From: Pseudobutyrivibrio sp. OR37
GTDB lineage: Bacteria; Bacillota; Clostridia; Lachnospirales; Lachnospiraceae
NCBI RefSeq assembly: GCF_900113655.1
Contig: NZ_FOQF01000001.1
Location: 124,001-188,000 of the forward strand
Direction of reading: 5' to 3'
Length of the DNA stretch: 64,000 nt
This document shows, piece after piece, positions 1 to 64,000 of this stretch (position 1 is the stretch's first letter; every line of letters starts with the position of its first letter). The position numbers were made by a program, and so were the translations under genes. The notes beneath the pieces are model-generated. The model searched no databases. It saw nothing but the letters and a program-made list of their open reading frames with translations, and was not told where the DNA came from.

Positions 1-2
1 TT

Positions 3-980
3 GATACTATCATCGACACACTGATGGAACGATTCAAGAGACCTTGGATTTCAGATGATGTAGAGCTATATCTTAATATCAGCTTTGCAAAAATCAAATG
101 CGATTATCAGGGTTATACCTCTGACAGTATTTTAAATGTTATCGTTAATGCGCTAGAAATAGCCAGCAGCAATAACGAAAAAACCATAATTGACATTGAT
201 GACAGAGCATTCATTGAAAACCATGAAACTATCCTTATTAAAAGAGCTTTAGAAAGAGCAACTGAAGATCATAGTGTCGCAATCTTCCTACAGCCCATTG
301 TAGATGCTAAAACCCATGGACTAGTTGGTGCAGAAAGCCTTTGTAGAATTTTTAATTCATCAGGTGAACTGATACCTCCTGATAAATTTATACCTATCGC
401 AGAAAACAATGGCCGAATCTACCAATTAGGTGAGCAGGTTTTTGAAAAGACCTGTGCTTTCATTAGAGACAACGACCTTGAGTCTTTCGGATTAAAATGG
501 ATTAATGTAAATCTGTCTACTGCCCAGTTTATGAAAAAGGATTTAGCAGAATCCTTTGAAAGGCTGATAAATGAATACCATATTTCACATGAGAAAATAC
601 ATTTGGAAATCACAGAGGCTTCTATCACAGATGAATTAATAATGAAAGACCAGATAGAAAAGCTTAAGCAAAAAGGCTTTGAATTATCATTAGATGATTA
701 TGGAACAGGATATTCCAACGCAAGCCGTTTAAAACACTTCCCATTCCACAATGTTAAAATTGATATGAGTCTGATTTGGGACTATTGTAATGAACCAGAT
801 ATCATTCTTCCTACTTTAGTGGAAACCTTTAAACGCTCTGGCTACACCATAACTGCTGAAGGCATTGAAACTGAAGAAATGGCAAATGCCATGACTCAGA
901 TTGGTTGTAATTATCTACAGGGAATGCATTTTTCTCTTCCACTGCCAGTTGATGAATTCATTGCAAGATATAAAAAATAG
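3..980 (+). CDS. EAL-domain c-di-GMP phosphodiesterase, C-terminal part (gene starts before the window)
   Basis: The reading frame is open from the first bases of the window (codons from position 3), so the ATG at 24 is internal and the N-terminus is missing. Residues counted from that ATG: about 85-318 form an EAL domain that hydrolyses cyclic di-GMP. The signature is ESL rather than EAL near residue 103, but the other metal and substrate motifs are visible: NVNLS (about 161), EITEAS (195), DDYGTGYS (224), KID (244), AEGIE (278) and the terminal QG (298). Residues 1-80 resemble the end of a degenerate GGDEF domain. It is probably catalytically competent and probably cytoplasmic or membrane-tethered by the unseen N-terminus. 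A terminator-like inverted repeat follows at about 1041. Confidence 0.85.
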   Translation, partial: DTIIDTLMERFKRPWISDDVELYLNISFAKIKCDYQGYTSDSILNVIVNALEIASSNNEKTIIDIDDRAFIENHETILIKRALERATEDHSVAIFLQPIVDAKTHGLVGAESLCRIFNSSGELIPPDKFIPIAENNGRIYQLGEQVFEKTCAFIRDNDLESFGLKWINVNLSTAQFMKKDLAESFERLINEYHISHEKIHLEITEASITDELIMKDQIEKLKQKGFELSLDDYGTGYSNASRLKHFPFHNVKIDMSLIWDYCNEPDIILPTLVETFKRSGYTITAEGIETEEMANAMTQIGCNYLQGMHFSLPLPVDEFIARYKK

Positions 981-1040
981 GCTCCTAAAGTGCTAATGTA
1001 ATTAAGTTAAGACCAAAATTAAGAATAACCCTCAAAGTCG

Positions 1041-1099
1041 AAAGACCTTGTCAAGTCACTAACTTAACGTCATTGCAGGATTACCAGGGTCTTTTTTAC
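1041..1099 (+). terminator. Possible intrinsic terminator after the EAL gene
   Basis: AAAGACC (1041-1047) pairs with GGTCTTT (1088-1094), and the second arm runs into a T tract. The 40-base loop is long, so the fold is weaker than a textbook terminator. It lies between the EAL gene and a strongly initiated lipoprotein gene, which fits a transcription boundary. Confidence 0.4.
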
Positions 1100-1167
1100 T
1101 GTAATGTCCTATATAGTATGTAGAAGATAAGATTCGCGATGGTCATAATTAATTTGGAGGATTAAAG

Positions 1168-2112
1168 ATGAGAAAGAGCTTGTTGCTAATATTAGTCACG
1201 CTACTTTTGACAGCCTGTGGTACTACAAGTGCAATAGAAATAGATGACAGCTCTTCGCAAAACAAAACTGAGGCTAAAGGAACTGATAACGTCTATGAAT
1301 TTAGAGACCCGCAAACCAATAATAGACTTGGTGATCTAATCCTAAATGACGATAATACTATAGAAATTATTGTCGATAATTCAGATGTTACTTATGTTGG
1401 TTATGTTGAACCTTATGACTTTTCTCAGAATTATCATATAGTGGCGGCAAAGCCACACACAAATTGGACTCAGATTGCAGAAGGTAAAGACGACAACATT
1501 TATTTCATCGATTGTGATGCTATTATTTGTGACTATGCTGAAGATGGTAGCGAATGTTTCTTTTCTACACTTATTGAAAGCGGACCTACATCTGAAGACC
1601 CAACAACGCCTTGTCTATTTAAAGAAGGTAAAATAATCGTTGGTGGACAAGCAAACGTAAATCCTGATGAAAATAAACCGAAAGGATACTTTGCTAGATA
1701 TATCACTATTATTGATGAGAATAATAATGAGCTTTGCAAAATGGCTCAAGTTCATAATTCGGATGGATACATTATTAGTGGCGACTTAAAATTAGATGAT
1801 ATTTCTCTTTCAAAAGGTGATGCTATCTTTTATTCAAAAGACAGACACATATATGGCCCATATGAGAACACATTAACCTTTATGGTTATGGCTGATGATG
1901 AAGAAAAAGATATAGAACTTACGTTAGCTTGTGTTGACCCTGACAATGGTCTTTATAAGATTAAATCGCATAGTCTTACAACTGCTAATGACGTAGCAAA
2001 CTTTGTTAAATATAGATATATGAGTGATATGGACGAAGATGTTACTTATTATGACCAAGATGGTAACGTACTAGAATATGAAGATATTTTAGATTGGAAT
2101 AATGGATTATAG
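1168..2112 (+). CDS. Uncharacterised lipoprotein
   Basis: A 314-residue protein with a textbook lipoprotein signal: basic MRKS start, hydrophobic LLLILVTLLL and lipobox LTAC with Cys17 as the acylated residue. TTGGAGG lies about 8 bases before the ATG, so the start is secure. The mature protein is acidic, rich in Asp and Asn and predicted mostly beta. It has no motif I can assign to a family, so function is unknown. It probably sits on the outer face of the cytoplasmic membrane. The next gene begins 28 bases after its stop and also encodes an exported protein, so the two are likely co-transcribed. Confidence 0.75.
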   Translation: MRKSLLLILVTLLLTACGTTSAIEIDDSSSQNKTEAKGTDNVYEFRDPQTNNRLGDLILNDDNTIEIIVDNSDVTYVGYVEPYDFSQNYHIVAAKPHTNWTQIAEGKDDNIYFIDCDAIICDYAEDGSECFFSTLIESGPTSEDPTTPCLFKEGKIIVGGQANVNPDENKPKGYFARYITIIDENNNELCKMAQVHNSDGYIISGDLKLDDISLSKGDAIFYSKDRHIYGPYENTLTFMVMADDEEKDIELTLACVDPDNGLYKIKSHSLTTANDVANFVKYRYMSDMDEDVTYYDQDGNVLEYEDILDWNNGL

Positions 2113-2140
2113 AATTTTTCATTCAAGGAGGACAAAAAAA

Positions 2141-3064
2141 ATGAAAAAGAACGCGATTAAACGTATTTTAACAACGCTTACAAGTTTAGCACTTGTATTT
2201 GTACTCTTTTTTGGTTCTTCGATGCCAGTTGAGGCTGCAAAGAAGTCATCAAAAAGCAAGGCTGTTGTATCACCACAACAGGTAAACTGGGCAGATATTG
2301 TAAATATGAGATTTGATTTAAACAAACCTTTACAGTTGCCTCACACAGTGATGAATGATGATTCATTGAATACAGTTACCGAAACACGTAATAACAATAT
2401 GGGTTATTCTTCAGGTAATGATAGTAAGCGTTTAGAATTATATCATTTTTCAACCGAATTTAACGAATATTATTCTAATCATATGTTTGAATATACTAAA
2501 GTATGTGAGGAAGGGGAAAAGGTCTTTAAAGATGTGGATGTTGAAAGAAATGTAGAGGAGCACATTACCTGGGGAACAGATAGTGAAGGAAAACCTGCTG
2601 TTTTGTACACAGCAAGATATTTTTTAGATGCTAATAATAAACCTTTTTCTTCAAATTATATCGATTATAGAGTACGTCATGTTCATTTAAGCGGCGCCAT
2701 GGACTATGCACCTAGCTTGTTTGCCAAAGCAACGGAACATCGAGAATGTATGCTTATTGATTCAAATGGTAATATGCGATTTTTATATAAAACCGATTTT
2801 CAACCCATTGATGAACATAGTTACAAAGTAACCGATACATATATTGAATACGACGCAAATCAAAATATAGAAAAGCAGGACTTCGTAGAATATATAAGAC
2901 AAGAGAATCCTAATTGGGTTATCGATGGTAGTGTAGCTGAAGCTTTAGATAATAAATATATAGATACTTATTTGACACAACAAACAACGGAGCCTTCTGG
3001 TAATATAAATTTGGATACCTATCAAAATTTTGATTACTGGGGACTGAATTGTCTTTTTCTTTAA
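2141..3064 (+). CDS. Secreted protein of unknown function
   Basis: The start is set at the ATG at 2141 because AAGGAGG lies 9 bases upstream. The longer frame from 2102 overlaps the previous gene and has no ribosome binding site. The 307-residue product begins with a classical signal peptide (KRILTTLTSLALVFVLFF) and a likely cleavage site after VEA at about residue 34, followed by a Lys/Ser-rich stretch. The mature part is rich in aromatic and charged residues, with no recognised domain or sorting motif. A strong terminator follows at 3125. It probably forms a two-gene exported-protein unit with the lipoprotein. I do not recognise the family. Confidence 0.7.
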   Translation: MKKNAIKRILTTLTSLALVFVLFFGSSMPVEAAKKSSKSKAVVSPQQVNWADIVNMRFDLNKPLQLPHTVMNDDSLNTVTETRNNNMGYSSGNDSKRLELYHFSTEFNEYYSNHMFEYTKVCEEGEKVFKDVDVERNVEEHITWGTDSEGKPAVLYTARYFLDANNKPFSSNYIDYRVRHVHLSGAMDYAPSLFAKATEHRECMLIDSNGNMRFLYKTDFQPIDEHSYKVTDTYIEYDANQNIEKQDFVEYIRQENPNWVIDGSVAEALDNKYIDTYLTQQTTEPSGNINLDTYQNFDYWGLNCLFL

Positions 3065-3124
3065 TCCATCGTAATATATCATTTATTAAATTAATACAAT
3101 AAGATTATAACTAGTGATTTTTTG

Positions 3125-3166
3125 CCCCAGAAGATTTCAAATAAGATAATCTTCTGGGGTATTCTT
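3125..3166 (+). terminator. Intrinsic terminator of the lipoprotein/secreted protein unit
   Basis: A perfect 12-bp inverted repeat: CCCCAGAAGATT (3125-3136) and AATCTTCTGGGG (3148-3159), with an 11-base loop, followed by TATTCTT. It lies 60 bases after the stop of the secreted protein gene. Confidence 0.85.
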
Positions 3167-3288
3167 ATGTGAAAATATATTATAAACATTGGAGTTCACT
3201 TTAGGTATATCGCGGTACATGTGGTAGTTAGCATATATTCGATTAGCTGCGATAAAATTCTAGGCTCCATTCTCAACTAACATATTAA

Positions 3289-3438
3289 ATTGAATATGGT
3301 AACAACAACCAATTCGTAGTTACTTGGCAAAAAGACGTAGTTCATTATGAATCACTCGATATCGACATTTTCTATGACTACAATGGAAATATCGTAGCAT
3401 ATTGGGATTATACAAATGATTGTGCAGTACCTGATTGA
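3289..3438 (+). pseudogene. Decayed 3' end of a secreted or repeat-type protein gene
   Basis: A 49-codon open frame with no start codon reads like real protein: it includes FVVTWQKD, then IDIFYDYNGNIVAYWDY, and ends NDCAVPD at a TGA (3436-3438). The composition resembles the Asp/Asn/Tyr-rich exported proteins just upstream. The preceding in-frame codon is a stop (3286-3288), and the bases before that show no continuing frame. I read it as the surviving C-terminus of a third gene of the same kind. The remaining bases of the 3065-3537 gap hold two hairpins and nothing else I can identify. Confidence 0.5.
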
Positions 3439-3486
3439 CCTATATATGACAGATGTGAGAGTAATGACCTTTTATACTAATTAGTG

Positions 3487-3526
3487 AAGAAGACTTATGG
3501 TTTTTGTATCATAAGTCTTTCTTCTT
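3487..3526. terminator. Bidirectional terminator between the gene remnant and the phosphatase gene
   Basis: AAGACTTATG (3490-3499) and CATAAGTCTT (3510-3519) form a perfect 10-bp stem. T-rich bases follow on the plus strand and GA-rich bases precede it, giving pyrimidine-rich RNA on the minus strand. It could serve the decayed plus-strand gene and the minus-strand phosphatase ending at 3538. Confidence 0.65.
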
Positions 3527-3537
3527 ATTGCATATTT

Positions 3538-3990
3538 TTAATATCCCAGCTGCTTCAAAAGGCCCTCACAGCCTCTTAATACATCATCGTAGCATACATC
3601 AAATTTTCTTGTGTACCATGGATCATCAATATCACGAGGTCTATCAGTGAAATCTAATAATCTGTATATCTTATTATCCCTGTCCTCACCAAATTCATAA
3701 TGAAGGTCACGCATGTTTTCTGCATCCATACCTATGATATAGTCAAAATCTCTATATTCATCTTTTCTGATATGGCGTGCACCATAGCCACTACAATCGA
3801 TGCCCTTTTCATTTAATAGCTGTCTCACAGGAGGATAAACGGGATTTCCAATTTCCTCGTAGGTCATAGCGGCGCAATCTATATAAAAATCCTCTGCTAT
3901 TCCTCGCTTATCTACTATATCCTGCATAACATATTTAGCCATTGGCGAACGACAAATGGAGCCATGGCAAACAAATAGTATTTTGTACAT
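3538..3990 (-). CDS. Low-molecular-weight protein-tyrosine phosphatase
   Basis: 150 residues, the usual size for the family. The N-terminal phosphate-binding loop is intact: Cys8-x5-Arg14 in CHGSICRSP. The general-acid motif DDPW is near residue 125. Such enzymes dephosphorylate tyrosine on proteins, often opposing BY-kinases in capsule or exopolysaccharide regulation. They can also act on protein-arginine phosphate, so the substrate is open. It is cytosolic, with no signal peptide. No clear Shine-Dalgarno site precedes the ATG. Just upstream lies mobile-element debris rather than a partner gene, and a second, truncated start of the same gene type is found at 8557-8598. Confidence 0.9.
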   Translation of the reverse strand: MYKILFVCHGSICRSPMAKYVMQDIVDKRGIAEDFYIDCAAMTYEEIGNPVYPPVRQLLNEKGIDCSGYGARHIRKDEYRDFDYIIGMDAENMRDLHYEFGEDRDNKIYRLLDFTDRPRDIDDPWYTRKFDVCYDDVLRGCEGLLKQLGY

Positions 3991-4084
3991 ATCTTAAAAC
4001 CCCGTATTTCTGGGCTTTATAGCCCTTTTTGTATATTAATAACTTAGTATAATTTAGCATATTTTGGCATAGTTTTTTAGGCTT

Positions 4085-4264
4085 TAGGTATAAATGCCGA
4101 TCCTCTTTAATAAATTTTAAAAACTTACGCTCGTTCTCAGGTGTCAATGCATCTCTTCTAACTGAGTCATTGACAATAACATTACTTGTATTATACATAT
4201 TACTTGATGCTAAAGAAAGCCCATAAAACCTATATAACTGCCATTTCATCCAATCGTTCCGCAA
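4085..4264 (-). pseudogene. Fragment of a tyrosine recombinase (phage/ICE integrase)
   Basis: About 60 codons match the junction between the SAM-like and catalytic domains of Tn916-type integrases: WQLYRFYGLSL, then NVIVNDSVRRDAL and TPENERKFLKFIKED. After residue 60 the similarity stops in a lysine-rich stretch, and the frame then runs into the phosphatase gene out of phase. None of the catalytic R-H-R-Y residues is present, so no active recombinase can be made. It lies next to MobC and marks a decayed mobile element. Confidence 0.6.
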
Positions 4265-4336
4265 ATTTTTCTCTTTTCATCTTTACTCCTTTCCTTTTCT
4301 TTGCTTGATTAACCTGTATCTATCTAACCTGAATTG

Positions 4337-4669
4337 TCAAGGATGCCCCGAAGGGGCTCTTGCGAAGTCCTTGATGGTTGGCTCAGTATAAATTAAAGCT
4401 GCTATTCCAATCATCACTACATTTGCAATTGCTATTGTTTTCCCATCCTCATCAGCATTAATAATATCCACCACTCTTGATAGAGCCTTATAGATTCCAA
4501 TTAGAGGAAATCCGTAAACAATAATAGATAAAGTAAACCAAACTATCATATGGACTGCAGCTTGAAGTACAATCTTGCCATTAGATTCTGCAACATTGAT
4601 TTTGTTTCCAACAGCGTACCCAAGCTTTACTATTAGACTAAAACTATTTAATATAAGACCTCTTGCCAA
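4337..4669 (-). pseudogene. C-terminal remnant of a mobile-element membrane protein
   Basis: 110 residues with two hydrophobic helices (about 37-65 and 80-95). The only start is a TTG with no ribosome binding site. In-frame sequence upstream keeps coding character for six codons and then meets a stop, so the 5' end is lost. The last residues (FARAPSGHP) are encoded by a GCCCC-GAA-GGGGC hairpin inside a TCAAGGA/TCCTTGA inverted repeat (4337-4374). It resembles the membrane tail of DUF6040-type proteins found beside relaxase genes, but that is a weak impression. Function is unknown. Confidence 0.4.
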
Positions 4670-4711
4670 GAGTGCTATATCAATTTCTCATTGCCCCATG
4701 ACTTTTTGTCG

Positions 4712-5068
4712 TTAAATTGACAGCCTTGTTAATCGCCAGTTTTTATTCACCTCATTTCTAAAACTTGCTACATCATTTGCTATCTCCGCCAATTTTATTG
4801 CGGTTGGAAGTGCTCCTTGACCATTAGCAACATGTGCCAGTTGATTTACATTTGTTCCAATTCCTCTTAGTTGCCTATAAAAATCCTCTAGCCATTTACT
4901 ATGATCACGAAGAATATTTATCTCCTCTTGTGAGGCAACTTTTCCTTCCAAGGCAGCATGAATGATATATGATTGCATCGATAGACCTGATTGCTTCACT
5001 TTTCTCTGAAGCTTGTCGTACTCTTTGGTGTTCATGCGGATGTAGACTGCATGATTTCGCTTACGCAT
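4712..5068 (-). CDS. MobC-like relaxosome accessory protein
   Basis: 118 residues starting at the ATG at 5068, which has AAAGGAG 8 bases upstream; a longer TTG frame from 5107 lacks support. A ribbon-helix-helix-like N-terminus (YIRMNTKEYDKLQ, then a helix around SMQSYI) precedes the MobC hallmark LRGIGTNVNQLAHVANGQG at about residues 73-91. MobC proteins bind the origin of transfer and help the relaxase nick one strand in mobilisable plasmids and ICEs. No relaxase gene follows: downstream there is only a membrane-protein remnant and an integrase fragment. The protein is probably an orphan of a decayed element. Confidence 0.8.
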   Translation of the reverse strand: MRKRNHAVYIRMNTKEYDKLQRKVKQSGLSMQSYIIHAALEGKVASQEEINILRDHSKWLEDFYRQLRGIGTNVNQLAHVANGQGALPTAIKLAEIANDVASFRNEVNKNWRLTRLSI

Positions 5069-5578
5069 ATTTTTTCTCCTTTCTACATACTGCGACAGGG
5101 GTTCCAAGGGGGGCGAAGACTAAGTTCACCCCGCTATATATAAAATGGCCCACTTTTTAAATTTTGGTACACCTTGCTTAAAATTTTTTTGAAAAAATTA
5201 CATTTTCTTAATTTTCCAGCCTTCGCATTATGCTTGGACAAGCTTGTTAGTCCTGCTTTTTTCCAATAATTTCAATTAATGGAGCGTTAAGTATAAATAA
5301 TGGAAAAATCTCTGCTGAACTAAGGCAAAAAAATTCCATTAATTGGAATTAACATTACGTTAACTCCGATTAATGGAAAAAATTATGTACGCCTTTAAAA
5401 GGCGTATCAATTATGTCATTCGTTTATTTTGGTACTAGTTTTACATAGGTAAATCCTCCGGATTGGAGGATTAATTGATACTATTTGAGTGGACGTTTAA
5501 ATTGGTACTACATTCTTACTAACTTGAAATAATCTTTTAAGATACCGTGGTAGTTAATATTTTGACAAACCTTATATC
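5069..5578. other. Gene-free AT-rich region upstream of mobC with repeats; possible relic oriT
   Basis: No gene is visible. A short motif like TTAATGGA recurs in direct and inverted form near 5274, 5299, 5334 and 5371. One copy forms AATTCCA-TTAAT-TGGAATT. A perfect hairpin AATCCTCC-GGATT-GGAGGATT lies at 5452-5472. Regions just upstream of mobC often hold the origin of transfer, so this is where an oriT or accessory binding sites would be expected. No nic-site consensus can be pointed to. Confidence 0.35.
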
Positions 5579-5624
5579 AAAAGCAACCCTTTTCACATTA
5601 TGATATGTGTTAAGGGTTGCTTTT
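5579..5624 (-). terminator. Strong intrinsic terminator of the 372-aa protein gene
   Basis: AAAAGCAACCCTT (5579-5591) and AAGGGTTGCTTTT (5612-5624) form a 13-bp perfect stem, extended inward by CACAT/ATGTG. It begins one base beyond the stop codon of the minus-strand gene ending at 5626. Confidence 0.9.
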
Positions 5625-5625
5625 C

Positions 5626-6744
5626 TTATGAATTCATAAAGTTTATAGCTATCTGCTTAAGCACATCAAGCATGCCATTATATTTCAAATAGCTTGGATA
5701 ATTACCAAAATCATATTGCACTTGCATAATATCCTCCCCCAATTTAAGTGCATCAAACTTATCTGAGGAATATTCGGACATAATTGCTAAGTCTCTAATA
5801 CATGTATCTTTGGGTAGCTGATTTGTGTCTGATAAATATTCATCTAATGCAAGTAGTTCTTCCGATGAAGCATTTCTAGGATTAACTCTTTTGGGATCAA
5901 TTATGCGTGAATTGGTAATTTCACCATCCTTTGAAGTATCTACACGATATAAATACTCTCCGTCATCGCCTACACTCTTGTATACCTGCATTTCAATATC
6001 AGTAATAGCCCAATGAATATATCCCGTACCTTTTTCAAAATGAATTTCCCGCTGTTGACCTTCTTTCGACGGATTCAATTCATCTCTCTTGACAGCACAG
6101 TTTTCTGTCATTTTTAGATATATTTCTATAAGGTCAGCTTTCTGTTGTTCTAATGCTTGCCCTGCCTTCTTTTGATACTCATAATCTGCCCACATCCTTT
6201 TTACTTCCTCTTCAGTTGAAAAGCTTCCATGCCCATAAAGAGTACTAGGTGCAAGCTCACCGTTATTATCTTCTAGAACGTGGGCAAAGCAACTCATTCC
6301 TTCTTGAGCAGCATGCTGTTGATATCCTACTTGTTGCCTTTCTAAATTCTCAATATAAGAATAAACTATCTCTTTGTAGACAGTATCTTTCTGCATATTC
6401 TCAATTACTTTTTTATCTATAATAATGCTACACTGACCTAAACTTCCAAAATTATTCCCTACCTGGTTAAAGCTATTGTTATAGCCTAAGTTAGGCGGAT
6501 TATTTGTATTTTTTAAGCTGATTTCCATATCCTCTAGGCGAAAACTTATATTAGGATATTTTTTACATAAATCATGATAGTAGTTAAGAATTGAGTCAGA
6601 ATCATCGCTACTTTTATTCAAAGATATAGAAGTTCCTGTGGATATTTTTATCTGAGGATCTACTTTATTTGCTTTGCCATATGTTTGTTTGTAAGCAACG
6701 CTTATACTTGATATATAGCTTGATGTAGAACTACCTATTTCCAT
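5626..6744 (-). CDS. Uncharacterised 372-residue protein (DUF6033-like)
   Basis: A soluble, charged protein with no signal peptide and no membrane segment. The N-terminus (MEIGSSTSSYISSIS) is low-complexity and Ser-rich. The centre carries a helical stretch around EYQKKAGQALEQQKADLIEIYLKMTENC. Overall it recalls Lachnospiraceae proteins catalogued as DUF6033, but I cannot verify that without a search. The ATG at 6744 is preceded by GAAAGGAG, so the start is good. It is monocistronic with its own strong terminator. Its position between mobile-element debris and a toxin gene suggests accessory cargo. Function is unknown. Confidence 0.65.
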   Translation of the reverse strand: MEIGSSTSSYISSISVAYKQTYGKANKVDPQIKISTGTSISLNKSSDDSDSILNYYHDLCKKYPNISFRLEDMEISLKNTNNPPNLGYNNSFNQVGNNFGSLGQCSIIIDKKVIENMQKDTVYKEIVYSYIENLERQQVGYQQHAAQEGMSCFAHVLEDNNGELAPSTLYGHGSFSTEEEVKRMWADYEYQKKAGQALEQQKADLIEIYLKMTENCAVKRDELNPSKEGQQREIHFEKGTGYIHWAITDIEMQVYKSVGDDGEYLYRVDTSKDGEITNSRIIDPKRVNPRNASSEELLALDEYLSDTNQLPKDTCIRDLAIMSEYSSDKFDALKLGEDIMQVQYDFGNYPSYLKYNGMLDVLKQIAINFMNS

Positions 6745-7290
6745 ATAACTCCTTTCTGCAGCTCATCTGTCAGTCAAAGCTGCTCCGCTCTCCAGAAAGG
6801 CCCGAGCGGTAAATTTAATATCTAAAAAAAGCACTTATCCCAACTTCACTCCGTTGATATAAGCGCTTCCTTAGCCTTAAAAAATACCTACAATTATCCT
6901 ATCGACAGATTCAATTTATTTATAATCAGCAACGTTACTAATGTTTTTCTTAATTTATTAGACATTTTACACTAAAAAGTATTTAAATATAGCTTACTTA
7001 GACTTTTAAAGGAGAGCATCACTGCCCTCCTTGTTTCATTATTCACTATTCAATTATCTCAGCTATATACTGTAGCAAGAATCAAATGTCATGTGCCAAT
7101 AAATTATTGCTTTTTCCTACACCGCACCATTATAATCCTACCCCAAAATCATGACATTTTTTTGACGCTCCCACCGCCCTCAGCCACCTACCCCCTGTCT
7201 CCCATCTCACACAATGGCACCACTTCGTCACCGAAAATTTAGCACTTGGCACAGAATCTTTCACTACTCCGATAAATTTGCTTTTATATG
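6745..7290. other. Gene-free region with two imperfect hairpins
   Basis: I see no gene. An imperfect inverted repeat AAGCACTTAT/ATAAGCGCTT lies at about 6829-6867. Another, AAGGAGAGCA-TCAC-TGCCCTCCTT, lies near 7010-7034 and is followed by a T-rich stretch, which could be an old terminator. The bases from 7140 to 7260 are C-rich and unlike the flanks, without recognisable coding. Confidence 0.3.
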
Positions 7291-7293
7291 AAA

Positions 7294-7319
7294 ACAAGGC
7301 GGCATCATTGCCGCCTTGT
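7294..7319 (-). terminator. Intrinsic terminator of the toxin/antitoxin-like unit
   Basis: ACAAGGCGGCA (7294-7304) and TGCCGCCTTGT (7309-7319) form an 11-bp perfect stem with a 4-base loop. On the minus strand a TTTT run follows. It lies 40 bases after the stop of the short antitoxin-like gene. Confidence 0.85.
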
Positions 7320-7358
7320 ACTTGACCTATACATACAAATTATTGTCTTTGAAACTAC

Positions 7359-7532
7359 TTAGAAATAAATTTTTCTATCGTTATCTGCTATTTCAAGATT
7401 GCTAACTGCCTGCTCGAGCGAAAGTTCCACCTCCTTACCCATAGATGCAACTCTTTTATCACTTTCTGCTATTTCCTCAGGTGTAAATAATTCACTTCGT
7501 ACCGTTTCCCAGTTTGTAAATTTTTCACTCAC
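7359..7532 (-). CDS. Short HigA-like antitoxin N-terminal fragment
   Basis: A 57-residue frame starting at GTG (7532), with AGGAG about 13 bases upstream. The first half (FTNWETVRSELFTPEEIAESDKRVA) matches the linker region that precedes the helix-turn-helix in XRE/HigA-type antitoxins. The DNA-binding helix-turn-helix expected after it is absent: the protein ends with LSLEQAVSNLEIADNDRKIYF. It lies 33 bases downstream of a toxin-like gene on the same strand and ahead of a shared terminator. It may be a truncated antitoxin that keeps only the toxin-binding half, or plain decay. Confidence 0.5.
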   Translation of the reverse strand: MSEKFTNWETVRSELFTPEEIAESDKRVASMGKEVELSLEQAVSNLEIADNDRKIYF

Positions 7533-7565
7533 TGCATATTACTCCTATGAATAATCTGATCAAAA

Positions 7566-8165
7566 TCAATCTTTATAGTTTTGATGCCTAAAAAGCTCTT
7601 CTTTGTTACCATCTTCAATTTTTTCTTTTAACATCAAATATCTCTTCCCACCCCAATATGAAGTTTTTGACTTTGGGAAGCAAGAAACTATTCCGTAATA
7701 GTCCTCATTTTTTCTACGTCGAATAAAAATATAATACTCTTCATCAGAATCATTTCTTTTGCACGAAATAAGATAATCCGCCTTAATAAAGGTCCTATTA
7801 TCATGCTGCAACTTAAAAATTGATATCGAAAAAATATTTGAATCCAAATAATCTTCTATTGACGAAGCTAACTCAATTCTATGTTTAATATTATAGCTCA
7901 ATTCATCGTTATCATAATAATCGCTCTTTTCAAGATATTCATCTGTAATCAACCCACTATTGATACTAGAAATAAGCTTTTTCTTATTTTTTGGAATTGC
8001 AATGTCAGTCAAATGTTGCAAACCCAATATGTGAAATAAATCCTCATCATAAAAATTTAAATCAATCTGTTCGAGCGGTTTATTTTTCCCTCCAGACAAA
8101 ACAATTCTATATTCTATTTTCTTTAAATGTTCAAAGGAACTAGCAACATCACTTAATAAACTCAT
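7566..8165 (-). CDS. PBECR4-like (BECR-fold RNase) toxin candidate
   Basis: 199 residues from the ATG at 8165 (MSLLSDVASSF). A longer TTG-started frame begins inside a terminator-like hairpin and is unlikely. The sequence resembles PBECR4 domain proteins, a barnase/EndoU/colicin/RelE-fold nuclease group: a YRIVLSGGKNKPLEQIDLNF strand pair, then FHILGLQHLTDI, a helical middle, and a C-terminal sheet with KADYLISC and YYIFIRRRK. These are predicted RNases used as toxins. It is followed 33 bases later by an antitoxin-like fragment. A perfect hairpin with a T run stands directly upstream. Assignment rests on by-eye resemblance. Confidence 0.55.
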   Translation of the reverse strand: MSLLSDVASSFEHLKKIEYRIVLSGGKNKPLEQIDLNFYDEDLFHILGLQHLTDIAIPKNKKKLISSINSGLITDEYLEKSDYYDNDELSYNIKHRIELASSIEDYLDSNIFSISIFKLQHDNRTFIKADYLISCKRNDSDEEYYIFIRRRKNEDYYGIVSCFPKSKTSYWGGKRYLMLKEKIEDGNKEELFRHQNYKD

Positions 8166-8176
8166 TATATACCCTA

Positions 8177-8206
8177 AAAATGCCTTGCATTGCTGCAAGG
8201 CATTTT
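8177..8206 (-). promoter_or_regulatory. Terminator-like hairpin in the leader of the toxin gene
   Basis: AAAATGCCTTGCA (8177-8189) and TGCAAGGCATTTT (8194-8206) form a 13-bp perfect stem with a 4-base loop. On the minus strand a run of T follows immediately, and the toxin ATG is 12 bases further on. It is either an attenuator limiting toxin expression or the terminator of a transcript from upstream. Confidence 0.6.
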
Positions 8207-8224
8207 CTAATCAAAATATGTAAC

Positions 8225-8365
8225 TTTCTTTCACTTATAAAAGCTAGGTGTGCTATGGTAAGTTACCACCTTTATAGTCCTCCACGTTCACCGCTTCACA
8301 CCACGGCTCGCGTCTCACAGGAGCGTCCTCTTTAACCTCGGGACCAAGGAAGAAGATATCTTCTT
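8225..8365. ncRNA. Candidate structured RNA in a gene-free gap (family unknown)
   Basis: The 8207-8556 gap is gene-free, but about 8225-8365 is markedly more GC-rich than its flanks and full of short inverted repeats. These are GGTAA-G-TTACC nested in an AGGTG-type stem at 8243-8275, TATAAA/TTTATA around that, GGAGCG-type and CCTCCACG elements in the middle, and a 16-base palindrome AAGAAGATATCTTCTT near 8350. No open frame runs through it. It does not match SRP RNA, tmRNA, RNase P, T-box or B12 consensus as far as I can see. Orientation is undetermined. Confidence 0.35.
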
Positions 8366-8556
8366 GACATTATATTACCACGATTCTCGCCACTATTCAA
8401 CGCATTTTACACTTTTTAAAATCGAAAAAAATTGCTAAAGAAAAGCTCTTCCACTTGTCTAAATTTTATTCATAAATATTCAGGTATAACCCCGGTATAA
8501 ATTAATTTTTCAACATGCCTTCTGATACTATTTTTAAGGGATTCTAGACATACTAT

Positions 8557-8598
8557 TCATATGCAACCGTGGCAAACGAATAAAACTTTTATCGGCAT
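8557..8598 (-). pseudogene. Truncated start of a second LMW protein-tyrosine phosphatase gene
   Basis: A 13-codon frame with a good ribosome binding site (GGAGG 5 bases before ATG) reads MPIKVLFVCHGCI and then stops. It corresponds to the phosphatase P-loop start (compare ILFVCHGSICRS in the gene at 3538-3990). No continuation is visible beyond the TGA. It is a 5' remnant left after deletion or recombination. Confidence 0.55.
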
Positions 8599-8643
8599 TT
8601 CTTACCTCCAAAACTGCATCAAATTGCTTCAGTTTACGCCGTT

Positions 8644-9783
8644 TTACGGCTGATACTCCTTAAAAGTAACAAATTCATTGCTTTCAAAAGTCGGTTTGTC
8701 TTTTACCTTCTTAAGATATGTATCAAAGAATTCCAGGTGAATACCACACATAGTATTGTGAGTAATATCAGGATCTGATTTCCCCACCTGGGATTTAAGC
8801 GGTATAGCATACTTCATATCAGAGAAGCCCAAGTGCTCCATATCTTTAAGCACTGCATGATATGCTACATTTTTATTCTTAATAAATGCAACAGTAACAG
8901 CTGTTTTATCCTTTTCACAATTCATCTGAAGAAACGGTGTTGTAATACTCTTTCCGTCATGGTTTCCGAATAATGCACCATCCATATTAATTCCGCAGGT
9001 AAAGGTTTCCGGTTCGTCTTCACAAAGAGCATAGGCAGTTGCGCCTCCAAAAGAATGTCCGCTAACACCTACTCCGTTTTCAAAGTCAATAATGCCTGAA
9101 TAATGTTCCTTAAGATATGTTAATGCCGCTTTCGTATCCATTTCCCATTCAGGTATCCTCTCAATCATATATCCATTATATTTTTTTTGAGTTGCATCAA
9201 ATCTTTCCCAAAGTTCTTCATTGGTTCCCTTGGCTTTCTGAAGTTGCAATAAAGCAATAGTGCCTGGAATCAATGGGGAATACGCTTTTGATATTATTCC
9301 CTTCGCCAGTTTATATACTGTTCCATCATCTAACTCAGTTATCATTCCTTCATACGGATGTCCTAAGGATGCCACGATATAGCCATGCGATGCAAGTTCA
9401 ATATAAAGATATGTATGTGCTTCAATAAACGAGCCGAATCCATGATTAAACAGAATAAGCGGAAAACGTTCACCCTCTATAAAAGGGGCATTTTCATAGC
9501 ATTCGTAACGATTAGTTCCGTCACTTTCCACCTTTTCATATTTAAGAGGAACAAAATAATTTTTCCTGATTGCGTCAATGGTTGCCTTACTCATATAACG
9601 CGCTTTAGGAAGTTCTTTCACAGACTCTTTATCAGCCGGATAGAAGACTTTTACCGGTATGGATCTCTTACTTCCAATAGCATTATACATTGTCTCTTCA
9701 CGATCATTTTTAATCGTAAAAGAAAAAGTCCCCACAGCATATTCGCCTGTCGGCACTGGCTTATTAATCTTTTTCTTACTCAT
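8644..9783 (-). CDS. Alpha/beta hydrolase, PAF-acetylhydrolase-like
   Basis: 379 residues from the ATG at 9783, chosen because GGAGG lies 9 bases upstream. The start overlaps the end of the upstream gene by 8 bases, so the two are translationally coupled. Visible elements: an oxyanion loop NHGFGSF (about residue 112), a nucleophile elbow GVSGHSFGG (Ser near 244), an acidic residue region NMDGALFG, and a C-terminal His in MEHLGFSD. The layout fits the PAF-acetylhydrolase isoform II/dienelactone-hydrolase-like group, intracellular esterases acting on short acyl esters. No signal peptide is seen. The natural substrate cannot be read from the sequence. Confidence 0.75.
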   Translation of the reverse strand: MSKKKINKPVPTGEYAVGTFSFTIKNDREETMYNAIGSKRSIPVKVFYPADKESVKELPKARYMSKATIDAIRKNYFVPLKYEKVESDGTNRYECYENAPFIEGERFPLILFNHGFGSFIEAHTYLYIELASHGYIVASLGHPYEGMITELDDGTVYKLAKGIISKAYSPLIPGTIALLQLQKAKGTNEELWERFDATQKKYNGYMIERIPEWEMDTKAALTYLKEHYSGIIDFENGVGVSGHSFGGATAYALCEDEPETFTCGINMDGALFGNHDGKSITTPFLQMNCEKDKTAVTVAFIKNKNVAYHAVLKDMEHLGFSDMKYAIPLKSQVGKSDPDITHNTMCGIHLEFFDTYLKKVKDKPTFESNEFVTFKEYQP

Positions 9784-10261
9784 CGACTTTTCCTCCGAAT
9801 AGTAAAATAATGGATTTGGCAAGTGTTCTAAATGCCTCTTTGGGCTTTACCCTTATCGCAAGGTTGCCTGTCTCATAATTCGCCTGCAGTATGCAAACCT
9901 TCTCAATACCGGAAAATGATACTGACAGGAAAGTGCCGATTTCTTCCGGAGTACACTTCATCCGATATCCCTGTTTTTGAGCTTTTTCCACCATTTTGGG
10001 AAGAATATAAAAAAGTATCCTCTCTGTTTTTCCGCTTCCGGAAGTTCCTGCCATAATTTTCGCCATTCTCTCAGGATTGTTCACTGCTAAAGATCCGAAA
10101 TCAAAATTGATTTTCTGAATATCCATCAGGTGTTCCTCCATTACTTCCCCCAGTATGTCACAGGTACGGTACGTAATTTCCTCGAAGGACAAATCTGCTT
10201 CATTCGAGATTTTTTCAACACGCTCATATGTGTCATATTCTTTTCTCATCATCGTCACCAT
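9776..10261 (-). CDS. TetR-like regulator lacking its DNA-binding domain (probable remnant)
   Basis: 161 residues, all helical, resembling the ligand/dimerisation part of a TetR-family regulator. No helix-turn-helix precedes it: the in-frame codons upstream of the ATG continue for 14 positions (RHRYHHHDILVDM) and then meet a stop. It overlaps the hydrolase gene by 8 bases, so it could have regulated that gene. It may be a 5'-truncated regulator next to the gutted MATE gene upstream. The TetR assignment is an impression from the helix pattern and neighbourhood; an unrelated small helical protein is possible. Confidence 0.4.
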   Translation of the reverse strand: MVTMMRKEYDTYERVEKISNEADLSFEEITYRTCDILGEVMEEHLMDIQKINFDFGSLAVNNPERMAKIMAGTSGSGKTERILFYILPKMVEKAQKQGYRMKCTPEEIGTFLSVSFSGIEKVCILQANYETGNLAIRVKPKEAFRTLAKSIILLFGGKVDE

Positions 10262-10373
10262 ATCGACAAGTATATCATGATGATGATAGCGGTGCCTGAC
10301 TGATCAGTTCAAGTACCACAACACATCCCCGTGTCCAGTATCTTGAAAACTCCGTTTTTTCAAGCTTTCTTAC

Positions 10374-10551
10374 TTAACCTTCCCAGCTTTGCGTTTTTTT
10401 ATAGTATACGTATCGCATCCACGCAGTCAAGCCACTGATGGCCCAGACAATACCTACCGACCACCAGATTGTACACCTGTTGAAATAAATTGCCTATCAA
10501 CATTGGCACAGAAAACATTAATATGAGAGAAATTGGATTGCCCTCTGTCAT
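10374..10551 (-). pseudogene. MATE efflux transporter reduced by a large internal deletion
   Basis: The frame from the ATG at 10551 reads MTEGNPISLILMFSVPMLIG then NLFQQVYNLV, the unmistakable N-terminus of a MATE transporter. After 30 codons a +1 frame change leads straight into a MATE C-terminus (WSVGIVWAISGLTAW, ending YYKKTQSWEG at the stop 10374-10376). About 400 codons of the usual 440-460 are missing. The join lies at GTGGTCGGT, where a short direct repeat could have mediated the deletion. It cannot be functional. Confidence 0.75.
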
Positions 10552-10570
10552 ATTTAAAACTGCTGATTTG

Positions 10571-12106
10571 TTATTTTGTAAATGTTGAAATAAAGTTCCA
10601 AGCCACCTCACAGGTATGCTCTCTACATTCATGGATTTGATTGTCAACACTTCCAAAGGCTGTACGACAAACTCCATCTTCACTATCATAATAATTAACT
10701 GTTAGAACGCCTCCTGTAGATGGGTCTTTAAACTCTTCTACTCTGTCACCAGGTATGCCGTAGATTTTGTCCTCCCAGTTGTCCTTATCTGAAAAGTCCA
10801 CATCAAAATTGATTTTAAGCTTATTTACAGAGGCTGCATATTTGATTCGCTCCAATGATTCATCAGCCTGGAATGGAAGCTCTGGCAATGGTGATTTTAC
10901 GCCACCAGCATAAAAGATAGGAACTGATACAGATGTATTCATACCAGGGTCCCCAAGTGATTTACCAAATGGATTATTCTTTACTGGAAACAGCGCACTT
11001 TGAGGTGCTACTGCAGCAAATACATCTGGATATTCCTGGAACATATCCCAGGTCTTGGCACTTCCCATTGAAAAGCCTGTTGCATAAATGCGCTTTTCGT
11101 CGATGTCATATCTCTTCTTAAGATTTTCAATCATTTCGATAGCTTTTGTAGGTGTAACATTTTGATGATTTTCAATAGCCACAAAAAGGAAGCCGTGCTT
11201 GTGGCATACCTCCCACCAGCCTGATACATAGGTCAAGAACAAAGCTGAATCTCCACCACCATGAAAGCCTATCACAAGAGGAGCTGGACCATTATCAAAG
11301 GTATCCTTGTTGTAGTATGCAAAATAGCCCTCTCCAGGCTCTGCCACCATTCCGATTTCCTCAAAATCTAGCTCGATTTCAACCTTGCCGCACCACATTT
11401 TATATTTCCATACAAAGCTCTTAAAATCTGCCTGATAATCTGATTTATCCTTAATCAAAAGATGCTCGCAAGCATCAAAGGCTTTGTTAATCTCGTCTGA
11501 ATTGCCTACGCTGATAATTGCAATATCCTTGCGCTCCACCTTAGGCTCAACCGAAAGGCCTTCCATGGAAACCAAAACTGGTGTAATCTCACCTGGTCCC
11601 CAAAGGTATTCTCCTTGGATAGTCTGAATAAGATTTCTCGCACAATAATCTGCTGATTTACCAAAGCTGTAAATATCTGCTCTATAAATAGCACCGCGAA
11701 TATAATATCCTCTAAACTGCTTGTTAGGGAAATCGTAGTACTCAACAATTCCATCCTCATATCTTGGATCGATTTTGGTATTTGCAATGAGCTCCTGATA
11801 GAGACTTACATCTGCCTTATCCCAGCCACCCTCGCAGGTAGGATATACAAATAAAACGCTAGAATCGAAGGATGCTGCAATAGCTGCCAATCCTGAAGCT
11901 TCAGCAAAGTCTATAGCCTCCTGCTCTGTTTTTCTTGTTTCCTCAAATACTAATAAAAGTGGCGCCTTAAAGCCATAGTTAAGTACAGTTCCGTCAATGT
12001 CTGTTTTTGGAACATAAGCCTTTAAATAAAAATGTTCATATTCATGCTCCCAAAACTTTCCACCATCTAAAAGCTTCTTAACTGTTGGTCTAATCATTAT
12101 TCCCAT
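10571..12106 (-). CDS. Alpha/beta hydrolase, esterase/polyhydroxybutyrate-depolymerase-like
   Basis: 511 residues. The N-terminal ~230 residues form a beta-rich domain of unknown role. The C-terminal half is an alpha/beta hydrolase with an oxyanion-type GFHGGGDS (about 278), the nucleophile elbow ATGFSMGS (Ser near 348) and a His-rich end (HECREHTCEV) that may hold the catalytic His. Length and order resemble the feruloyl/acetyl-esterase and PHB-depolymerase-like group. No signal peptide is present, so it would act inside the cell, perhaps on imported oligosaccharide esters; that role is inference. AGGGGGA precedes the ATG. It stands alone, followed by the MATE remnant. Confidence 0.75.
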   Translation of the reverse strand: MGIMIRPTVKKLLDGGKFWEHEYEHFYLKAYVPKTDIDGTVLNYGFKAPLLLVFEETRKTEQEAIDFAEASGLAAIAASFDSSVLFVYPTCEGGWDKADVSLYQELIANTKIDPRYEDGIVEYYDFPNKQFRGYYIRGAIYRADIYSFGKSADYCARNLIQTIQGEYLWGPGEITPVLVSMEGLSVEPKVERKDIAIISVGNSDEINKAFDACEHLLIKDKSDYQADFKSFVWKYKMWCGKVEIELDFEEIGMVAEPGEGYFAYYNKDTFDNGPAPLVIGFHGGGDSALFLTYVSGWWEVCHKHGFLFVAIENHQNVTPTKAIEMIENLKKRYDIDEKRIYATGFSMGSAKTWDMFQEYPDVFAAVAPQSALFPVKNNPFGKSLGDPGMNTSVSVPIFYAGGVKSPLPELPFQADESLERIKYAASVNKLKINFDVDFSDKDNWEDKIYGIPGDRVEEFKDPSTGGVLTVNYYDSEDGVCRTAFGSVDNQIHECREHTCEVAWNFISTFTK

Positions 12107-12193
12107 ATATAATTCCCCCTTTTAATGATATTAAATACTACTATTTCAGGAGGAATTTAAACACCTACTTTCTTTAGAAAAAACCTTGATGAA

Positions 12194-13441
12194 TTATGAC
12201 TTCTTATTTCTATTCATTTCCTGCTCTGCCTTATGGCGCCTATTGATACTTCTGCTTGTATCGATTGTACTGGCTCTTTGAACAGATGCATTACCAAATT
12301 TACCTCTGATGGAATCTAAGGCTCCATCAAGAGCCTTTCGCTTTTCCTTATTTTCATCGGTAAACAGACTGAGCTGCTCAAAGCCATCTCTATCTATATC
12401 ACTGATGGAAAGGCCGATTAATCTAAGTGGCTCTCCCCTCCAGCTTTCTCTCATAAGCCTTTTGGCTGTCTGATATATAACCTCTGTAACATCTGTGGCC
12501 TCGGAAAGCTTAACCTGATGAGACTTATTAACAAAATCAAGATTTCTATAGGTCACCCCTACGCATCTGCATCTAGCTCCATCTGCTCGCATTCTGGCTG
12601 CCACCACATCGGCCTGCGCCAAAAGCAATCTATTTATGGATTCCAAATCCTCCAAATCATCCTCTACTGTATTTTCCGCAGAATAGCCCTTTGCATCCTC
12701 TGGCTCGTCTATAACAGGTGAATCATCAATTCCATTAGCATATTCGTGGAAATGATTTGCCGCTCTTTCTCCAAGTACCATGGCAAGCTGCTCCACGGGA
12801 GTATGAGCAAGCTCACCAATAGTATTTATGTTAAGACTCTTTAGCCTGACAGTGGATGATTTTCCACAGGAAAACAAATCTGAAACTGGCAGTGGCCACA
12901 TCTTTTTAGGAATCTCCTCCATAAATAATGTGTGAACCTTATTAGGCTTTTCAAAATCAGAAGCCATTTTGGCGCAAAGCTTATTAGAGCCTATTCCAAC
13001 ATTTACAGTGAAGCCCAGCTCACTGAAAATCCTATCCTTTATTTCATGAGCTGTAGCAATAGGGTCAGGATAAATCAAATGCATCCCTGACATATCAAGG
13101 AAAACCTCATCTATGGAAAACGACTGCATGGAAGGTGTATACTCCTGACAAATAGCCTTGAAGGCCCTGGAGCATTTTACATACCAATCAAAATTAGAGC
13201 CTGCAATAACTAGATTAGGACATTTCCTAAGAGCTGCACTAACAGGCTCCCCCGTGACAATGCCATATTTTTTGGCAGAGATAGATTTGGCAGCTACTAT
13301 GCTCCTTCTAGAAGATGGATCACCACCAACAACAGATGGAATTTCACGCAAATCAGGGCCGCCGTTTTTTAGCATTTCAACAGCCGACCAAGATACAAAC
13401 GCACTATTAACATCTACATGAAAAATCAATCTCTCGCTCAT
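12194..13441 (-). CDS. dinB: DNA polymerase IV (Y-family translesion polymerase)
   Basis: 415 residues. Y-family motifs are intact: the first metal-binding Asp10 in HVDVNSAF, YGIVTGEP in the fingers, and the catalytic FSIDEVFLDMSG at about 110-121. A helix-hairpin-helix thumb and little finger follow. A beta-clamp binding motif QLSLF sits near residue 357, ahead of a basic tail. The enzyme copies past damaged bases without proofreading. It stands alone, with no neighbouring SOS gene. I see no clear LexA box upstream. Confidence 0.93.
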   Translation of the reverse strand: MSERLIFHVDVNSAFVSWSAVEMLKNGGPDLREIPSVVGGDPSSRRSIVAAKSISAKKYGIVTGEPVSAALRKCPNLVIAGSNFDWYVKCSRAFKAICQEYTPSMQSFSIDEVFLDMSGMHLIYPDPIATAHEIKDRIFSELGFTVNVGIGSNKLCAKMASDFEKPNKVHTLFMEEIPKKMWPLPVSDLFSCGKSSTVRLKSLNINTIGELAHTPVEQLAMVLGERAANHFHEYANGIDDSPVIDEPEDAKGYSAENTVEDDLEDLESINRLLLAQADVVAARMRADGARCRCVGVTYRNLDFVNKSHQVKLSEATDVTEVIYQTAKRLMRESWRGEPLRLIGLSISDIDRDGFEQLSLFTDENKEKRKALDGALDSIRGKFGNASVQRASTIDTSRSINRRHKAEQEMNRNKKS

Positions 13442-13566
13442 AACTTACCTCTGCATATATAATACAACATCTACTGGCAAATGCAAACAAATGTTTTGTA
13501 TCCTTTAACCTTGAGTCTATACTATTTGCGGTTGAAAAATCCTGAAAAAGCCGATATCATCTAGTC

Positions 13567-14466
13567 ATGAATTATACGAGCTTATCAGATTATCTCAAAA
13601 GTAAATATGGAACAAAGGTTTACAAGCTATCACTTTCATCAGGCTGCACCTGCCCTAACAGAGATGGTACTATTTCTTATGGTGGATGCATTTTTTGCTC
13701 TGAAGGTGGTTCCGGAGATTTTGCTGCAAAGGGAATGGATTTGGATAAACAGATTGCCTTTGCAAAAGAAAAGGTAGATGCAAAGATTTCCTCTAAAATC
13801 CCTGCAGGTGAACGCAAATACATTGCCTACTTCCAGTCCTTTACAAACACCTACGGTGATGAGGAATATCTCAAGGGATTATTTAAAAAGGTATTAGATT
13901 ATCCAGAAATCGTGGGACTTTCTATTGGTACAAGACCAGATTGCCTATCTGATGAAATGATAGCCTTCCTAAGTGAGCTGAACAAAAACAAAGAGGTTTG
14001 GGTGGAGCTAGGGCTTCAGACTATTCACGAAAATACAGCAAAGCTCATTAATCGAGGCTACGAATTGCCTGTTTTCGAGGATGCATACAAAAGGCTGACA
14101 GCTTTTGGGCTAAAGGTGGTAGTTCATGTGATTTTGGGACTTCCTGGTGAATCAGATGATGACATAGTTGAAACTGTAAAATATTTGGCAGGACTTACTC
14201 CTACTCTATTTGGAATTAAGCTCCAGCTGCTTCATGTGCTTAAGGGTACAAAGTTGGCTGATATGTTCGAAGAAAATCCATTTCGTATTTACGAATTGCA
14301 GGAGTACTGTGAAATTGTTGGACGCTGCCTAAAAGAAATTCCTGAAGAAACAATTATTCATCGTCTCACTGGTGATGGTCCAAAAAAGCTCCTTATTGCA
14401 CCCCTATGGAGTGGCAACAAAAAGCTCGTAATGAACACTATGCGAAGCTACATTGCTAAGCTGTAG
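13567..14466 (+). CDS. Radical SAM protein, YtqA-like (TIGR01212 type)
   Basis: 299 residues, typical of the family. The iron-sulfur cysteines lie in CTCPNRDGTISYGGCIFC: Cys29, Cys41 and Cys44, an Elp3-like spacing with the NRDG signature of the YhcC/YtqA group. Further marks are GLSIGTRPDCL and WVELGLQTIHE, both seen in Elp3-like radical SAM proteins. The enzyme binds a 4Fe-4S cluster and S-adenosylmethionine; its substrate is not established. It is transcribed divergently from dinB and converges with the cobalamin operon. Confidence 0.9.
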   Translation: MNYTSLSDYLKSKYGTKVYKLSLSSGCTCPNRDGTISYGGCIFCSEGGSGDFAAKGMDLDKQIAFAKEKVDAKISSKIPAGERKYIAYFQSFTNTYGDEEYLKGLFKKVLDYPEIVGLSIGTRPDCLSDEMIAFLSELNKNKEVWVELGLQTIHENTAKLINRGYELPVFEDAYKRLTAFGLKVVVHVILGLPGESDDDIVETVKYLAGLTPTLFGIKLQLLHVLKGTKLADMFEENPFRIYELQEYCEIVGRCLKEIPEETIIHRLTGDGPKKLLIAPLWSGNKKLVMNTMRSYIAKL

Positions 14467-14505
14467 CCATACAGATGCACTTAAAGCTACCACACCTAAG
14501 TGGCA

Positions 14506-15549
14506 TTAATCATTTAATATATTTTCAATGGCCGAAATCAAGCCACTATTCTCATTGTTTAGCTTGATTGCAACTCGATAATAGCCTTCCCCAAGCCCTA
14601 TATAATCGGAACAATCTCTTATTAAAATATTGTATTCAAGTAATCTTTGGGCAAGGTCCTTTTTTTCTGTTTTAAACAGAATATAATTGGCATCTGTAGG
14701 ATATACCTTAAGTCCTAGCAAAGCCAAGGCTTCTGTAAGATATTTTCTCTCGGCGTTAATAGTTCTTACAGAATCACTTATATAATCTGTATGCTTTAAG
14801 CATTCTGCACCAGCCATCTGAGCAAAAATAGATAGATTCCATTCTGGGAGATGGGCTTTGATGCTATCTGCAAGTATTTTCTTAGAACAGATTGCATAGC
14901 CTAATCTAACTCCAGGTATGGCAAAGGTTTTGGTGAAGGCTCTCAGCACTACAAGTGATTTGTATTTTCTAATATTGTAGGCTAACGAAAGCTCCTTTTC
15001 CCTACCCGTAAGAGTGATAAAGCACTCATCCAAAATCACTGTACAGCCCACACTCTCGCAGGCAAGAATGATTCTTTCCAGCAAATCCTTTTCAACCAAA
15101 AGTCCATTAGGGTTATTGGGATTGGTAAGAAAAAGCACCTTTGGCTTTTCTGATTTAATTGCATCGATTATATCATCGGTAAGTCTGAAGGAATCAGCCT
15201 CCTTAAGTTCATGATAAACTATATCGCACTTGCCACAGGCTCCTGTCAGACAATACTCGTAGCCTGAAAAACAAGGCGCAATTAGCATAGCCTTTTTTGG
15301 CATAATTGCATGGCATATAGCCATAATGATTTCTGAGGCACCGTTTCCATAAACCACCATGTCCTCTAGAACATCAAAAATCTTGGCTGTTTCCCCTATT
15401 AATCTCTCATGACTAATATCTGGATATCTGACGGCATGAAGAGCCGCCTCTGTAAGAACCCACTGAACCTCTGAAGGCACTCCCAGTGGGTTTGTATTGA
15501 CCGAAAAATCGAAATGAATACTATTTCTATAAATGTCACCGCCGTGCAT
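14506..15549 (-). CDS. cobD: Threonine-phosphate decarboxylase (CobD, PLP enzyme)
   Basis: 347 residues, fold type I PLP enzyme related to histidinol-phosphate aminotransferase. It starts with MHGGDIY, as CobD proteins do, and keeps NPNNPNG (about 143), DECF, and the Schiff-base Lys in FTKTFAIPG (about 206). It makes (R)-1-amino-2-propanol phosphate from L-threonine phosphate for the lower nucleotide loop of B12. It is the last gene of the cobalamin operon, one base after cbiB, which supports this role over histidine synthesis. Confidence 0.88.
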   Translation of the reverse strand: MHGGDIYRNSIHFDFSVNTNPLGVPSEVQWVLTEAALHAVRYPDISHERLIGETAKIFDVLEDMVVYGNGASEIIMAICHAIMPKKAMLIAPCFSGYEYCLTGACGKCDIVYHELKEADSFRLTDDIIDAIKSEKPKVLFLTNPNNPNGLLVEKDLLERIILACESVGCTVILDECFITLTGREKELSLAYNIRKYKSLVVLRAFTKTFAIPGVRLGYAICSKKILADSIKAHLPEWNLSIFAQMAGAECLKHTDYISDSVRTINAERKYLTEALALLGLKVYPTDANYILFKTEKKDLAQRLLEYNILIRDCSDYIGLGEGYYRVAIKLNNENSGLISAIENILND

Positions 15550-15550
15550 A

Positions 15551-16537
15551 TCAAAACCTTCCTTCTACTGCAAAAATCAAGATGCTACATATCAATGCAC
15601 ACAGGATGGAAGTAGAAATCATAAGCACATTTGCTCTTTTAATATCCTCTACCTCAACCTTTCTTAACATATCACCTATATAAGGCTTTTCCTTTAGCTT
15701 TCCAAAATAGCTTGCAGGACCTGCCAGCTGTACTGAAAGAGCTCCTGCGCAAACACTTTCTGTCTGAGCTGAATTAGGACTTGGATGATTAAATCTATCC
15801 CTCTTGAAAATATATATGGCATTTACGGTATTATAACTTTTTCCTAAAAAAAGTGTTGCAAATATCATGATATAAGCACTGATTCTGGCTGGAATAAAGT
15901 TTACAACATCATCCAGCTTTGCAGCCATTCGGCCAAAATCCAAGAATCTATCACTCTTGTAACCAATCATAGAATCCATGGTGTTAATAGCCTTGTAGCA
16001 AATCCCCAAAATAGGACCACCTATAGCCAGGTAAAGCATAGGTGCTATTATTCCATCTGAAGTGTTTTCCGCTACTGTCTCAACAGCAGCCTTGGTAACA
16101 CCTACTTCATCAAGGGAAGCTGTATCTCTTCCAACAATTCTTGCAACTGCATTTCTTCCCGCCTCAAGAGAGTCCTCTTTAAGTGCATAATACACCATCA
16201 TACTCTCTGTATAAAGACTTTTTGTAGCAAGACACTGATATGTAACAATTGTTTCACAGATAATTCCCAAAATACTGTTAATTTTGTATGCTGCAAGATA
16301 TATTATTCCCGTGCACAAGACTGATATCGCAATTACGATAACAACCAATATTCTTCCATTTCTTCTTTTTTTCTCAGGCGAATCCTTTTCATTAAGAAGC
16401 TTATCTGTAAAAACAGAAATCAGCTTTCCAATCCAAACTACTGGATGAAATCCTCCAAATGGATCACCTAATAAAAGATCTAGTACGTAGCCCATGATAA
16501 AGGCCATTAGATGATATTTCAAAAGTATATCCCTCAC
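15551..16537 (-). CDS. cbiB: Adenosylcobinamide-phosphate synthase, membrane protein
   Basis: 328 residues, polytopic. The CbiB hallmark LDLLLGDPFGGFHPVVWIGKLI is near the N-terminus, followed by four or more hydrophobic segments and HPSPNSAQTE at about 253. It joins aminopropanol phosphate, made by the CobD downstream, to adenosylcobyric acid. The listed start is a GTG that overlaps cobC by 74 bases. An ATG ten codons later (16507) is an alternative with poorer ribosome binding site spacing. Apart from the start, the call is secure. Confidence 0.9.
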   Translation of the reverse strand: MRDILLKYHLMAFIMGYVLDLLLGDPFGGFHPVVWIGKLISVFTDKLLNEKDSPEKKRRNGRILVVIVIAISVLCTGIIYLAAYKINSILGIICETIVTYQCLATKSLYTESMMVYYALKEDSLEAGRNAVARIVGRDTASLDEVGVTKAAVETVAENTSDGIIAPMLYLAIGGPILGICYKAINTMDSMIGYKSDRFLDFGRMAAKLDDVVNFIPARISAYIMIFATLFLGKSYNTVNAIYIFKRDRFNHPSPNSAQTESVCAGALSVQLAGPASYFGKLKEKPYIGDMLRKVEVEDIKRANVLMISTSILCALICSILIFAVEGRF

Positions 16538-17039
16538 CGTTTTCTACATGATATGAATAGTAATCCCCCTCAAAAAGACAGCTTAGAATTGCCATGATTG
16601 TCCCCCCATGGCAAACCACTGAAATGTCTTTATAATCACCGCACATTTTTATAAGCTTTTCAAAGCCTAGCATAGTACGTTTATTTGCCTCTTCCCTGCT
16701 TTCTCCACCAGGAAAAGGAGCCTCACCGCCAGATTCAATCCAGCTAATGTAATCCTTGTCCTCTGAAAGCTCTTTGTAATTCTTTCCCTCAAATCTACCA
16801 AAATCTGTCTCCCTCAGCTCGTCTATTATAACGGGCTGTTGGTCTGGGTAGATGATTTTGGCTGTCCTAATACATCTTCTAAGTGGACTTGAAAAAACTA
16901 TGTCGCAGGCTGGATATTTTCTTGAGGTGATTTCATTTTCCCCATCAAGAGTCATTTGCTCATCAGTAGTACCGATATAGCGCTTTTCAAAATTACCTGG
17001 AGTTTTTCCATGACGTATTAAAGTGATAGTCTTCTCCAT
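16464..17039 (-). CDS. cobC: Histidine phosphatase, alpha-ribazole phosphatase-like
   Basis: 191 residues of the phosphoglycerate-mutase-like superfamily: catalytic LIRHGKT (His10), SSPLRRC (second Arg), the acid ETDFGRFEG and the second catalytic His in VVCHGGT (about 142). In this setting it should remove phosphate from alpha-ribazole-5'-phosphate or from adenosylcobalamin-5'-phosphate. Its ATG overlaps the stop of the short CobU-like gene by one base (TAATG), and its 3' end overlaps cbiB. Substrate is inferred from the operon. Confidence 0.85.
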   Translation of the reverse strand: MEKTITLIRHGKTPGNFEKRYIGTTDEQMTLDGENEITSRKYPACDIVFSSPLRRCIRTAKIIYPDQQPVIIDELRETDFGRFEGKNYKELSEDKDYISWIESGGEAPFPGGESREEANKRTMLGFEKLIKMCGDYKDISVVCHGGTIMAILSCLFEGDYYSYHVENGEGYTFEISSNGLYHGLRTRSFIR

Positions 17040-17371
17040 TATTTAATCCTCTGTCCAATGCCAAGGATGACACGATGAACCTCATCAGCCTCTTTTGCAA
17101 GCTCAATAAGAATCCTTCCTGCAACCTCTCTATAGGTTCTGTCTGCTTCATCCATCGGAACAACTCCATTTCCGATTTCATCAGCAATAATAACCCACTG
17201 TCCGTCTGATGTGATGGCTTTAAGCTCAGCATAAATATCATCCTGATTCCGTCCCTCGGATAATCTCTTTTTTATAAAAAGATGGGCTTGATTAAAAAAA
17301 CGGACTTCCTCAAATGTTTTAAGAGCATATTCAGTTTTACCTTGATAGCTACCGCCTATAACAAGAATCAT
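17039..17371 (-). CDS. Short CobU paralogue lacking the guanylylation motif
   Basis: 110 residues from the ATG at 17371, which has GAGG at good spacing; a GTG at 17383 overlapping cobS is the alternative. The N-terminus is a CobU P-loop (VIGGSYQGKT) and the C-terminus is clearly CobU (DEIGNGVVPMDEADRTYRE, then AGRILIEL and VILGIGQRIK). The central part of CobU, with the RHRxxR motif whose His accepts GMP, is missing, giving about 110 instead of 180 residues. A full CobU lies two genes upstream in the same operon. It may be a kinase-only or regulatory paralogue. Confidence 0.75.
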   Translation of the reverse strand: MILVIGGSYQGKTEYALKTFEEVRFFNQAHLFIKKRLSEGRNQDDIYAELKAITSDGQWVIIADEIGNGVVPMDEADRTYREVAGRILIELAKEADEVHRVILGIGQRIK

Positions 17372-17379
17372 CCTACACC

Positions 17380-18138
17380 TCACACTAAACTAATAATACC
17401 AAAAAATATTGCCATGAAGACTTCTGTAATAACCACATAGTATCCTGCAACATCACCTGTTATTCCACCGAATGCTCTGTTTGCTCTGATTTCAGTGCCT
17501 TTATAGAATGCAAGTGTTAATAGAAGAAGGATTATGGCCTGTAATGAAACAAAATAAAAAGCAAAAATGGTGCATATCAAAAGCTCTATAATAAGTCCTG
17601 CAAATACTACTTTATCGGCAGAATTTTTAGCCTCGGAATAAAGCATTCCATTTTCTTTTGCTTTCTTGCTCTTAATCACCATTATTCCGCTGACTGACCT
17701 TGCCATGAAAAATGAAAAGCACCAGCCAATAAATCCATTTCTATTCATCATAAATAGACCTGCAAAACACAAAAGTCCTGCTGTAATTACGTTAATTATT
17801 GAAAAGGCTCCTATATGTGGGTCCTTTAAAATCTCAAGACGTTCCTCCTTTGATTTGAAGGAATTGACGGCATCTGCCACATCCATAAATCCATCCAGAT
17901 GAAAGCCACCTGTCACAATAAGTGGAAGTGCCATAGCAAGTGCTACAAAGGCACCAAGAGGAATATCATAATATTCCCCTAAAAGTAAAAGGCCATATTC
18001 CATGGCTCCTATAACTGCGCCCACCCAAGGAAAGAAAATCAGATGATATTTCATATCCTCACTATCCCAGGTGAATCTGGGCATAGGGATTCTTGAATAC
18101 ATGGAAAATGCCACAACAAATGCTTTTAAAAATCTCAT
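17380..18138 (-). CDS. cobS: Adenosylcobinamide-GDP ribazoletransferase (cobalamin synthase)
   Basis: 252 residues, integral membrane protein with about six hydrophobic segments. The CobS signature GGFHLDGFMDVADA lies near residues 77-90, and the N-terminal FSMYSRIPMP is also typical. It joins adenosylcobinamide-GDP with alpha-ribazole or its phosphate to make the final cobalamin. It overlaps cobU by 4 bases (ATGA type) upstream and meets the short cobU paralogue downstream. Confidence 0.93.
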   Translation of the reverse strand: MRFLKAFVVAFSMYSRIPMPRFTWDSEDMKYHLIFFPWVGAVIGAMEYGLLLLGEYYDIPLGAFVALAMALPLIVTGGFHLDGFMDVADAVNSFKSKEERLEILKDPHIGAFSIINVITAGLLCFAGLFMMNRNGFIGWCFSFFMARSVSGIMVIKSKKAKENGMLYSEAKNSADKVVFAGLIIELLICTIFAFYFVSLQAIILLLLTLAFYKGTEIRANRAFGGITGDVAGYYVVITEVFMAIFFGIISLV

Positions 18139-18650
18139 AATTTAATTCCTATTCCAACTACTACTTCGTATACTTCATTAGAAATCTTTGCTAGTGTTTC
18201 ATTGATAAGACCTAAAGCTCTCATGTATTCTTTGGTGCTCTCATTAAAGCTTAATCCATCCTCAAAAATGTTATTAGTAACGATAACAAGTGAATCCGCT
18301 TTCTTGGAAAGAGCCTTCACATCATCTAAAATCTTATCAGCACATTCCGTAAAAGTCTTAGGGCTTTCCTCCCTAAACATTTCATTTGCCACAAGATTAG
18401 ACATGCATTCCAAAAGCACAATAGAATCCTTATCAATTATCGCATTTGCGATATCAACAGGACATTCTATTGTTATAAAGCCTTTGCCATCTCTAAGACT
18501 TCTATGTCTTTTAATTCTTTTATCTGATTCTTCATCAAAGGATTGCATGGTAGCAAGGTAATATCTATTAGGATAATCTGTTTTACAAACTAAATCCTCC
18601 GCAAATGCGGATTTGCCGCTACCACTTCCACCATATACTAACGTAATCAT
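18135..18650 (-). CDS. cobU: Adenosylcobinamide kinase / adenosylcobinamide-phosphate guanylyltransferase
   Basis: 171 residues, full length. P-loop GGSGSGKS at about 7-14, the RHRSLR motif near residue 48 that carries the guanylylated His, LECMSNLVANEM in the middle, and a standard C-terminus (VYEVVVGIGIKL). It phosphorylates adenosylcobinamide and transfers GMP to give adenosylcobinamide-GDP, the substrate of CobS. Four-base overlaps on both sides (cobT, cobS) show tight coupling. Confidence 0.93.
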   Translation of the reverse strand: MITLVYGGSGSGKSAFAEDLVCKTDYPNRYYLATMQSFDEESDKRIKRHRSLRDGKGFITIECPVDIANAIIDKDSIVLLECMSNLVANEMFREESPKTFTECADKILDDVKALSKKADSLVIVTNNIFEDGLSFNESTKEYMRALGLINETLAKISNEVYEVVVGIGIKL

Positions 18651-19732
18651 GCTTCCTCTTTAAAATCCTCGTACTGCTCCACTCCAGAATCACCAAACTT
18701 CAAGGCATCATGAAAAGCTATATCTGCCATTCGAAGCTGTGAAATCATCATAACAGCACCTGCACCCTCACCTACAGCCATTTCGCCATCAATGGTAGGC
18801 TCCACCGAAAGCTTTTTAGCAAGCTTTTGAGCTACTGGCTCCTTGCTGATGTGTGAAGGGATTAAATAATCCTTTGTATTTTCTAACAATCTATCTGCCA
18901 CCAGTGCGGATACCATGCTAAGCATTCCATCTAAAACAACAGGTACGCCATATACTGCTCCACCTAAAACAATTCCTGTCATAGCAGCAAGCTCTAATCC
19001 ACCAAAATTGCTGCAGATTTCTACTGGTGAAAGACCGCTGTATTTTGAAAGAGCCATAGAAACTACAGCTCTTTTTCTGCTAAGGCCTTCATCATCAAGA
19101 CCTGCACCACGCCCAGTGACTGCCTCTGCATTAAGGTCTAGCAGATATCCTGCCATAACCGCTGCCGATGTGGTGTTTCCTATTCCCATTTCGCCTATCA
19201 GCAAAAGATTAAAGCCTGCCTCCTTGCTTTCAAGGGCAAGATTCATGCCGACCTGTACAGCTCTTGAGAATTCCTCCACTGACATAGCAGGATGCTTTAA
19301 GAAATTGCAGGTTCCATATTTTACCCTGCGGTTAAGAGTGTAAGGGACCTCCTCGGCGTAATTTATTCCAACATCTACAGCCATAACGTCAATCCCTAAA
19401 TGTCTAGCCATAACACCAGCTGTAGTAAGTCCTTTTCCAATATTGGTGGCACAGATTCTTGTGACATCCTGATTAGTCTGGCTTACGCCCTCCTCAACTA
19501 TGCCGTGGTCACCACAGCAAACAATAAGTCTGGGATGATACAAATCAGGTGCTTCAAAGCCTTGAATTGCAGCTATTTTAGAATGATATTTTTCAAATCT
19601 TCCAAAGCTGTCTATTGGCTTTGACACTCTGTTCCATTCCTTTTTAACCCGGTTGATTTTTTCCTTATCAACAGGCTCAATACTGATTTTGTTTTCTAAA
19701 ATGTCGTCAAAAATAACTCTAGTTTCCCCCAT
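18647..19732 (-). CDS. cobT: Nicotinate-nucleotide:dimethylbenzimidazole phosphoribosyltransferase
   Basis: 361 residues. Family motifs: VCCGDHGIVEEGVSQ near 72, GEMGIGNTTSAAV near 180, and the C-terminal GEGAGAVMM region with the catalytic Glu near residue 320. It activates the lower-ligand base as alpha-ribazole phosphate for CobS. The lower ligand may not be dimethylbenzimidazole in this organism, since no bza/bluB gene is in view. The start overlaps the end of cbiA by 14 bases. Confidence 0.93.
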   Translation of the reverse strand: MGETRVIFDDILENKISIEPVDKEKINRVKKEWNRVSKPIDSFGRFEKYHSKIAAIQGFEAPDLYHPRLIVCCGDHGIVEEGVSQTNQDVTRICATNIGKGLTTAGVMARHLGIDVMAVDVGINYAEEVPYTLNRRVKYGTCNFLKHPAMSVEEFSRAVQVGMNLALESKEAGFNLLLIGEMGIGNTTSAAVMAGYLLDLNAEAVTGRGAGLDDEGLSRKRAVVSMALSKYSGLSPVEICSNFGGLELAAMTGIVLGGAVYGVPVVLDGMLSMVSALVADRLLENTKDYLIPSHISKEPVAQKLAKKLSVEPTIDGEMAVGEGAGAVMMISQLRMADIAFHDALKFGDSGVEQYEDFKEEA

Positions 19733-21074
19733 AATTTTTCATAGCCTCCACAAATTGATTTATAAAATCTGGAGCAGACAGATAATAAAGATGTGGAAAT
19801 CCAACCAATCCCCCATTTATTTTATGGATGCACTCCCAGCTTCTTTTGCCAGATGGCTTGTAAGCTCTAACAGCATTTCCATTATTATCCGTATCATAAT
19901 AATGAAATTCATGTCCCTTTATTTTCTTTACTCCATCATCTATTATAGCATAACCAAAACGAACAAGATGGCCCATATAGGTTGCCTTTCCAGGGATAGC
20001 CGATGCCATCCTATAGGTTGTTTTATTAATATCCTCTATCTCATCCATTAGATACATAAAGCCACCGCATTCTGCCATGATTGGCATTTTATTATTAATG
20101 GCTTTTTGTATTTCTTCTTTCATTTTTTCGTTGCTTGAAAGCTCACTAAGATGATTTTCTGGATAACCTCCACCTAGCAGCAAGCCTGATATTCCCTCAG
20201 GCAGGCTTGTGTCCTTTAATGGTGAAAAAAAGACTGGCTTTATACCAAGACTTTCTAACAGCTTAAGATTTTCCTGATAGTAAAAACAAAAAGCATCATC
20301 ATAAGCTACTCCAAGCTTTATCGTATTTTCGGATTTTGTTGATATAAGCTTTGATAGGCTTTTTGGCATTTCTTCCTCTTTAATATCAGGGGCTTCCCCT
20401 GCCAAATTTAAAATTTTATCTACATCTATTTCTGCTTCTACTCTTTCACCTAAAATAGCTAGCTGAGATTTAATATCCTTAATCTCATCTGGAAGATAAA
20501 GGCCTAAATGTCTGCTTTCAAAGCCCACATCTGAAATATTTGATAATGTACCAAGGTATTTAACTCCAAGCTCCTCCTCGATTAATGGCTTTAATACTGC
20601 ACCAAAGCTTGATGAAGTATTATTTAAAATCACGCCCTTAATTAAAGAATATTTATCATAATCTAGAAATCCTTTTATGGTAGCAATTAATGATTTGCCA
20701 GCGCCCTTAGCATTTACCACAAGAACAATTGGGCAATCAAGTGCTCTTGCCAAATCATAGCTTGAGCCAGTTTCTTCTGTTCCACCTACACCATCGTATA
20801 ACCCCATAACACCTTCTATCAGGGCGATGTCACCATTAGATTCTTGCTGAAAAATCCACCTGGTCATAGCGTCCTCTGTAAAAAAAGTGTCCAGGTTTCC
20901 AGCTGCTATTCCAAGTACGTTTCTATGATACATAGGATCAATATAGTCTGGGCCGCACTTAAAGCTACAGGGTGTCACTCCTCTAGCCTTTAAGGCTGAA
21001 AGCAACCCACATGTAATTGTTGTTTTTCCGCAGCCACTGTTAGTAGCTGCAATCATAATTCTTGGGTAATTCAT
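19719..21074 (-). CDS. cbiA: Cobyrinate a,c-diamide synthase
   Basis: 451 residues. An N-terminal dethiobiotin-synthetase-like ATPase (AATNSGCGKTTI at 9-20; GVMGLYDGVGG near 89) is followed by a class I glutamine amidotransferase-like domain with LLLGGGYPE and the nucleophile in MAECGGFMYL (Cys near 332). It amidates the a and c side chains of cob(II)yrinate using glutamine and ATP. It sits 8 bases after the cbiJET fusion gene in the operon. Confidence 0.93.
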   Translation of the reverse strand: MNYPRIMIAATNSGCGKTTITCGLLSALKARGVTPCSFKCGPDYIDPMYHRNVLGIAAGNLDTFFTEDAMTRWIFQQESNGDIALIEGVMGLYDGVGGTEETGSSYDLARALDCPIVLVVNAKGAGKSLIATIKGFLDYDKYSLIKGVILNNTSSSFGAVLKPLIEEELGVKYLGTLSNISDVGFESRHLGLYLPDEIKDIKSQLAILGERVEAEIDVDKILNLAGEAPDIKEEEMPKSLSKLISTKSENTIKLGVAYDDAFCFYYQENLKLLESLGIKPVFFSPLKDTSLPEGISGLLLGGGYPENHLSELSSNEKMKEEIQKAINNKMPIMAECGGFMYLMDEIEDINKTTYRMASAIPGKATYMGHLVRFGYAIIDDGVKKIKGHEFHYYDTDNNGNAVRAYKPSGKRSWECIHKINGGLVGFPHLYYLSAPDFINQFVEAMKNYGGN

Positions 21075-21082
21075 TAAATCTC

Positions 21083-23128
21083 CTATATAGTAAACGACAC
21101 AATGTATACGGGATTTTGGGCTTGCATTACATTGTAGTCTCCTATGGTTTTGGCTTTGCTGATGGATGCCTGTACCACATCTGCATCACTGATTGCAAAA
21201 TCCTTTAGGATGCGATTAACCTCTGCGATAGTTTCTAGGGTAACAGCATTGACTACTACACGAATGCCTGTGCCCTTGTTCTTTAAAAGCGTAATGATTT
21301 CTTCTAAGCGACCACCACTGCCTCCAATGAATATGTGAGTAGGGGTTGGCAAATCTTCTAAAGCCTCTGGCGCTACTGCCTGCACTAAATTCACATTGGT
21401 AAGCGCAAATTTATTTATATTTTCCTTTATTAGCTTGCAGGCTTCCTCCTTGAACTCTATGGCATATACGTTAATTGATGGATTAAGCAGTCCCATTTCA
21501 ACAGACACAGAGCCACTACCTGCACCTATATCGTAAACATAAGCATTCTCTGTGAGCCCCAGCTTGCAGATTGAGAGAGCTCTGATTTCTTCCTTTGACA
21601 TAGGAGTCTTGTTACGCAAGAAATCATCATCTGATAATCCTGGAGCAAGCCTTTTTGCAAGAGGTCTTTTATTTTTTATAAGAAGCACACATAAGCCATC
21701 ATCTGCAGCCACTGAACATTTAGCTGAGCTCATGCACACAAGCTTTTCGTTTGAATACAGATTGTAGCCTGCCCATATTTCAAACTTAAGTTTGAAGCGC
21801 TGTTCCAAATCCTGAAGTATTTCTCCAATTATTCTTACATCCTTCCCGCCAGATGTAAGTGTGTATACCTTACTTGAATATTTCACAGCATCAATCAGTT
21901 TTGGCTGCCATACTGTTTCTTCCACACCATGTGTACTCATGACTACAGCATCCTCATAGCTCTCACCAAGCTTTGCAGCAAAAGCGCTGATTGATGAAAT
22001 ACCAGGAAGCACCTTCACCTTGAAGCGAGCATCCAATCGAAGTGCCTCATATAGATTTTTTGTGCCACTGAAAAAACTGGTATCACCTGAAAATAAAACA
22101 ACAGCATTTATGGTTCCATGGGTGATACTATCAGCCTTTTCATTTAATACAGGCAGAATATCTTTTGCCAAATAATATGGATATTTTTTAGCCTTACAAT
22201 CTATTGCCGAAAGCATTCTCACAGCGCCAAAAATAATATCTGCCTTATTAACAGCTTCCTTTACCTCATCAGTAAGAGTTCCAAAGCCCATACCAAAGCC
22301 AGCCATACTAATATGGATTTTCACATCAGGTGTGATTTCTGAGAATCCCCTTTCGGTAAGCTTTACGCCAAGAAGTGATTGAAGCTCTATTAGTGCATCC
22401 TCATAGGACACCCCTTCCATTGGGGCGGCAGGCCTATTAATGACAAAGCATTTAATTCCTTCTAATCTGGCAGCCTCTATACGCTGGGCCTCACCACTGC
22501 CTTTACCACTATTTTTAAGAACTACCACAGCAGCCTTTGTCTCTCTAATCTGGGCTCTATTCATAGTAAGGGAAAATGGGCCCTGCATAGCAATTATCTG
22601 CTTTCCTGTAAGTCCATTTTCTGTGCACAGATTCAGACTCTCCACGCTTGGGATGACTCTTGCTATAATTCTGCTTCGAACCTCTTCGTTTTTGCAAAAG
22701 GTAGCAAGCTCTTTACTTCCAGTGGTAAGGAAAATATTTCCAGTAGTTTCCTCTAAAGCCTTTGCGCAGGATTGGGCATCATCAAAAAATGTGCAGTTGC
22801 TGTAATCCGCCTCAACGCCCTCTCGGATTACTCTGATAAATGAAGTGGAAGGACTTAAAAAAATTGCTGTATCGATTTCCTTTTTAACAAGCTCTGCAAA
22901 AGGATGGGTGGCATCAATTATCACATCAGGATTTTCTGCCTTTATCAACTCTGCCATCTGTGCAGAATCCATTCTTCCAATTCTAACCTGAAGTCCTGTG
23001 CTTTCATCTACAGGCTCCTTGCCATATTCGGTTGCCACTAAATAAACTACAGAAACTCCAGCTACTGATAGCTTTTCTGCAAGCATGCGTCCCTCTGTAG
23101 TTCCTCCAAAAATGATTGCTTTTTTCAA
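21083..23128 (-). CDS. Trifunctional CbiJ-CbiE-CbiT fusion (corrin ring reduction and methylation)
   Basis: 681 residues with three complete B12 enzymes in a row. Residues 1-260 are CbiJ/CobK, the precorrin-6A reductase type (AIIFGGTTEGRMLAE, DATHPFA). Residues about 268-470 are CbiE, the C5-methyltransferase (MAGFGMGFGTLT, LFSGDTSFFSGT). Residues about 490-681 are CbiT, the decarboxylating C15-methyltransferase (IGAGSGSVSVEMG near 538). CbiE-CbiT fusions (CobL) are common; the additional N-terminal CbiJ puts consecutive steps on one chain. The start codon overlaps the end of cbiH by four bases. Confidence 0.93.
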   Translation of the reverse strand: MKKAIIFGGTTEGRMLAEKLSVAGVSVVYLVATEYGKEPVDESTGLQVRIGRMDSAQMAELIKAENPDVIIDATHPFAELVKKEIDTAIFLSPSTSFIRVIREGVEADYSNCTFFDDAQSCAKALEETTGNIFLTTGSKELATFCKNEEVRSRIIARVIPSVESLNLCTENGLTGKQIIAMQGPFSLTMNRAQIRETKAAVVVLKNSGKGSGEAQRIEAARLEGIKCFVINRPAAPMEGVSYEDALIELQSLLGVKLTERGFSEITPDVKIHISMAGFGMGFGTLTDEVKEAVNKADIIFGAVRMLSAIDCKAKKYPYYLAKDILPVLNEKADSITHGTINAVVLFSGDTSFFSGTKNLYEALRLDARFKVKVLPGISSISAFAAKLGESYEDAVVMSTHGVEETVWQPKLIDAVKYSSKVYTLTSGGKDVRIIGEILQDLEQRFKLKFEIWAGYNLYSNEKLVCMSSAKCSVAADDGLCVLLIKNKRPLAKRLAPGLSDDDFLRNKTPMSKEEIRALSICKLGLTENAYVYDIGAGSGSVSVEMGLLNPSINVYAIEFKEEACKLIKENINKFALTNVNLVQAVAPEALEDLPTPTHIFIGGSGGRLEEIITLLKNKGTGIRVVVNAVTLETIAEVNRILKDFAISDADVVQASISKAKTIGDYNVMQAQNPVYIVSFTI

Positions 23129-23880
23129 ATCTGATATCCTCGTTTTGTTACAAGCTTTCCATTTATTATTTCACTCTTTGAATTTCCAATAAACACAGTG
23201 GTAAACATGTTTACCTGGGCATCCTTTAGCTCTCCAAGTTTAAGAGTCACAGAATGTGTACCTGCTCTTCCTATATTTTCCACATAACCGCAGGCTCTGT
23301 TTTCATCTGCCCCAGCCTCAAGCATTATCTCACAGGCCTTCTTCAAATAATCATGTCTTTTTTTGCTGGAAGGATTGTAAAGGGCTATGGCAAAATCACC
23401 CATAATTGCAGCCTTAAGTCTTTTTTCAATTACCTCCCATGGAGTCAGCAAATCGCTAAGACTGATTACGCAAAAATCATGATTAATAGGTGCTCCCAAA
23501 ACTGCCGCTCCAGAAATTGCTGCTGTCACACCTGGAATCACAACGATGTTATCCTCTGTTATATCCGAATCCGCATTTACGTATTCTGGCAGAAGCTCAT
23601 ACATTGGCGCAGCCATGCCATAAACTCCAGCATCTCCACTACAAATGAAAGCCACAGTTTTACCTTCCTTTGCAAATTCATAGCAGGCTCTGCAGCGCTC
23701 CACTTCCTGTCTCATTGGAGTGGTGAAAAATTCTTTTTCTGGGAAATGCTCTTTTACCAAATCCACATAAACTGTATAGCCTACGATTACATCTGCATTT
23801 TCCATAGCATCAATTGCCTGGTCTGTCATCATGCTTTTGTCACCTGGTCCCATGCCAACTATATATATTATTCCTGCCAT
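23125..23880 (-). CDS. cbiH: Cobalt-precorrin-3B C17-methyltransferase
   Basis: 251 residues, a single SAM-dependent tetrapyrrole methylase domain. Marks: YIVGMGPGDKSMMT at the N-terminus, PMRQEVERC, FICSGDAGVYGMA (about 79-91) and VVIPGVTAA. These features identify CbiH/CobJ, which methylates C17 and contracts the ring. It overlaps cbiG upstream by 13 bases and the cbiJET fusion downstream by 4. Confidence 0.93.
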   Translation of the reverse strand: MAGIIYIVGMGPGDKSMMTDQAIDAMENADVIVGYTVYVDLVKEHFPEKEFFTTPMRQEVERCRACYEFAKEGKTVAFICSGDAGVYGMAAPMYELLPEYVNADSDITEDNIVVIPGVTAAISGAAVLGAPINHDFCVISLSDLLTPWEVIEKRLKAAIMGDFAIALYNPSSKKRHDYLKKACEIMLEAGADENRACGYVENIGRAGTHSVTLKLGELKDAQVNMFTTVFIGNSKSEIINGKLVTKRGYQI

Positions 23881-24881
23881 TTTATGCTCCTTAATTCTCT
23901 GATTGCGTATGCCTTCGTCATTCCATCACTTGCCTGTTTTTTTGAAACAAGATTGGCACCCAAGGCTACTGCAGCCCGCTCGCTTACATTTCCAGTTCCA
24001 ACCTGTTCCTTTACAAAAACTGATTCTGTAAAATCGCCTTTAGTGGCCTCCAACTCTTCAGCTGTAAATGTAATAAATTTGGCATGCAGATATGCGGAAA
24101 GCCTAAGTAACCCTGTTTCGTCCGCCTTTTTATCAATAGAGCAGATTGCATATAGATTTCTCCTAAGCTCCTTTTCACTATAATCCTTAAGAAGAAATTC
24201 AAGAAGCTCTTCAAAGCTTTTTCCTCTTTTACAGCCCATACCTATTACTAAGGTTTTAGGAGTTAAAATGAGTGCATCTGCATTTTCATTCTCATCATTT
24301 GAAAATATAAAATCTGGCTTTACATCTTCTGCTAGCGCTTTTATATTTTCAGGCTCCTCATCTTCAAATGAAAGATTTTCAATATCATTTTTGTAATAAA
24401 CCATTTGGCCATTTAATAGCTTCATGGAAACATTTTTTATCTTTGATTTATCTAAAATTCGGAATCCATTTTTTGCTGCAAAGGAATCTATGGCATACAC
24501 ATTTTCTATATCAGTTGCTGTTGTGATGATGGCATTTGCATTAATCCTTTCAGCAATATTTCTTGCCAAATCATTTCCCATACCATAATGCCCCGACAAA
24601 ATAGGAATAACATTCATCCCCCTTTCATCAATGACAACCACAGGAATATCCGAAAGCTTGTTATCTATAAAGGGCGAAATAGTCCTTACAGCAATCCCCA
24701 CAGCTCCAATAAAAATAAGCGGAATATGCCCCTCAAAGCTTTCCTTTGCAAAGGCCTTTAAAGAAGTGCTGTCATCCTTCACTTCAAAAGTAATATTGCT
24801 TAAGGCCTGTTCAAGCTTGCTATAAACCTTCTTACCTTCATCGGTAAAATATGTAATTCTTATAAGAAAATTTTCAATCAT
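23868..24881 (-). CDS. cbiG: Cobalt-precorrin-5A hydrolase
   Basis: 337 residues. The N-terminal region has FIGAVGIAVRTISPFIDNK near 57 and LSGHYGMGNDLARNIAERI, and the C-terminal domain starts with LVIGMGCKRGKS near 211, all typical of CbiG. It opens the delta-lactone of cobalt-precorrin-5A, releasing acetaldehyde. This step exists only in the anaerobic route, so its presence defines the pathway type. A long palindromic repeat lies immediately upstream of its start. Confidence 0.93.
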   Translation of the reverse strand: MIENFLIRITYFTDEGKKVYSKLEQALSNITFEVKDDSTSLKAFAKESFEGHIPLIFIGAVGIAVRTISPFIDNKLSDIPVVVIDERGMNVIPILSGHYGMGNDLARNIAERINANAIITTATDIENVYAIDSFAAKNGFRILDKSKIKNVSMKLLNGQMVYYKNDIENLSFEDEEPENIKALAEDVKPDFIFSNDENENADALILTPKTLVIGMGCKRGKSFEELLEFLLKDYSEKELRRNLYAICSIDKKADETGLLRLSAYLHAKFITFTAEELEATKGDFTESVFVKEQVGTGNVSERAAVALGANLVSKKQASDGMTKAYAIRELRSIKWQE

Positions 24882-24889
24882 ATACTCTC

Positions 24890-24993
24890 CAAAGCCTTCC
24901 CCCTCTGGGTTGCTAGGCTCCAGTGGAGCCTGTTTAGCAACGACCGAGCCGGGAGGCGAGACAAGCTGTCACCGAAGGTGACTGATGAGGGCA
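24890..24993 (-). repeat. Palindromic repeat R1, long variant, inverted
   Basis: Between cbiF and cbiG. The minus strand reads CCCTCATCAGTCACC-TTCG-GGTGAC, then about 60 bases holding CTTGTCTCGCCTCCCGG and a GGCTCCA-CTGGAGCC stem framed by GTTGCTA/TAGCAAC, then CCCAGAGGGGGAAGGC. The same long insert occurs in R7 (32933-33036) in the opposite orientation. Confidence 0.8.
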
Positions 24994-24997
24994 ACCA

Positions 24998-25822
24998 TCA
25001 TCTACTCTTCCTAAATCCAGTTTCAAACTCCGCATCATACAACTTCGACAACGAATACCCCGACTTCGATATCACATCCCCTACAAGCACCACAGCCAAA
25101 TTCTTTATACCATGAGCCTCAGCAGTCTCTGCCAATGTACCCACAGTACAAATATATTTTTCTTCATCAGGCCAGCTTGCCTTGTACACTATAGCTGCAG
25201 GCGTATCCTTGGAATAGCCACCATTGTAAAGAGCTCTTGAAAGCTTTTCCATCATTCCACTGCTTAGATAGATTGCCATGGATGCATTGTGTGCTGCCAG
25301 CTTTTCAATAGATTCTTTTTCTGGCACTCCGGTGCGGCCTGCCATTCTTGTAATAATTAAGGTCTGGCTAATGTCTGGAAGTGTGTATTCCAGATTAAGA
25401 CTTGCCGCTGCCCCAAAGCAGGCACTTACACCTGGGCAGCTTTCATAAGGCACTCCATTGGCCTCCAATATCTGCATCTGCTCCAACACTGCCCCATAAA
25501 TACTTGGCTCGCCAGTATGAAGTCTTACAACCAGCTTTCCCTGTCTTGCCGCCGCAATCACTACTATCATAACCTCTTCCAGTGTCATGGTAGCACTATT
25601 GTGAATCTCACAATGCCTCTTGGCATAATTCAATAGCTCCGGATTCACCAACGACCCTGTATATACAATCACATCTGCCGCCTTCAGCAAATTCATACCT
25701 CTCACCGTAATCAAATCCGCCGCCCCACAGCCAGCTCCTACAAAATAAACCAAAGGCTTCTCCCTCTGGGAGAAGCTGTCACCGGCGGTGACTGATGAGG
25801 GTGTATGTAAATTATTATTCAT
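24998..25822 (-). CDS. cbiF: Cobalt-precorrin-4 C11-methyltransferase with repeat-encoded N-terminus
   Basis: 274 residues. The methylase starts with VYFVGAGCGAADLIT near residue 25 and continues with VYTGSLVNPELL, VRLHTGEPSIYGA and CPGVSACFGAAASL, the CbiF/CobM set. It methylates C11. The first 22 residues (LHTPSSVTAGDSFSQREKP) are not part of the family: they are encoded by palindromic repeat R2. GAGAGG precedes the ATG at 25822, so this extension is probably translated. The start lies 3 bases after the stop of the DUF559 gene. Confidence 0.92.
   Translation of the reverse strand: MNNNLHTPSSVTAGDSFSQREKPLVYFVGAGCGAADLITVRGMNLLKAADVIVYTGSLVNPELLNYAKRHCEIHNSATMTLEEVMIVVIAAARQGKLVVRLHTGEPSIYGAVLEQMQILEANGVPYESCPGVSACFGAAASLNLEYTLPDISQTLIITRMAGRTGVPEKESIEKLAAHNASMAIYLSSGMMEKLSRALYNGGYSKDTPAAIVYKASWPDEEKYICTVGTLAETAEAHGIKNLAVVLVGDVISKSGYSLSKLYDAEFETGFRKSR
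25754..25804 (-). repeat. Palindromic repeat R2, inside the start of cbiF
   Basis: Inverted orientation. The minus strand reads ACCCTCATCAGTCACC-GCC-GGTGACAGC followed by TTCTCCC-AGA-GGGAGAA-GCC: two adjacent hairpins. It lies wholly in the coding sequence of cbiF codons 6-22 and faces R3 across the DUF559 gene. Confidence 0.8.
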
Positions 25823-25824
25823 AA

Positions 25825-26178
25825 TTAAATCCTCTCTTTAATCTTGGCATCTATATCTTCACAGACTGCCACAAAATTATTGTTTATATCATAATTAGAA
25901 TATCTTAAAATCTTTATTCCCAAATCAGCTAAATATTTATCTCTAACTAAATCAGCTTCATGTCCTTCTTTTTCATAATGCTGACTTCCATCTAGTTCTA
26001 TTGCTATTTTGGCCTTAGCACAATAAAAATCTACAATATATTTTTCAAAGACTTTTTGTCTTTTGATTGTAATTGAATATGATTTTAAAAAGTCATACCA
26101 AAGATGTTTTTCCTCTTTTGTCATTTCTTTTCTTAAATTTCTAGAATACTTTTTAAGAGTTGGGTCTAGTCTTGGCAT
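25825..26178 (-). CDS. DUF559 endonuclease-fold protein inserted in the B12 operon
   Basis: 117 residues, full length for stand-alone DUF559 proteins, which share the Vsr/restriction-endonuclease fold. Expected nuclease residues are visible: YIVDFYC, then IAIELDGSQHYE (Glu/Asp/Gln-His cluster near 79-88), RDKYLADLGI and ILRYSN. It has no known B12 role. It lies between cbiD and cbiF, bracketed within 21-45 bases by inverted palindromic repeats R2 and R3, and both neighbours carry repeat-derived protein tails. This looks like an inserted cassette. The start has AAGG upstream. Confidence 0.85.
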   Translation of the reverse strand: MPRLDPTLKKYSRNLRKEMTKEEKHLWYDFLKSYSITIKRQKVFEKYIVDFYCAKAKIAIELDGSQHYEKEGHEADLVRDKYLADLGIKILRYSNYDINNNFVAVCEDIDAKIKERI

Positions 26179-26212
26179 GGTGCGCCTTTCTGCCTTTAGG
26201 CTTGGCTTATAT

Positions 26213-27349
26213 TTATATGTTCATACCCTCATCAGTCAGCTTCGCTGACAGCTTCCCCCTACTAAGGGGGAAGCCTTTAGACTGTGCTAAAAATCCAAAT
26301 TCATTGGAATACAATAAACACTCTATTTTTATTCTACCTTGTGCTCTGAAGTCTAGGTAGAATAGGATTCGTTCTAGGACGATGTCCATTGTTGGCTTTA
26401 GTAAGCCTGCATCTTCTATATGATGAAGTGCTTCTTCAGTGTTTAGGCAGGCTAGAATCTTTCTGGCAAGATCTGTGTCTGCCCCTGCTTTGATGGCGCA
26501 GGCTGAAAGGATTTCCATTCTAGCATCGGCTTCATGTGAATGGGTATTCATGATGCCGCCAGCTACCTTAACAAGCTTTCCAATGTGACCTGTGATGACA
26601 AGAGTTTCAAAGCCCATCTCACAAACCATATCTACAGTCTCTCCTATGAAGTTAGAGCACTTTACACTTTTATCTAAATCATAGTCATAATTATCCTTCA
26701 TAAATTTCAGGCCGTAGTTGCCTGGGGTTACGAAGGCTGTTTTAAATCCTAAGGCTTTCTTCTGGGAAAGCTCAACTCTTATTGTATCCACCAATGCTTT
26801 TGCACTCATTGGCTCAACGATACCTGTTGTTCCTAGTATGGAAATGCCTCCTACAATTCCAAGACGAGGATTGAAGGTGTGGCCAGCAAGCTCCTCCCCC
26901 TCAGGTACAGAGATGATTACACTAAGCTTTCCGCAAAAATCAAAAAGCCTGCACACCTGTAGCACTTCCTTTTCAATCATCTCTCTTGGCACATGATTGA
27001 TTGCAGCATTTCCCACAGGCTGATCCAGCCCTGGCAATGTTACCCTGCCTACACCAAAGCCTCCATCTATGGTAATAGTACAATCTCCTGTATCACAGGA
27101 TTCAACCATACTCACTGTTGCCACCACATGACTTCCAGTAGTCACATCAGGGTCGTCTCCGCCATCCTTTATAACAGCGCAGCTCACCTGTGACTCTTGT
27201 CGTTTAATATCTACAATATCCGCATTAAACATAATCCCTGCAGGAGTTTCTATTTCAATATTCAGTTTTTCCTTCCCTGACAAAAGCATGTAGGTCGCCG
27301 CCTTCGCAGCCGCCGCCCCACAGCTTCCCGTGGTAAAACCTTTTTTCAT
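26213..27349 (-). CDS. cbiD: Cobalt-precorrin-5B C1-methyltransferase
   Basis: 378 residues. CbiD marks: MKKGFTTGSCGAAAAKAA at the start, GGFGVGRVTLPGL, GLKFMKDNYDYD and TGHIGKLVKVAGGIMNTHS. CbiD is a SAM-dependent enzyme unrelated to the other corrin methylases and specific to the anaerobic route. The last ~20 residues (SKGFPLSRGKLSAKLTDEG) are encoded by palindromic repeat R3 and replace the natural end. Confidence 0.93.
   Translation of the reverse strand: MKKGFTTGSCGAAAAKAATYMLLSGKEKLNIEIETPAGIMFNADIVDIKRQESQVSCAVIKDGGDDPDVTTGSHVVATVSMVESCDTGDCTITIDGGFGVGRVTLPGLDQPVGNAAINHVPREMIEKEVLQVCRLFDFCGKLSVIISVPEGEELAGHTFNPRLGIVGGISILGTTGIVEPMSAKALVDTIRVELSQKKALGFKTAFVTPGNYGLKFMKDNYDYDLDKSVKCSNFIGETVDMVCEMGFETLVITGHIGKLVKVAGGIMNTHSHEADARMEILSACAIKAGADTDLARKILACLNTEEALHHIEDAGLLKPTMDIVLERILFYLDFRAQGRIKIECLLYSNEFGFLAQSKGFPLSRGKLSAKLTDEGMNI
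26223..26280 (+). repeat. Palindromic repeat R3, encoding the end of cbiD
   Basis: Plus strand: TACCCTCATCAGTCAGC-TTC-GCTGACAGC followed by TTCCCCC-TACTA-GGGGGAA-GCC. Same two-hairpin layout as R2 but opposite orientation, 45 bases upstream of the DUF559 start. Confidence 0.8.
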
Positions 27350-27364
27350 AAAAAACTCCTTTTT

Positions 27365-28033
27365 TCATACCCTCATCCGCCCCTTCGGGGCACCTTCCCC
27401 CAGAGGGGGAAGGCTATAGAGTAACGCATTTACGATAGCGGCGGCGATGTTGCTGCCGCCTTTGCGGCCTTTGTTGATGATGTGTGGAACTGAGGAGTTA
27501 AGGAATAGTTCCTTGGCTGCCTCTACGTTTACGAAGCCAACTGGTACGCCAATAACAAACTCTGGTGTGAATTTGCCTTGCTCCATCATTTCATAAAGTG
27601 AAATAAGGGCTGTTGGGGCGTTGCCGATGGCAAAAATTACTGGCATAGGAAGGGCTGCTGCTCGCTCCATGGATACAGTGGCTCTTGTGACCTGGCGCTC
27701 CTTTGCTTCCTTGGCTACGTCTTCATCTGCCATGAAGCAGTGTACCTGGCCGCCAAAGCTTTGAAGCTTCTTTTTGTTGATGCCGGCTAATGCCATGTTG
27801 GTGTCAGTAACTATGTGAGCTCCATTTTTTATTAATTCCTTGGCAAGGTCAATTGCACCTTGCGAATAACACATTGTCTTAGCATAATCGAAATCAGCGC
27901 TGGTGTGGATTACGCGTTTAGTGATTGGAGCTTCTTCCTCGGGGATAGTGATTCCCAGGGAGTCTAGCTCGGCGGTTATGATTTCGAAGCTGCGATGTTC
28001 TATTTCTGATGGTAAGATGTATTCTATTTTCAT
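27365..28033 (-). CDS. cbiC: Cobalt-precorrin-8 methylmutase
   Basis: 222 residues. CbiC marks: RVIHTSADFDY with the catalytic His near 46, DTNMALAGINKK, and FAIGNAPTAL then VPVGFVNVEAAKE. It moves the C11 methyl group to C12 to give cobyrinate. The natural C-terminus is followed by [16 protein letters not shown], encoded entirely by repeat R4, including the stop region. An identical tail is found on CbiP. Confidence 0.93.
   Translation of the reverse strand: MKIEYILPSEIEHRSFEIITAELDSLGITIPEEEAPITKRVIHTSADFDYAKTMCYSQGAIDLAKELIKNGAHIVTDTNMALAGINKKKLQSFGGQVHCFMADEDVAKEAKERQVTRATVSMERAAALPMPVIFAIGNAPTALISLYEMMEQGKFTPEFVIGVPVGFVNVEAAKELFLNSSVPHIINKGRKGGSNIAAAIVNALLYSLPPLGEGAPKGRMRV
27367..27416 (+). 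repeat. Palindromic repeat R4, encoding the end of cbiC
   Basis: Plus strand: ACCCTCATCC-GCCCC-TTC-GGGGC-ACC followed by TTCCCCC-AGA-GGGGGAA-GGC. It is essentially identical to R5 and R6. It supplies the last 16 codons of cbiC on the minus strand. Confidence 0.85.
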
Positions 28034-28035
28034 GT

Positions 28036-29544
28036 TTATACCCTCATCCGCCCCTTCGGGGCACCTTCCCCCAGAGGGGGAAGGCTCATTATTTCATAAA
28101 TATAGTTTATATCGAGATTTGCTCGGACTATGTCGGCGAGTTTGTCGTATTCTTTTTCTTTCATGGCCATATAGTCCATGGTTTCTTCTGAAAGGGTTAA
28201 GCCTTTTTTGGCTGCTAAGGACTTAGCAAGCTTTAGGGCTAAATCTCCATTATCAAAAACGCCATGTACATAGGTGCCAAATACATTTCCTTTTTGGACG
28301 CTAGTAACGGAAGCGCCATCTATTACGGAATAGCCGTTGTGGATTTCGTAGCCTAAATATTTTTGACCGGTAAGACATTCGTACACTCCTGTCATATCAT
28401 CAAAAATACCTTCAGTCTGACTTCTGTGCTTTGCAGGCTCCATCACTGTTTCCATAGGAAGCAAACCCAGTCCCTTTATCTGATTAACACAGTCTGACTC
28501 TACAGATTCAGGATCTGAGATTATATCTCCTAGCATCTGAAAGCCTCCACAGATTCCAACAACTGGACCACTTGCAGCAAATCTTTGGATGGCTGGTGCC
28601 ATGCCGGATTCTAGTAGCCATTTCATATCTGCGATTGTATTTTTACTTCCAGGCAGGATTACGATATCCGCCCCTTCAATTTCTGATGGCTTTGTGATAA
28701 ATCTAACTGCAACACCATCTATATTTTCAAACGGAGCCACATCAGTGAAATTAGAAATCTTTGGAAGACGAACAACGGCAACATCAACGATGCTATCCTT
28801 GCCACCATCACCCTTATTATCCAGTCTTTCGCTAAGACTATCTTCATCATCAATTAAAAGATGAGCGTAAGGAACAGTTCCTACAACAGGAACCCCTCCC
28901 CTTTCCTCTAGCATATCGATTCCTGAATCTAAAAGAGATTTATCTCCTCTAAACTTGTTTATAATAAGGCCTTTAACTCTGGCTCTTTCATCATCTTCTA
29001 ACAGTTCAAGAGTGCCTAGAAGCTGTGCGAAAACACCGCCTCTATCTATATCTCCAACTAAAAGCACTGGGGCGTCCACCAGCTTTGCCATTCCCATATT
29101 TACAATATCATCTGATTTAAGATTGATTTCTGCTGGAGAGCCTGCACCTTCAATAACAATAACATCTGCCCACTCGGAAAGCTTCTCGAAGGCAGCCTTT
29201 ATATCTGGTATAAGGTTCTTTTTGTAGGCAAAATATTCCCTTGCCTTCATGTTGCCTACCACTTCACCGTTTACAATTACCTGTGAGCCCACATCATTTG
29301 TAGGCTTAAGTAATATAGGATTCATGTAAACAGAAGGCTTTACTCCTGCGCACTCTGCTTGCATTACCTGGGCTCGGCCCATTTCAAGACCTTCTTCTGT
29401 TACAAAGGAATTGAGTGCCATATTCTGTGATTTGAAGGGGGCCACCTTTAGGCCATCTTGTTTGAATATTCTACATAGGGCACCAACTAGGAGGCTTTTG
29501 CCTACGTTTGACATGGTGCCTTGGATCATGATTACTTTTGACAT
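28036..29544 (-). CDS. cbiP: Cobyric acid synthase (glutamine-hydrolysing)
   Basis: 502 residues. An ATP-binding domain ([13 protein letters not shown] at 7-19; [13 protein letters not shown]) is followed by a glutamine amidotransferase domain with [11 protein letters not shown], nucleophile [10 protein letters not shown] (Cys near 333) and YVHGVFDN (His near 427). It amidates four side chains to form adenosylcobyric acid. The final 16 residues ([16 protein letters not shown]) come from repeat R5 and equal the tail of CbiC. The cbiC start is 2 bases after its stop. Confidence 0.93.
28039..28086 (+). repeat. Palindromic repeat R5, encoding the end of cbiP
   Basis: Same sequence as R4: ACCCTCATCC-GCCCC-TTC-GGGGC-ACC and TTCCCCC-AGA-GGGGGAA-GGC. 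Located in the last codons of cbiP. Confidence 0.85.
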
Positions 29545-29551
29545 ATATTAA

Positions 29552-29600
29552 TACCCTCATCCGCCCCTTCGGGGCACCTTCCCCCAGAGGGGGAAGGCAT
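29552..29600 (+). repeat. Palindromic repeat R6, between the ABC ATPase gene and cbiP
   Basis: Same sequence as R4 and R5 but intergenic: 7 bases from the cbiP start and 3 bases from the end of the ATPase gene. In the mRNA it forms two stable hairpins just ahead of the cbiP start. Confidence 0.85.
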
Positions 29601-29603
29601 AAT

Positions 29604-30395
29604 TTAGAGAAGCCTCTTAATTGATGTTGAATAGTTCCAGAGGCCGCTGCATATTATTTCTCCGGTGCCGGGGGCCATTTTGTACATTGTTTCCAGGTTG
29701 ACTCCGTTCAGGACTTCTTCTGGGGTGCCTGTGACGTACACTTCTTCGCCAGCGATTCCGATTACTTTATCAGCTACGGCTGGGACAAATTCTAATTCGT
29801 GGATAGACATGAGAACTGCCACCTGCTTTGTAGCTGCAATCTTTTTTATTACCTTTAGGATATCAAGCTTGTATTGCAAGTCTAAGAAAGATGTAGGCTC
29901 ATCTAAAATCATTACATCTGCATCCTGACAGATTGCTCTTGCAAGCATGATGCGCTGTCTTTGGCCATCGCTGATTTTGGAGAAATCCTTATCCTTTATC
30001 TTGCCTGCTCCAACCATATCAATGGCTTCATTAATAGCTGCTTTATCCCTATCATCCAAAAATCCAAGCCTGCCGGTATATGGATATCTGCCAGTTGCCA
30101 CCACATCAAAGCAGGTCATTAGCTCTGGATGGATTCGTTCTGTCATCACCATGGAAACAGCCTTCGCAACATCTTCTTCTGACATGGCATCCTTGTCATT
30201 TCCATTTAGATAAACCGCCCCGCCAAGCTTTTTAAGCTGACCAATTATTGTCTTTAAAACTGTAGATTTGCCAGCACCGTTTGCACCAATAAGGCATACT
30301 ATCTGCCCTTTTTCAATGGTAATATTTACATCATTTAATACTACAGTCTTACCGTAGCCTACATTCAATTCCGATAACTGGATGCTTTTATCCAC
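29604..30395 (-). CDS. btuD: ABC transporter ATPase, BtuD/FecE type
   Basis: 263 residues from a GTG at 30395, chosen because AAAGGAGG lies 6 bases upstream; the longer TTG frame would start before that site. Walker A IGANGAGKST (about 37-46), signature SDGQRQRIML (141), Walker B VMILDEPTSF (161) and switch His in MSIHELE are complete. It powers a cobalamin/corrinoid or iron-chelate importer with the permease and binding protein upstream. The substrate is inferred from the riboswitch-controlled operon. It overlaps the permease gene by 8 bases. Confidence 0.88.
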   Translation of the reverse strand: MDKSIQLSELNVGYGKTVVLNDVNITIEKGQIVCLIGANGAGKSTVLKTIIGQLKKLGGAVYLNGNDKDAMSEEDVAKAVSMVMTERIHPELMTCFDVVATGRYPYTGRLGFLDDRDKAAINEAIDMVGAGKIKDKDFSKISDGQRQRIMLARAICQDADVMILDEPTSFLDLQYKLDILKVIKKIAATKQVAVLMSIHELEFVPAVADKVIGIAGEEVYVTGTPEEVLNGVNLETMYKMAPGTGEIICSGLWNYSTSIKRLL

Positions 30396-31404
30396 GAGAT
30401 GCCTCCTTTCTTGCAACCAAAAGATAAATCACAACTGGCGCAAGAAATACCGAAGTGACTGCACTAATACTGATTTCTGTAGGCGCAAAGGCAGTGCGGG
30501 CGATACCATCACAGAAAAGTGTAATGATCGCGCCCCCTAAAAAACAAGCAGGAATCATAACAAGTGGTTTAGCTGTTTTCATGATGCCTCGCATAATATG
30601 TGGCACTGCGATACCTACAAAAGATATAGGACCTGCAAAAGCCGTAACTGTTGCAGATAAAATACTAGATAAGAGAATCAAAACTATTCTAATGTGTTTG
30701 ATATTTACGCCCATATTTCTGGCGTAGTTTTCTCCTAATTGAAAAGCCCCAATTGGCTTAGAAAAAATAACCGTAAATACGATAGCAATAATTACAATTA
30801 CAGATGATACAACAACATGGTCCATGCTTATTCCTGAAAAGCTTCCCAAGGACCAGTTATGCAGATTTACAATATTTGTATCATCTGCAAATGTAACAAC
30901 AAATTCTGTGATAGCTGAACAGATATAACCAATCATGACGCCACAAACTACTAATAGGGACATGTTTCTTACCTTCTGCGATAAAGACATAACAATCCCC
31001 ATAGCTATAAGTGAACCAACAAAGGCCGAAACAACTAACACAAGTGAGCTAATGTTTACTCCTCTTTCAAGCAAAAATACCATAGAAAGAGCCACAAAAA
31101 GCTTAGCAGAAGAAGATATTCCAAGTACATATGGTCCTGCAATAGGGTTTCCAAAAAAGACCTGTAGCAAAAAGCCAGACACTGAAAGAGCCCCGCCAAG
31201 CACTATAGCTCCAATGATTCTTGGAAGTCTTATGGAGATGATTATTTTTCCCATGTAAACTTCCCCAGGGTTAACCAGTGATTTAATAATATCTATTACA
31301 GATATGTCTGCACTGCCCACTCCAACGCTTACAAAAAAGAAAACTACAAGTAAAACAATCATTCCTATAAATGCAATTTTTATTCTTCTGCTAATTGAAT
31401 CCAT
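30388..31404 (-). CDS. btuC: ABC transporter permease, BtuC/FecCD family
   Basis: 338 residues with about nine to ten hydrophobic segments. Family marks: IRLPRIIGAIVLGGALSVSGFLLQ near 56, GISSSAKL, LNLHNWSLGSFSG-type loop near 183, and GPISFVGIAVPHIMR near 265, the loop contacting the ATPase. It forms the membrane channel of a metal-chelate/corrinoid importer. It starts 3 bases after the stop of the binding-protein gene. Confidence 0.9.
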   Translation of the reverse strand: MDSISRRIKIAFIGMIVLLVVFFFVSVGVGSADISVIDIIKSLVNPGEVYMGKIIISIRLPRIIGAIVLGGALSVSGFLLQVFFGNPIAGPYVLGISSSAKLFVALSMVFLLERGVNISSLVLVVSAFVGSLIAMGIVMSLSQKVRNMSLLVVCGVMIGYICSAITEFVVTFADDTNIVNLHNWSLGSFSGISMDHVVVSSVIVIIAIVFTVIFSKPIGAFQLGENYARNMGVNIKHIRIVLILLSSILSATVTAFAGPISFVGIAVPHIMRGIMKTAKPLVMIPACFLGGAIITLFCDGIARTAFAPTEISISAVTSVFLAPVVIYLLVARKEASRG

Positions 31405-31407
31405 TAT

Positions 31408-32931
31408 TTACTCCCTAAGCTTTATAAAACAATCTCCCTCTTTATAAGAGCCATTTAAAATTTCATTTAGCTCCTCTATAAATTCTGCCACATTTGTGCT
31501 CTTTTGGAAATATCCTTCTTTAAGGCAATACACATTTCCCTCTTTCACTGCCTTGTAATCTGCCAACGCTTCCTCTTCCTTTACAAGTTCAGCGATAGAA
31601 GAAATTTCTCCTTCAATTGTACTATTGTAAATGAGCACATCTGCATCCACTGTTCTGATATAAAAATCCTCGGTAGTGATTTTCATAGTTGATAAGGCAT
31701 TATCCTCTTCAAATGAAATATCATCCGGTACATATTTGCCGCCAGCAAGTCCAATCATAGATGCTATATAATCCTTAGGCTTTCTAACAACTATCTGACC
31801 ATTTGAATTAATAGAAAAGAATGCAACAGTTTTACCCGTAGTTTCATGCTTTTCTATTTCATCAACTCTTGCCACCTGATTTTCAAAGACCTCATTTGCC
31901 TTATCTTCCTTGCCATATATGCAACCATAAAGCTTAATCCATTCAAGCCTTGCAAGAGGACTGCTTTCGTAGCTGGACATTTCCACAAGCACAGGTATGC
32001 CTAGCTCCTTAAGCTTTTCTAAGGTTTCTGGTGTGTGACTTATCATGGTATTTTCGATGGCAAAGTTACAACCAGAAGATACAAGTAGCTCGTAATCAGG
32101 AGCTGAGTATTTTCCAGCGTACGCCATTTCACCATTTTTCATGGCACTTCTGGCGTTCTTAATGTGCCAATCCTTTGCCTTAGTTCCAGAAAAAGCTATA
32201 TCATCTAATGCGCCAATTTTATCCATCAAATCCATTACTGATGTAGATACAAGGTAAGTCTTATCCGTATTTACGATAACAGAAACATTATCAGAAACAC
32301 TGACGCTGTCAGGCAATGCTTCCTGCGCCATCAAAAAATACTGATTGTCACCCTTTCCATTTATTCCTGAAATAGAAATAAATTTGTAGCTATTACCTTT
32401 ATCATCCTCATAATAATCAACACTAAAGCCCTTGGCATAATCAAGCTTAAGTGAATCTACAAGTGTTAGTCCTGTTAGCTGATAAGAATCAGATGCCGCT
32501 TCAGTCTCAACCTTTTCTACCGCCCCAACCTCTACAGAATGGCCTGGAGCATAAACTGTAAGCTGATACTCAATCTCATGAGGTGTGCTCATTGCAGTGG
32601 TATCGCCGATTACAGTAAATGTCTTGTCAAACTCTGCAAATGGTATCGTAAATACGGAGTTACTATCAGCATCAGCCTCGTTATCGTATCTCACATTATC
32701 TACTAGCATATAATCATAGTTTTTGCTAGACCAAACAAGCTTTACAGTATTTCCTGATTCAGAAGTCACTACCTCTGCTGGAGATTCTACAGTGGCCTTT
32801 CCGCTGCCACCAGTAAGAGTCACCTCGCAGGAGTAGGTTCCATATTCTGTTTTTTCTTCCTTATTAAAAAAGCTGCAGGCTGTTAGAAGTATAGCCAGCG
32901 CTGCAGCGATTGAATAAATTAACTTTTTCAT
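31408..32931 (-). CDS. btuF: Corrinoid/iron-chelate ABC binding lipoprotein with extra N-terminal domain
   Basis: 507 residues, far longer than the ~300 usual for BtuF/FhuD-type proteins. A lipoprotein signal ends in LLTAC (Cys19). Residues about 30-135 form a beta-rich domain (YSCEVTLTGGSGKATVE, VWSSKNYDYMLV, IPFAEFDKTFTV) that resembles by eye the C-terminal domain of the adjacent CbiK. A linker domain follows to about 240. The periplasmic-binding fold covers about 255-500 (FAIENTMISHTPETLEKL, VEMSSYESSPLARLEWI, SMIGLAGGKYV). It delivers ligand to the permease/ATPase pair downstream. Ligand identity is inferred. Confidence 0.82.
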   Translation of the reverse strand: MKKLIYSIAAALAILLTACSFFNKEEKTEYGTYSCEVTLTGGSGKATVESPAEVVTSESGNTVKLVWSSKNYDYMLVDNVRYDNEADADSNSVFTIPFAEFDKTFTVIGDTTAMSTPHEIEYQLTVYAPGHSVEVGAVEKVETEAASDSYQLTGLTLVDSLKLDYAKGFSVDYYEDDKGNSYKFISISGINGKGDNQYFLMAQEALPDSVSVSDNVSVIVNTDKTYLVSTSVMDLMDKIGALDDIAFSGTKAKDWHIKNARSAMKNGEMAYAGKYSAPDYELLVSSGCNFAIENTMISHTPETLEKLKELGIPVLVEMSSYESSPLARLEWIKLYGCIYGKEDKANEVFENQVARVDEIEKHETTGKTVAFFSINSNGQIVVRKPKDYIASMIGLAGGKYVPDDISFEEDNALSTMKITTEDFYIRTVDADVLIYNSTIEGEISSIAELVKEEEALADYKAVKEGNVYCLKEGYFQKSTNVAEFIEELNEILNGSYKEGDCFIKLRE

Positions 32932-32932
32932 T

Positions 32933-33036
32933 TACCCTCATCCGTCACCTGCGGTGACACCTTGTCTCGCCTCCCGGCTCGGTCGTTGCTAAACAGGCTC
33001 CACTGGAGCCTAGCAACCCAATAGGGAGAAGGCTTT
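32933..33036 (+). repeat. Palindromic repeat R7, long variant
   Basis: Between cbiK and the binding-protein gene. ACCCTCATCCGTCACC-TGC-GGTGACACC, then the same ~60-base insert as R1 (CTTGTCTCGCCTCCCGG, GTTGCTA, GGCTCCA-CTGGAGCC, TAGCAAC), then a degenerate GGGAGAAGGC end. It is inverted relative to R1, 8 kb away. Confidence 0.8.
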
Positions 33037-34612
33037 ATAATGTTACTGATACTACGTGGTCGTACCAAGTACCTTTTTCACCTAAAATTGCTAAATCAAA
33101 ATCTTTATCAAGTGCCTCTACAGGAACATCAAATCCATTAACTGTTTCTGTAGTTCCGTCTGAGTATGTAACCTCATCCTTTGTAGGCTGAAGCCAGTTA
33201 GCCTTGTCGCTTTCAGCATCAGCTGCTTTACCTACATAAAGGTTTACAATCTTATCTGATACAAGTGAGATATGAATTGTCATCTTGCCATCCTTAACTG
33301 TAAGCTCACCCTTGCCATTCTTTGCTTCGTTTACATGGAACATGCTGCTATCTGTTGTAAACTTTGCTTCGTAAGTTTCGCCTTCCTTAAGCTCATCTGT
33401 ATGTGCAACTTCTGCTGGCTTAACACCAGTAGCTTCTGATGTATGTGCTACATAAATAGCCTGAACATCTGCAATCTCACCAAGACCTGCAATCTGGCAC
33501 TCAACTGAATCAAATGCGCCTGAAGCCTTAAACATTGACTTCCAAGAATCCTCTTCATCGCCTGCCATATCGTTGTTAGCATGGTCACCAGCAACAACCA
33601 TAAGTGGACGAAGAATTACATTCTTATATCCAGCTTCCTTAACAGCCTCGATAATGTTCTCACAAGCTGTCTCCTCTGGCTCACCCTCTACAGTACCGAT
33701 GAATACGTTCTTGTAACCAAGCTTATCCATCTGTGTCTGCATCTGGCTGTATGTAACCTTTGCATTGTGGCTAGTACCATGACCCATAAATACAAAGGCT
33801 GTACCATCCTCTGCTGCCTTATCAATGCTTTCAAGTCCTGCATCAGAAACAGCCTCAGCTGTAATTGCCTTTGCAACTGTTTCCTTATCACGGTTAACTG
33901 CACTAGCGTCTGCACCAACTTCTCCAAGTAATGGCTCAGCGATCTTTACACTTTCAAACTTATCAGCGTACTCATTTACCGCCTCTGTTAATTCATCGTA
34001 CTCAGCACCATGCATTAAATGAGTTGGCTGAACTACCAAATTCTTCACCCCGTTTGCAACAGCTCTATCTAAAGCCTGCTGCATGTTATCAATCTTCTCC
34101 TCATCACGAGCCTGGATATGATTGATAATAATCTGTGCTGTGAAAGCACGTCTAACTGACCAATCAGGATATGCTGCAGCGATTGCCTTTTCTACACCAC
34201 CAATATCAGCAACACGGCTATCATTAAATGATGTACCAAAGCTTACTACAAGAATTTCGTTCTCGCCAATTTCATCCTGATTTAAAGAATCGTCCTTAGA
34301 AGCATCACCTGTATCTCTTCCAAAATAATCAGGATCAGCAAACTCTCCTTCAACTAATTCCTTCTGTGCATCTGTAAGTGCATCCCAAGCTTCCTTGGCA
34401 GCCTTGCACTGCTCATCTGTTTTATCTGTTCTCTCCTGAACATAAATTGCATCGATTAATGCAGCACACTCATCTGCAAGTGCCTGATCATCAACTTCCT
34501 CTGTAGCCTCCACATTAGTCTCAGCTACATCTGCAGCCTGCTTGCCACAAGCTGTAAACATCATGGCAAAGCCTAAAACTAATGCCATACTTGTAACTAA
34601 CTTTTTCTTCAT
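33035..34612 (-). CDS. cbiK: Surface-anchored CbiK-type cobaltochelatase lipoprotein
   Basis: 525 residues from the ATG at 34612 (AAGGAGG 7 bases upstream). A lipoprotein signal with lipobox FTAC (Cys22) predicts export, unusual for CbiK. A short helical region (35-95) precedes the chelatase: VVSFGTSFNDSR near 119, PTHLMHGAEYDEL, catalytic His in FMGHGTSHN (about 274) and the second metal His in GDHANNDMAGDE (about 342). After 410 comes an extra beta-rich domain similar to the N-terminal domain of the neighbouring binding protein. CbiK inserts cobalt into sirohydrochlorin. An exported one may act in metal or tetrapyrrole handling. It is the first gene after the B12 riboswitch. Confidence 0.87.
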   Translation of the reverse strand: MKKKLVTSMALVLGFAMMFTACGKQAADVAETNVEATEEVDDQALADECAALIDAIYVQERTDKTDEQCKAAKEAWDALTDAQKELVEGEFADPDYFGRDTGDASKDDSLNQDEIGENEILVVSFGTSFNDSRVADIGGVEKAIAAAYPDWSVRRAFTAQIIINHIQARDEEKIDNMQQALDRAVANGVKNLVVQPTHLMHGAEYDELTEAVNEYADKFESVKIAEPLLGEVGADASAVNRDKETVAKAITAEAVSDAGLESIDKAAEDGTAFVFMGHGTSHNAKVTYSQMQTQMDKLGYKNVFIGTVEGEPEETACENIIEAVKEAGYKNVILRPLMVVAGDHANNDMAGDEEDSWKSMFKASGAFDSVECQIAGLGEIADVQAIYVAHTSEATGVKPAEVAHTDELKEGETYEAKFTTDSSMFHVNEAKNGKGELTVKDGKMTIHISLVSDKIVNLYVGKAADAESDKANWLQPTKDEVTYSDGTTETVNGFDVPVEALDKDFDLAILGEKGTWYDHVVSVTL

Positions 34613-34652
34613 GTTAATCCTCCTTAGTGATATAGGTAATCCCGCCGGAAAT

Positions 34653-34681
34653 ATAAAAAGACTGCTAATTAATAGCAGTCT
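34653..34681 (-). terminator. Riboswitch-associated intrinsic terminator
   Basis: AGACTGCTA (34659-34667) and TAGCAGTCT (34673-34681), followed on the minus strand by TTTTTATAT. It lies between the B12 aptamer and the cbiK start, the expected place of a transcriptional off-switch. A second hairpin (GCAA...AAGACTAGTCTT...TTGC, about 34699-34728) lies between it and the aptamer and may compete. Confidence 0.8.
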
Positions 34682-34759
34682 CATAAATCAAAAATGGCAT
34701 GCAAAAAAGACTAGTCTTTATTGCATATTGCTAATTCGATTCGAGTTCCGCAAATCAAA

Positions 34760-34930
34760 ATTACCTGAAATAGGCAGGTCTCCTGACTTCGATCAACGCA
34801 TGTGTTCTCTTCCCAAGTAAACTCAGTGATATAAACACATACTCCCTAACACAGTGACGGCTTCGCTCTGGATTCTCACCAGATTCCCTTTTCACCCATG
34901 CAAACCTAAAAAGATTCCATGGACACCTAA
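34760..34930 (-). promoter_or_regulatory. Cobalamin (AdoCbl-type) riboswitch
   Basis: Read on the minus strand it has the conserved core in order: GGTTTGCATGGGTGAAAAGGGAA, CTGGTGAGAATCCAG, the B12-box-like GAAGCCGTCACTGTG, a peripheral stem, and the closing GAAGTCAGGAGACCTGCC. It stands between a sigma-A type promoter and a terminator ahead of cbiK. It should turn down the whole ~20-kb biosynthesis and import operon when cobalamin is plentiful. Confidence 0.92.
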
Positions 34931-34954
34931 TTCTTGTTATAAATTTTCTTAAAG

Positions 34955-34983
34955 AACATACCACATTTAATGAAGGCTGTCAA
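34955..34983 (-). promoter_or_regulatory. Sigma-A type promoter of the cobalamin operon
   Basis: Minus strand -35 TTGACA (34978-34983), 17-base spacer, -10 TATGTT (34955-34960). It lies right after the stop of the upstream EAL gene and about 25 bases before the riboswitch aptamer begins. Confidence 0.8.
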
Positions 34984-34990
34984 ACCAATG

Positions 34991-37150
34991 CTATACATTG
35001 CTTAAAGCCACAATAACTACTTCAAAGGCTTCATATCTGGTAATAGGATTTATACCTATCTTTCTAATAAACAGATTAAGCTTAAAGCCCTGTTCCACGA
35101 TTCCCTCAACTATTTCCCATTTATTGTAGGTGCTACATGCTCTTATTGCATCAATAAACTCTTTTGCTGGCATCCTCTTTTGTTTAATTAATTCGTGACC
35201 TAAATCTACCTCCTCGACATAGTTCACCTTTAACATATATTCTGCAAAGGTTCTGTTGTAGCGCATGATGTAGATATCGTCATCTCTAAATTCCAATACA
35301 CCTGTAGGTAGCTGCCCAAAGAATTCGTCCGCCTGCCAATTATAATCCTCATTAACAAGTGGCTCCACCAGATTGGCCTTGCTTACAGCTGTATAGTACT
35401 CATTTTCCTTGTAATCCTCTATCTTATTTCCAACCTTGGCGCCGTAGATAGCATACCATTCACCAAGCGGAATAGGCTTTGCAAAGAAATATCCCTGCAT
35501 CTTGCTACAGCCAATTTCTCTTAAAAACTTCACCTGCTCTATGGTCTCTACACCTTCCACAACTGTATCTATACCAAGCTTGGTGGTCATCTGAATCAAT
35601 TCTCTAAGTATTACATGATTCTTTCTTGATAAACCAAATTCAAGCATGAACTTCATATCAAATTTGATTAAATCAAAATCAAATTTCTGTAAGGTGTTCA
35701 AGGATGAATATCCACTTCCAAAATCATCCATCCATACCTTAAAGCCTGCTTCGTGGAAACGTCTTATCTGTGTTGCCACAAAATCACCGTCAAGACTTGA
35801 AACACTTTCTGTAATTTCAATAGTAATCATATCTGTAGAAATAGAAGATGCTTTCACACGTTTTTCTATTTCTTCAAATATGTTACAAAGCTCGAAATCG
35901 TATTTTGATAGATTGATGGAAACTGGCACAATTGGAAGATTCTTCTCACCAACCTCTTCTAAGTCACGAAGCACACATTCTAGTATGTATAAATCAAGCT
36001 TATGAATAAGCTTTGCATCCTCAAGTACATAAATAAAATGATCTGGTGGAATCAATCCCTTTACCGGGTCAATCCATCTAGCTAAAGCCTCCTCGTCGCA
36101 CACAAGACCATTTACGGATCTAATGAGCTGCTGATAGTAAGGCTGAATCCAACCTTCATTCATAGCCCTTTCGAAATTATTAATTACGTATTCATAATGC
36201 GTTGCTACAGCATGAGTATTCTCATCATAATATGCAAACTTGGAAACGTAAGCACCCTTTTCCTTATCGCTTACAATCTTTGCTCTATCACAGGCACTAG
36301 AAGCAGTAACATCTTCAAAGGCCATTGAATAAATACCAACATGTACTGGCAAGGTCTTGCCTTCATTGGCATGCTTGGCATCCTCAAAAATGGCATGAAG
36401 CTTATCCTCAATTCCTTCCATTTCAGTAAAGACTGCAAAATGATCCTGTCCCATTCTACCGCAGTCCTCATTTGAAAAATACTTCTTAAGAATCATACCA
36501 AAGGCAATAATTAAATTATCGCCTTCTCGCAATCCATATTTTTCGTTGAAGAATTTCATTCCTGTAAGGTCGAAAAAAACAATACCTGGAGTAAGTCCTC
36601 TCTCGTAGAGTGCTGCCTTTCCAGCATCTGCTAACTGTAGAAAGTAAGACATGTTTGGAAGACCTGTAAGGGTATCGTAGAAATTATCTCTAATCAGACT
36701 CTCCTTTGACATAAGCTCCTTAAAGTTTGAAGCCAATCTTTCTGTCAAAGGATTTTCAATATCCTGACCTATACTTTCAAGCATATAGATGGTGCTGGAA
36801 AGCATAATTCCATCATTTGTAAAGAAGTGCTCACCATGTGAATGTATTATTACATAATCGCCTAACATGTGAGACATGGTTCTATATACACAGTCAAATT
36901 TATCACCACCAGAAGCAAATTTTAATGCTGCATCTGCAACTCTAGCCTTATCATCTGGATGGGTATCTCTGTACATGTCCTTATCAAAAAGCTGTACTAC
37001 ATCCTCTCGTTTCATTCCCATTAGACTACATAAACCATCAGTAACCAATAAAGTAACCACTCGCTTATCTAAAAGCTGATATATAGCCATTGGAATATTT
37101 AGCTTTTCTAAAACCGCCCTTTCGTTTTCCCCAAACTCATACCTACTCAT
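34991..37150 (-). CDS. PAS-GGDEF-EAL protein, probable c-di-GMP phosphodiesterase
   Basis: 719 residues. A PAS-like sensor fills about 10-125. A GGDEF domain (about 165-310) is degenerate: the active-site motif reads GRMGQDHF near 234 instead of GGDEF, so cyclase activity is unlikely. The EAL domain (about 330-580) looks intact: EEALARW near 355, VSINLSKYDF, IEITESV, DDFGSGYSS near 475, VVEGVET and QGYFFAKP. A further PAS-like region of about 100 residues ends the protein. No membrane segment is visible. It is its own transcription unit, upstream of the B12 operon promoter. Confidence 0.88.
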   Translation of the reverse strand: MSRYEFGENERAVLEKLNIPMAIYQLLDKRVVTLLVTDGLCSLMGMKREDVVQLFDKDMYRDTHPDDKARVADAALKFASGGDKFDCVYRTMSHMLGDYVIIHSHGEHFFTNDGIMLSSTIYMLESIGQDIENPLTERLASNFKELMSKESLIRDNFYDTLTGLPNMSYFLQLADAGKAALYERGLTPGIVFFDLTGMKFFNEKYGLREGDNLIIAFGMILKKYFSNEDCGRMGQDHFAVFTEMEGIEDKLHAIFEDAKHANEGKTLPVHVGIYSMAFEDVTASSACDRAKIVSDKEKGAYVSKFAYYDENTHAVATHYEYVINNFERAMNEGWIQPYYQQLIRSVNGLVCDEEALARWIDPVKGLIPPDHFIYVLEDAKLIHKLDLYILECVLRDLEEVGEKNLPIVPVSINLSKYDFELCNIFEEIEKRVKASSISTDMITIEITESVSSLDGDFVATQIRRFHEAGFKVWMDDFGSGYSSLNTLQKFDFDLIKFDMKFMLEFGLSRKNHVILRELIQMTTKLGIDTVVEGVETIEQVKFLREIGCSKMQGYFFAKPIPLGEWYAIYGAKVGNKIEDYKENEYYTAVSKANLVEPLVNEDYNWQADEFFGQLPTGVLEFRDDDIYIMRYNRTFAEYMLKVNYVEEVDLGHELIKQKRMPAKEFIDAIRACSTYNKWEIVEGIVEQGFKLNLFIRKIGINPITRYEAFEVVIVALSNV

Positions 37151-37245
37151 ATTATTGTCTCCAATTATAATGATGTATTTACGGACCTAATTACACATAC
37201 CTGCATTATATAGAATAAGTGTGGATATATTGTTAAAAGAATTCT

Positions 37246-39816
37246 TTATTTAATATCGTATTCCTCTCTGAGTTGATTTGCTCTTCTGCTAACCTCTTCA
37301 ATAAACTCCCTTGAAGATATTAGTCTGGCGCCAGCTCCTCTGATAATAATTTGTTCAAGATAATCTGATGTAACTACAGTAATATCATACTTCTTTCCAT
37401 GCTCATGAGTGAATCTTTCGATGTAGGCATCGGCAGTCTGAGCCTCTGCTGTAAACACCTGATGGATGTTTAAATAATCCGATGCAGACACCTCATGTCC
37501 TTTTACCTTATAGGCATCAAATACAGCGATTACCTCGTAATCTGTCATAGCCTTGTAGTTGCTAAGAATATCTAAAAGCTTTCCTCTGGCACCATCTAAA
37601 TTTACATTCAAAACCTCCTTCAGTTCAGGCCATGCGTAAATAAGATTGTAGCCATCTACCAGTAAATATTTCTGCCTTGGCTTAACCTCCTTTGGGGCTG
37701 TATAGACATAATCTGAATCCACTCTTCTTGGTCTGGAAGAATCACCATAATGCCATCCCTTTTTAGGATTTTTACCATGATTGCTGTGGGTAGCCATTCT
37801 TAGAATATTATCGATTTCATCTGGGTCTAGCCACTCGTCTACTCCGTGGTTCATTCGCTTCATGTTAATAGGAGTATCATACATTTCATCAATGGAATCC
37901 TTGTTTTCAAAGCATGGCACATGGCACTTTTCCTTTACCTGATTCCAAGGCACTATAACCCCTGCACCATGAGAACAGAAAACTGAATCTGCTGGATTAT
38001 CAATATCCGCCTCTGGATTATATCCAATAGCATCTATTACCTCCTGAGGATTCTTACAGATATCATAATGAGCATTGTTTAGTGCTATCTGTCCCATTCC
38101 CTTAGTAAAGGTGACAAGGGTTGCCTGATAATTTCTGATTCCTACAGCAGGTGCAACACCAGTGATTCTTGATTCGCCTCCTAAATCCTCTGGTACCTCG
38201 AAGCTTCCACCCATGTTTTCTATATCAGTCATAACCCTGCCTATCTGATTAGAAGGAAGTGTAATTTCAAAATCAAAATATGGCTCTAGAATTTCAGTAC
38301 CAGCCTCCATTAATCCTTGTCTTATTGCACGATATGTAGCCTCTCTAAAATCACCACCTTCGGTGTGCTTGATATGAGCTCTACCGCCAACTATAGTAAA
38401 TTTCACATCAGTGATTGGCGCTCCTATGGCTGTACCTACATGTTCCCTTTCAAGGATGTGGGTAGTGATAAGTCTTTGCCAGTTAAGAGCCAAATCATCT
38501 GTAGAAACATTGCTTTCAACTTCTATTCCGCTACCAGTAGGAAGTGGCTCCATAAGTATATGAGCTTCTGCGTAATGACGAAGGGGTTCAAAATGCCCTA
38601 CACCCTCCACTGGCTCTTTGATAGTCTCTTTATATAAAACTCCTGCCTCTGTAAACTTCGCCTTTATTCCAAGCTCAGTTTCAATTCTATTAAGCAGAAT
38701 TTCTGTCTGCACCTCACCCATCAGGTTAAAGGTAATCTCTTCTAGGCTTTCATTCCATTTTACATTTAAGGATGCATCCTCATCGTTAAATGCCATTAGC
38801 TTTGGGTAGGCTAAACGCGGGATAGTATCATCCAAAAATTCCAGCTTGTATTTAAGTACAGGTGTAATATTAAGCTCTGGCCTGTTTTCAACAGTGCCAA
38901 AACCTTCGCCTGCAAAGGTATTCTTAGGACCAACAAGTGCTACTACATCACCAGCTTTTGCCTCATCCACCTGATTATATTTATTACCCGAATAGATTCT
39001 TATCTGATCTATTTTCTCGCCGTTTGGAAGAAGTCCCTTTACCTTGATGGAACCAGCTGATAGCTTTATAAAGGTAAGACGTGAATCCCTTCCTAGGCTT
39101 TCTATTTTGTACACCTTTGCCCCAAAATCAGCATTTAATAGACCGCTTTTTTCATTGCTGTAGTGGTCGCTAATGCCCTTCATAAATGAAAGAAATTCAT
39201 CCACATTTTCATTTTTCAAAGCCGAGCCTGTGATAACAGGGAACAGCTTTCTATCGAGAACCATATCGTATATACGATAGTTAGATATTTGCTCCTTCTC
39301 CAAATATTCCTCCATGGCAGCCTCATCCTCCATGGCAATATCCTCTTGATTTGAAAGCAAATGACATGATTTAGAAAGCTTTTCCTTTAAATCATTTATA
39401 ACAAAATCCTGGTTAAAGCCAGCCATATCTGCTTTGTTAATAAAGATAATGGTAGGAACATTGTTCTTTTCAAGCAAAGAAAAAAGAGTCTTTGTATGAG
39501 CCTGCACACCATCTGTTCCGCTGATAAGAAGGATTGCAAAATCTAAGGCCCAAATGGCTCTTTCTGTTTCTGTTGCAAAGTCCACATGTCCTGGAGTATC
39601 AAGCAAAGTAAGCTTCTGTCCCATGTATTCAAATACAGCCGGCTTTGAAAAGATGGTAATTCCCCTATTCTTTTCCTGCTCGTCTGTATCTAAAAAGGCG
39701 GACCCCTTGTCTACTCGACCAAGGTCCGCCAAAACTCCAGCGTTATATAAAATTGCTTCTGAAAGTGTAGTCTTGCCCGCATCTACGTGAGCAAGAATTC
39801 CCCAAGTTGTATTCAT
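37246..39816 (-). CDS. TetM-like ribosome GTPase fused to a Rae1/YacP-like NYN nuclease domain
   Basis: 856 residues. Residues 1-~640 are a complete EF-G/TetM-type translational GTPase: G1 AHVDAGKTT (8-16), GITI switch, DTPGHVDF, NKAD and SGTDGVQAHT, then EF-G-like domains II-V. It is most like ribosomal protection proteins. After a linker (about 640-700) comes a YacP/Rae1-like NYN domain: LLVDGYNLIYAW near 715, VIAVFDAYKV, TADAYIERF and VVTSDYLEQ, giving the acidic residues expected of the nuclease. Bacillus Rae1 cleaves mRNA in the ribosomal A site, so a fusion to an A-site GTPase makes mechanistic sense; that is inference. It is the last gene of the queT-argS operon (TAATG overlap with the yitT-like gene). 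Confidence 0.87.
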   Translation of the reverse strand: MNTTWGILAHVDAGKTTLSEAILYNAGVLADLGRVDKGSAFLDTDEQEKNRGITIFSKPAVFEYMGQKLTLLDTPGHVDFATETERAIWALDFAILLISGTDGVQAHTKTLFSLLEKNNVPTIIFINKADMAGFNQDFVINDLKEKLSKSCHLLSNQEDIAMEDEAAMEEYLEKEQISNYRIYDMVLDRKLFPVITGSALKNENVDEFLSFMKGISDHYSNEKSGLLNADFGAKVYKIESLGRDSRLTFIKLSAGSIKVKGLLPNGEKIDQIRIYSGNKYNQVDEAKAGDVVALVGPKNTFAGEGFGTVENRPELNITPVLKYKLEFLDDTIPRLAYPKLMAFNDEDASLNVKWNESLEEITFNLMGEVQTEILLNRIETELGIKAKFTEAGVLYKETIKEPVEGVGHFEPLRHYAEAHILMEPLPTGSGIEVESNVSTDDLALNWQRLITTHILEREHVGTAIGAPITDVKFTIVGGRAHIKHTEGGDFREATYRAIRQGLMEAGTEILEPYFDFEITLPSNQIGRVMTDIENMGGSFEVPEDLGGESRITGVAPAVGIRNYQATLVTFTKGMGQIALNNAHYDICKNPQEVIDAIGYNPEADIDNPADSVFCSHGAGVIVPWNQVKEKCHVPCFENKDSIDEMYDTPINMKRMNHGVDEWLDPDEIDNILRMATHSNHGKNPKKGWHYGDSSRPRRVDSDYVYTAPKEVKPRQKYLLVDGYNLIYAWPELKEVLNVNLDGARGKLLDILSNYKAMTDYEVIAVFDAYKVKGHEVSASDYLNIHQVFTAEAQTADAYIERFTHEHGKKYDITVVTSDYLEQIIIRGAGARLISSREFIEEVSRRANQLREEYDIK

Positions 39817-40682
39817 TAATTATATCCTCTAAAGCCTTTTCCTATAATTTCGCTACTGTTTGTAATTGCTATGAATGCGCCTGGCTGATTGCGTCTGATA
39901 TAGTTTTTAAGCTCTACTGCCTGCTGACGCTTAAGGATTGTAAGTATAACTGTCTTTTCAGTGTGACCGTATGCTCCCTCAGCCTTATATACTGTTGCAC
40001 CCTTTCCTAAATCGTTCATGATGAAATCCACGATTGGTTCAGGATTTGAACAGATAATTGTAAAGTATTTTGCCAGGTTAATATTCTCGATAGTTTCATC
40101 AACTACAAGTGACTTTGCAAGAAGTCCAACAAGTGAGAACAAACCTGTTTCTACGTTAAATACAAGACATGCCAAAACTACGATAATAACATCTGACATG
40201 AAAAGTGCTGTACCAATATCTACCTTTGTATATTTCTTAAGAATCATGGCAACAATATCTGTACCACCACTAGATGCACCAAGGTTGAAGAAAACAGCCG
40301 ATGCAAATGCAGGAAGTGCTATAGCAAACATAAGCTCAAGCACTGGCTGATTGGTAAGTGGTCCATCCATAGGTGCGATTTTTTCTAATATGCTAGGACC
40401 AAAGGATACTAAAAGTGTGATATATGTAGTCTTAATACCGAAGGATTTACCTAAGGCGATAAAACCTAAAATTAAAAGTACAATATTAATAACAAGGTTG
40501 ATATAACCTGGTGTCCTTGGCAAAAGCTGGGCCAACACAATAGAAAGACCGCTGACGCCACCAAATGAAAAATGATTTGGGAACTTAAAAAAGTATATTC
40601 CAATAACCATTACAGCTGAAGCAATGGTAAACATAATATACTCGTAAATATCCTGTTTGTGTCTGTAAATCTTATGAATCAT
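39816..40682 (-). CDS. YitT-family membrane protein (DUF2179)
   Basis: 288 residues. Five to six hydrophobic segments fill about 15-185 (YIMFTIASAVMVIGIYFF, VVLACLVFNVETGLFSLVG), with the family's GGVSGLSIVLA and SSGGTDIVAMILKK. The C-terminal ~80 residues form the soluble DUF2179 domain (KTVILTILKRQQAVELKNYIRR). The function of the family is unknown; transport has been suggested. It overlaps the methyltransferase gene upstream by 11 bases and the GTPase fusion gene downstream by one base. Confidence 0.9.
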   Translation of the reverse strand: MIHKIYRHKQDIYEYIMFTIASAVMVIGIYFFKFPNHFSFGGVSGLSIVLAQLLPRTPGYINLVINIVLLILGFIALGKSFGIKTTYITLLVSFGPSILEKIAPMDGPLTNQPVLELMFAIALPAFASAVFFNLGASSGGTDIVAMILKKYTKVDIGTALFMSDVIIVVLACLVFNVETGLFSLVGLLAKSLVVDETIENINLAKYFTIICSNPEPIVDFIMNDLGKGATVYKAEGAYGHTEKTVILTILKRQQAVELKNYIRRNQPGAFIAITNSSEIIGKGFRGYN

Positions 40683-41994
40683 ATCGTCTAAGTCCCTTCG
40701 GGTAATGATTTTTTATTTGTCCTTTGACAGCCTTACCCCATCCAATAGAATAGCCATCCACAGTAATAAGTGTCCAGCCATCCTTAATGCCGTCTATTCT
40801 TATGGACTGCCCCAAAAGATAATCCTTTATCTCTTGGCTATCTGTGGCAAAAGCCACCGAATTACATACCTCATCTGCCTTAAGTGCTAAAGCCAAGGCA
40901 TGACTAGGTTCAAATCTGTTTTTCTTGAGAGTTCCAAGGAACAGGCCTCCTCTAAGTACATGAAGCCCACTGAAATCTGGACATTCATCAGGCAGCCTGT
41001 AAAGCAAATCGTTTATAAGAAGCAGATTGTTCTTCCATTCCTTAGGCTCCTTTAATGTCTCCTTTATAAAGGCATAATAATCCACTAACATTTTATCACT
41101 AGGACGATTGATATCATAGTAATTTCTATCACCGTCAAATGTGCCGCCTTTTTCCAAAAGACATGCATAGTGGCCCTCACCCTTGTCCTTATGTGGCCAT
41201 AATCTACGCTCCTCTACAACCTTCATATCTGGGTGTCTTTCTACAAAGGCTGCTACTGCCTCCTCATCCTCTGCCTTTGCAAAGGTACAGGTGCTGTAGC
41301 ACATTCTGCCTCCTGGCACCAGCATTTCGTATGCTCTATCTAATATTTCAGCCTGACGGTCGGCACACATCTGAACTGAATCAAGAGACCATTCATTACA
41401 TGCGTCATGATTCTTTCTAAACATACCTTCACCAGAGCATGGTGCATCCACCATAATCTTGTCAAAGTACTCTTCAAACTTTTCAGCAAGCTTATCAGGA
41501 TATTCAGATGTTACGATACAGTTTCTGATTCCTAGGCGCTCTACATTTTCTGAAAGAATCTTGGCTCTGTTTTTCATTGGCTCGTTGGAAACAAGAATGC
41601 CCTCGCCATTTAGATAGCCTGCTATCTGGGTGGATTTGCCACCAGGTGCGGCGCAAAGGTCAAGACAAATATCACCTGGCTTTGGAGAAAGCATTTCTAC
41701 AGGAAGCTGTGCTGATGCATCCTGAATATAATATACTCCAGCAGCATGATATGGATGGATTCCAGGACGACTATTTTCATCATCATAATAGTAGCCGTTA
41801 GGACTCCACTCAACCTGCTCTTCAAGCATTGAGGCTATATTTTCTTTTGCCTTTTCGTCCGATTTTATAGGATTAAATCTTAAGGCAGATATTTTGCTTT
41901 CCTCAAAGGAACGCAAAAACGCATGGAAGTCAGGACCTAAGTCCTGCTCCATGCGATTAATAAAATCAATTGGTAAAAACGAATTATCAACCAT
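40672..41994 (-). CDS. rsmF: RsmF-like rRNA cytosine-C5 methyltransferase
   Basis: 440 residues. The SAM-binding LDLCAAPGGKSTQ lies near 110, the first active-site Cys in DAPCSGEGMF near 183, and the second in YSTCTF near 233. This Nop2/Sun-type pair defines m5C RNA methyltransferases. The C-terminal ~170 residues match the RNA-binding end of YebU/RsmF proteins. The target is probably 16S rRNA; the exact site is inferred from the family. The start overlaps the argS stop by one base (TAATG). Confidence 0.88.
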   Translation of the reverse strand: MVDNSFLPIDFINRMEQDLGPDFHAFLRSFEESKISALRFNPIKSDEKAKENIASMLEEQVEWSPNGYYYDDENSRPGIHPYHAAGVYYIQDASAQLPVEMLSPKPGDICLDLCAAPGGKSTQIAGYLNGEGILVSNEPMKNRAKILSENVERLGIRNCIVTSEYPDKLAEKFEEYFDKIMVDAPCSGEGMFRKNHDACNEWSLDSVQMCADRQAEILDRAYEMLVPGGRMCYSTCTFAKAEDEEAVAAFVERHPDMKVVEERRLWPHKDKGEGHYACLLEKGGTFDGDRNYYDINRPSDKMLVDYYAFIKETLKEPKEWKNNLLLINDLLYRLPDECPDFSGLHVLRGGLFLGTLKKNRFEPSHALALALKADEVCNSVAFATDSQEIKDYLLGQSIRIDGIKDGWTLITVDGYSIGWGKAVKGQIKNHYPKGLRRYDS

Positions 41995-43754
41995 TACATA
42001 CGCTCCGGTGCATTAAAGCCAAGTAAGTCAATAGACTTTTCAAGTACGCTACGTGTAAGAACAAGAAGCTTTAAATAGCTTGCCTTTGTAGCTTCGTCTT
42101 CCTCAGCTAAAATCTTTGTGTCATGATAAAATCTATTAAATGCGTTTGCTAAATCATAAATATATGCGCAAATCTTGTGAGGTGCCATATCCTCGTAAGC
42201 TGATGTAAGAGCTGCCATAAACTTTGTAAGTTCAAGCTGTAATCCACGCTCAGAATCAGAATGAGCTGGAAGGATAGCTCCTTCAATGCTTTCTACTCCT
42301 GCTTTTGCAAGAATTGACTTACATCTTACGATTGTGTAAAGGATGTATGGACCTGTGTTTCCTTCTGCAGATGTGAATCTGTCGATATCGAAGATATAAT
42401 CCTTTGAAGCCTGGTTTGATAAATCACCATATTTAACTGCTGAAAGACCAACAATCTTAGCTGTCTTTAAGGCATCCTCGTCGTTCATTGTGCCGTTTTC
42501 TTTAATCTTCTCAAGCATCTTATCCTCTACTTCCTGAAGAAGATACTCAAGACGCATAACGCCACCCTGACGTGTCTTGAATGGCTTGCCATCCTTGCCG
42601 TTCATAGTACCAAAGCCTACGAAGTAAAGGTTCTTATCTGCTGGAACGATGCCAGTCTTTTTAGCACAACGGAATACCTGTGTAAAGTAAAGCTCCTGAC
42701 GCTTATCTACAACGTAGATGATTGAATCTGGGTTGTAGTCCTTCATACGCCAAACCATTGTAGCAAGGTCTGTTGTATTGTAAAGTGAAGCACCATCAGA
42801 TTTAAGAATCATACATGGTGGAACTTCCTTTGTATCTGTTTCTTCCTTAACATCAACAACTAAAGCGCCCTCTGAAATGTAAGCAAAGCCGTCGTCCTTC
42901 ATCTTCTGAACCATATCAGGGATGTAAGGCTGTGCATCGCTTTCGCCCTTCCAAAGATCAAAAGTAACATCAAGCTTTTCATAGTTTCTCTTAAGGTCTG
43001 TAACTGAAACATTAAGAATATGTGTAAGAAGTGCCTGATAACCCTTTCTTCCGTGCTGAAGCTCGTATGTGGCTGTCATGGCAGCTTCCTTATATGCAGG
43101 GTCTTCCTTTGACTTTCCTGAAGCACAAGGATAAATCTCCTCAAGCTCTGAAATAGTAAATGGTGGCTCTGTTGGGTATTCTCCATCATAAGCTTCATCG
43201 AAATAGCAAAGCTCTGGCTTACGAAGCTTTAATTCAGTAATGATAAGTCCCATCTGAAGACCCCAGTCTCCAAGATGAACATCACCGATAACCTCGTCAC
43301 CCATAAAGCGAGCTGTACGCTTAATAGACTCACCGATGATAGCTGAACGAAGGTGTCCAACGTGAAGTGGCTTAGCAACGTTAGGTCCGCCGTAATCAAT
43401 CATGACCTTCTTAGGTGTGGCAACCTTATCTACACCAAAACGCTCTGTGTCAGCTGCCATGTTTGAAACAAATTCAGATATAAATTCATCTGAAAGGTTC
43501 ATGTTAATAAATCCAGGTGGGCATGCCTCGCACTTTGAAAACATTGCATTTCCTGCAAGCTTTTCTACTACTTCGTTAGCAATAGCAATAGGGGCCTTCT
43601 TGTATTCTTTAGCTGCTGCCATAGCGCCGTTGCACTGGAACTGGCATAAATCAGGTCTGTTTGAAAGTGTAACCATTGCATATTTTTCATCATAACCTGC
43701 AGCTGTGAAGCCCTTAATAACTTCGTCCTTAATCTGCTGAAGAATTTCTTTCAT
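41994..43754 (-). CDS. argS: Arginyl-tRNA synthetase
   Basis: 586 residues from the ATG at 43754 (GGAGG 9 bases upstream); the longer frame reaches into queT without support. The N-terminal Add-1 domain is followed by the class I HIGH motif as HVGH in NVAKPLHVGHLRSAI (about 130-145), and the KMSKS position holds FKTRQGGVMRLEYLL, as is usual for ArgRS. The DALR anticodon domain ends the protein. It charges tRNA-Arg. It lies 13 bases after queT in an operon under a preQ1 riboswitch. Confidence 0.95.
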   Translation of the reverse strand: MKEILQQIKDEVIKGFTAAGYDEKYAMVTLSNRPDLCQFQCNGAMAAAKEYKKAPIAIANEVVEKLAGNAMFSKCEACPPGFINMNLSDEFISEFVSNMAADTERFGVDKVATPKKVMIDYGGPNVAKPLHVGHLRSAIIGESIKRTARFMGDEVIGDVHLGDWGLQMGLIITELKLRKPELCYFDEAYDGEYPTEPPFTISELEEIYPCASGKSKEDPAYKEAAMTATYELQHGRKGYQALLTHILNVSVTDLKRNYEKLDVTFDLWKGESDAQPYIPDMVQKMKDDGFAYISEGALVVDVKEETDTKEVPPCMILKSDGASLYNTTDLATMVWRMKDYNPDSIIYVVDKRQELYFTQVFRCAKKTGIVPADKNLYFVGFGTMNGKDGKPFKTRQGGVMRLEYLLQEVEDKMLEKIKENGTMNDEDALKTAKIVGLSAVKYGDLSNQASKDYIFDIDRFTSAEGNTGPYILYTIVRCKSILAKAGVESIEGAILPAHSDSERGLQLELTKFMAALTSAYEDMAPHKICAYIYDLANAFNRFYHDTKILAEEDEATKASYLKLLVLTRSVLEKSIDLLGFNAPERM

Positions 43755-43767
43755 TTTGTCCTCCGAA

Positions 43768-44274
43768 TTAATTGTTTTCCTTTTCTTCTGTATTTCTGAA
43801 TATGAAATATCTCTGTGGCCAAAGTGCAACCTTAAGAATCATACCAAGAATACAAACGCTGATAATCTCTCCAACGCATACTGTTACAACTAAGAACCAA
43901 TATGCATCAGGCAATCCATAAGCGAATCTAAGTACTAATGGAATTATAACACCATTTGCGATAACTGGTGGTAATGTAAATAAAAATTTAGTTTTTCTAA
44001 GGTAATAAGTACCGATTGCACCAAGTAATGTAGCAAGACTTCCAAAAACAATATCGTAGATAGCACATCCAGTAATGATGTTAGAAAGTACACAACCTAC
44101 GAAAAGTCCAGGAATTGCTGCTGGTGTAAAAATAGGTAAAATACAAAGAGCCTCAGATATACGAATCTGAATTGCACCATTTGCAAGACCGAATGCATTG
44201 ATAAATACTGTCAATACAACATAGATGGCTGCGATCATCGCACCCTGACATAATAATAATACTTTTTTATTCAT
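43768..44274 (-). CDS. queT: QueT-family transporter for a queuosine precursor
   Basis: 168 residues with about five membrane segments. The QueT signature is present: GAMIAAIYVVLTVFI, then GAIQIRISEALCILP and FVGCVLSNIITG. It acts as the substrate-binding (S) component of an ECF transporter for a queuosine precursor. A preQ1-I riboswitch directly overlapping its ribosome binding site supports the substrate. It heads the operon with argS. Confidence 0.92.
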   Translation of the reverse strand: MNKKVLLLCQGAMIAAIYVVLTVFINAFGLANGAIQIRISEALCILPIFTPAAIPGLFVGCVLSNIITGCAIYDIVFGSLATLLGAIGTYYLRKTKFLFTLPPVIANGVIIPLVLRFAYGLPDAYWFLVVTVCVGEIISVCILGMILKVALWPQRYFIFRNTEEKENN

Positions 44275-44284
44275 TTTTATACAT

Positions 44285-44324
44285 CTCCTAGTTTTGATTT
44301 AAGTGAGGATGGTTACGAACTCAC
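44285..44324 (-). promoter_or_regulatory. preQ1-I riboswitch of queT
   Basis: On the minus strand the P1 stem GTGAG/CTCAC encloses TTCGTAACCATC, followed by the A-rich tail TTAAATCAAAACTAGGAG. This is the small class I layout (compare AACCCC-AG-UUAACAAAACAAGG of known examples). The tail includes the ribosome binding site about 10 bases before the queT ATG, so ligand-dependent pseudoknot formation should block translation initiation. Confidence 0.85.
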
Positions 44325-44392
44325 GGTGTTGAATTATAGCACAAAAATGGCTATTATACAAACCATAGAACATACGAAAAGAGGAGAAACTA

Positions 44393-44770
44393 ATGTTAGA
44401 AATTGGAATGAAAGGTAGCTTAAAAACTACAGTAACAGAACAAAACACAGCTAAGACTTTCGGAAGTGGTGCATTAGATGTTTTTGCCACACCAGCAATG
44501 CTTGCTCTTATGGAGGAAACCTGCTGGAAGATGATTCAGCCAGAGCTTGCCGATGGGGAAGGCAGCGTTGGAACAAGGGTTGATATCAGCCACGACCGCG
44601 CTTCAGCTATTGGTCACACTATCACATGTGAGGCCACTCTTGTAGAAATCGACCGTCGCCGTCTTGTTTTTGAAGTAACCTGCTTCGATGGAGACAACGT
44701 AATCGGCAAAGGAACTCACGAACGCTTCATTATTAATAATGAAAAATTCATGGAAAAAGCCCTGGGTTAA
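44393..44770 (+). CDS. Hotdog thioesterase, FlK-like
   Basis: 125 residues, the normal size. The motif FGSGALDVFATPAMLALMEETCW and later ISHDRASAIGHTITCEATLVEID match the fluoroacetyl-CoA-thioesterase-like hotdog group; the Thr/Glu/His residues used there have counterparts. It would hydrolyse a short acyl-CoA, perhaps for detoxification. The substrate is not readable. GAGGAG precedes the ATG. Its last codons and stop lie within the terminator of the convergent MacAB operon. Confidence 0.85.
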   Translation: MLEIGMKGSLKTTVTEQNTAKTFGSGALDVFATPAMLALMEETCWKMIQPELADGEGSVGTRVDISHDRASAIGHTITCEATLVEIDRRRLVFEVTCFDGDNVIGKGTHERFIINNEKFMEKALG

Positions 44771-44778
44771 TCCAGGGC
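44753..44778 (-). terminator. Terminator of the MacAB operon, overlapping the thioesterase stop
   Basis: GCCCTGG (44759-44765) and CCAGGGC (44772-44778) with a 6-base loop. On the minus strand TTTTT follows. The thioesterase TAA lies in the loop, so one hairpin ends the minus-strand operon inside a plus-strand gene. Confidence 0.75.
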
Positions 44779-44815
44779 CTAGGGAGAATGAGTTTGCTCT
44801 AATATTACGTCCATT

Positions 44816-46069
44816 CTATTCGTAACGAAGAGCATCTATTGGGTTCATGTTGGCCGCGTGCTTGGCTGGGGAGTAACCAAAGAACACGCCTATGGCCATT
44901 GAGAACCCTACGGATAAATAGATACTTGCAAATGAAATATGTGGTGTATAGCCCATAAAGTGGACTGCCACATTTCCTAGGACTAAGCCTAGAACTATAC
45001 CGATGATGCCGCCTATCAGGCATATGATAATTGCTTCGCTGATAAACTGAAGCATAATCATACTATCTGGTGCACCAAGGGCTTTTCTTGTACCGATTTC
45101 TCTGGTACGTTCTGTGATGGATACAGTCATAATGTTCATTACGCCGATTCCACCTACGATTAATGCGATTGCGGCAATCATTGAAATTGCCATAGTCATC
45201 TGATTCATAGTCTTTGTATTTTCTTCAATCATAGACTGATTGCTGTAAGCGTCCACCATGAATTTATCACCTAAGTTGCTAGCCATAACCTCTGTCAGAT
45301 ATTCTTTTATCTGGTTTGATAGCTCTGAGGCATTCACTCCATCTGCTGCAACTACAGTACACTCAAAAAATGCTTCATCATGAGAAAAAGCCCATGCCCT
45401 CTTTAGTGGAATATAGGCATTAGTAGTAATGTTTTTGTTTCCACCTCTGGCACTTCCAGCCTGTTCATAGTGATAAATTCCAACTACTGTAGCATTCAGA
45501 TATTCTTCATTTATATTAATTTCAATTTCCTTACCAAGGAAATTCTCTGGCTTGTATTCCTTGCCATAAAGCTGCTCAATAAATTTATCTGAAACAATGA
45601 TTGTATTTTTACCCATTGAATAATCAAATTCATTAAAGCTGTTTCCATTAATCAGCTTTACCTTGTTAGCCTTGTAGTAACCTGCGCTTGTTCCGGTAAT
45701 GTTTATATTTGCCTTTTTGCCATCCATTACTACACTTCCAGCGCCTAGCTCTTCTTCAACAGATATACCACTAATTTTATCCTTAAAATGCTCTGAAAGC
45801 TTGTGCAAAGCCTCTGGTCGAAGCCTCATATTCTCGTAGTCTGCTTCCGTAATATCTGCTTCCCAATCTATAGGATTTACATAGATGGTGATGTTTTGAA
45901 CACCATAGCCCTCTAGCTGTTTTTTTACATCAGCAGTCATGGAATTACCAACAGTCATAATGGCAATAACGGCGCAAACACCAATGATAATACCAAGCAT
46001 TGTAAGAAAGGCACGCATTTTGTTGGCTTTAATGCTTATGATAGCAAGCTTACAATTTTCTTTAATCAT
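44816..46069 (-). CDS. MacB-type ABC transporter permease
   Basis: 417 residues. A first membrane helix (about 17-40, TMLGIIIGVCAVIAIMTVG) is followed by a large extracytoplasmic MacB core domain and three C-terminal helices of the FtsX type, with GGIGVMNIMTVSITERTREIGTRKALGA. Such proteins do not form a classical channel; they couple ATP hydrolysis to movement of the outer domain and push out peptides, antibiotics or lipids. It is adjacent to its ATPase with no gap. Confidence 0.88.
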   Translation of the reverse strand: MIKENCKLAIISIKANKMRAFLTMLGIIIGVCAVIAIMTVGNSMTADVKKQLEGYGVQNITIYVNPIDWEADITEADYENMRLRPEALHKLSEHFKDKISGISVEEELGAGSVVMDGKKANINITGTSAGYYKANKVKLINGNSFNEFDYSMGKNTIIVSDKFIEQLYGKEYKPENFLGKEIEININEEYLNATVVGIYHYEQAGSARGGNKNITTNAYIPLKRAWAFSHDEAFFECTVVAADGVNASELSNQIKEYLTEVMASNLGDKFMVDAYSNQSMIEENTKTMNQMTMAISMIAAIALIVGGIGVMNIMTVSITERTREIGTRKALGAPDSMIMLQFISEAIIICLIGGIIGIVLGLVLGNVAVHFMGYTPHISFASIYLSVGFSMAIGVFFGYSPAKHAANMNPIDALRYE

Positions 46070-46783
46070 TTATGCCACACCTTCCTTGTCATTTATTTTT
46101 TCTGAAATGATGTTGCCATCACTGATGGTTATAATTCTAGGAGTTTCTGCTGCAAGCTCGTTTGAATGAGTGATAAGCACAATAGTCTTACCCTGTTTTT
46201 CGTGAAGCTCGTGGAAAATATCCATTACAAGACGTCCTGTTTTAGAATCAAGAGCACCTGTAGGCTCATCTGCAAGAATGATATCCGGGTCATTTGCCAT
46301 AGCACGAGCAATGGCAACACGCTGCTTTTGTCCACCTGAAAGCTCATCAGGTGTGTGATGCATTCTCTCTCCCATTCCTACCATTTCAAGAAGCTCTATA
46401 GCCCTAGCTCTTCTCTTCTTTTCAGAAATTCCAGCATATAACATAGGCATTTCTACATTTGCAATAGCATCTGTTCTTGCTATCAGATTATAGGTCTGAA
46501 ATACAAACCCGATATGTTTATTACGTAAAGACGATAACGCTTTGTTAGGAGCCTTTGATATATCTACTCCGTCAAGTATGTATTTTCCAGATGTTTGTCT
46601 ATCCAGGATGCCTAAGATATTCATAAGTGTACTTTTACCAGAACCTGACTGTCCTACTATGGATACGAACTCTCCTTTTCTAATATCAAGATCTATTCCA
46701 TGAAGAATCTCCAGCTCGTTAGGAGTACCTACATAGTAGCTTTTCTTAATGTCTCTGGCCTGTAATAAAATATCATTACTCAA
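46070..46783 (-). CDS. MacB/LolD-type ABC ATPase
   Basis: 237 residues from a TTG at 46783, chosen because GGAGG lies 7-8 bases upstream. An ATG five codons earlier coincides with that site and is less likely. Walker [10 protein letters not shown], signature [14 protein letters not shown], Walker [12 protein letters not shown] and the switch His region VLITHS are complete. The end of the adaptor gene overlaps its start by 8 bases. Together with the adaptor and permease genes it forms a three-gene export operon. Confidence 0.88.
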
Positions 46784-48512
46784 AATAGATACCTCCATCT
46801 GCTCCCATATCATCAAGCACTGCATCAGCACTTCCATCTAATCCTGCTTCGATAATTACATCGCCTTCCTTAAGCTTGCCATCCTTTATTTCTGTATAGA
46901 AATCGTCTGAGATTCCTACAGTAACTGTTACATTCTTTGTACTTGCATCAGCCTTTTGAACTACAACATATTTGTTGCCATCTGCATCTGTCTGTAAATC
47001 AGTAGTAGGAACTACTAATGCATTCTTGGCATTTGCAGTAATAAATGTCATTTTTGCAGTCATACCTAGGCGAAGGTTTTCATTAGTATTATCAAGTGTC
47101 ACGTCTACTCTATATGTGGCACGGCTCTTTGAAACTGATGCTGTAGAAGATTCTCCTTCTGTAGTCTTAGTACTATTCTTTGTCGCTGTGGGTGATACGA
47201 AGGATACTGTTCCCGCTAAGATTTCGTCTCCTGTTGCATCTGTTTTAATCTGAACCTTCTGGCCAACTGCTATCTGTGGAATCTGTGCCTCATCTATGTC
47301 TGCTGTTGCCTTAAGGCTTGTGACATTGTCGATAACTACTGCGTCTGTTCCAGAATATGTCTGGCCCTTTACGATATTTACATTTGTTACTGTTCCGTCC
47401 TGGCTGGCACGAACTACTGCCTTTGAAAGCTCTTCCTTTGATTTAGCAATTTCCTGTTCAGCCGAAAGTGTGTTGGCCTTTGATGAAAGCTCGTTAGCCT
47501 TTGCTGCCTGATACTGAGAAATGATATTGTTGTTGGCAGTGTTTTGTGTATTTGCAGCTGAAGCTGATGCTGCATCTAAGGCTCTGGCTGATGTTGCTGC
47601 AGAATCCTTTGCCGACTGTAAGCTTTGTTCAGCAGACTGTCTTGCGCTAACTGCACTGTCATAAACTGTCTTTTTATTATCTCTATCTACCATGGCACTG
47701 TTTAAGCTAGCCTTTTCAGCCTCTAAGTTTTTCTTTAACTCATCTGTATTTGTAGTGGCATCTGCTGCATCGATTTCCTTTTGGATATCCTTTACCTTAC
47801 GCTGCAATGAACTAACAGTGGCATTAGCATTATCATAAGCGCGCTTAGCATCGTTTTCTGCATTTCTACTGCTATCTAGCTGAGAGTTACTTACAGACTG
47901 ATTTCTATCTGCAGCGTCCTTGTCCTGCTTAGCCTGAGCCAGGCTTCTGTTGGCATCGTTTACCTGAACTGCACCAGAATCCTTTGCATCCTGTAGTGCC
48001 TTGTCAGCGTTCTGCTGTGAAATGGCATTCTGCTGATTCTGAAGATTCAAAGCCTGCTGCTGATATGAAAGTGTTTCTTCCATAGAAGACATATCTAATT
48101 TATAAAGAGGATCTCCAGCCTTTACTACATCTCCAACCTTTACATATACTTCCTCAACAGGATAGCTTCCTGTTACTGTTGCAAACTGTCCGCTTTCTTC
48201 TGCGGAAATGATTGTGCCTGTTGCCGAAAGTGTCTTTTGCACATCCTGCTTTACTACAGGTACTGTTGAAAGCATTTCTTCCGCTTCATCAGCCTTTGCC
48301 ATCACATGTCTCACACCTGTTACACCAGCGAAAGCGCTTAGTAGTAATGCTGCTGCAACCATAGCCGCAACAATCTTTTTATTCAGCTTCTTAAAAAATC
48401 TTTTGTCAGCATCAGAGGGTTCTTCCTCTAAGCTTTCATCTATCTCATCATCTAAATACTGTTTTTCCTTATTCCAAAACTTAATATTCTCAAGTACATC
48501 TTTTAATTTCAT
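46776..48512 (-). CDS. HlyD/MacA-type adaptor with a long coiled coil
   Basis: 578 residues. After a cytoplasmic acidic stretch, one membrane helix lies at about 48-66 (KIVAAMVAAALLLSAFAGV). A lipoyl-like half (VKVGDVVKAGDPLYKL) is followed by a very long Gln/Ala/Ser-rich coiled coil (about 150-345), a second lipoyl half (VVRASQDGTVTNVNIVKGQ) and a beta-barrel domain. It is the envelope adaptor of the MacB-type exporter. In a Gram-positive cell it may reach across the wall. AGGAGG lies upstream of the ATG. Confidence 0.88.
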   Translation of the reverse strand: MKLKDVLENIKFWNKEKQYLDDEIDESLEEEPSDADKRFFKKLNKKIVAAMVAAALLLSAFAGVTGVRHVMAKADEAEEMLSTVPVVKQDVQKTLSATGTIISAEESGQFATVTGSYPVEEVYVKVGDVVKAGDPLYKLDMSSMEETLSYQQQALNLQNQQNAISQQNADKALQDAKDSGAVQVNDANRSLAQAKQDKDAADRNQSVSNSQLDSSRNAENDAKRAYDNANATVSSLQRKVKDIQKEIDAADATTNTDELKKNLEAEKASLNSAMVDRDNKKTVYDSAVSARQSAEQSLQSAKDSAATSARALDAASASAANTQNTANNNIISQYQAAKANELSSKANTLSAEQEIAKSKEELSKAVVRASQDGTVTNVNIVKGQTYSGTDAVVIDNVTSLKATADIDEAQIPQIAVGQKVQIKTDATGDEILAGTVSFVSPTATKNSTKTTEGESSTASVSKSRATYRVDVTLDNTNENLRLGMTAKMTFITANAKNALVVPTTDLQTDADGNKYVVVQKADASTKNVTVTVGISDDFYTEIKDGKLKEGDVIIEAGLDGSADAVLDDMGADGGIYFE

Positions 48513-48567
48513 TTATATATTCCTCCGTAGGTTTGTTTAACAACAATACACAGTATGCCATTAAACT

Positions 48568-48610
48568 CTTAAGAAAAACCTAAGGTAAATCTAAAGAAAA
48601 CTAAAGAAAC
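48568..48610. promoter_or_regulatory. Direct repeats, probable response-regulator binding sites
   Basis: Four copies of a CTAARGAAAA-like box in the divergent gap: CTTAAGAAAAA (48568), CTAAGGTAAAT (48580), CTAAAGAAAA (48591), CTAAAGAAAC (48601), spaced 10-12 bases, one helical turn. OmpR-type regulators bind such direct repeats. The position between the exporter operon and the two-component genes fits control of both. Confidence 0.6.
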
Positions 48611-48691
48611 AGGATTTTCATATTTAGTTGAAGTTTTTGTGATACTATACAATCAGATGCATTGTAAATTTCATTAAATTACGAGGATAAT

Positions 48692-49402
48692 ATGGGAAAT
48701 CAAAAAATACTTATTGTTGATGACAACGAAGAAATCAGAAATATACTTCATATTTTATTAGAAAGTGAAGGCTACATTATTATAGAAGCTCCTGATGGAG
48801 AGACTGCCCTTACTCTGGTAGATGACAGCATCGACCTTATCATTTTAGATATTATGATGCCTGGCATATCTGGTTTGGATGTCTGCAAAAAGATTCGAGA
48901 AAGCTATCAGATGCCAATACTGTTTCTTACTGCAAAGGGTACTGATTCAGATAAATCACTTGGCCTTCTTATAGGTGCCGACGATTACCTGTCGAAGCCT
49001 TTTTCTCACAGCGAGCTTACAGCCAGAGTAAAATCCATGCTTCGTCGCTACTATGTATATAAAGGAAAGGAAGCTGCCCCAAACGACAACTATTTTACCT
49101 ACGATATATTTAAGGTAGCAAAAGATAGAAACGAGGTCTTCATTACATCATCCACTGGTGAAGAAACTGCCGTAGATTTATCAGAGCTTGAGTATCAAAT
49201 CCTGCGCCTTTTAATAGAAAGTCCTGGAAGGGTATTTCCCGCGCAGCTTATATATGAAAGCATTTGGAACGAACCATATTTTTACAGCTCAAATGCCACT
49301 ATTATGGTTCATATTAGGAACCTTAGAACTAAGATTGAGGATGATCCATCCAAGCCAACACATCTGCTTACTGTATGGGGAAAGGGATATAAATTACAAT
49401 GA
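48692..49402 (+). CDS. OmpR/PhoB-family response regulator
   Basis: 236 residues. The receiver domain has the acidic pair in VDDNEE (9-10), phospho-acceptor Asp near 53 in LIILDIMMPG, Thr in FLTAKG and Lys in LSKPFS. The winged-helix output domain spans about 135-236 (LLIESPGRVFPAQLIYESIW, VHIRNLRTKIEDDP). It is followed by its kinase with a 4-base overlap and is divergent from the MacAB-type operon. Confidence 0.93.
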   Translation: MGNQKILIVDDNEEIRNILHILLESEGYIIIEAPDGETALTLVDDSIDLIILDIMMPGISGLDVCKKIRESYQMPILFLTAKGTDSDKSLGLLIGADDYLSKPFSHSELTARVKSMLRRYYVYKGKEAAPNDNYFTYDIFKVAKDRNEVFITSSTGEETAVDLSELEYQILRLLIESPGRVFPAQLIYESIWNEPYFYSSNATIMVHIRNLRTKIEDDPSKPTHLLTVWGKGYKLQ

Positions 49403-50751
49403 GAAAACTAAGAAAGCTCACAACAAAATCTTTATATATAGAGCTATGGCTCACCATTGGCTTTGCCATGCTAACAGGCTTGGTTATCTTTCTTCTACTA
49501 CAACAGGCTAATGAGGCCATCTACTCCTCTAAATGGTGCAAAAAGGTATACGTGCAAAAACGATTGGAGGAATCTATTGAGGATTTCAAAGATTATATTG
49601 AAAAAAATAATGTAGATGGGGATGACCCCTTGACAATTCAGGCCTGGGGCACACAAAACCCTTACGTATATTTCTACATCGAAAAAAATGGTAAAGTCAC
49701 CTACAATTTTTTGATGGATTATACAGATCCAGATTCGGACTATAATATCTCAGATGAAGATTTGGAAGAAAGCTATGAATACAACCCTTACGCAAAAGAA
49801 TACACCATAGACTTTGCTGATGGCCAGTATATAATGCATGTCTTTGAAGATTTTCAATATGATTTATACAACAAAATCCACATTATAAATCTATTTATAG
49901 CAGCCATAATAATCATCACTATTATCACTAGCCTTGTTAGAAAAAAGATTCACTACATCAAGGAGGTTACCTCTGGTATCAACATCCTGGAAGGCGGTGA
50001 TTTGAACTACAACATTCCTGTAAAGGGCTATGACGAAATTGCAAACGTGGCAACCAGCCTTAATTCCATGCGTGTCGCTGTTATTCAGCAGATGGAAAAT
50101 GAAAAGAAAGCCCTGCAGGCAAATAACAGCCTTGTCACTGCACTGTCCCATGACCTTCGCACTCCTCTTACAACACAGATGGGATATCTGGAAATCCTAA
50201 GGGAGCATCACTACAATTCCCAGGAGGAACTAGATAAATATTTGGATACAGCACTTACTACCTGCCACCAGATAAAAGAAATGTCTGATAGATTGTTTGA
50301 GTACTTCCTTGCATTTGAGCCTAATCCTAAAAGAACTGATGATGCCCTTGAGGAATTTGATGGAATGGAATTTTTTATGCAGCTTATATCTGAGCTTACT
50401 CCTCCTCTAATGGATCAGGGATTTAGCTTTGATTTTAAGGAACCTGCTGAAAACTTCACTATTAAAGTAAATGCAGATGATGTATTAAGAATCTTTAATA
50501 ACGTATTTACGAATATTGATAAATATGCTGATGAAACAAAGCCTGTAGAAATCAGCTTTGTTAAAGACAAGGATTACGCTACGGTTATATTTACAAATAT
50601 TATTAGAAATGAACCTAGAAAAAATGAAAGCGCCAAAATTGGTCTTATTAGTATATCAAGTCTTATGAAAAGACAAGGAGGCTCTAGCTTAACTAGAACC
50701 TCCAATAATAAGTTTACTTTAGAGTTAAAGTTTCCTGTTGCTCTTAGCTAA
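49399..50751 (+). CDS. Sensor histidine kinase of the two-component pair
   Basis: 450 residues. Two membrane helices (about 15-37 and 163-180) enclose a ~125-residue acidic sensor domain. HAMP linker about 182-235. The dimerisation helix holds the phospho-His in LSHDLRTPLT (about 250). The ATPase domain has an N-box-like RIFNNVFTNIDKYA, but a standard DxGxG G1 box is hard to find, the sequence there being FTNIIRNEP; activity may be altered. Its 3' end overlaps the convergent cohesin-like gene by 8 bases. Confidence 0.87.
   Translation: MRKLRKLTTKSLYIELWLTIGFAMLTGLVIFLLLQQANEAIYSSKWCKKVYVQKRLEESIEDFKDYIEKNNVDGDDPLTIQAWGTQNPYVYFYIEKNGKVTYNFLMDYTDPDSDYNISDEDLEESYEYNPYAKEYTIDFADGQYIMHVFEDFQYDLYNKIHIINLFIAAIIIITIITSLVRKKIHYIKEVTSGINILEGGDLNYNIPVKGYDEIANVATSLNSMRVAVIQQMENEKKALQANNSLVTALSHDLRTPLTTQMGYLEILREHHYNSQEELDKYLDTALTTCHQIKEMSDRLFEYFLAFEPNPKRTDDALEEFDGMEFFMQLISELTPPLMDQGFSFDFKEPAENFTIKVNADDVLRIFNNVFTNIDKYADETKPVEISFVKDKDYATVIFTNIIRNEPRKNESAKIGLISISSLMKRQGGSSLTRTSNNKFTLELKFPVALS
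50677..50703 (-). terminator. Hairpin in the kinase 3' end, probable terminator for the cohesin-like gene
   Basis: GGAGGCTCTAG (50677-50687) and CTAGAACCTCC (50693-50703), an 11-bp stem with one G-T type pair. On the minus strand it lies 41 bases after the cohesin-like gene stop and is followed by TTGTCTTTTC. It is embedded in kinase coding sequence. Confidence 0.45.
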
Positions 50752-51547
50752 ATAATCCAAAGAATTTCTTAACCTTGATTGATACAGGAGCTGACTCCTC
50801 AGAATATACTCTATTTGCACCACTACCCTGGTATGAAACAACCTTGTAGTAGTATGTCTTGTTGTTTGCAACTGCAATATCATATAGGCTGTTAAGTCCA
50901 CTAATTGTAGCAAACTTTGTGTACTTGCCATCCTTAGATGTGCTCTTGTAAACAACGTAGCCATCTGCATTTGCATCCTTAGACCACTTTACATATACAC
51001 CAAGGATTGTCTGGCTGATGCTGTTAATCTGTGGTGTCTTAAGTACAGGTCTACCTACAGATACAACATCCTCTAAATCCTGTGCTGCAACTACATCTGT
51101 AGCTTCATTGTTAAGACCAAGAACCTTTGTCTTGATAGTAGTATCCTGTAAAGAAAGACCAGCCTTAACTGTAAACTGAACAGTCATAAGTGTTCCTGCT
51201 GCAGTCTTTGGTGAATCGTTAACGAATGCATAAGCGATTCCCTTTGCTTCTTCATTTTCGTAATTCTTATTTACATCAACGTCACTAAACTTAATTCCCT
51301 CAGAATCAGATTTAAGAACTAATACATTTGGGTCGTACTCAACAGCAACTCTACCATCAGAAACAGTTGTCTTATCAAGTGTAAGCTTGTATGTAATCTT
51401 CTGGCTGTCTGCCTTTCCAGTAGATGTAACTGTTGTGTGTACTGGTGTAACATTTGCAGCCTTAGCCACATTTGTGTAAGGAGTAGATGTAAATAGTGTT
51501 AGCGCTGCCATGCAAAGAACGGCTGCTCTCTTTATTGATTTATTCAT
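50744..51547 (-). CDS. Secreted cohesin-like plus FN3 protein
   Basis: 267 residues from the ATG at 51547 (GGAGGAGAAG upstream); the ATG overlaps the protease gene stop by 8 bases. Signal peptide 1-30 with AKA cleavage. Residues about 33-155 have the beta-rich cohesin pattern: KITYKLTLDKTTVSDGRVAVEYDPNV, an FSDVDV segment, AYAFVNDSP and TLMTVQFTVKA. Residues about 165-262 are a fibronectin type III domain (VYVKWSKDANADGYVVYKS, YYYKVVSYQG). The upstream protease carries a dockerin-like module, so a cohesin-dockerin pair is plausible. No membrane anchor or sorting signal is seen. Confidence 0.75.
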   Translation of the reverse strand: MNKSIKRAAVLCMAALTLFTSTPYTNVAKAANVTPVHTTVTSTGKADSQKITYKLTLDKTTVSDGRVAVEYDPNVLVLKSDSEGIKFSDVDVNKNYENEEAKGIAYAFVNDSPKTAAGTLMTVQFTVKAGLSLQDTTIKTKVLGLNNEATDVVAAQDLEDVVSVGRPVLKTPQINSISQTILGVYVKWSKDANADGYVVYKSTSKDGKYTKFATISGLNSLYDIAVANNKTYYYKVVSYQGSGANRVYSEESAPVSIKVKKFFGLFS

Positions 51548-54500
51548 CACTTTCTTCTCCTCCTGTTGTTTCTTCTTCAGAAGCAGTGTCATCCTCTGAT
51601 GGTGTCTCATCGGAAGCCTTTTCCTCTGTAGCTTCTTCTGTAATATCTTCAACTACATCTTCTGCTTCTTCCTTATCCTGGTCATCAGTTGTTTCAGTCT
51701 TTTCTTCCTCTGTCTTTTCATCAGATTTCTTTTCAGCCTTCTTAACAACCTTAACCTTTACTTCAGCTGTAAGGTGCTTACCCTTCTTATCAGTTGCAAG
51801 TGTTGTTACCTTAACTACTGTCTCACCTTCTGCAACTGCTGTGATAACACCGTTTGCTGAAACCTTAGCAATGCTTTCATCATCGCTTGACCATTCAACA
51901 AGATTGTAGTTTTCTGCAAGCCACTTAGGACCAACTGTTGCCTTAACCTGTGTCTGCTTTCCTACCTCAAGCTCAACCTCATCCTTGTCAACTGTAATAT
52001 CTGTTACAAACTTTGTATCAGCATGTCCTGTGTTGTTGAATCTGTAAACTGATCCGTTAAGAGCGTAATCATATACCTCTACGTAGAATACATCATCTGG
52101 AGCATCGATAAGGATTTCCATATCTTTATCTGCTTCTTCCTGATTTACAGCGTACTTGCCAATTACAGTCTTCTTATCGCTAGCGATTACAAGAACTGAT
52201 GCTGTGTAGCGGTTATCGTAAGCTGTGATAGAGTACTTACCATCCTCAGTCTTAACAGCGTCTGTTACTACTGGTGCTGTGTTATCAATTGCCATTGGTG
52301 TCTTGATAAACATACCAGGAGCATTAAGTGTAGAAACATCTTCTACATCATTGTAGTAGCTTGGAATTGCCTGAAGTGAAATCTCAACCTCTGTACCATC
52401 TGCAAGTGGGTTACCATTAGCATCTGTACCAGCCCAGTTAAGATCCTGTGCTGCAATGTTCTCAAGCCATCTTCCCTTGCTTGCGCTATAGAACTCAGCG
52501 TACTGGTCTTTTTCGATATGCTCGAAATACTTCTCTCCGGTATTCTTATCAGTAATTGTAAGAATCAATCTACCAGCATTTCGCATTAATGAGTAATACT
52601 GTGCACCAAGCTTTGTTCCATTTTCAGAGCTGATTGCATTTCTATCTGCAATATACTTAGCATCATCTGCAAAGTAATTTGGAATGTAATACTTCTCGTT
52701 ATCTATTCCAAGTGGATAGATTGAAAGGAAGTTTGTCTTTGAAATGCCTGAATATGTTGCAGCATTTGCAGCGTATTCTGAATTGTGAACATACTCCTCA
52801 AAATCAAAATCCTCAAACATTGATGAATCCATCCAGCTTCCATAGAATGCAAGGAATGGAACTGACATGTCAACGCCACCCTTTACATAGATGAAACCAT
52901 CTACATACATACCATTTTCGAAGCCAGCTAAATATTCTCTATCGCTGTCTGAAAGGTTGATTGCTACATTAACCTTTGTGCTATCCTTTACCTCCACTAC
53001 TTCAAGTGCAAGATCAGCTACTGCCTCACCGCCCTTAAGCTGCTTAGATAAAGCGTAAACATCCTTTGTATCTACAAGTCCGTCATTGTTGAAATCATAG
53101 TATTCCTGATTCTGTTCAACGATAGCAACGTCACGTGAACCGTTAACAACCTGAAGAAGAATCTTTCTATCCTTGTTGTTTACCTTGCCATCATCGTTAA
53201 GATCGTAAACAAGCTTTGTATCATCAGCTGTAAGAGTTACTTCTGGGTTAAGCTTGTGTGAGCTTCCTGAAATGTAAGTTGTACCGTTTCTGTCATAAAG
53301 CTCTTCTGTAAGTACTGTTGAATCAAGTACATAATACTGTGCATCCTCGTCCATGTTATAAACATCGAATGAGAATGAGTAGTTACCTGACTTTGTTGGG
53401 TCATCACCAAGAACTGCCTTAACCTTACCGTCATTGCCTTCCTTGTCGCCTACTAAGATGTAAGCTGGTGATGAAATAGCGTCCTGAACATTTGCAAGAC
53501 CAGCACCCTGCGAACGAGGAGAATACTCAAGACCTGTCTTATCGTTATCCTCATAAAGTGGTGTTGCAGTACTCATAATAAGTGACTGTGCAAGTGTTCT
53601 AATTGAAATGTCGTTCTTTGCAGCAAGGTCATTTTCCTTGATGTACTGCTGTACAAGAGCACTCTGACCTGCAAGAGATGGAGCTGACATTGATGTACCT
53701 GACATCTGTCCGTATGTACCATTGTCTCTTGTTGAGTAGATGTTTCCACCTGGGCCTGTAATTTCTGGCTTAAGATCAAGTGAACCTGGAACACCGTAAG
53801 ATGAGAAATCACTCATTGTATATCCGCCAGGAACATCTCTGTCTGTTGCAACTGCTGTGTTAATCTTGATTGTTCCTTCGTATACGCCTTCAGCAACCTC
53901 TTTACCTGTTGCAGCAACTGCTTCACCCTCTGACTGCTTGATAGAAACTGCTGGAATAACAGCTGTGCTTCCCTGCATTGTCATTGTGATTGTGCCAGGC
54001 TGATTGTTAACAATAACAATTGCCTTTGCGCCTGCTGCCTCAGCATTCATCTGCTTCTGACCGAATGTGATTGCACCTCTGTATACAAATACAATCTTAT
54101 CCTTTACATCAACGCCTTCGTAATCAGCTGGCTCGCCTTTAGCGTTAAGGAATACGAATGGATACTCTGTACCGCTCTTGTCCTCTGACACATCAAGTGT
54201 TAAGAACTGAGGAGCAAGTGTATCATTTGCATCTGTATAGAAGATGTTCTTTCCATCAGAAAGTGTAAAGTTGTTAGCTGTCATACCGCTATTTACTGCT
54301 GATGCTACTGTAAATGCGTTTGTGTATGATCCAGGTGAACCTACTGTATCAAGGTTTACATCCTTTGAAAGGTTCACGCCATAGGTTGAGCTATCAGACC
54401 AACGACCTGCATTACCAGCTGAAATAGAAACAACTGTGCTTGTACCTTCAAGCTTCTTGAAGATTTCATTTACATACTCTTCTTCATCAGATGAGTTACC

Positions 54501-55727
54501 AGCTGCTGATGAGCCAAGACTTAAGTTGATTGCATCTGCCTTAAGAAGAAGTGCATCTTCGATAGCTGCCATGTAATCATCTGTGTAAGCACCACCGTTT
54601 GTACCGAATACCTTCATTGAGATAAGCTGTGCATCTGGTGCGATACCAACAACTCCTGCTGTCTCTCTGGCAAAGCCAGTAGCTGAAGCTGCGTTCTTTA
54701 CATAATAGTTTGCTGTAGCAATACCAGATACGTGTGTACCGTGGTCACCCTGCTCATCATTGTCATGTGTGATGTCAAGATTCTTGTCTACATAGTTAAA
54801 TGCGAATGGAACTTTGTCATTATTGAAAAGTTCATCTGCTGTAAGTCCTTCGTACTGCTTTGTAGCATTAAGATTTGGAAGGACATTTTCAATTTCGTCT
54901 GCATTAAGAAGATTGTAATCAGAAACGCTCTTGCTAGCTGCCTCTGCTGTCTCCTCTAAATGAGCATCAAATGCATCTGCATCAAATGATGGATGATCGA
55001 TATCGATACCTGTATCGATAACTGCGATACGAGTACCTGCACCAGTGTAGCCTGTAGCCCATGTCTCGTAGCTGCCAACCATATCACCAGATGTGATTGT
55101 GTTTGGCTCTGCCTCTACACATGGCTCATACTGTGATGCAACATAAACAGCCTCTACACCATCTACCTTTTCGATAGCTTCGATATCCTTAAAAGCTACA
55201 TCTGCTGAAATAGCATTTGTAAGGATTGAGAAGTTAAAGTTTACATCCAACTCTTCGCCATCTAAAGCTTCATTAGAAATCTTTTCTACCTGCTTCTCCT
55301 GAGCTGCTTCAATTTTGTCAGCGGCACGCATTGCTGATTTATTTTCAGCTAAATCCTCTGTGTCGTACCCCTTATCAAGGACGCTGTCGCCCTCCATTAC
55401 AATAATTACTCTAGTCTGTTCGTTAGGATCCACTTCCTCATTTGGTGTTTCAACATCCTCACCATTAAGAACTTCTGTAAGATCCTCGAGCCCCTCTTCC
55501 TTAGGGTCTACCTTTTCGAAGACTGGTAAATCTTCTGTTGCTTCTTCAGCTTCTGATTCTGCTTCAGACTGAGTATCATCGGCTTTGTCATTAGTTGTTT
55601 CAGATACAACTGTCTCATCTACCTGTTCTTCTACTGGACTAGCTACTGCAGTGACTGTTGGCGACATAGCAAGTGCTGCTGCCATAATCACTGACAATAC
55701 CTTCTTAGGTATCCAGCTTTTTCTCAT
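51540..55727 (-). CDS. Large secreted subtilisin-like protease with a dockerin-like module
   Basis: 1395 residues. Signal peptide 1-30, an acidic linker and an I9-type propeptide (about 105-205). The S8 catalytic triad is complete: Asp in VIDTGIDIDHPS (about 238), His in DHGTHVSGIA (about 327), Ser in GTSMSAPSLAG (about 678). A PA domain is inserted (about 545-610). Residues about 840-900 hold two EF-hand-like dockerin repeats: YDLNDDGKVNNKDRKILLQ and YDFNNDGLVDTKDVYALSK. A Big_2-type Ig domain (about 1235-1325) and a 70-residue Glu/Asp/Lys/Thr tail follow; no LPxTG. It resembles lactocepin/C5a-peptidase-type enzymes for extracellular protein breakdown. It is co-transcribed with the cohesin-like gene. 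Confidence 0.88.
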   Translation of the reverse strand: MRKSWIPKKVLSVIMAAALAMSPTVTAVASPVEEQVDETVVSETTNDKADDTQSEAESEAEEATEDLPVFEKVDPKEEGLEDLTEVLNGEDVETPNEEVDPNEQTRVIIVMEGDSVLDKGYDTEDLAENKSAMRAADKIEAAQEKQVEKISNEALDGEELDVNFNFSILTNAISADVAFKDIEAIEKVDGVEAVYVASQYEPCVEAEPNTITSGDMVGSYETWATGYTGAGTRIAVIDTGIDIDHPSFDADAFDAHLEETAEAASKSVSDYNLLNADEIENVLPNLNATKQYEGLTADELFNNDKVPFAFNYVDKNLDITHDNDEQGDHGTHVSGIATANYYVKNAASATGFARETAGVVGIAPDAQLISMKVFGTNGGAYTDDYMAAIEDALLLKADAINLSLGSSAAGNSSDEEEYVNEIFKKLEGTSTVVSISAGNAGRWSDSSTYGVNLSKDVNLDTVGSPGSYTNAFTVASAVNSGMTANNFTLSDGKNIFYTDANDTLAPQFLTLDVSEDKSGTEYPFVFLNAKGEPADYEGVDVKDKIVFVYRGAITFGQKQMNAEAAGAKAIVIVNNQPGTITMTMQGSTAVIPAVSIKQSEGEAVAATGKEVAEGVYEGTIKINTAVATDRDVPGGYTMSDFSSYGVPGSLDLKPEITGPGGNIYSTRDNGTYGQMSGTSMSAPSLAGQSALVQQYIKENDLAAKNDISIRTLAQSLIMSTATPLYEDNDKTGLEYSPRSQGAGLANVQDAISSPAYILVGDKEGNDGKVKAVLGDDPTKSGNYSFSFDVYNMDEDAQYYVLDSTVLTEELYDRNGTTYISGSSHKLNPEVTLTADDTKLVYDLNDDGKVNNKDRKILLQVVNGSRDVAIVEQNQEYYDFNNDGLVDTKDVYALSKQLKGGEAVADLALEVVEVKDSTKVNVAINLSDSDREYLAGFENGMYVDGFIYVKGGVDMSVPFLAFYGSWMDSSMFEDFDFEEYVHNSEYAANAATYSGISKTNFLSIYPLGIDNEKYYIPNYFADDAKYIADRNAISSENGTKLGAQYYSLMRNAGRLILTITDKNTGEKYFEHIEKDQYAEFYSASKGRWLENIAAQDLNWAGTDANGNPLADGTEVEISLQAIPSYYNDVEDVSTLNAPGMFIKTPMAIDNTAPVVTDAVKTEDGKYSITAYDNRYTASVLVIASDKKTVIGKYAVNQEEADKDMEILIDAPDDVFYVEVYDYALNGSVYRFNNTGHADTKFVTDITVDKDEVELEVGKQTQVKATVGPKWLAENYNLVEWSSDDESIAKVSANGVITAVAEGETVVKVTTLATDKKGKHLTAEVKVKVVKKAEKKSDEKTEEEKTETTDDQDKEEAEDVVEDITEEATEEKASDETPSEDDTASEEETTGGEESDE

Positions 55728-55892
55728 GTTCTTACCTCCCTTTAATAGAATTTATAAAAACTATCTACCTGAGAAAAAATAGATAGCTTATAGCGAAATT
55801 ATATAAAGAATATGCCCCGGATATTTTTTAAAGCGTAATTTAATATATTGATTTAAAGCATTATCGCTTTTAAGTGCTAAAGCATGAGGGCC

Positions 55893-55920
55893 AAAAAATA
55901 AATGCGCCTGAAACGCATTT
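55893..55920 (-). promoter_or_regulatory. Terminator-like hairpin early in the protease leader
   Basis: AAATGCG (55900-55906) and CGCATTT (55914-55920) with a 7-base loop. On the minus strand ATTTTTTGG follows. It begins about 12 bases after the expected transcription start, so it could act as an early attenuator or a 5' stabilising stem. The rest of the 55728-56023 gap shows nothing else apart from the promoter. Confidence 0.45.
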
Positions 55921-55938
55921 ATCAAATCTAATGATAAA

Positions 55939-55967
55939 AGTATATGTTCAGTCGCATTTAAAGTCAA
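55939..55967 (-). promoter_or_regulatory. Sigma-A type promoter of the protease/cohesin-like unit
   Basis: Minus strand -35 TTGACT (55962-55967), 17-base spacer, -10 TATACT (55939-55944). The leader to the protease ATG is about 200 bases. Confidence 0.75.
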
Positions 55968-56023
55968 GATATAATTATATTTTATAACGAATTCTAAAAA
56001 ATATTTTTACCGTTTAAATATTC

Positions 56024-56590
56024 TTAACAAGCCAAGAAGTTTTCTAACATCTTCTCACCCTCTGGAGTCATTATTGATTCTGGATGAAACTGCAGGCCGT
56101 AGATGTCATAATCCTTATGCTTTACCGCCATTATCTCACCATCCTCTGCTGTGGCAATTACCTGTAGATTGCTTGGTAAGGTATCTGCTTCAGCAGCTAG
56201 TGAATGATAGCGGGCAACCTTTATTTCCTCTGGAAGCCCTTCGAATATTTTGCTTCTTGTATCAACAGCTACCTTTGACTGCTTGCCATGCATCAGCTCT
56301 TTTGCATAAGATATAGTTGCACCGAAGGTTTCACAGATAGCCTGATGGCCTAAGCATACACCCAATATAGGAAGCTTTCCTTTGAAGTGGGCGATTACAT
56401 CCTCGCAAATTCCTGCTTCAATAGGTCGACCAGGACCAGGCGAAATGATTATATGACTTGGATTTAATTTTTCTATATCACATAGACGTAGCTCATCATT
56501 TCTAACCACCTTTATATCAGGATTGAACTTTCCTACCAGCTGATAAAGATTGTAGGAAAAACTATCATAGTTATCTATAAGTAGAATCAT
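56024..56590 (-). CDS. trpG: Anthranilate synthase, glutamine amidotransferase subunit
   Basis: 188 residues, class I amidotransferase. IDNYDSFSYNLYQ at the N-terminus, ISPGPGRP, nucleophile GVCLGHQAI (Cys near 78), and the catalytic His/Glu in LQFHPESIMTPEG. It supplies ammonia to TrpE. It overlaps trpE by 4 bases and is the last gene of the trp operon. A dual role in folate synthesis (PabA) is possible, as in some Firmicutes; no pab gene is here. Confidence 0.93.
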   Translation of the reverse strand: MILLIDNYDSFSYNLYQLVGKFNPDIKVVRNDELRLCDIEKLNPSHIIISPGPGRPIEAGICEDVIAHFKGKLPILGVCLGHQAICETFGATISYAKELMHGKQSKVAVDTRSKIFEGLPEEIKVARYHSLAAEADTLPSNLQVIATAEDGEIMAVKHKDYDIYGLQFHPESIMTPEGEKMLENFLAC

Positions 56591-58080
56591 CTAAAACCTC
56601 CCTCAGCTTCCTTCACCGCATTTACCACTGCCTTCGCCTTGTTGATACATTCTATCGCTTCTTTTTCTGGTACGGAATCATAAACTATTCCGGCTCCAGA
56701 ACGGATGCAAATACTATCATCCTTTTTATATACAAGCCTGATTGCGATGCACACATCAAGGTTTCCCGTAAAATCCAGATAACCTACGGCACCACCATAA
56801 ATGCCTCGCTTGCTTTGCTCTAACTCATCTATAATCTGGCAGGCTCTAAATTTTGGAGCACCTGAAAGAGTTCCTGCTGGAAGGATGGCATCTACTGCGT
56901 CTATCGCATCCTTCCCCACTGATAGCTGTCCTACCACAGTGGAGCCTATGTGCATTACATGGGAAAAGCGTTCTATTTCCATGTATTTATCTACCTTTAC
57001 AGAACCAAGCTTTGCTATTTTTCCAATATCATTTCTGCCTAAGTCCACCAGCATGTTATGCTCTGCCCGTTCCTTTTCATCCCCCAATAATTCTTCCTCT
57101 AAAGCCTTGTCCTCGGCGCTGTCCTTGCCTCTTGGTCTGGTTCCTGCCAGTGGAAAGGTGCTGACTACTCCATTATCAACCTTTACAAGTGTTTCTGGAG
57201 AGGCTCCTGCAAGCTCAATATCAGAGCTTGAAAAATAAAACATGTAAGGAGAAGGATTGCTGGCGCGAAGCAATCTATAGGTATCAAACAGGCTACCTGA
57301 AGCCTTGGCCGTAAGGGGATTTGAAAGCACTACCTGAAAAATATCGCCCTCTTTGATATAATGCTTGGCCTTTATGACCATCTGTCCATATTCTTCATTT
57401 GTAAATTTAGGCTTAATATCTGTCTTAAGATGAATTGGCTCGAAGATTTTCTTTACTCCATTTTGAAGAAGATATTTAATCTCCATAAGCCTAAGCATAG
57501 CCTTATCGTAGCTTTCAGCTATATCTCCATCTTCTACCATCACCCCGGTAATTAGATAGATTTTTTGCTTAAAATTATCAAAGGCTATTACATCATCAAA
57601 GAGCATCAAATCCATGTCCTTGAAATCGTCCTGCTTGTCACACTTTAGTCCCAGCTTTGGCTCGGCATATTTTATATAATCATAGGAAAAATATCCTACA
57701 AGACCTCCTGTAAATGTAGGAAAGCCTTCTAGCCTTGGGGTTTTATATTTTGATAAGATTTCCCTTAAGGTATCGTTAGGATGGGTTACCTTTCTTTCTT
57801 CTACAAGAGTTTTGTTGCCAGCTTTGTTCTCTTTAATAAGAAGCTGTCCATCCTGGCAGGTGATTTCCAGTTTTGGGTTGAAGCCTAAAAATGTATATCG
57901 TCCCCAGGTCTCTGTTTGGCTAGCGCTCTCTAATAAGTAGCATTGATGAGATGCATTTCTTATGATTCGCATCACTTCTATTGGAGTGTACTCATCAGAA
58001 AGCATTTCAAGCATCACTGGAATTCTTTTAAACTCTTTATTTTGGGCAAGTTTTATAACCTCATCAATACTAGGATGCAT
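56587..58080 (-). CDS. trpE: Anthranilate synthase component I
   Basis: 497 residues. The chorismate-binding domain occupies the C-terminal half: FQVVLSNPL, SPSPYMFYF, ASPETLVKV, PLAGTRPRGK, ERAEHNMLVDLGRNDIG and GAPKFRACQIIDELE. The N-terminal half includes LLESAS near residue 50, the tryptophan feedback site motif. It converts chorismate to anthranilate with TrpG. The start overlaps the trpA stop by 11 bases. Confidence 0.94.
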   Translation of the reverse strand: MHPSIDEVIKLAQNKEFKRIPVMLEMLSDEYTPIEVMRIIRNASHQCYLLESASQTETWGRYTFLGFNPKLEITCQDGQLLIKENKAGNKTLVEERKVTHPNDTLREILSKYKTPRLEGFPTFTGGLVGYFSYDYIKYAEPKLGLKCDKQDDFKDMDLMLFDDVIAFDNFKQKIYLITGVMVEDGDIAESYDKAMLRLMEIKYLLQNGVKKIFEPIHLKTDIKPKFTNEEYGQMVIKAKHYIKEGDIFQVVLSNPLTAKASGSLFDTYRLLRASNPSPYMFYFSSSDIELAGASPETLVKVDNGVVSTFPLAGTRPRGKDSAEDKALEEELLGDEKERAEHNMLVDLGRNDIGKIAKLGSVKVDKYMEIERFSHVMHIGSTVVGQLSVGKDAIDAVDAILPAGTLSGAPKFRACQIIDELEQSKRGIYGGAVGYLDFTGNLDVCIAIRLVYKKDDSICIRSGAGIVYDSVPEKEAIECINKAKAVVNAVKEAEGGFR

Positions 58081-58846
58081 GGTAAGCCTCCTTCATTTCC
58101 TTAACAAAGCTGCCTACCTTCGATGGTGCATCCTTTCCATATTCTTCAATCACCCTTACGATGGCCGAGCCTACAATTGCTCCATCTGAAATATCTGCCA
58201 TTTTTGCAGCCTGCTCTGGGGTGGAAATACCAAAACCAACAGCACATGGCACATCAGTGTTCTTCCTAACCTGTTCAACAAGATTAGCTATACTTTCATC
58301 AAGCTTTGTTCTTGCTCCTGTAACACCAAGGCTGGATACTACATATATAAATCCCTTGGCTTCCTTTGCAATCATGTCGATTCGCTCCTTTGAGGTTGGA
58401 GCAATCATTGAAATGAAATCCACATCATATTTTGAAGCTGTTTCTTCAAATTCTGCTTTTTCCTCAAAAGGTACGTCAGGTAAAATGATTCCATCGATTC
58501 CTACATTTTTACATTTTTCGAAAAATCTACCTGTACCATAGGAAAAGACAACGTTGGCGTATGTCATAAATACAAGTGGAACCTGCACCTTATATCTCAC
58601 CCTTTTTACCATGTCAAAAACATCATCTGTTGTTATTTTATTTTTCAAGGCACGGATATTGGCGCCCTGGATTACAGGACCTTCTGCTGTTGGGTCAGAA
58701 AATGGGATTCCAAGCTCAATCAAATCTGCTCCATTTTTTTCAAGCTCTACAATAATCTTTTCAGTGGTTTCTAAATCAGGATCTCCACATGTGATAAATG
58801 GAATGAATGCCTTTTTATTATTGAATGCCTCTGCTATTTTACTCAT
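58070..58846 (-). CDS. trpA: Tryptophan synthase alpha chain
   Basis: 258 residues from the ATG at 58846, which has GGGGAGG upstream and overlaps the stop of trpFB by 8 bases. Motifs: FITCGDPD with the family start, the catalytic Glu in [16 protein letters not shown] (about 48) and Asp in [23 protein letters not shown] and [10 protein letters not shown] form the phosphate site. It cleaves indole-3-glycerol phosphate to indole, which is channelled to the TrpB domain. Confidence 0.94.
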
Positions 58847-60632
58847 GGATATCCTCCCCTCTGTAGCGTGCGATTGCTGCACAATCCTTGTCTCCTCTGC
58901 CTGAAACTGTAACGATAATAATCTGATCTTTATTCATTGTTGGGGCCAGCTTCTTCGCATATGCGATAGCATGGCTGGATTCGATTGCTGCAATGATTCC
59001 TTCTGTTTTTGCGATGTATTCAAAGGCATCTACTGCCTCGTCATCTGTAACTGGCACATATTTTGCTCTGCCAATATCATGAAGATGTGCATGCTCTGGA
59101 CCTACCCCTGGGTAATCTAAGCCTGCAGAAATAGAGTAAACCGGAGCAATCTGTCCATATTCATCCTGGCAGAAATATGATTTCATACCATGGAAAATTC
59201 CGATTCTTCCTGTGTTTACTGTAGCTGCTGTTTCAAATGTATCAATGCCTCGTCCTGCAGCCTCGCAACCAATCAGCTGAACTCCTTCATCCTCGATGTA
59301 GTGATAGAAGGAACCAATTGCATTGCTTCCACCACCAACACATGCGATAACTGCATCCGGAAGTCTTCCCTCTAACTCAAGAATCTGTCTTCTGCTTTCC
59401 TTTGAAATAACTGCCTGAAAATCTCTTACAATAGTAGGGAATGGATGTGGTCCCATTACAGAACCTAAGCAATAATGTGTATCATCAATACGAGTTGTCC
59501 ATTCTCTCATTGCCTCTGAAACTGCATCCTTAAGTGTGGCTGTTCCTGATGTAACTGGGATAACGTCTGCTCCAAGAAGCTTCATACGATATACGTTAAG
59601 GGCCTGTCTTTCTGTGTCCTCTTTTCCCATAAATACAACACATTCCATTCCAAGAAGTGCTGCAGCTGTTGCTGTTGCAACGCCGTGCTGGCCTGCGCCA
59701 GTTTCTGCAATAAGTCTGGTCTTTCCCATCTTTTTAGCGAGAAGTGCCTGGCCAAGTACGTTGTTAATCTTGTGACTTCCTGTGTGGTTCAAATCTTCTC
59801 TTTTAAGATAGATTTTTGCGCCGCCTAAGTCCTCTGTCATCTTTTTAGCATAGTATAAAAGGCTTGGTCTTCCTGCATAGTTGTTAAGTAAATCAGTAAG
59901 CTCTTTGTTGAATTCTGGGTCGTCCTTGTAATGGTTGTATGCCTCCTCAAGCTCATTTACTGCATTCATAAGTGTCTCTGGAATATACTGACCGCCGTGA
60001 ACACCAAAGCGTCCTTTGCTCTTTGAACTTGTACCGTCTTTACGAACTGCACTGACAAAGCTAATCATCTTTTCCTCATCCTTCAAATGATTTGTTTCAA
60101 TTCCTGTGCTTACATCTACTCCAAATGGCTTTGTGATTTCTATTGCAGAAGCCACATTCTCCTGGTTTAATCCTCCTGCAAGAATGAAAGGTCTGTCTAT
60201 AAATGTCAAAAGCTTTAAATCCTTAATTGGAACTCCTTCACCATTTCCCGCATCAAGCATTATCATATCGGCGTTTGATTTTTCAGCCTTAATCAGCTCC
60301 TCTGGAGAGTTGGCCTTAAAGGTTTTGATTACTGGAATGTTGTTATCCATAAGCTCCTTGATGTAATCCTCGTCCTCGTTGCCATGAAGCTGAGCCACAT
60401 CGATTATATTTTCGTCAAACAGCTCCTCCACCTGTGAGGCTGGAGCATCTACAAAAACACCTACAGCTTTAATTTCAGGATTTAACATGCTTTTAAGCTG
60501 CTTTGCTTTTGCTTTAGTCACGTTTCTTCTGCTTTTGTCATAAAAAACAAAACCGATATATTCTGGCTTTAGCTTGTTTGCAGTTTTTATATCTTCTTCT
60601 CTTGTCAGTCCACATAGCTTAATAGTAGTCAT
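58839..60632 (-). CDS. TrpF-TrpB fusion: phosphoribosylanthranilate isomerase and tryptophan synthase beta
   Basis: 597 residues. Residues 1-~200 are Trp[13 protein letters not shown] with the catalytic Cys near 7, [17 protein letters not shown] and [21 protein letters not shown]. After a short linker ([19 protein letters not shown]) TrpB runs from about 208 to the end: PLP Lys near 286 in [34 protein letters not shown] and SGRGDKD. It carries out two non-adjacent trp pathway steps on one chain. Confidence 0.95.
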
Positions 60633-60633
60633 T

Positions 60634-61413
60634 TTAAATCCTCCTCAATTCATTTAGCTTAGCTGTTTTGTCCTCTGCCTTCATAAGTGTTTCACCAATT
60701 AATACAGCGTCTACCTTTGCTCCTCGTAAAGCTCTTATATCTTCATTAGCGGTTATTCCACTTTCTGATACAAAGATTATGTCTTCTGGAATCAATTGTC
60801 TTAGGCGCTTGCTATTGCCTGTATCCACTGAAAAGTCCTTTAGGTTACGATTGTTTACACCTATTATTCTGGCACCTGCCTTAATCGCCATCTCTATTTC
60901 TACCTCATCATGTGCTTCCACCAAGGCGCTGATTCCAAGCTCATCGCAAATCTCAATATATTCTTTTATTTGACGTTGCTCTAATATGGCACATATCAGC
61001 AGGATTGCTTTTGCCCCTAGTAGCTTTGCTTCATAAATCATATATTCATCGACGGTGAAATCCTTTCTTATGCAAGGAATTTTTACCGTATTTGCGATTT
61101 CTTTAAGATAATCATCACTTCCTAAAAACCATTTTGGTTCAGTCAATACTGATATGCAATCCGCCCCAGCCTTTTCGTAATCCTTTGCTATTTGTAAATA
61201 GTCAAAGCTTTTTGCTATTACTCCTTTTGATGGGGATGCCTTTTTGCACTCACAGATAAAAGCTATATCGTTTTTACGAAGTGCCTTTTCAAATTCAAAA
61301 TTTCCCCTTGGCATATTGCATGCTTCTTTTTTTATTTCTTCTAGTGACTTATTTTTCATTTTCTCAGCGACTCTTTGTTTTGCATGCTCTGCCAATTGCT
61401 CAAGTATATTCAT
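60634..61413 (-). CDS. trpC: Indole-3-glycerol phosphate synthase
   Basis: 259 residues, TIM barrel. Motifs: [13 protein letters not shown] (catalytic Lys), [28 protein letters not shown] (catalytic Lys near 112), [20 protein letters not shown] and VSESGI. It makes indole-3-glycerol phosphate, the TrpA substrate. The stop is one base before the trpFB start, so the two are tightly coupled. Confidence 0.94.
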
Positions 61414-61422
61414 GGCATCTCC

Positions 61423-62490
61423 TTAACAAGCTCCATTCACAGCCTTTGAAATCTCATCAATTTTGTCTTCTGATAGTTCATTGCTAACTATTATGAACTT
61501 CTCAAGTGTTTCTAAAGCCTTACCTGAATCGATTATTTCAGCTGCAAGCTTTACTCCATCCTTAAAGCTATCTGCCTTTCCTCCGATGTAAAGAGCTGCT
61601 CCTGCATTTAAAAGCACTGCATTTCTTTTATGCCCCTTAGCTCCACTTAAAATATCTCTTGTTATTTTTGCATTTTCTTCAGGAGTGCCACCCTTTAAAT
61701 CATCCTTTGTACATCTTTCAAATCCAAAATCCTCTGGCTCAATAATATATGTTTTGTACCATCCATCATTTATCTCGCAAATCTTTGTTGGAGCTGAAAG
61801 CGAAATCTCATCAAGCTTGTCCTGACCATACACAACCATTCCTCTTTTTACCCCAAGGCTTATAAGTACCTGAGCCAGTGGCTCTACCAAATACTCATCG
61901 TAAACTCCAAGAAGCTGCATACTAGGTGTAGCTGGATTTGTCAAAGGTCCAAGGATGTTAAATACTGTTCTAAAACCAAGCTCCTTTCTGATTGCTCCCA
62001 CGTATTTCATGGATGTGTGATACTTTTGAGCAAAGAAGAAGCACATTCCAACCTCCTTTAAAAGCTCCACACATTTTTCAGGACTTTGATTGATATTTAC
62101 TCCAAGTGCCTCCAAGCAATCAGCCGTTCCGCAAAGTGATGAAGCAGCTCTGTTACCATGCTTTGCCACCTTCATTCCTGCTGCAGCTGCCACAAGTGCC
62201 GAAGTAGTAGAAATGTTAAAGCTATGAGCATTGTCCCCACCTGTTCCAACTATCTCAAAAACATCCATTCCTGTTTCAACCTTTATAGCATGCTCTCTCA
62301 TTGCGGCAGCACAACCTGCAATTTCATCAGTAGTCTCTGCCTTGGCACTCTTTGTAGAAAGTGCAGCAAGAAAAGCCGCGTTCTGTGTTGGAGAGCTTTC
62401 CCCACCCATGATTTCATTCATGACTGTGTAAGCCTCCTCATAAGTTAAATCTCCCTTGTTTACGATTTTTACAATTGCCTCTTTAATCAT
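61423..62490 (-). CDS. trpD: Anthranilate phosphoribosyltransferase
   Basis: 355 residues. The PRPP-binding [17 protein letters not shown] (about 80-96), [21 protein letters not shown], and [11 protein letters not shown] with [11 protein letters not shown] mark TrpD. It is the first gene of the operon, behind the T-box. A palindromic repeat lies in the leader 16 bases before the ATG, with TAGGAGGT between them as ribosome binding site. Confidence 0.94.
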
Positions 62491-62505
62491 GTTTACCTCC
62501 TATTA

Positions 62506-62560
62506 AAGGCTTCCCCTTTTTAGTGGGAAGCTGTCAGCGTTGCTGACTGATGAGGGTTTC
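62506..62560 (-). repeat. Palindromic repeat R8 in the trp leader
   Basis: Minus strand: ACCCTCATCAGTCAGC-AAC-GCTGACAGC followed by TTCCCAC-TAAAA-GGGGAAGCC. Same two-hairpin family as R1-R7, 26 kb away from the others. It lies between the T-box terminator and trpD, so it is in the read-through transcript ahead of the start codon. Confidence 0.75.
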
Positions 62561-62576
62561 TATCATACTTTTGTAT

Positions 62577-62868
62577 AAAAAAAGTCCTTGATAGAAACCA
62601 GTTTCTAGTTTCTATCAAGGACGAATAATCTAATCCGCGGTGCCACCTTGAATTCATAGGCTAAACCCATGCTCTTAACAGGATACCATCATATCCCTGA
62701 CTACTAACGTAAGCCTTACGTCGTGCAATACTTTGATTTTAATCATTTCCTCACGCCCTCAGGAGTCCATTCCCAAATCGCTATCATACCGCATCCCACC
62801 ATCGCGGCTCTCTCTAATGAATCACGAAGAGGTACTCCTCTCCCTCATCGGTTTAATACTTTATTGTG
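62577..62868 (-). promoter_or_regulatory. Tryptophan T-box leader with terminator/antiterminator
   Basis: On the minus strand the T-box sequence AAGGTGGCACCGCGG (62633-62650 region) precedes the terminator GTCCTTGATAGAAACTAG/CTGGTTTCTATCAAGGAC followed by seven or more T. Stem I contains GAATGGACTCCTGAG, giving a UGG specifier (62767-62769) followed by A, so it should read tRNA-Trp. Uncharged tRNA-Trp stabilises the antiterminator and opens the trp operon. Confidence 0.92.
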
Positions 62869-62876
62869 TTGAGGTA

Positions 62877-62905
62877 AATATACCATTTACTTAATGTGTT
62901 GTCAA
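62877..62905 (-). promoter_or_regulatory. Sigma-A type promoter of the trp operon
   Basis: Minus strand -35 TTGACA (62900-62905), 17-base spacer, -10 TATATT (62877-62882), about 10 bases before the T-box leader. Confidence 0.85.
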
Positions 62906-62924
62906 CAATTATTTTCTGAAAAAA

Positions 62925-62957
62925 AACAGCCGCAATACGAATTGTATTGCAGCTGTT
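62925..62957 (-). terminator. Terminator of the purine permease gene
   Basis: AACAGCCGCAATAC (62925-62938) and GTATTGCAGCTGTT (62944-62957), a 14-bp stem with one mismatch. On the minus strand a run of eight T follows. It lies 15 bases after the permease stop. Confidence 0.88.
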
Positions 62958-62971
62958 CCTATTTTATCCTC

Positions 62972-64000
62972 TTATACTGCCAAGAAGAACTTGATTAAGA
63001 ATAATACTGAAATTACATAAGTAAGTGCTGAAACTTCCTTAGCCTTACCTGTAAATACCTTAATAATTGTGTATGAAATCATTGCAAGACCGATGCCGTG
63101 TCCGATTGAGCCAGAGATTGGCATAGCGATAAGCATGATTGTAACTGGTACACAAACTGAAAGATCATCAAAGTTTACCTTCTTAAGACCTGTCATCATA
63201 AGCACACCAACATAGATAAGTGCTGCTGATGTAGCTGCTGCTGGAATGATTGCAGCGATAGGTGCAAGGAAAATGCAAACAAGGAATGCAATACCGCATG
63301 TAAGTGCTGTAAGACCTGTGCGTCCACCAGCCTCAACACCTGATGCAGATTCAATGAATGTTGTAACTGTAGATGTACCTGTGCATGAACCTACGATTGT
63401 ACCAATTGAATCTGAAAGAAGTGCTTCCTTCATGTTTGGCATATTACCCTCACGGTCAACCATGCCTGCACGTGATGCAGTACCAACAAGTGTGCCGATT
63501 GTATCAAACATATCAATAACGCAGAATGTAATAACAAGTGTGATTGCTGTGAACCAACCCATCTGAGCAAGTCCTGCAAAGTTGAACTTGAATAATGTTG
63601 TTGATGCCATGTCACCAAATGCAGGAACAAATGATGCTGTAGCAAGTGAAGCAAATGGATTGTTTCCAAGGAATGCTGCATCGCCAATCCAGTAAATTAC
63701 CGAAGCTGCAAGCATACCGATAATAACTGCACCCTTAATTCCCTTTGATGCAAGAACAACGATAATGAAAAGACCTACAAACATAGTAACTGCTGAAAGC
63801 ACCATCATTGGATAAGCATCTGTCATAGTCTGCTTAGCATATCCTGCTGTAAGTGCTCCAAAGAAATCCTTCATTACAAAGAACTGATTGAAGTTTGAAT
63901 CTGCAATGTAAACATTTGAGCCAAAGCCAATGTTAAGAAGCATAAGACCGATTGCTGGTGAAATACCAAGTCTGATTCCAAGTGGAATAGCATCTACGAT
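62972..64000 (-). CDS. NCS2-family purine permease (AzgA/PbuG type), partial
   Basis: The frame stays open to the window edge: codons beyond the ATG at 63943 read VDAIPLGIRLGISPAIGL, typical of the middle of these permeases, so the N-terminus lies outside. About 342 residues are visible with eight or so membrane segments. AzgA-group marks are FVIDMFDTIGTLVG-type (VIDMFDTIGTLVGTASRAG), LLSDSIGTIVGSCTGTSTVTTFIESASG and GGRTGLTALTCG. It imports adenine, guanine or hypoxanthine with protons. Its expression is separate from the trp operon. Confidence 0.9.
   Translation of the reverse strand: MVDAIPLGIRLGISPAIGLMLLNIGFGSNVYIADSNFNQFFVMKDFFGALTAGYAKQTMTDAYPMMVLSAVTMFVGLFIIVVLASKGIKGAVIIGMLAASVIYWIGDAAFLGNNPFASLATASFVPAFGDMASTTLFKFNFAGLAQMGWFTAITLVITFCVIDMFDTIGTLVGTASRAGMVDREGNMPNMKEALLSDSIGTIVGSCTGTSTVTTFIESASGVEAGGRTGLTALTCGIAFLVCIFLAPIAAIIPAAATSAALIYVGVLMMTGLKKVNFDDLSVCVPVTIMLIAMPISGSIGHGIGLAMISYTIIKVFTGKAKEVSALTYVISVLFLIKFFLAV

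Follow-up and report, generated by a model that had tools for sequence, protein, structure and literature searches.

A likely dedicated cohesin-dockerin couple formed by an S8 protease and its neighbour in Pseudobutyrivibrio sp. OR37

The window analysed here, a stretch of 64,000 nucleotides from Pseudobutyrivibrio sp. OR37, carries on its reverse strand the gene of a large S8 protease, directly followed by that of a small partner protein (Table 1). As the initial annotation had stated, the two genes overlap by 8 bases: the partner ATG lies at 51547 within the protease ORF (51540-55727), and the partner gene ends at 50744. The ribosome-binding-type site AGGAGGAG precedes this ATG by 9 nt. Promoter-like sites such as the one listed upstream of the protease gene are rarer than in shuffles (8 vs a mean of 14.2).

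Table 1. Features of the protease-partner locus (positions in the window)
Feature	Position	Strand	Basis
Promoter-like site, 10/12, upstream of protease gene	55939..55967	-	consensus match only
S8 (subtilase) protease gene, 1395 aa	51540..55727	-	ORF; Pfam; D238/H329/S679 triad
Peptidase_S8 domain, residues 229-743	53499..55043	-	Pfam 3.2e-41
PA domain, residues 531-603, nested in Peptidase_S8	within 53499..55043	-	Pfam 2.1e-15
Type I dockerin, residues 839-902, inside Fn1/fn3_5	53022..53213	-	Pfam 27.1 bits
Big_2 domain, residues 1241-1314	51786..52007	-	Pfam
Acidic low-complexity C-terminal tail of protease	51543..51782	-	alignment, anchor scan
Ribosome-binding-type site of partner, AGGAGGAG, in protease gene 3′ end	51557..51564	-	
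Partner gene (267 aa) with cohesin and FN3 between a signal-like N-terminus and a short basic/aromatic C-tail	50744..51547	-	
Cohesin domain, residues 32-167	51047..51454	-	AlphaFold2 + VIA-align, Z 13.7
FN3 domain, residues 168-262	50762..51046	-	fold match
C-terminal tail IKVKKFFGLFS, conserved	50747..50779	-	alignment; pattern scan
Terminator-like hairpin, 12 pairs, after partner gene	50677..50703	-	consensus match only

From its signal-like N-terminus, read off the sequence, the protease is predicted to be exported. Behind this N-terminus follow the S8 domain with its PA insert, a probable Fn1 domain split by the dockerin, then Big_2 and, last, an acidic tail; Pfam passes Peptidase_S8, PA and Big_2. 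Residues D238, H329 and S679, the catalytic triad by the subtilisin motifs, are all present, placing the protein among the S8 subtilases with the triad intact. In the alignment, L044 and L045, both Butyrivibrio orthologs, lack Big_2. The last residues of the tail form a GG-acidic motif that is largely conserved, and an anchor scan found no sortase-type anchor at the protease C-terminus.

The two calcium repeats reported for the protease form a complete type I dockerin. Pfam Dockerin_1 (PF00404) passes with 27.1 bits (E 4.8e-6, cut-off 22.9), and both calcium loops fall within residues 842-889. At positions 1, 3, 5, 9 and 12, presumably the calcium ligands, the first loop DLNDDGKVNNKD (residues 842-853) has D, N, D, N, D and the second loop DFNNDGLVDTKD (residues 878-889) has D, N, D, D, D. 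The insert therefore has what defines a dockerin: a pair of EF-hand-like calcium loops carrying D/N ligands, together with a spacer. Both loops are kept in 12/12 aligned orthologs, and a profile of the region matched the solved structures 4fl4 (2.3e-5) and 1daq (1.1e-4). The fn3_5 domain was detected only after in silico excision of the dockerin (26.0 bits, E 1.6e-5, profile 10-112, against a cut-off of 27.6); relatives at loci L104, L105, L107 and L151 score over this cut-off. Judged from these domain matches, the dockerin appears to be an insertion within Fn1 (fn3_5), the domain after the catalytic domain.

For the partner, the cohesin-like fold plus FN3 proposed initially was recovered in an AlphaFold2 model (mean pLDDT 81.7). 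Residues ~32-167 align best with solved cohesins (4ums, Z 13.7; 6kgf, 13.6; 1g1k, 13.1), the four highest rows are all cohesins, and the 4ums alignment covers 138 residues at 3.2 A. Residues 167-262 match FN3 domains, and the best Foldseek match of the partner is 2w1n, the cohesin+FN3 of GH84C. The partner is thus predicted to have a cohesin-type beta-sandwich fold, on which the proposed pairing hinged. The expected Pfam cohesin match (PF00963) was found only in part: the window's own partner reaches 20.0 bits (E 8.2e-4), below the cut-off of 24.1, whereas five genus orthologs (G005, G008, G009, G010, G022) and also the partner at L100 exceed it. Pfam gave no FN3 match in the partner. A cohesin profile run against PDB sequences returned six weak matches, none of them a solved cohesin; five were influenza haemagglutinin (best E 0.048), and we took these matches as chance.

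A search of the 3.56 Mb genome of Pseudobutyrivibrio sp. OR37 yielded a single full dockerin and a single cohesin match, encoded by these adjacent genes. The sole further dockerin match, in a Cas13a protein, covers 22/57 positions and is below the cut-off. Neither a scaffoldin with several cohesins nor multiple dockerin enzymes were found in this whole-genome search. With a single cohesin match and no other dockerin over the cut-off in this genome, a role as cellulosome part was rejected.

Within the genus, protease and partner are both present in 12 of 29 genomes and both absent in the other 17, and wherever the pair occurs (12/12) they lie within 50 bases of each other. At the ortholog loci L034-L045 (n=12) the protease ORF comes directly before the partner with an overlap of 1-11 bases, and the pairs occur in several different neighbourhoods. 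The protease dockerin is the only one at E 0.01 or better in the other 11 pair-bearing genomes, a second match in G010 overlapping the first and so being the same dockerin. Neighbouring genes for a response regulator/histidine kinase and HlyD/ABC proteins were rejected as members of the unit, since at L038-L040 and L043-L045 they were not seen beside the pair. Through its FN3 portion, the partner query drew many FN3 proteins, including a frame in G024 without cohesin, and L046-L049 matched the query only in part, within residues 117-260.

The same gene pair, sought in other genera, recurs there either adjoining or fused. A cohesin gene adjoins the dockerin-bearing S8 gene at L100, L102, L104, L105, L107 and L151, while cohesin and dockerin-bearing S8 share one chain at L108, L109 (two proteins), L111 and L150. 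Across the family, a cohesin lies beside the protease or within its chain for 11/13 dockerin-bearing S8 proteases whose neighbours are visible, compared with 0/16 S8 proteases lacking a dockerin (at least 1.7 kb visible each side; p 2.3e-6), with the caveat that G202 and G305 contribute paralogs, which do not count as independent. Counted by genome, the association is 7/8 vs 0/14 (p 4.7e-5). L101 and L106 (partner side at contig end) and L149 (protease cut by contig end) were left out, as was the dockerin-less L160, whose contig ends at the ORF; including L160 gives 11/13 vs 0/17 (p 1.4e-6), and removing the degenerate L105 gives 10/12 vs 0/16 (p 5e-6). The two exceptions, dockerin-bearing S8 proteases encoded in G212, have no neighbouring cohesin. 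A chance motif is ruled out by this test together with genome-wide uniqueness and conservation. The joint presence and absence in the genus, the recurrence in other genera, the fusions and the 0/16 among dockerin-less S8 proteases also lend good support to the proposed dedicated pair in a two-gene operon with a non-cellulolytic use.

Since nine of the 11 positives (all but L150 and L151) had entered the iterated cohesin profile, we ran held-out tests. With L108, L109 and L111 held out, these were recovered at E 3.2e-8 to 2.1e-5 (reversed decoys 0.43). When L104, L105, L107, L108, L109 and L111 were all held out, five were recovered at E 8e-13 to 1.9e-5; the L109 proteins gave E 0.0023 and 0.48, the latter no better than decoys (0.8). 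In 7/10 of the genomes that were searched there are as many cohesins as dockerin-type S8 proteases, if a fragment at a contig end in G202 is included. G137 has an extra cohesin-like domain without known dockerin, and no cohesin was found in G434 (81% complete, protease at contig end).

Pairs in other genera carry different accessory domains. At L151, two dockerin-like halves lie in the catalytic domain and Fn1 is whole (fn3_5 1.7e-14); the adjoining gene nevertheless encodes a cohesin (Pfam 32.3 bits against a cut-off of 24.1). Here the dockerin seems to have shifted into the catalytic domain while its cohesin neighbour stayed. Modules that are fused in some lineages and adjacent in others are classically physical partners, and from these patterns it is highly probable that protease and partner bind each other specifically.

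We consider it likely that the pair is a dedicated cohesin-dockerin couple, which most likely fixes the protease at the cell surface. The secreted protease would display its calcium-loaded dockerin as an insert of Fn1 behind the catalytic domain, and the partner, made from the overlapping next gene, would offer the single matching cohesin. Comparative genomics suggests that the two would lock outside the cell, one to one, and that the couple would hold the enzyme at the surface by means of the wall anchor on the partner in relatives from other genera. Sortase-type anchors are indeed present on 5/6 separate partners outside the genus (L102, L104, L105, L107, L151) and on none of the six corresponding proteases (0/6); at L111, cohesin and anchor both lie within the protease chain. 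For anchored relatives we therefore hold the tether with good confidence. Lack of an anchor does not set dockerin-bearing S8 proteases apart, since most dockerin-less ones are also anchorless (14/17 without C-terminal anchor or membrane span).

A C-terminal scan for a sortase-type anchor (TG motif, membrane span, basic tail) found none on the window's partner, so tethering there is a plausible but tentative reading, by analogy with the anchored relatives. In the window's clade, FN3 and the conserved tail IKVKKFFGLFS would replace the anchor and might be the surface-holding part. Nor did the scan find an anchor on the L100 partner or on the fused relatives L108, L109 (two) and L150; tethering therefore cannot account for everything. 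The partner might instead dock on the Fn1 insert as a structural or regulatory clasp that stabilises, matures or gates the protease without any tether, with an identical role inside the single chain of the fused relatives. The anchorless fusions, the anchorless partner in the window and the position of the insert, in the domain that follows the protease domain, speak for such a clasp, but the anchors on five of six separate partners and on the L111 chain speak against it, and we regard it as rather unlikely. A broader version is less likely still: the modules would be an interchangeable clasp within the protease rather than scaffold glue, joined within one chain in some lineages and between the products of overlapping genes in others, and closing on Fn1 (in L151, on the catalytic domain) would put activity or stability under the control of calcium and partner, making this a two-chain, partner-gated surface protease.

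It is improbable that the EF-hand insert is a mere calcium-stabilised Fn1 loop and the cohesin-fold neighbour an unrelated surface protein sharing the operon. A cohesin fold is no proof of binding, the partner's Pfam score is below the cut-off, and degenerate dockerins occur at L105 and L106; yet the association with cohesins, by protein as by genome, the cohesin-dockerin fusions and the moved dockerin of L151 argue against this. Least probable of all is that the partner acts as a general receptor, displaying further dockerin proteins in the manner of a simple cellulosome: G212 has a wall-anchored cohesin gene adjoining a GH3-type dockerin gene and 22 dockerin matches over the cut-off, and non-S8 dockerin proteins occur in G309, G202, G247 and G318, but the absence of any other dockerin over the cut-off in the window's genome, and of any other at E 0.01 or better in the other 11 pair-bearing genomes, already makes this unlikely here.

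Rumen Butyrivibrio-type bacteria have so far been described as lacking cellulosome parts. According to the B. proteoclasticus B316 paper, the secreted polysaccharide-degrading enzymes have no dockerin, and no scaffoldin or cohesin is reported; in the Hungate1000 paper, Clostridiales that have few dockerins and lack cohesins are regarded as most likely non-cellulosomal. Since the window's cohesin is too divergent for the Pfam cut-off, a private couple could escape such counts. A pairing of dockerin-bearing S8 protease and cohesin partner was not found in full-text literature searches, subscription papers being mostly beyond reach. A rumen bacterium without cellulosome thus seems to employ cellulosome parts for an exclusive one-to-one coupling of a protease. 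If the binding is real, cohesin-dockerin recognition would serve to hold or clasp one protease, natural one-chain and two-chain forms would be available for comparison, and protein engineering would gain a fresh pair with the dockerin as internal insert.

Cellulosomal dockerins are usually terminal. The pair shares folds and calcium loops with type I cellulosomes (4ums, 6kgf, 1g1k; 4fl4, 1daq), but this genome has no scaffoldin or other full dockerin, and the dockerin is inserted in a domain. FIVAR, which stands beside dockerin in C. perfringens, is also present on some partners. The cohesin (X82)/dockerin complexes of Clostridium perfringens are likewise non-cellulosomal, with single cohesins and pairwise enzyme coupling, a use stated in PMC12997984; there, however, the modules sit on glycoside hydrolases, whereas here the dockerin is internal to a protease and the cohesin belongs to a small next-gene protein without recognised catalytic domain. 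ScaO/ScaO2-like scaffoldins (Acetivibrio, Clostridium alkalicellulosi) combine S8-peptidase-like, FN3, cohesin and dockerin modules in one chain, as described for an A. mesophilus protein (PMC11557425); one figure legend lists ScaO plus an S8 subtilisin-like peptidase symbol (PMC3413522). Unlike the present modules, which are far apart in the chain or on two proteins, theirs form a Coh-Doc unit at the C-terminus, and the host makes a cellulosome. Peptidases with dockerins are also reported from Ruminococcus flavefaciens (PMC2930009) and the Limousia mucinolysome (PMC12997984), where several scaffoldins occur, some with tandem cohesins, in contrast to one single-cohesin partner here. The accessible part of a 2008 domain survey lists the subtilases Subt-(Dockerin_1)2 and Sub_N-Subt-PA-Dockerin; its table files dockerin subtilases under cellulose degradation, metabolism, and names no cohesin partner there (PMC2605481). 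Proteases of the C5a-peptidase/lactocepin type (SGO_0316 family) share the S8 domain, PA insert and probably the fn3_5/Fn1-like domain, but the window's protease differs in lacking a C-terminal anchor of its own and in the dockerin inside Fn1. NCBIfam NF040553 matches it at 2e-57 (194.8 bits, far below the cut-off of 1400), and the dockerin-region profile also weakly matches C5a peptidase (0.022).

The protease and partner genes of the window share 8 bases, an overlap proposed by the initial annotation and upheld by the ORF coordinates below, and a strong ribosome-binding-type site for the partner gene lies inside the 3′ end of the protease gene. The dockerin proposed for the protease was likewise recovered above the Pfam cut-off. 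In a whole-genome profile search (3.56 Mb, 99.99% complete) this was the one dockerin above cut-off, side by side with the one cohesin match; the remaining dockerin match covers 22 positions within a Cas13a protein. The Cas13a itself (locus L002, G000:C71) matches NF038188 at 4.6e-212 for a scanned piece of 861 aa from a longer frame.

Features of the gene pair and domains of the protease
Feature	Position	Strand	Basis
S8 protease gene, 1395 aa, exported-looking	51540-55727	minus	ORF reading
Partner gene, 267 aa, exported-looking	50744-51547	minus	ORF reading
Promoter-like site	upstream of protease gene		consensus match only
Terminator-like hairpin, 12-pair	after partner gene		consensus match only
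Peptidase_S8	protease residues 229-743		Pfam
PA	protease residues 531-603		Pfam
Dockerin_1	protease residues 841-897		Pfam, 27.1 bits, cut-off 22.9
Big_2	protease residues 1241-1314		Pfam

The dockerin is predicted to be an insert within an Fn1-like domain rather than a C-terminal appendage, because fn3_5 (PF06280) appears across the junction only once residues 839-902 are excised in silico (1.6e-5, profile 10-112 of 112); the intact protease stretch gave no fn3_5 match at E 10. The same excision in a Butyrivibrio ortholog (L044) gave 1.9e-5, these scores of about 26 bits lying slightly below the Pfam cut-off of 27.6. In proteases of other family genomes (L104, L105, L107) fn3_5 was above cut-off, with the best stretch beginning at profile position 55-57, past the insert. 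The enzyme carrying the insert is, by its sequence, predicted to be C5a-peptidase/lactocepin-like.

An AlphaFold2 model of the partner was built from 12 orthologs, with a mean pLDDT of 78-95 per ten-residue block from residues 41 to 260. Its top VIA-align rows were cohesins (4ums, Z 13.7, rmsd 3.2 over 138; 6kgf, 13.6), and cohesins recur in lower rows (1g1k, 13.1; 2xdh, 12.9; 2jh2, 12.6). The cohesin alignments cover mostly residues 32-167 and FN3 domains align to residues 167-262, in agreement with the cohesin-like fold plus FN3 first suggested for this protein. The suggested PF00963 search had a divided outcome: the window's partner reached 20.0 bits, below cut-off, whereas five genus orthologs passed. 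The best Foldseek match was 2w1n (C. perfringens GH84C, cohesin-FN3 double module), at a whole-chain TM-score of only 0.35-0.40, a low value that we attribute to a different angle between the two domains.

The same gene pair was found elsewhere: with one genome searched per species, many relatives being drafts, partner matches at E 1e-98 or better and protease matches within an E cut-off of 1e-20 fell in the identical 12 of 29 genus genomes. No dockerin but the protease's reaches E 0.01 in any of the 12; three genus genomes (G011, G017, G024) have other dockerins. Weak partner matches lie in long frames of G024 (E 1.5e-8), where the match is the FN3 part and the frame scanned holds no cohesin, and of G028 (1.4e-4). 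Other cohesin-like matches, in five genus genomes (G007, G015, G018, G021, G027), are all partial, those in G007 and G027 above cut-off. The order protease-partner is kept at all 12 loci (L034-L045), overlapping by 1-11 bases depending on the chosen start codon; in L034, L037 and L043 the protease is truncated by a contig end. Neighbourhoods vary: one flank presumably holds trp or glutamine-synthetase-like genes, the opposite flank what we take to be a histidine kinase or an arginyl-tRNA-synthetase-like gene; Butyrivibrio has others again. The window's trp cluster holds a TrpF-TrpB fusion (phosphoribosylanthranilate isomerase-tryptophan synthase beta; 58839-60632), matching NF010376 at 1.9e-229 with a score slightly below cut-off.

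Nine of the 397 family genomes, among them the window's own, matched a profile of the Fn1-dockerin region, and the surrounding regions were scanned for cohesin with profile models. A cohesin gene adjoins the protease, downstream or upstream, in L100, L102, L104, L105 and L107, where the cohesin is accompanied by FN3, FIVAR or an anchor alone. The cohesin lies within the protease chain in L108, both full L109 proteins and L111. The cohesin matches persisted with held-out profiles; in the severest test a single L109 protein was the exception. Neighbouring genes in some lineages and a single fused chain in others are strong, though indirect, evidence that the two modules would bind each other.

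Of 250 family genomes searched, 24 gave S8 proteases, the window's genome being one of them. As a control, 20 further S8 regions were scanned with the same models, which added two dockerin-bearing proteases that have a cohesin, L150 and L151. L150 has a same-chain cohesin (E 5e-11). L151 has a whole Fn1 (fn3_5, 1.7e-14) and two EF-hand halves in its catalytic domain (dockerin-profile E 0.007 and 0.0005, each weak alone; the Pfam dockerin model gave nothing at E 0.1), and its neighbour is a cohesin above the Pfam cut-off. For L159, whose dockerin is C-terminal, the region scanned holds no cohesin. No cohesin lay beside or in the 17 S8 proteases lacking a dockerin, with at least 1.7 kb visible on each side for 16 of them. 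Cohesin association was thus 11/13 with a dockerin versus 0/16 without (p 2.3e-6), or 7/8 versus 0/14 by genome (p 4.7e-5), on our own assignment to the two groups and with G318 counted in both.

Both exceptions (L103, L159) belong to G212, a genome in which 22 dockerin hits exceed the cut-off, many of them within frames of 1100-2500 aa, and cohesin matches number only two, beside one dockerin gene and away from its S8 proteases. There a wall-anchored cohesin adjoins a GH3-type dockerin gene, so named for its likeness to loci L112/L113; a single anchored cohesin possibly serves many dockerin proteins. Cohesin number equals protease number in G010, G121, G202, G247, G305, G309 and G318, where G202 has four dockerin-type S8 loci versus three whole cohesin genes and one contig-end fragment, and where its C56 protease is likewise at a contig end, with the tail of a cohesin gene next to it. 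G137 has two cohesins for one protease, and G434 none for one (contig end).

Passages in print describe cohesin-dockerin pairing outside cellulosomes (PMC12997984), dockerin-bearing peptidases (PMC2930009, PMC12997984), subtilase-dockerin architectures (PMC2605481), an S8-Coh-Doc scaffoldin (PMC11557425; a figure legend of PMC3413522 has ScaO together with an S8 subtilisin-like peptidase symbol) and, among these five papers, single-cohesin proteins with C-terminal membrane helices. A full-text literature search found no dedicated protease-cohesin couple from overlapping genes, no dockerin inserted in Fn1 and no one-chain/two-chain/relocated series; these three are apparently new, the underlying modules and pairing being known already.

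The anchor distribution in relatives points to tethering of the protease via its partner, because partners carry anchors where their proteases carry none. Outside the genus, 5/6 separate partners end in a TG motif, membrane span and basic tail, versus 0/6 of their proteases; in G318 an anchor is present on the dockerin-less S8 (L158) itself but, for the dockerin-bearing L107, on the partner and not on the protease. Caution comes from the dockerin-less S8s: only 2/17 carry a sortase-type anchor, and a third has a plain membrane span. Although seven sortase matches occur in the window's genome, no sorting motif was found in the window's partner. Its C-terminus is kept among orthologs as IKVKKFFGLFS or near it, and a loose pattern for this ending matched 14 of 905 ORFs scanned: the 12 partner orthologs, an unrelated-looking 388-aa ORF and a dockerin-less S8 of another genus. 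This dockerin-less S8, a 1212-aa protease of G119 (L125/L153), ends in VKKVFKKIFGWIRH, resembling the window partner's tail. Such a tail may perhaps be a surface-holding signal common to the partner and the G119 enzyme. Because fused forms without an anchor exist, the joint would also do something besides tethering, e.g. stabilising or gating the enzyme.

Other dockerin-cohesin neighbours were seen in the family. In three genomes an enzyme with a C-terminal dockerin adjoins two cohesin genes, before or after it (L112:294-6618, L113:1919-7800, L191:3900-10034), one cohesin having a sortase-type anchor and one not; the L112 and L113 enzymes are GH3 (Pfam). A large protein at L185:1-5622 (G137:C84) has a cohesin-like domain (E 3e-6) and, by sequence reading, a TGD-type C-terminal anchor; no dockerin partner was recognised for it. 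At L187:2588-6384, a 634-aa protein with a C-terminal dockerin (48.3 bits) adjoins a 629-aa protein that lacks a Pfam cohesin match and has a weak cohesin-like stretch (E 0.0016).
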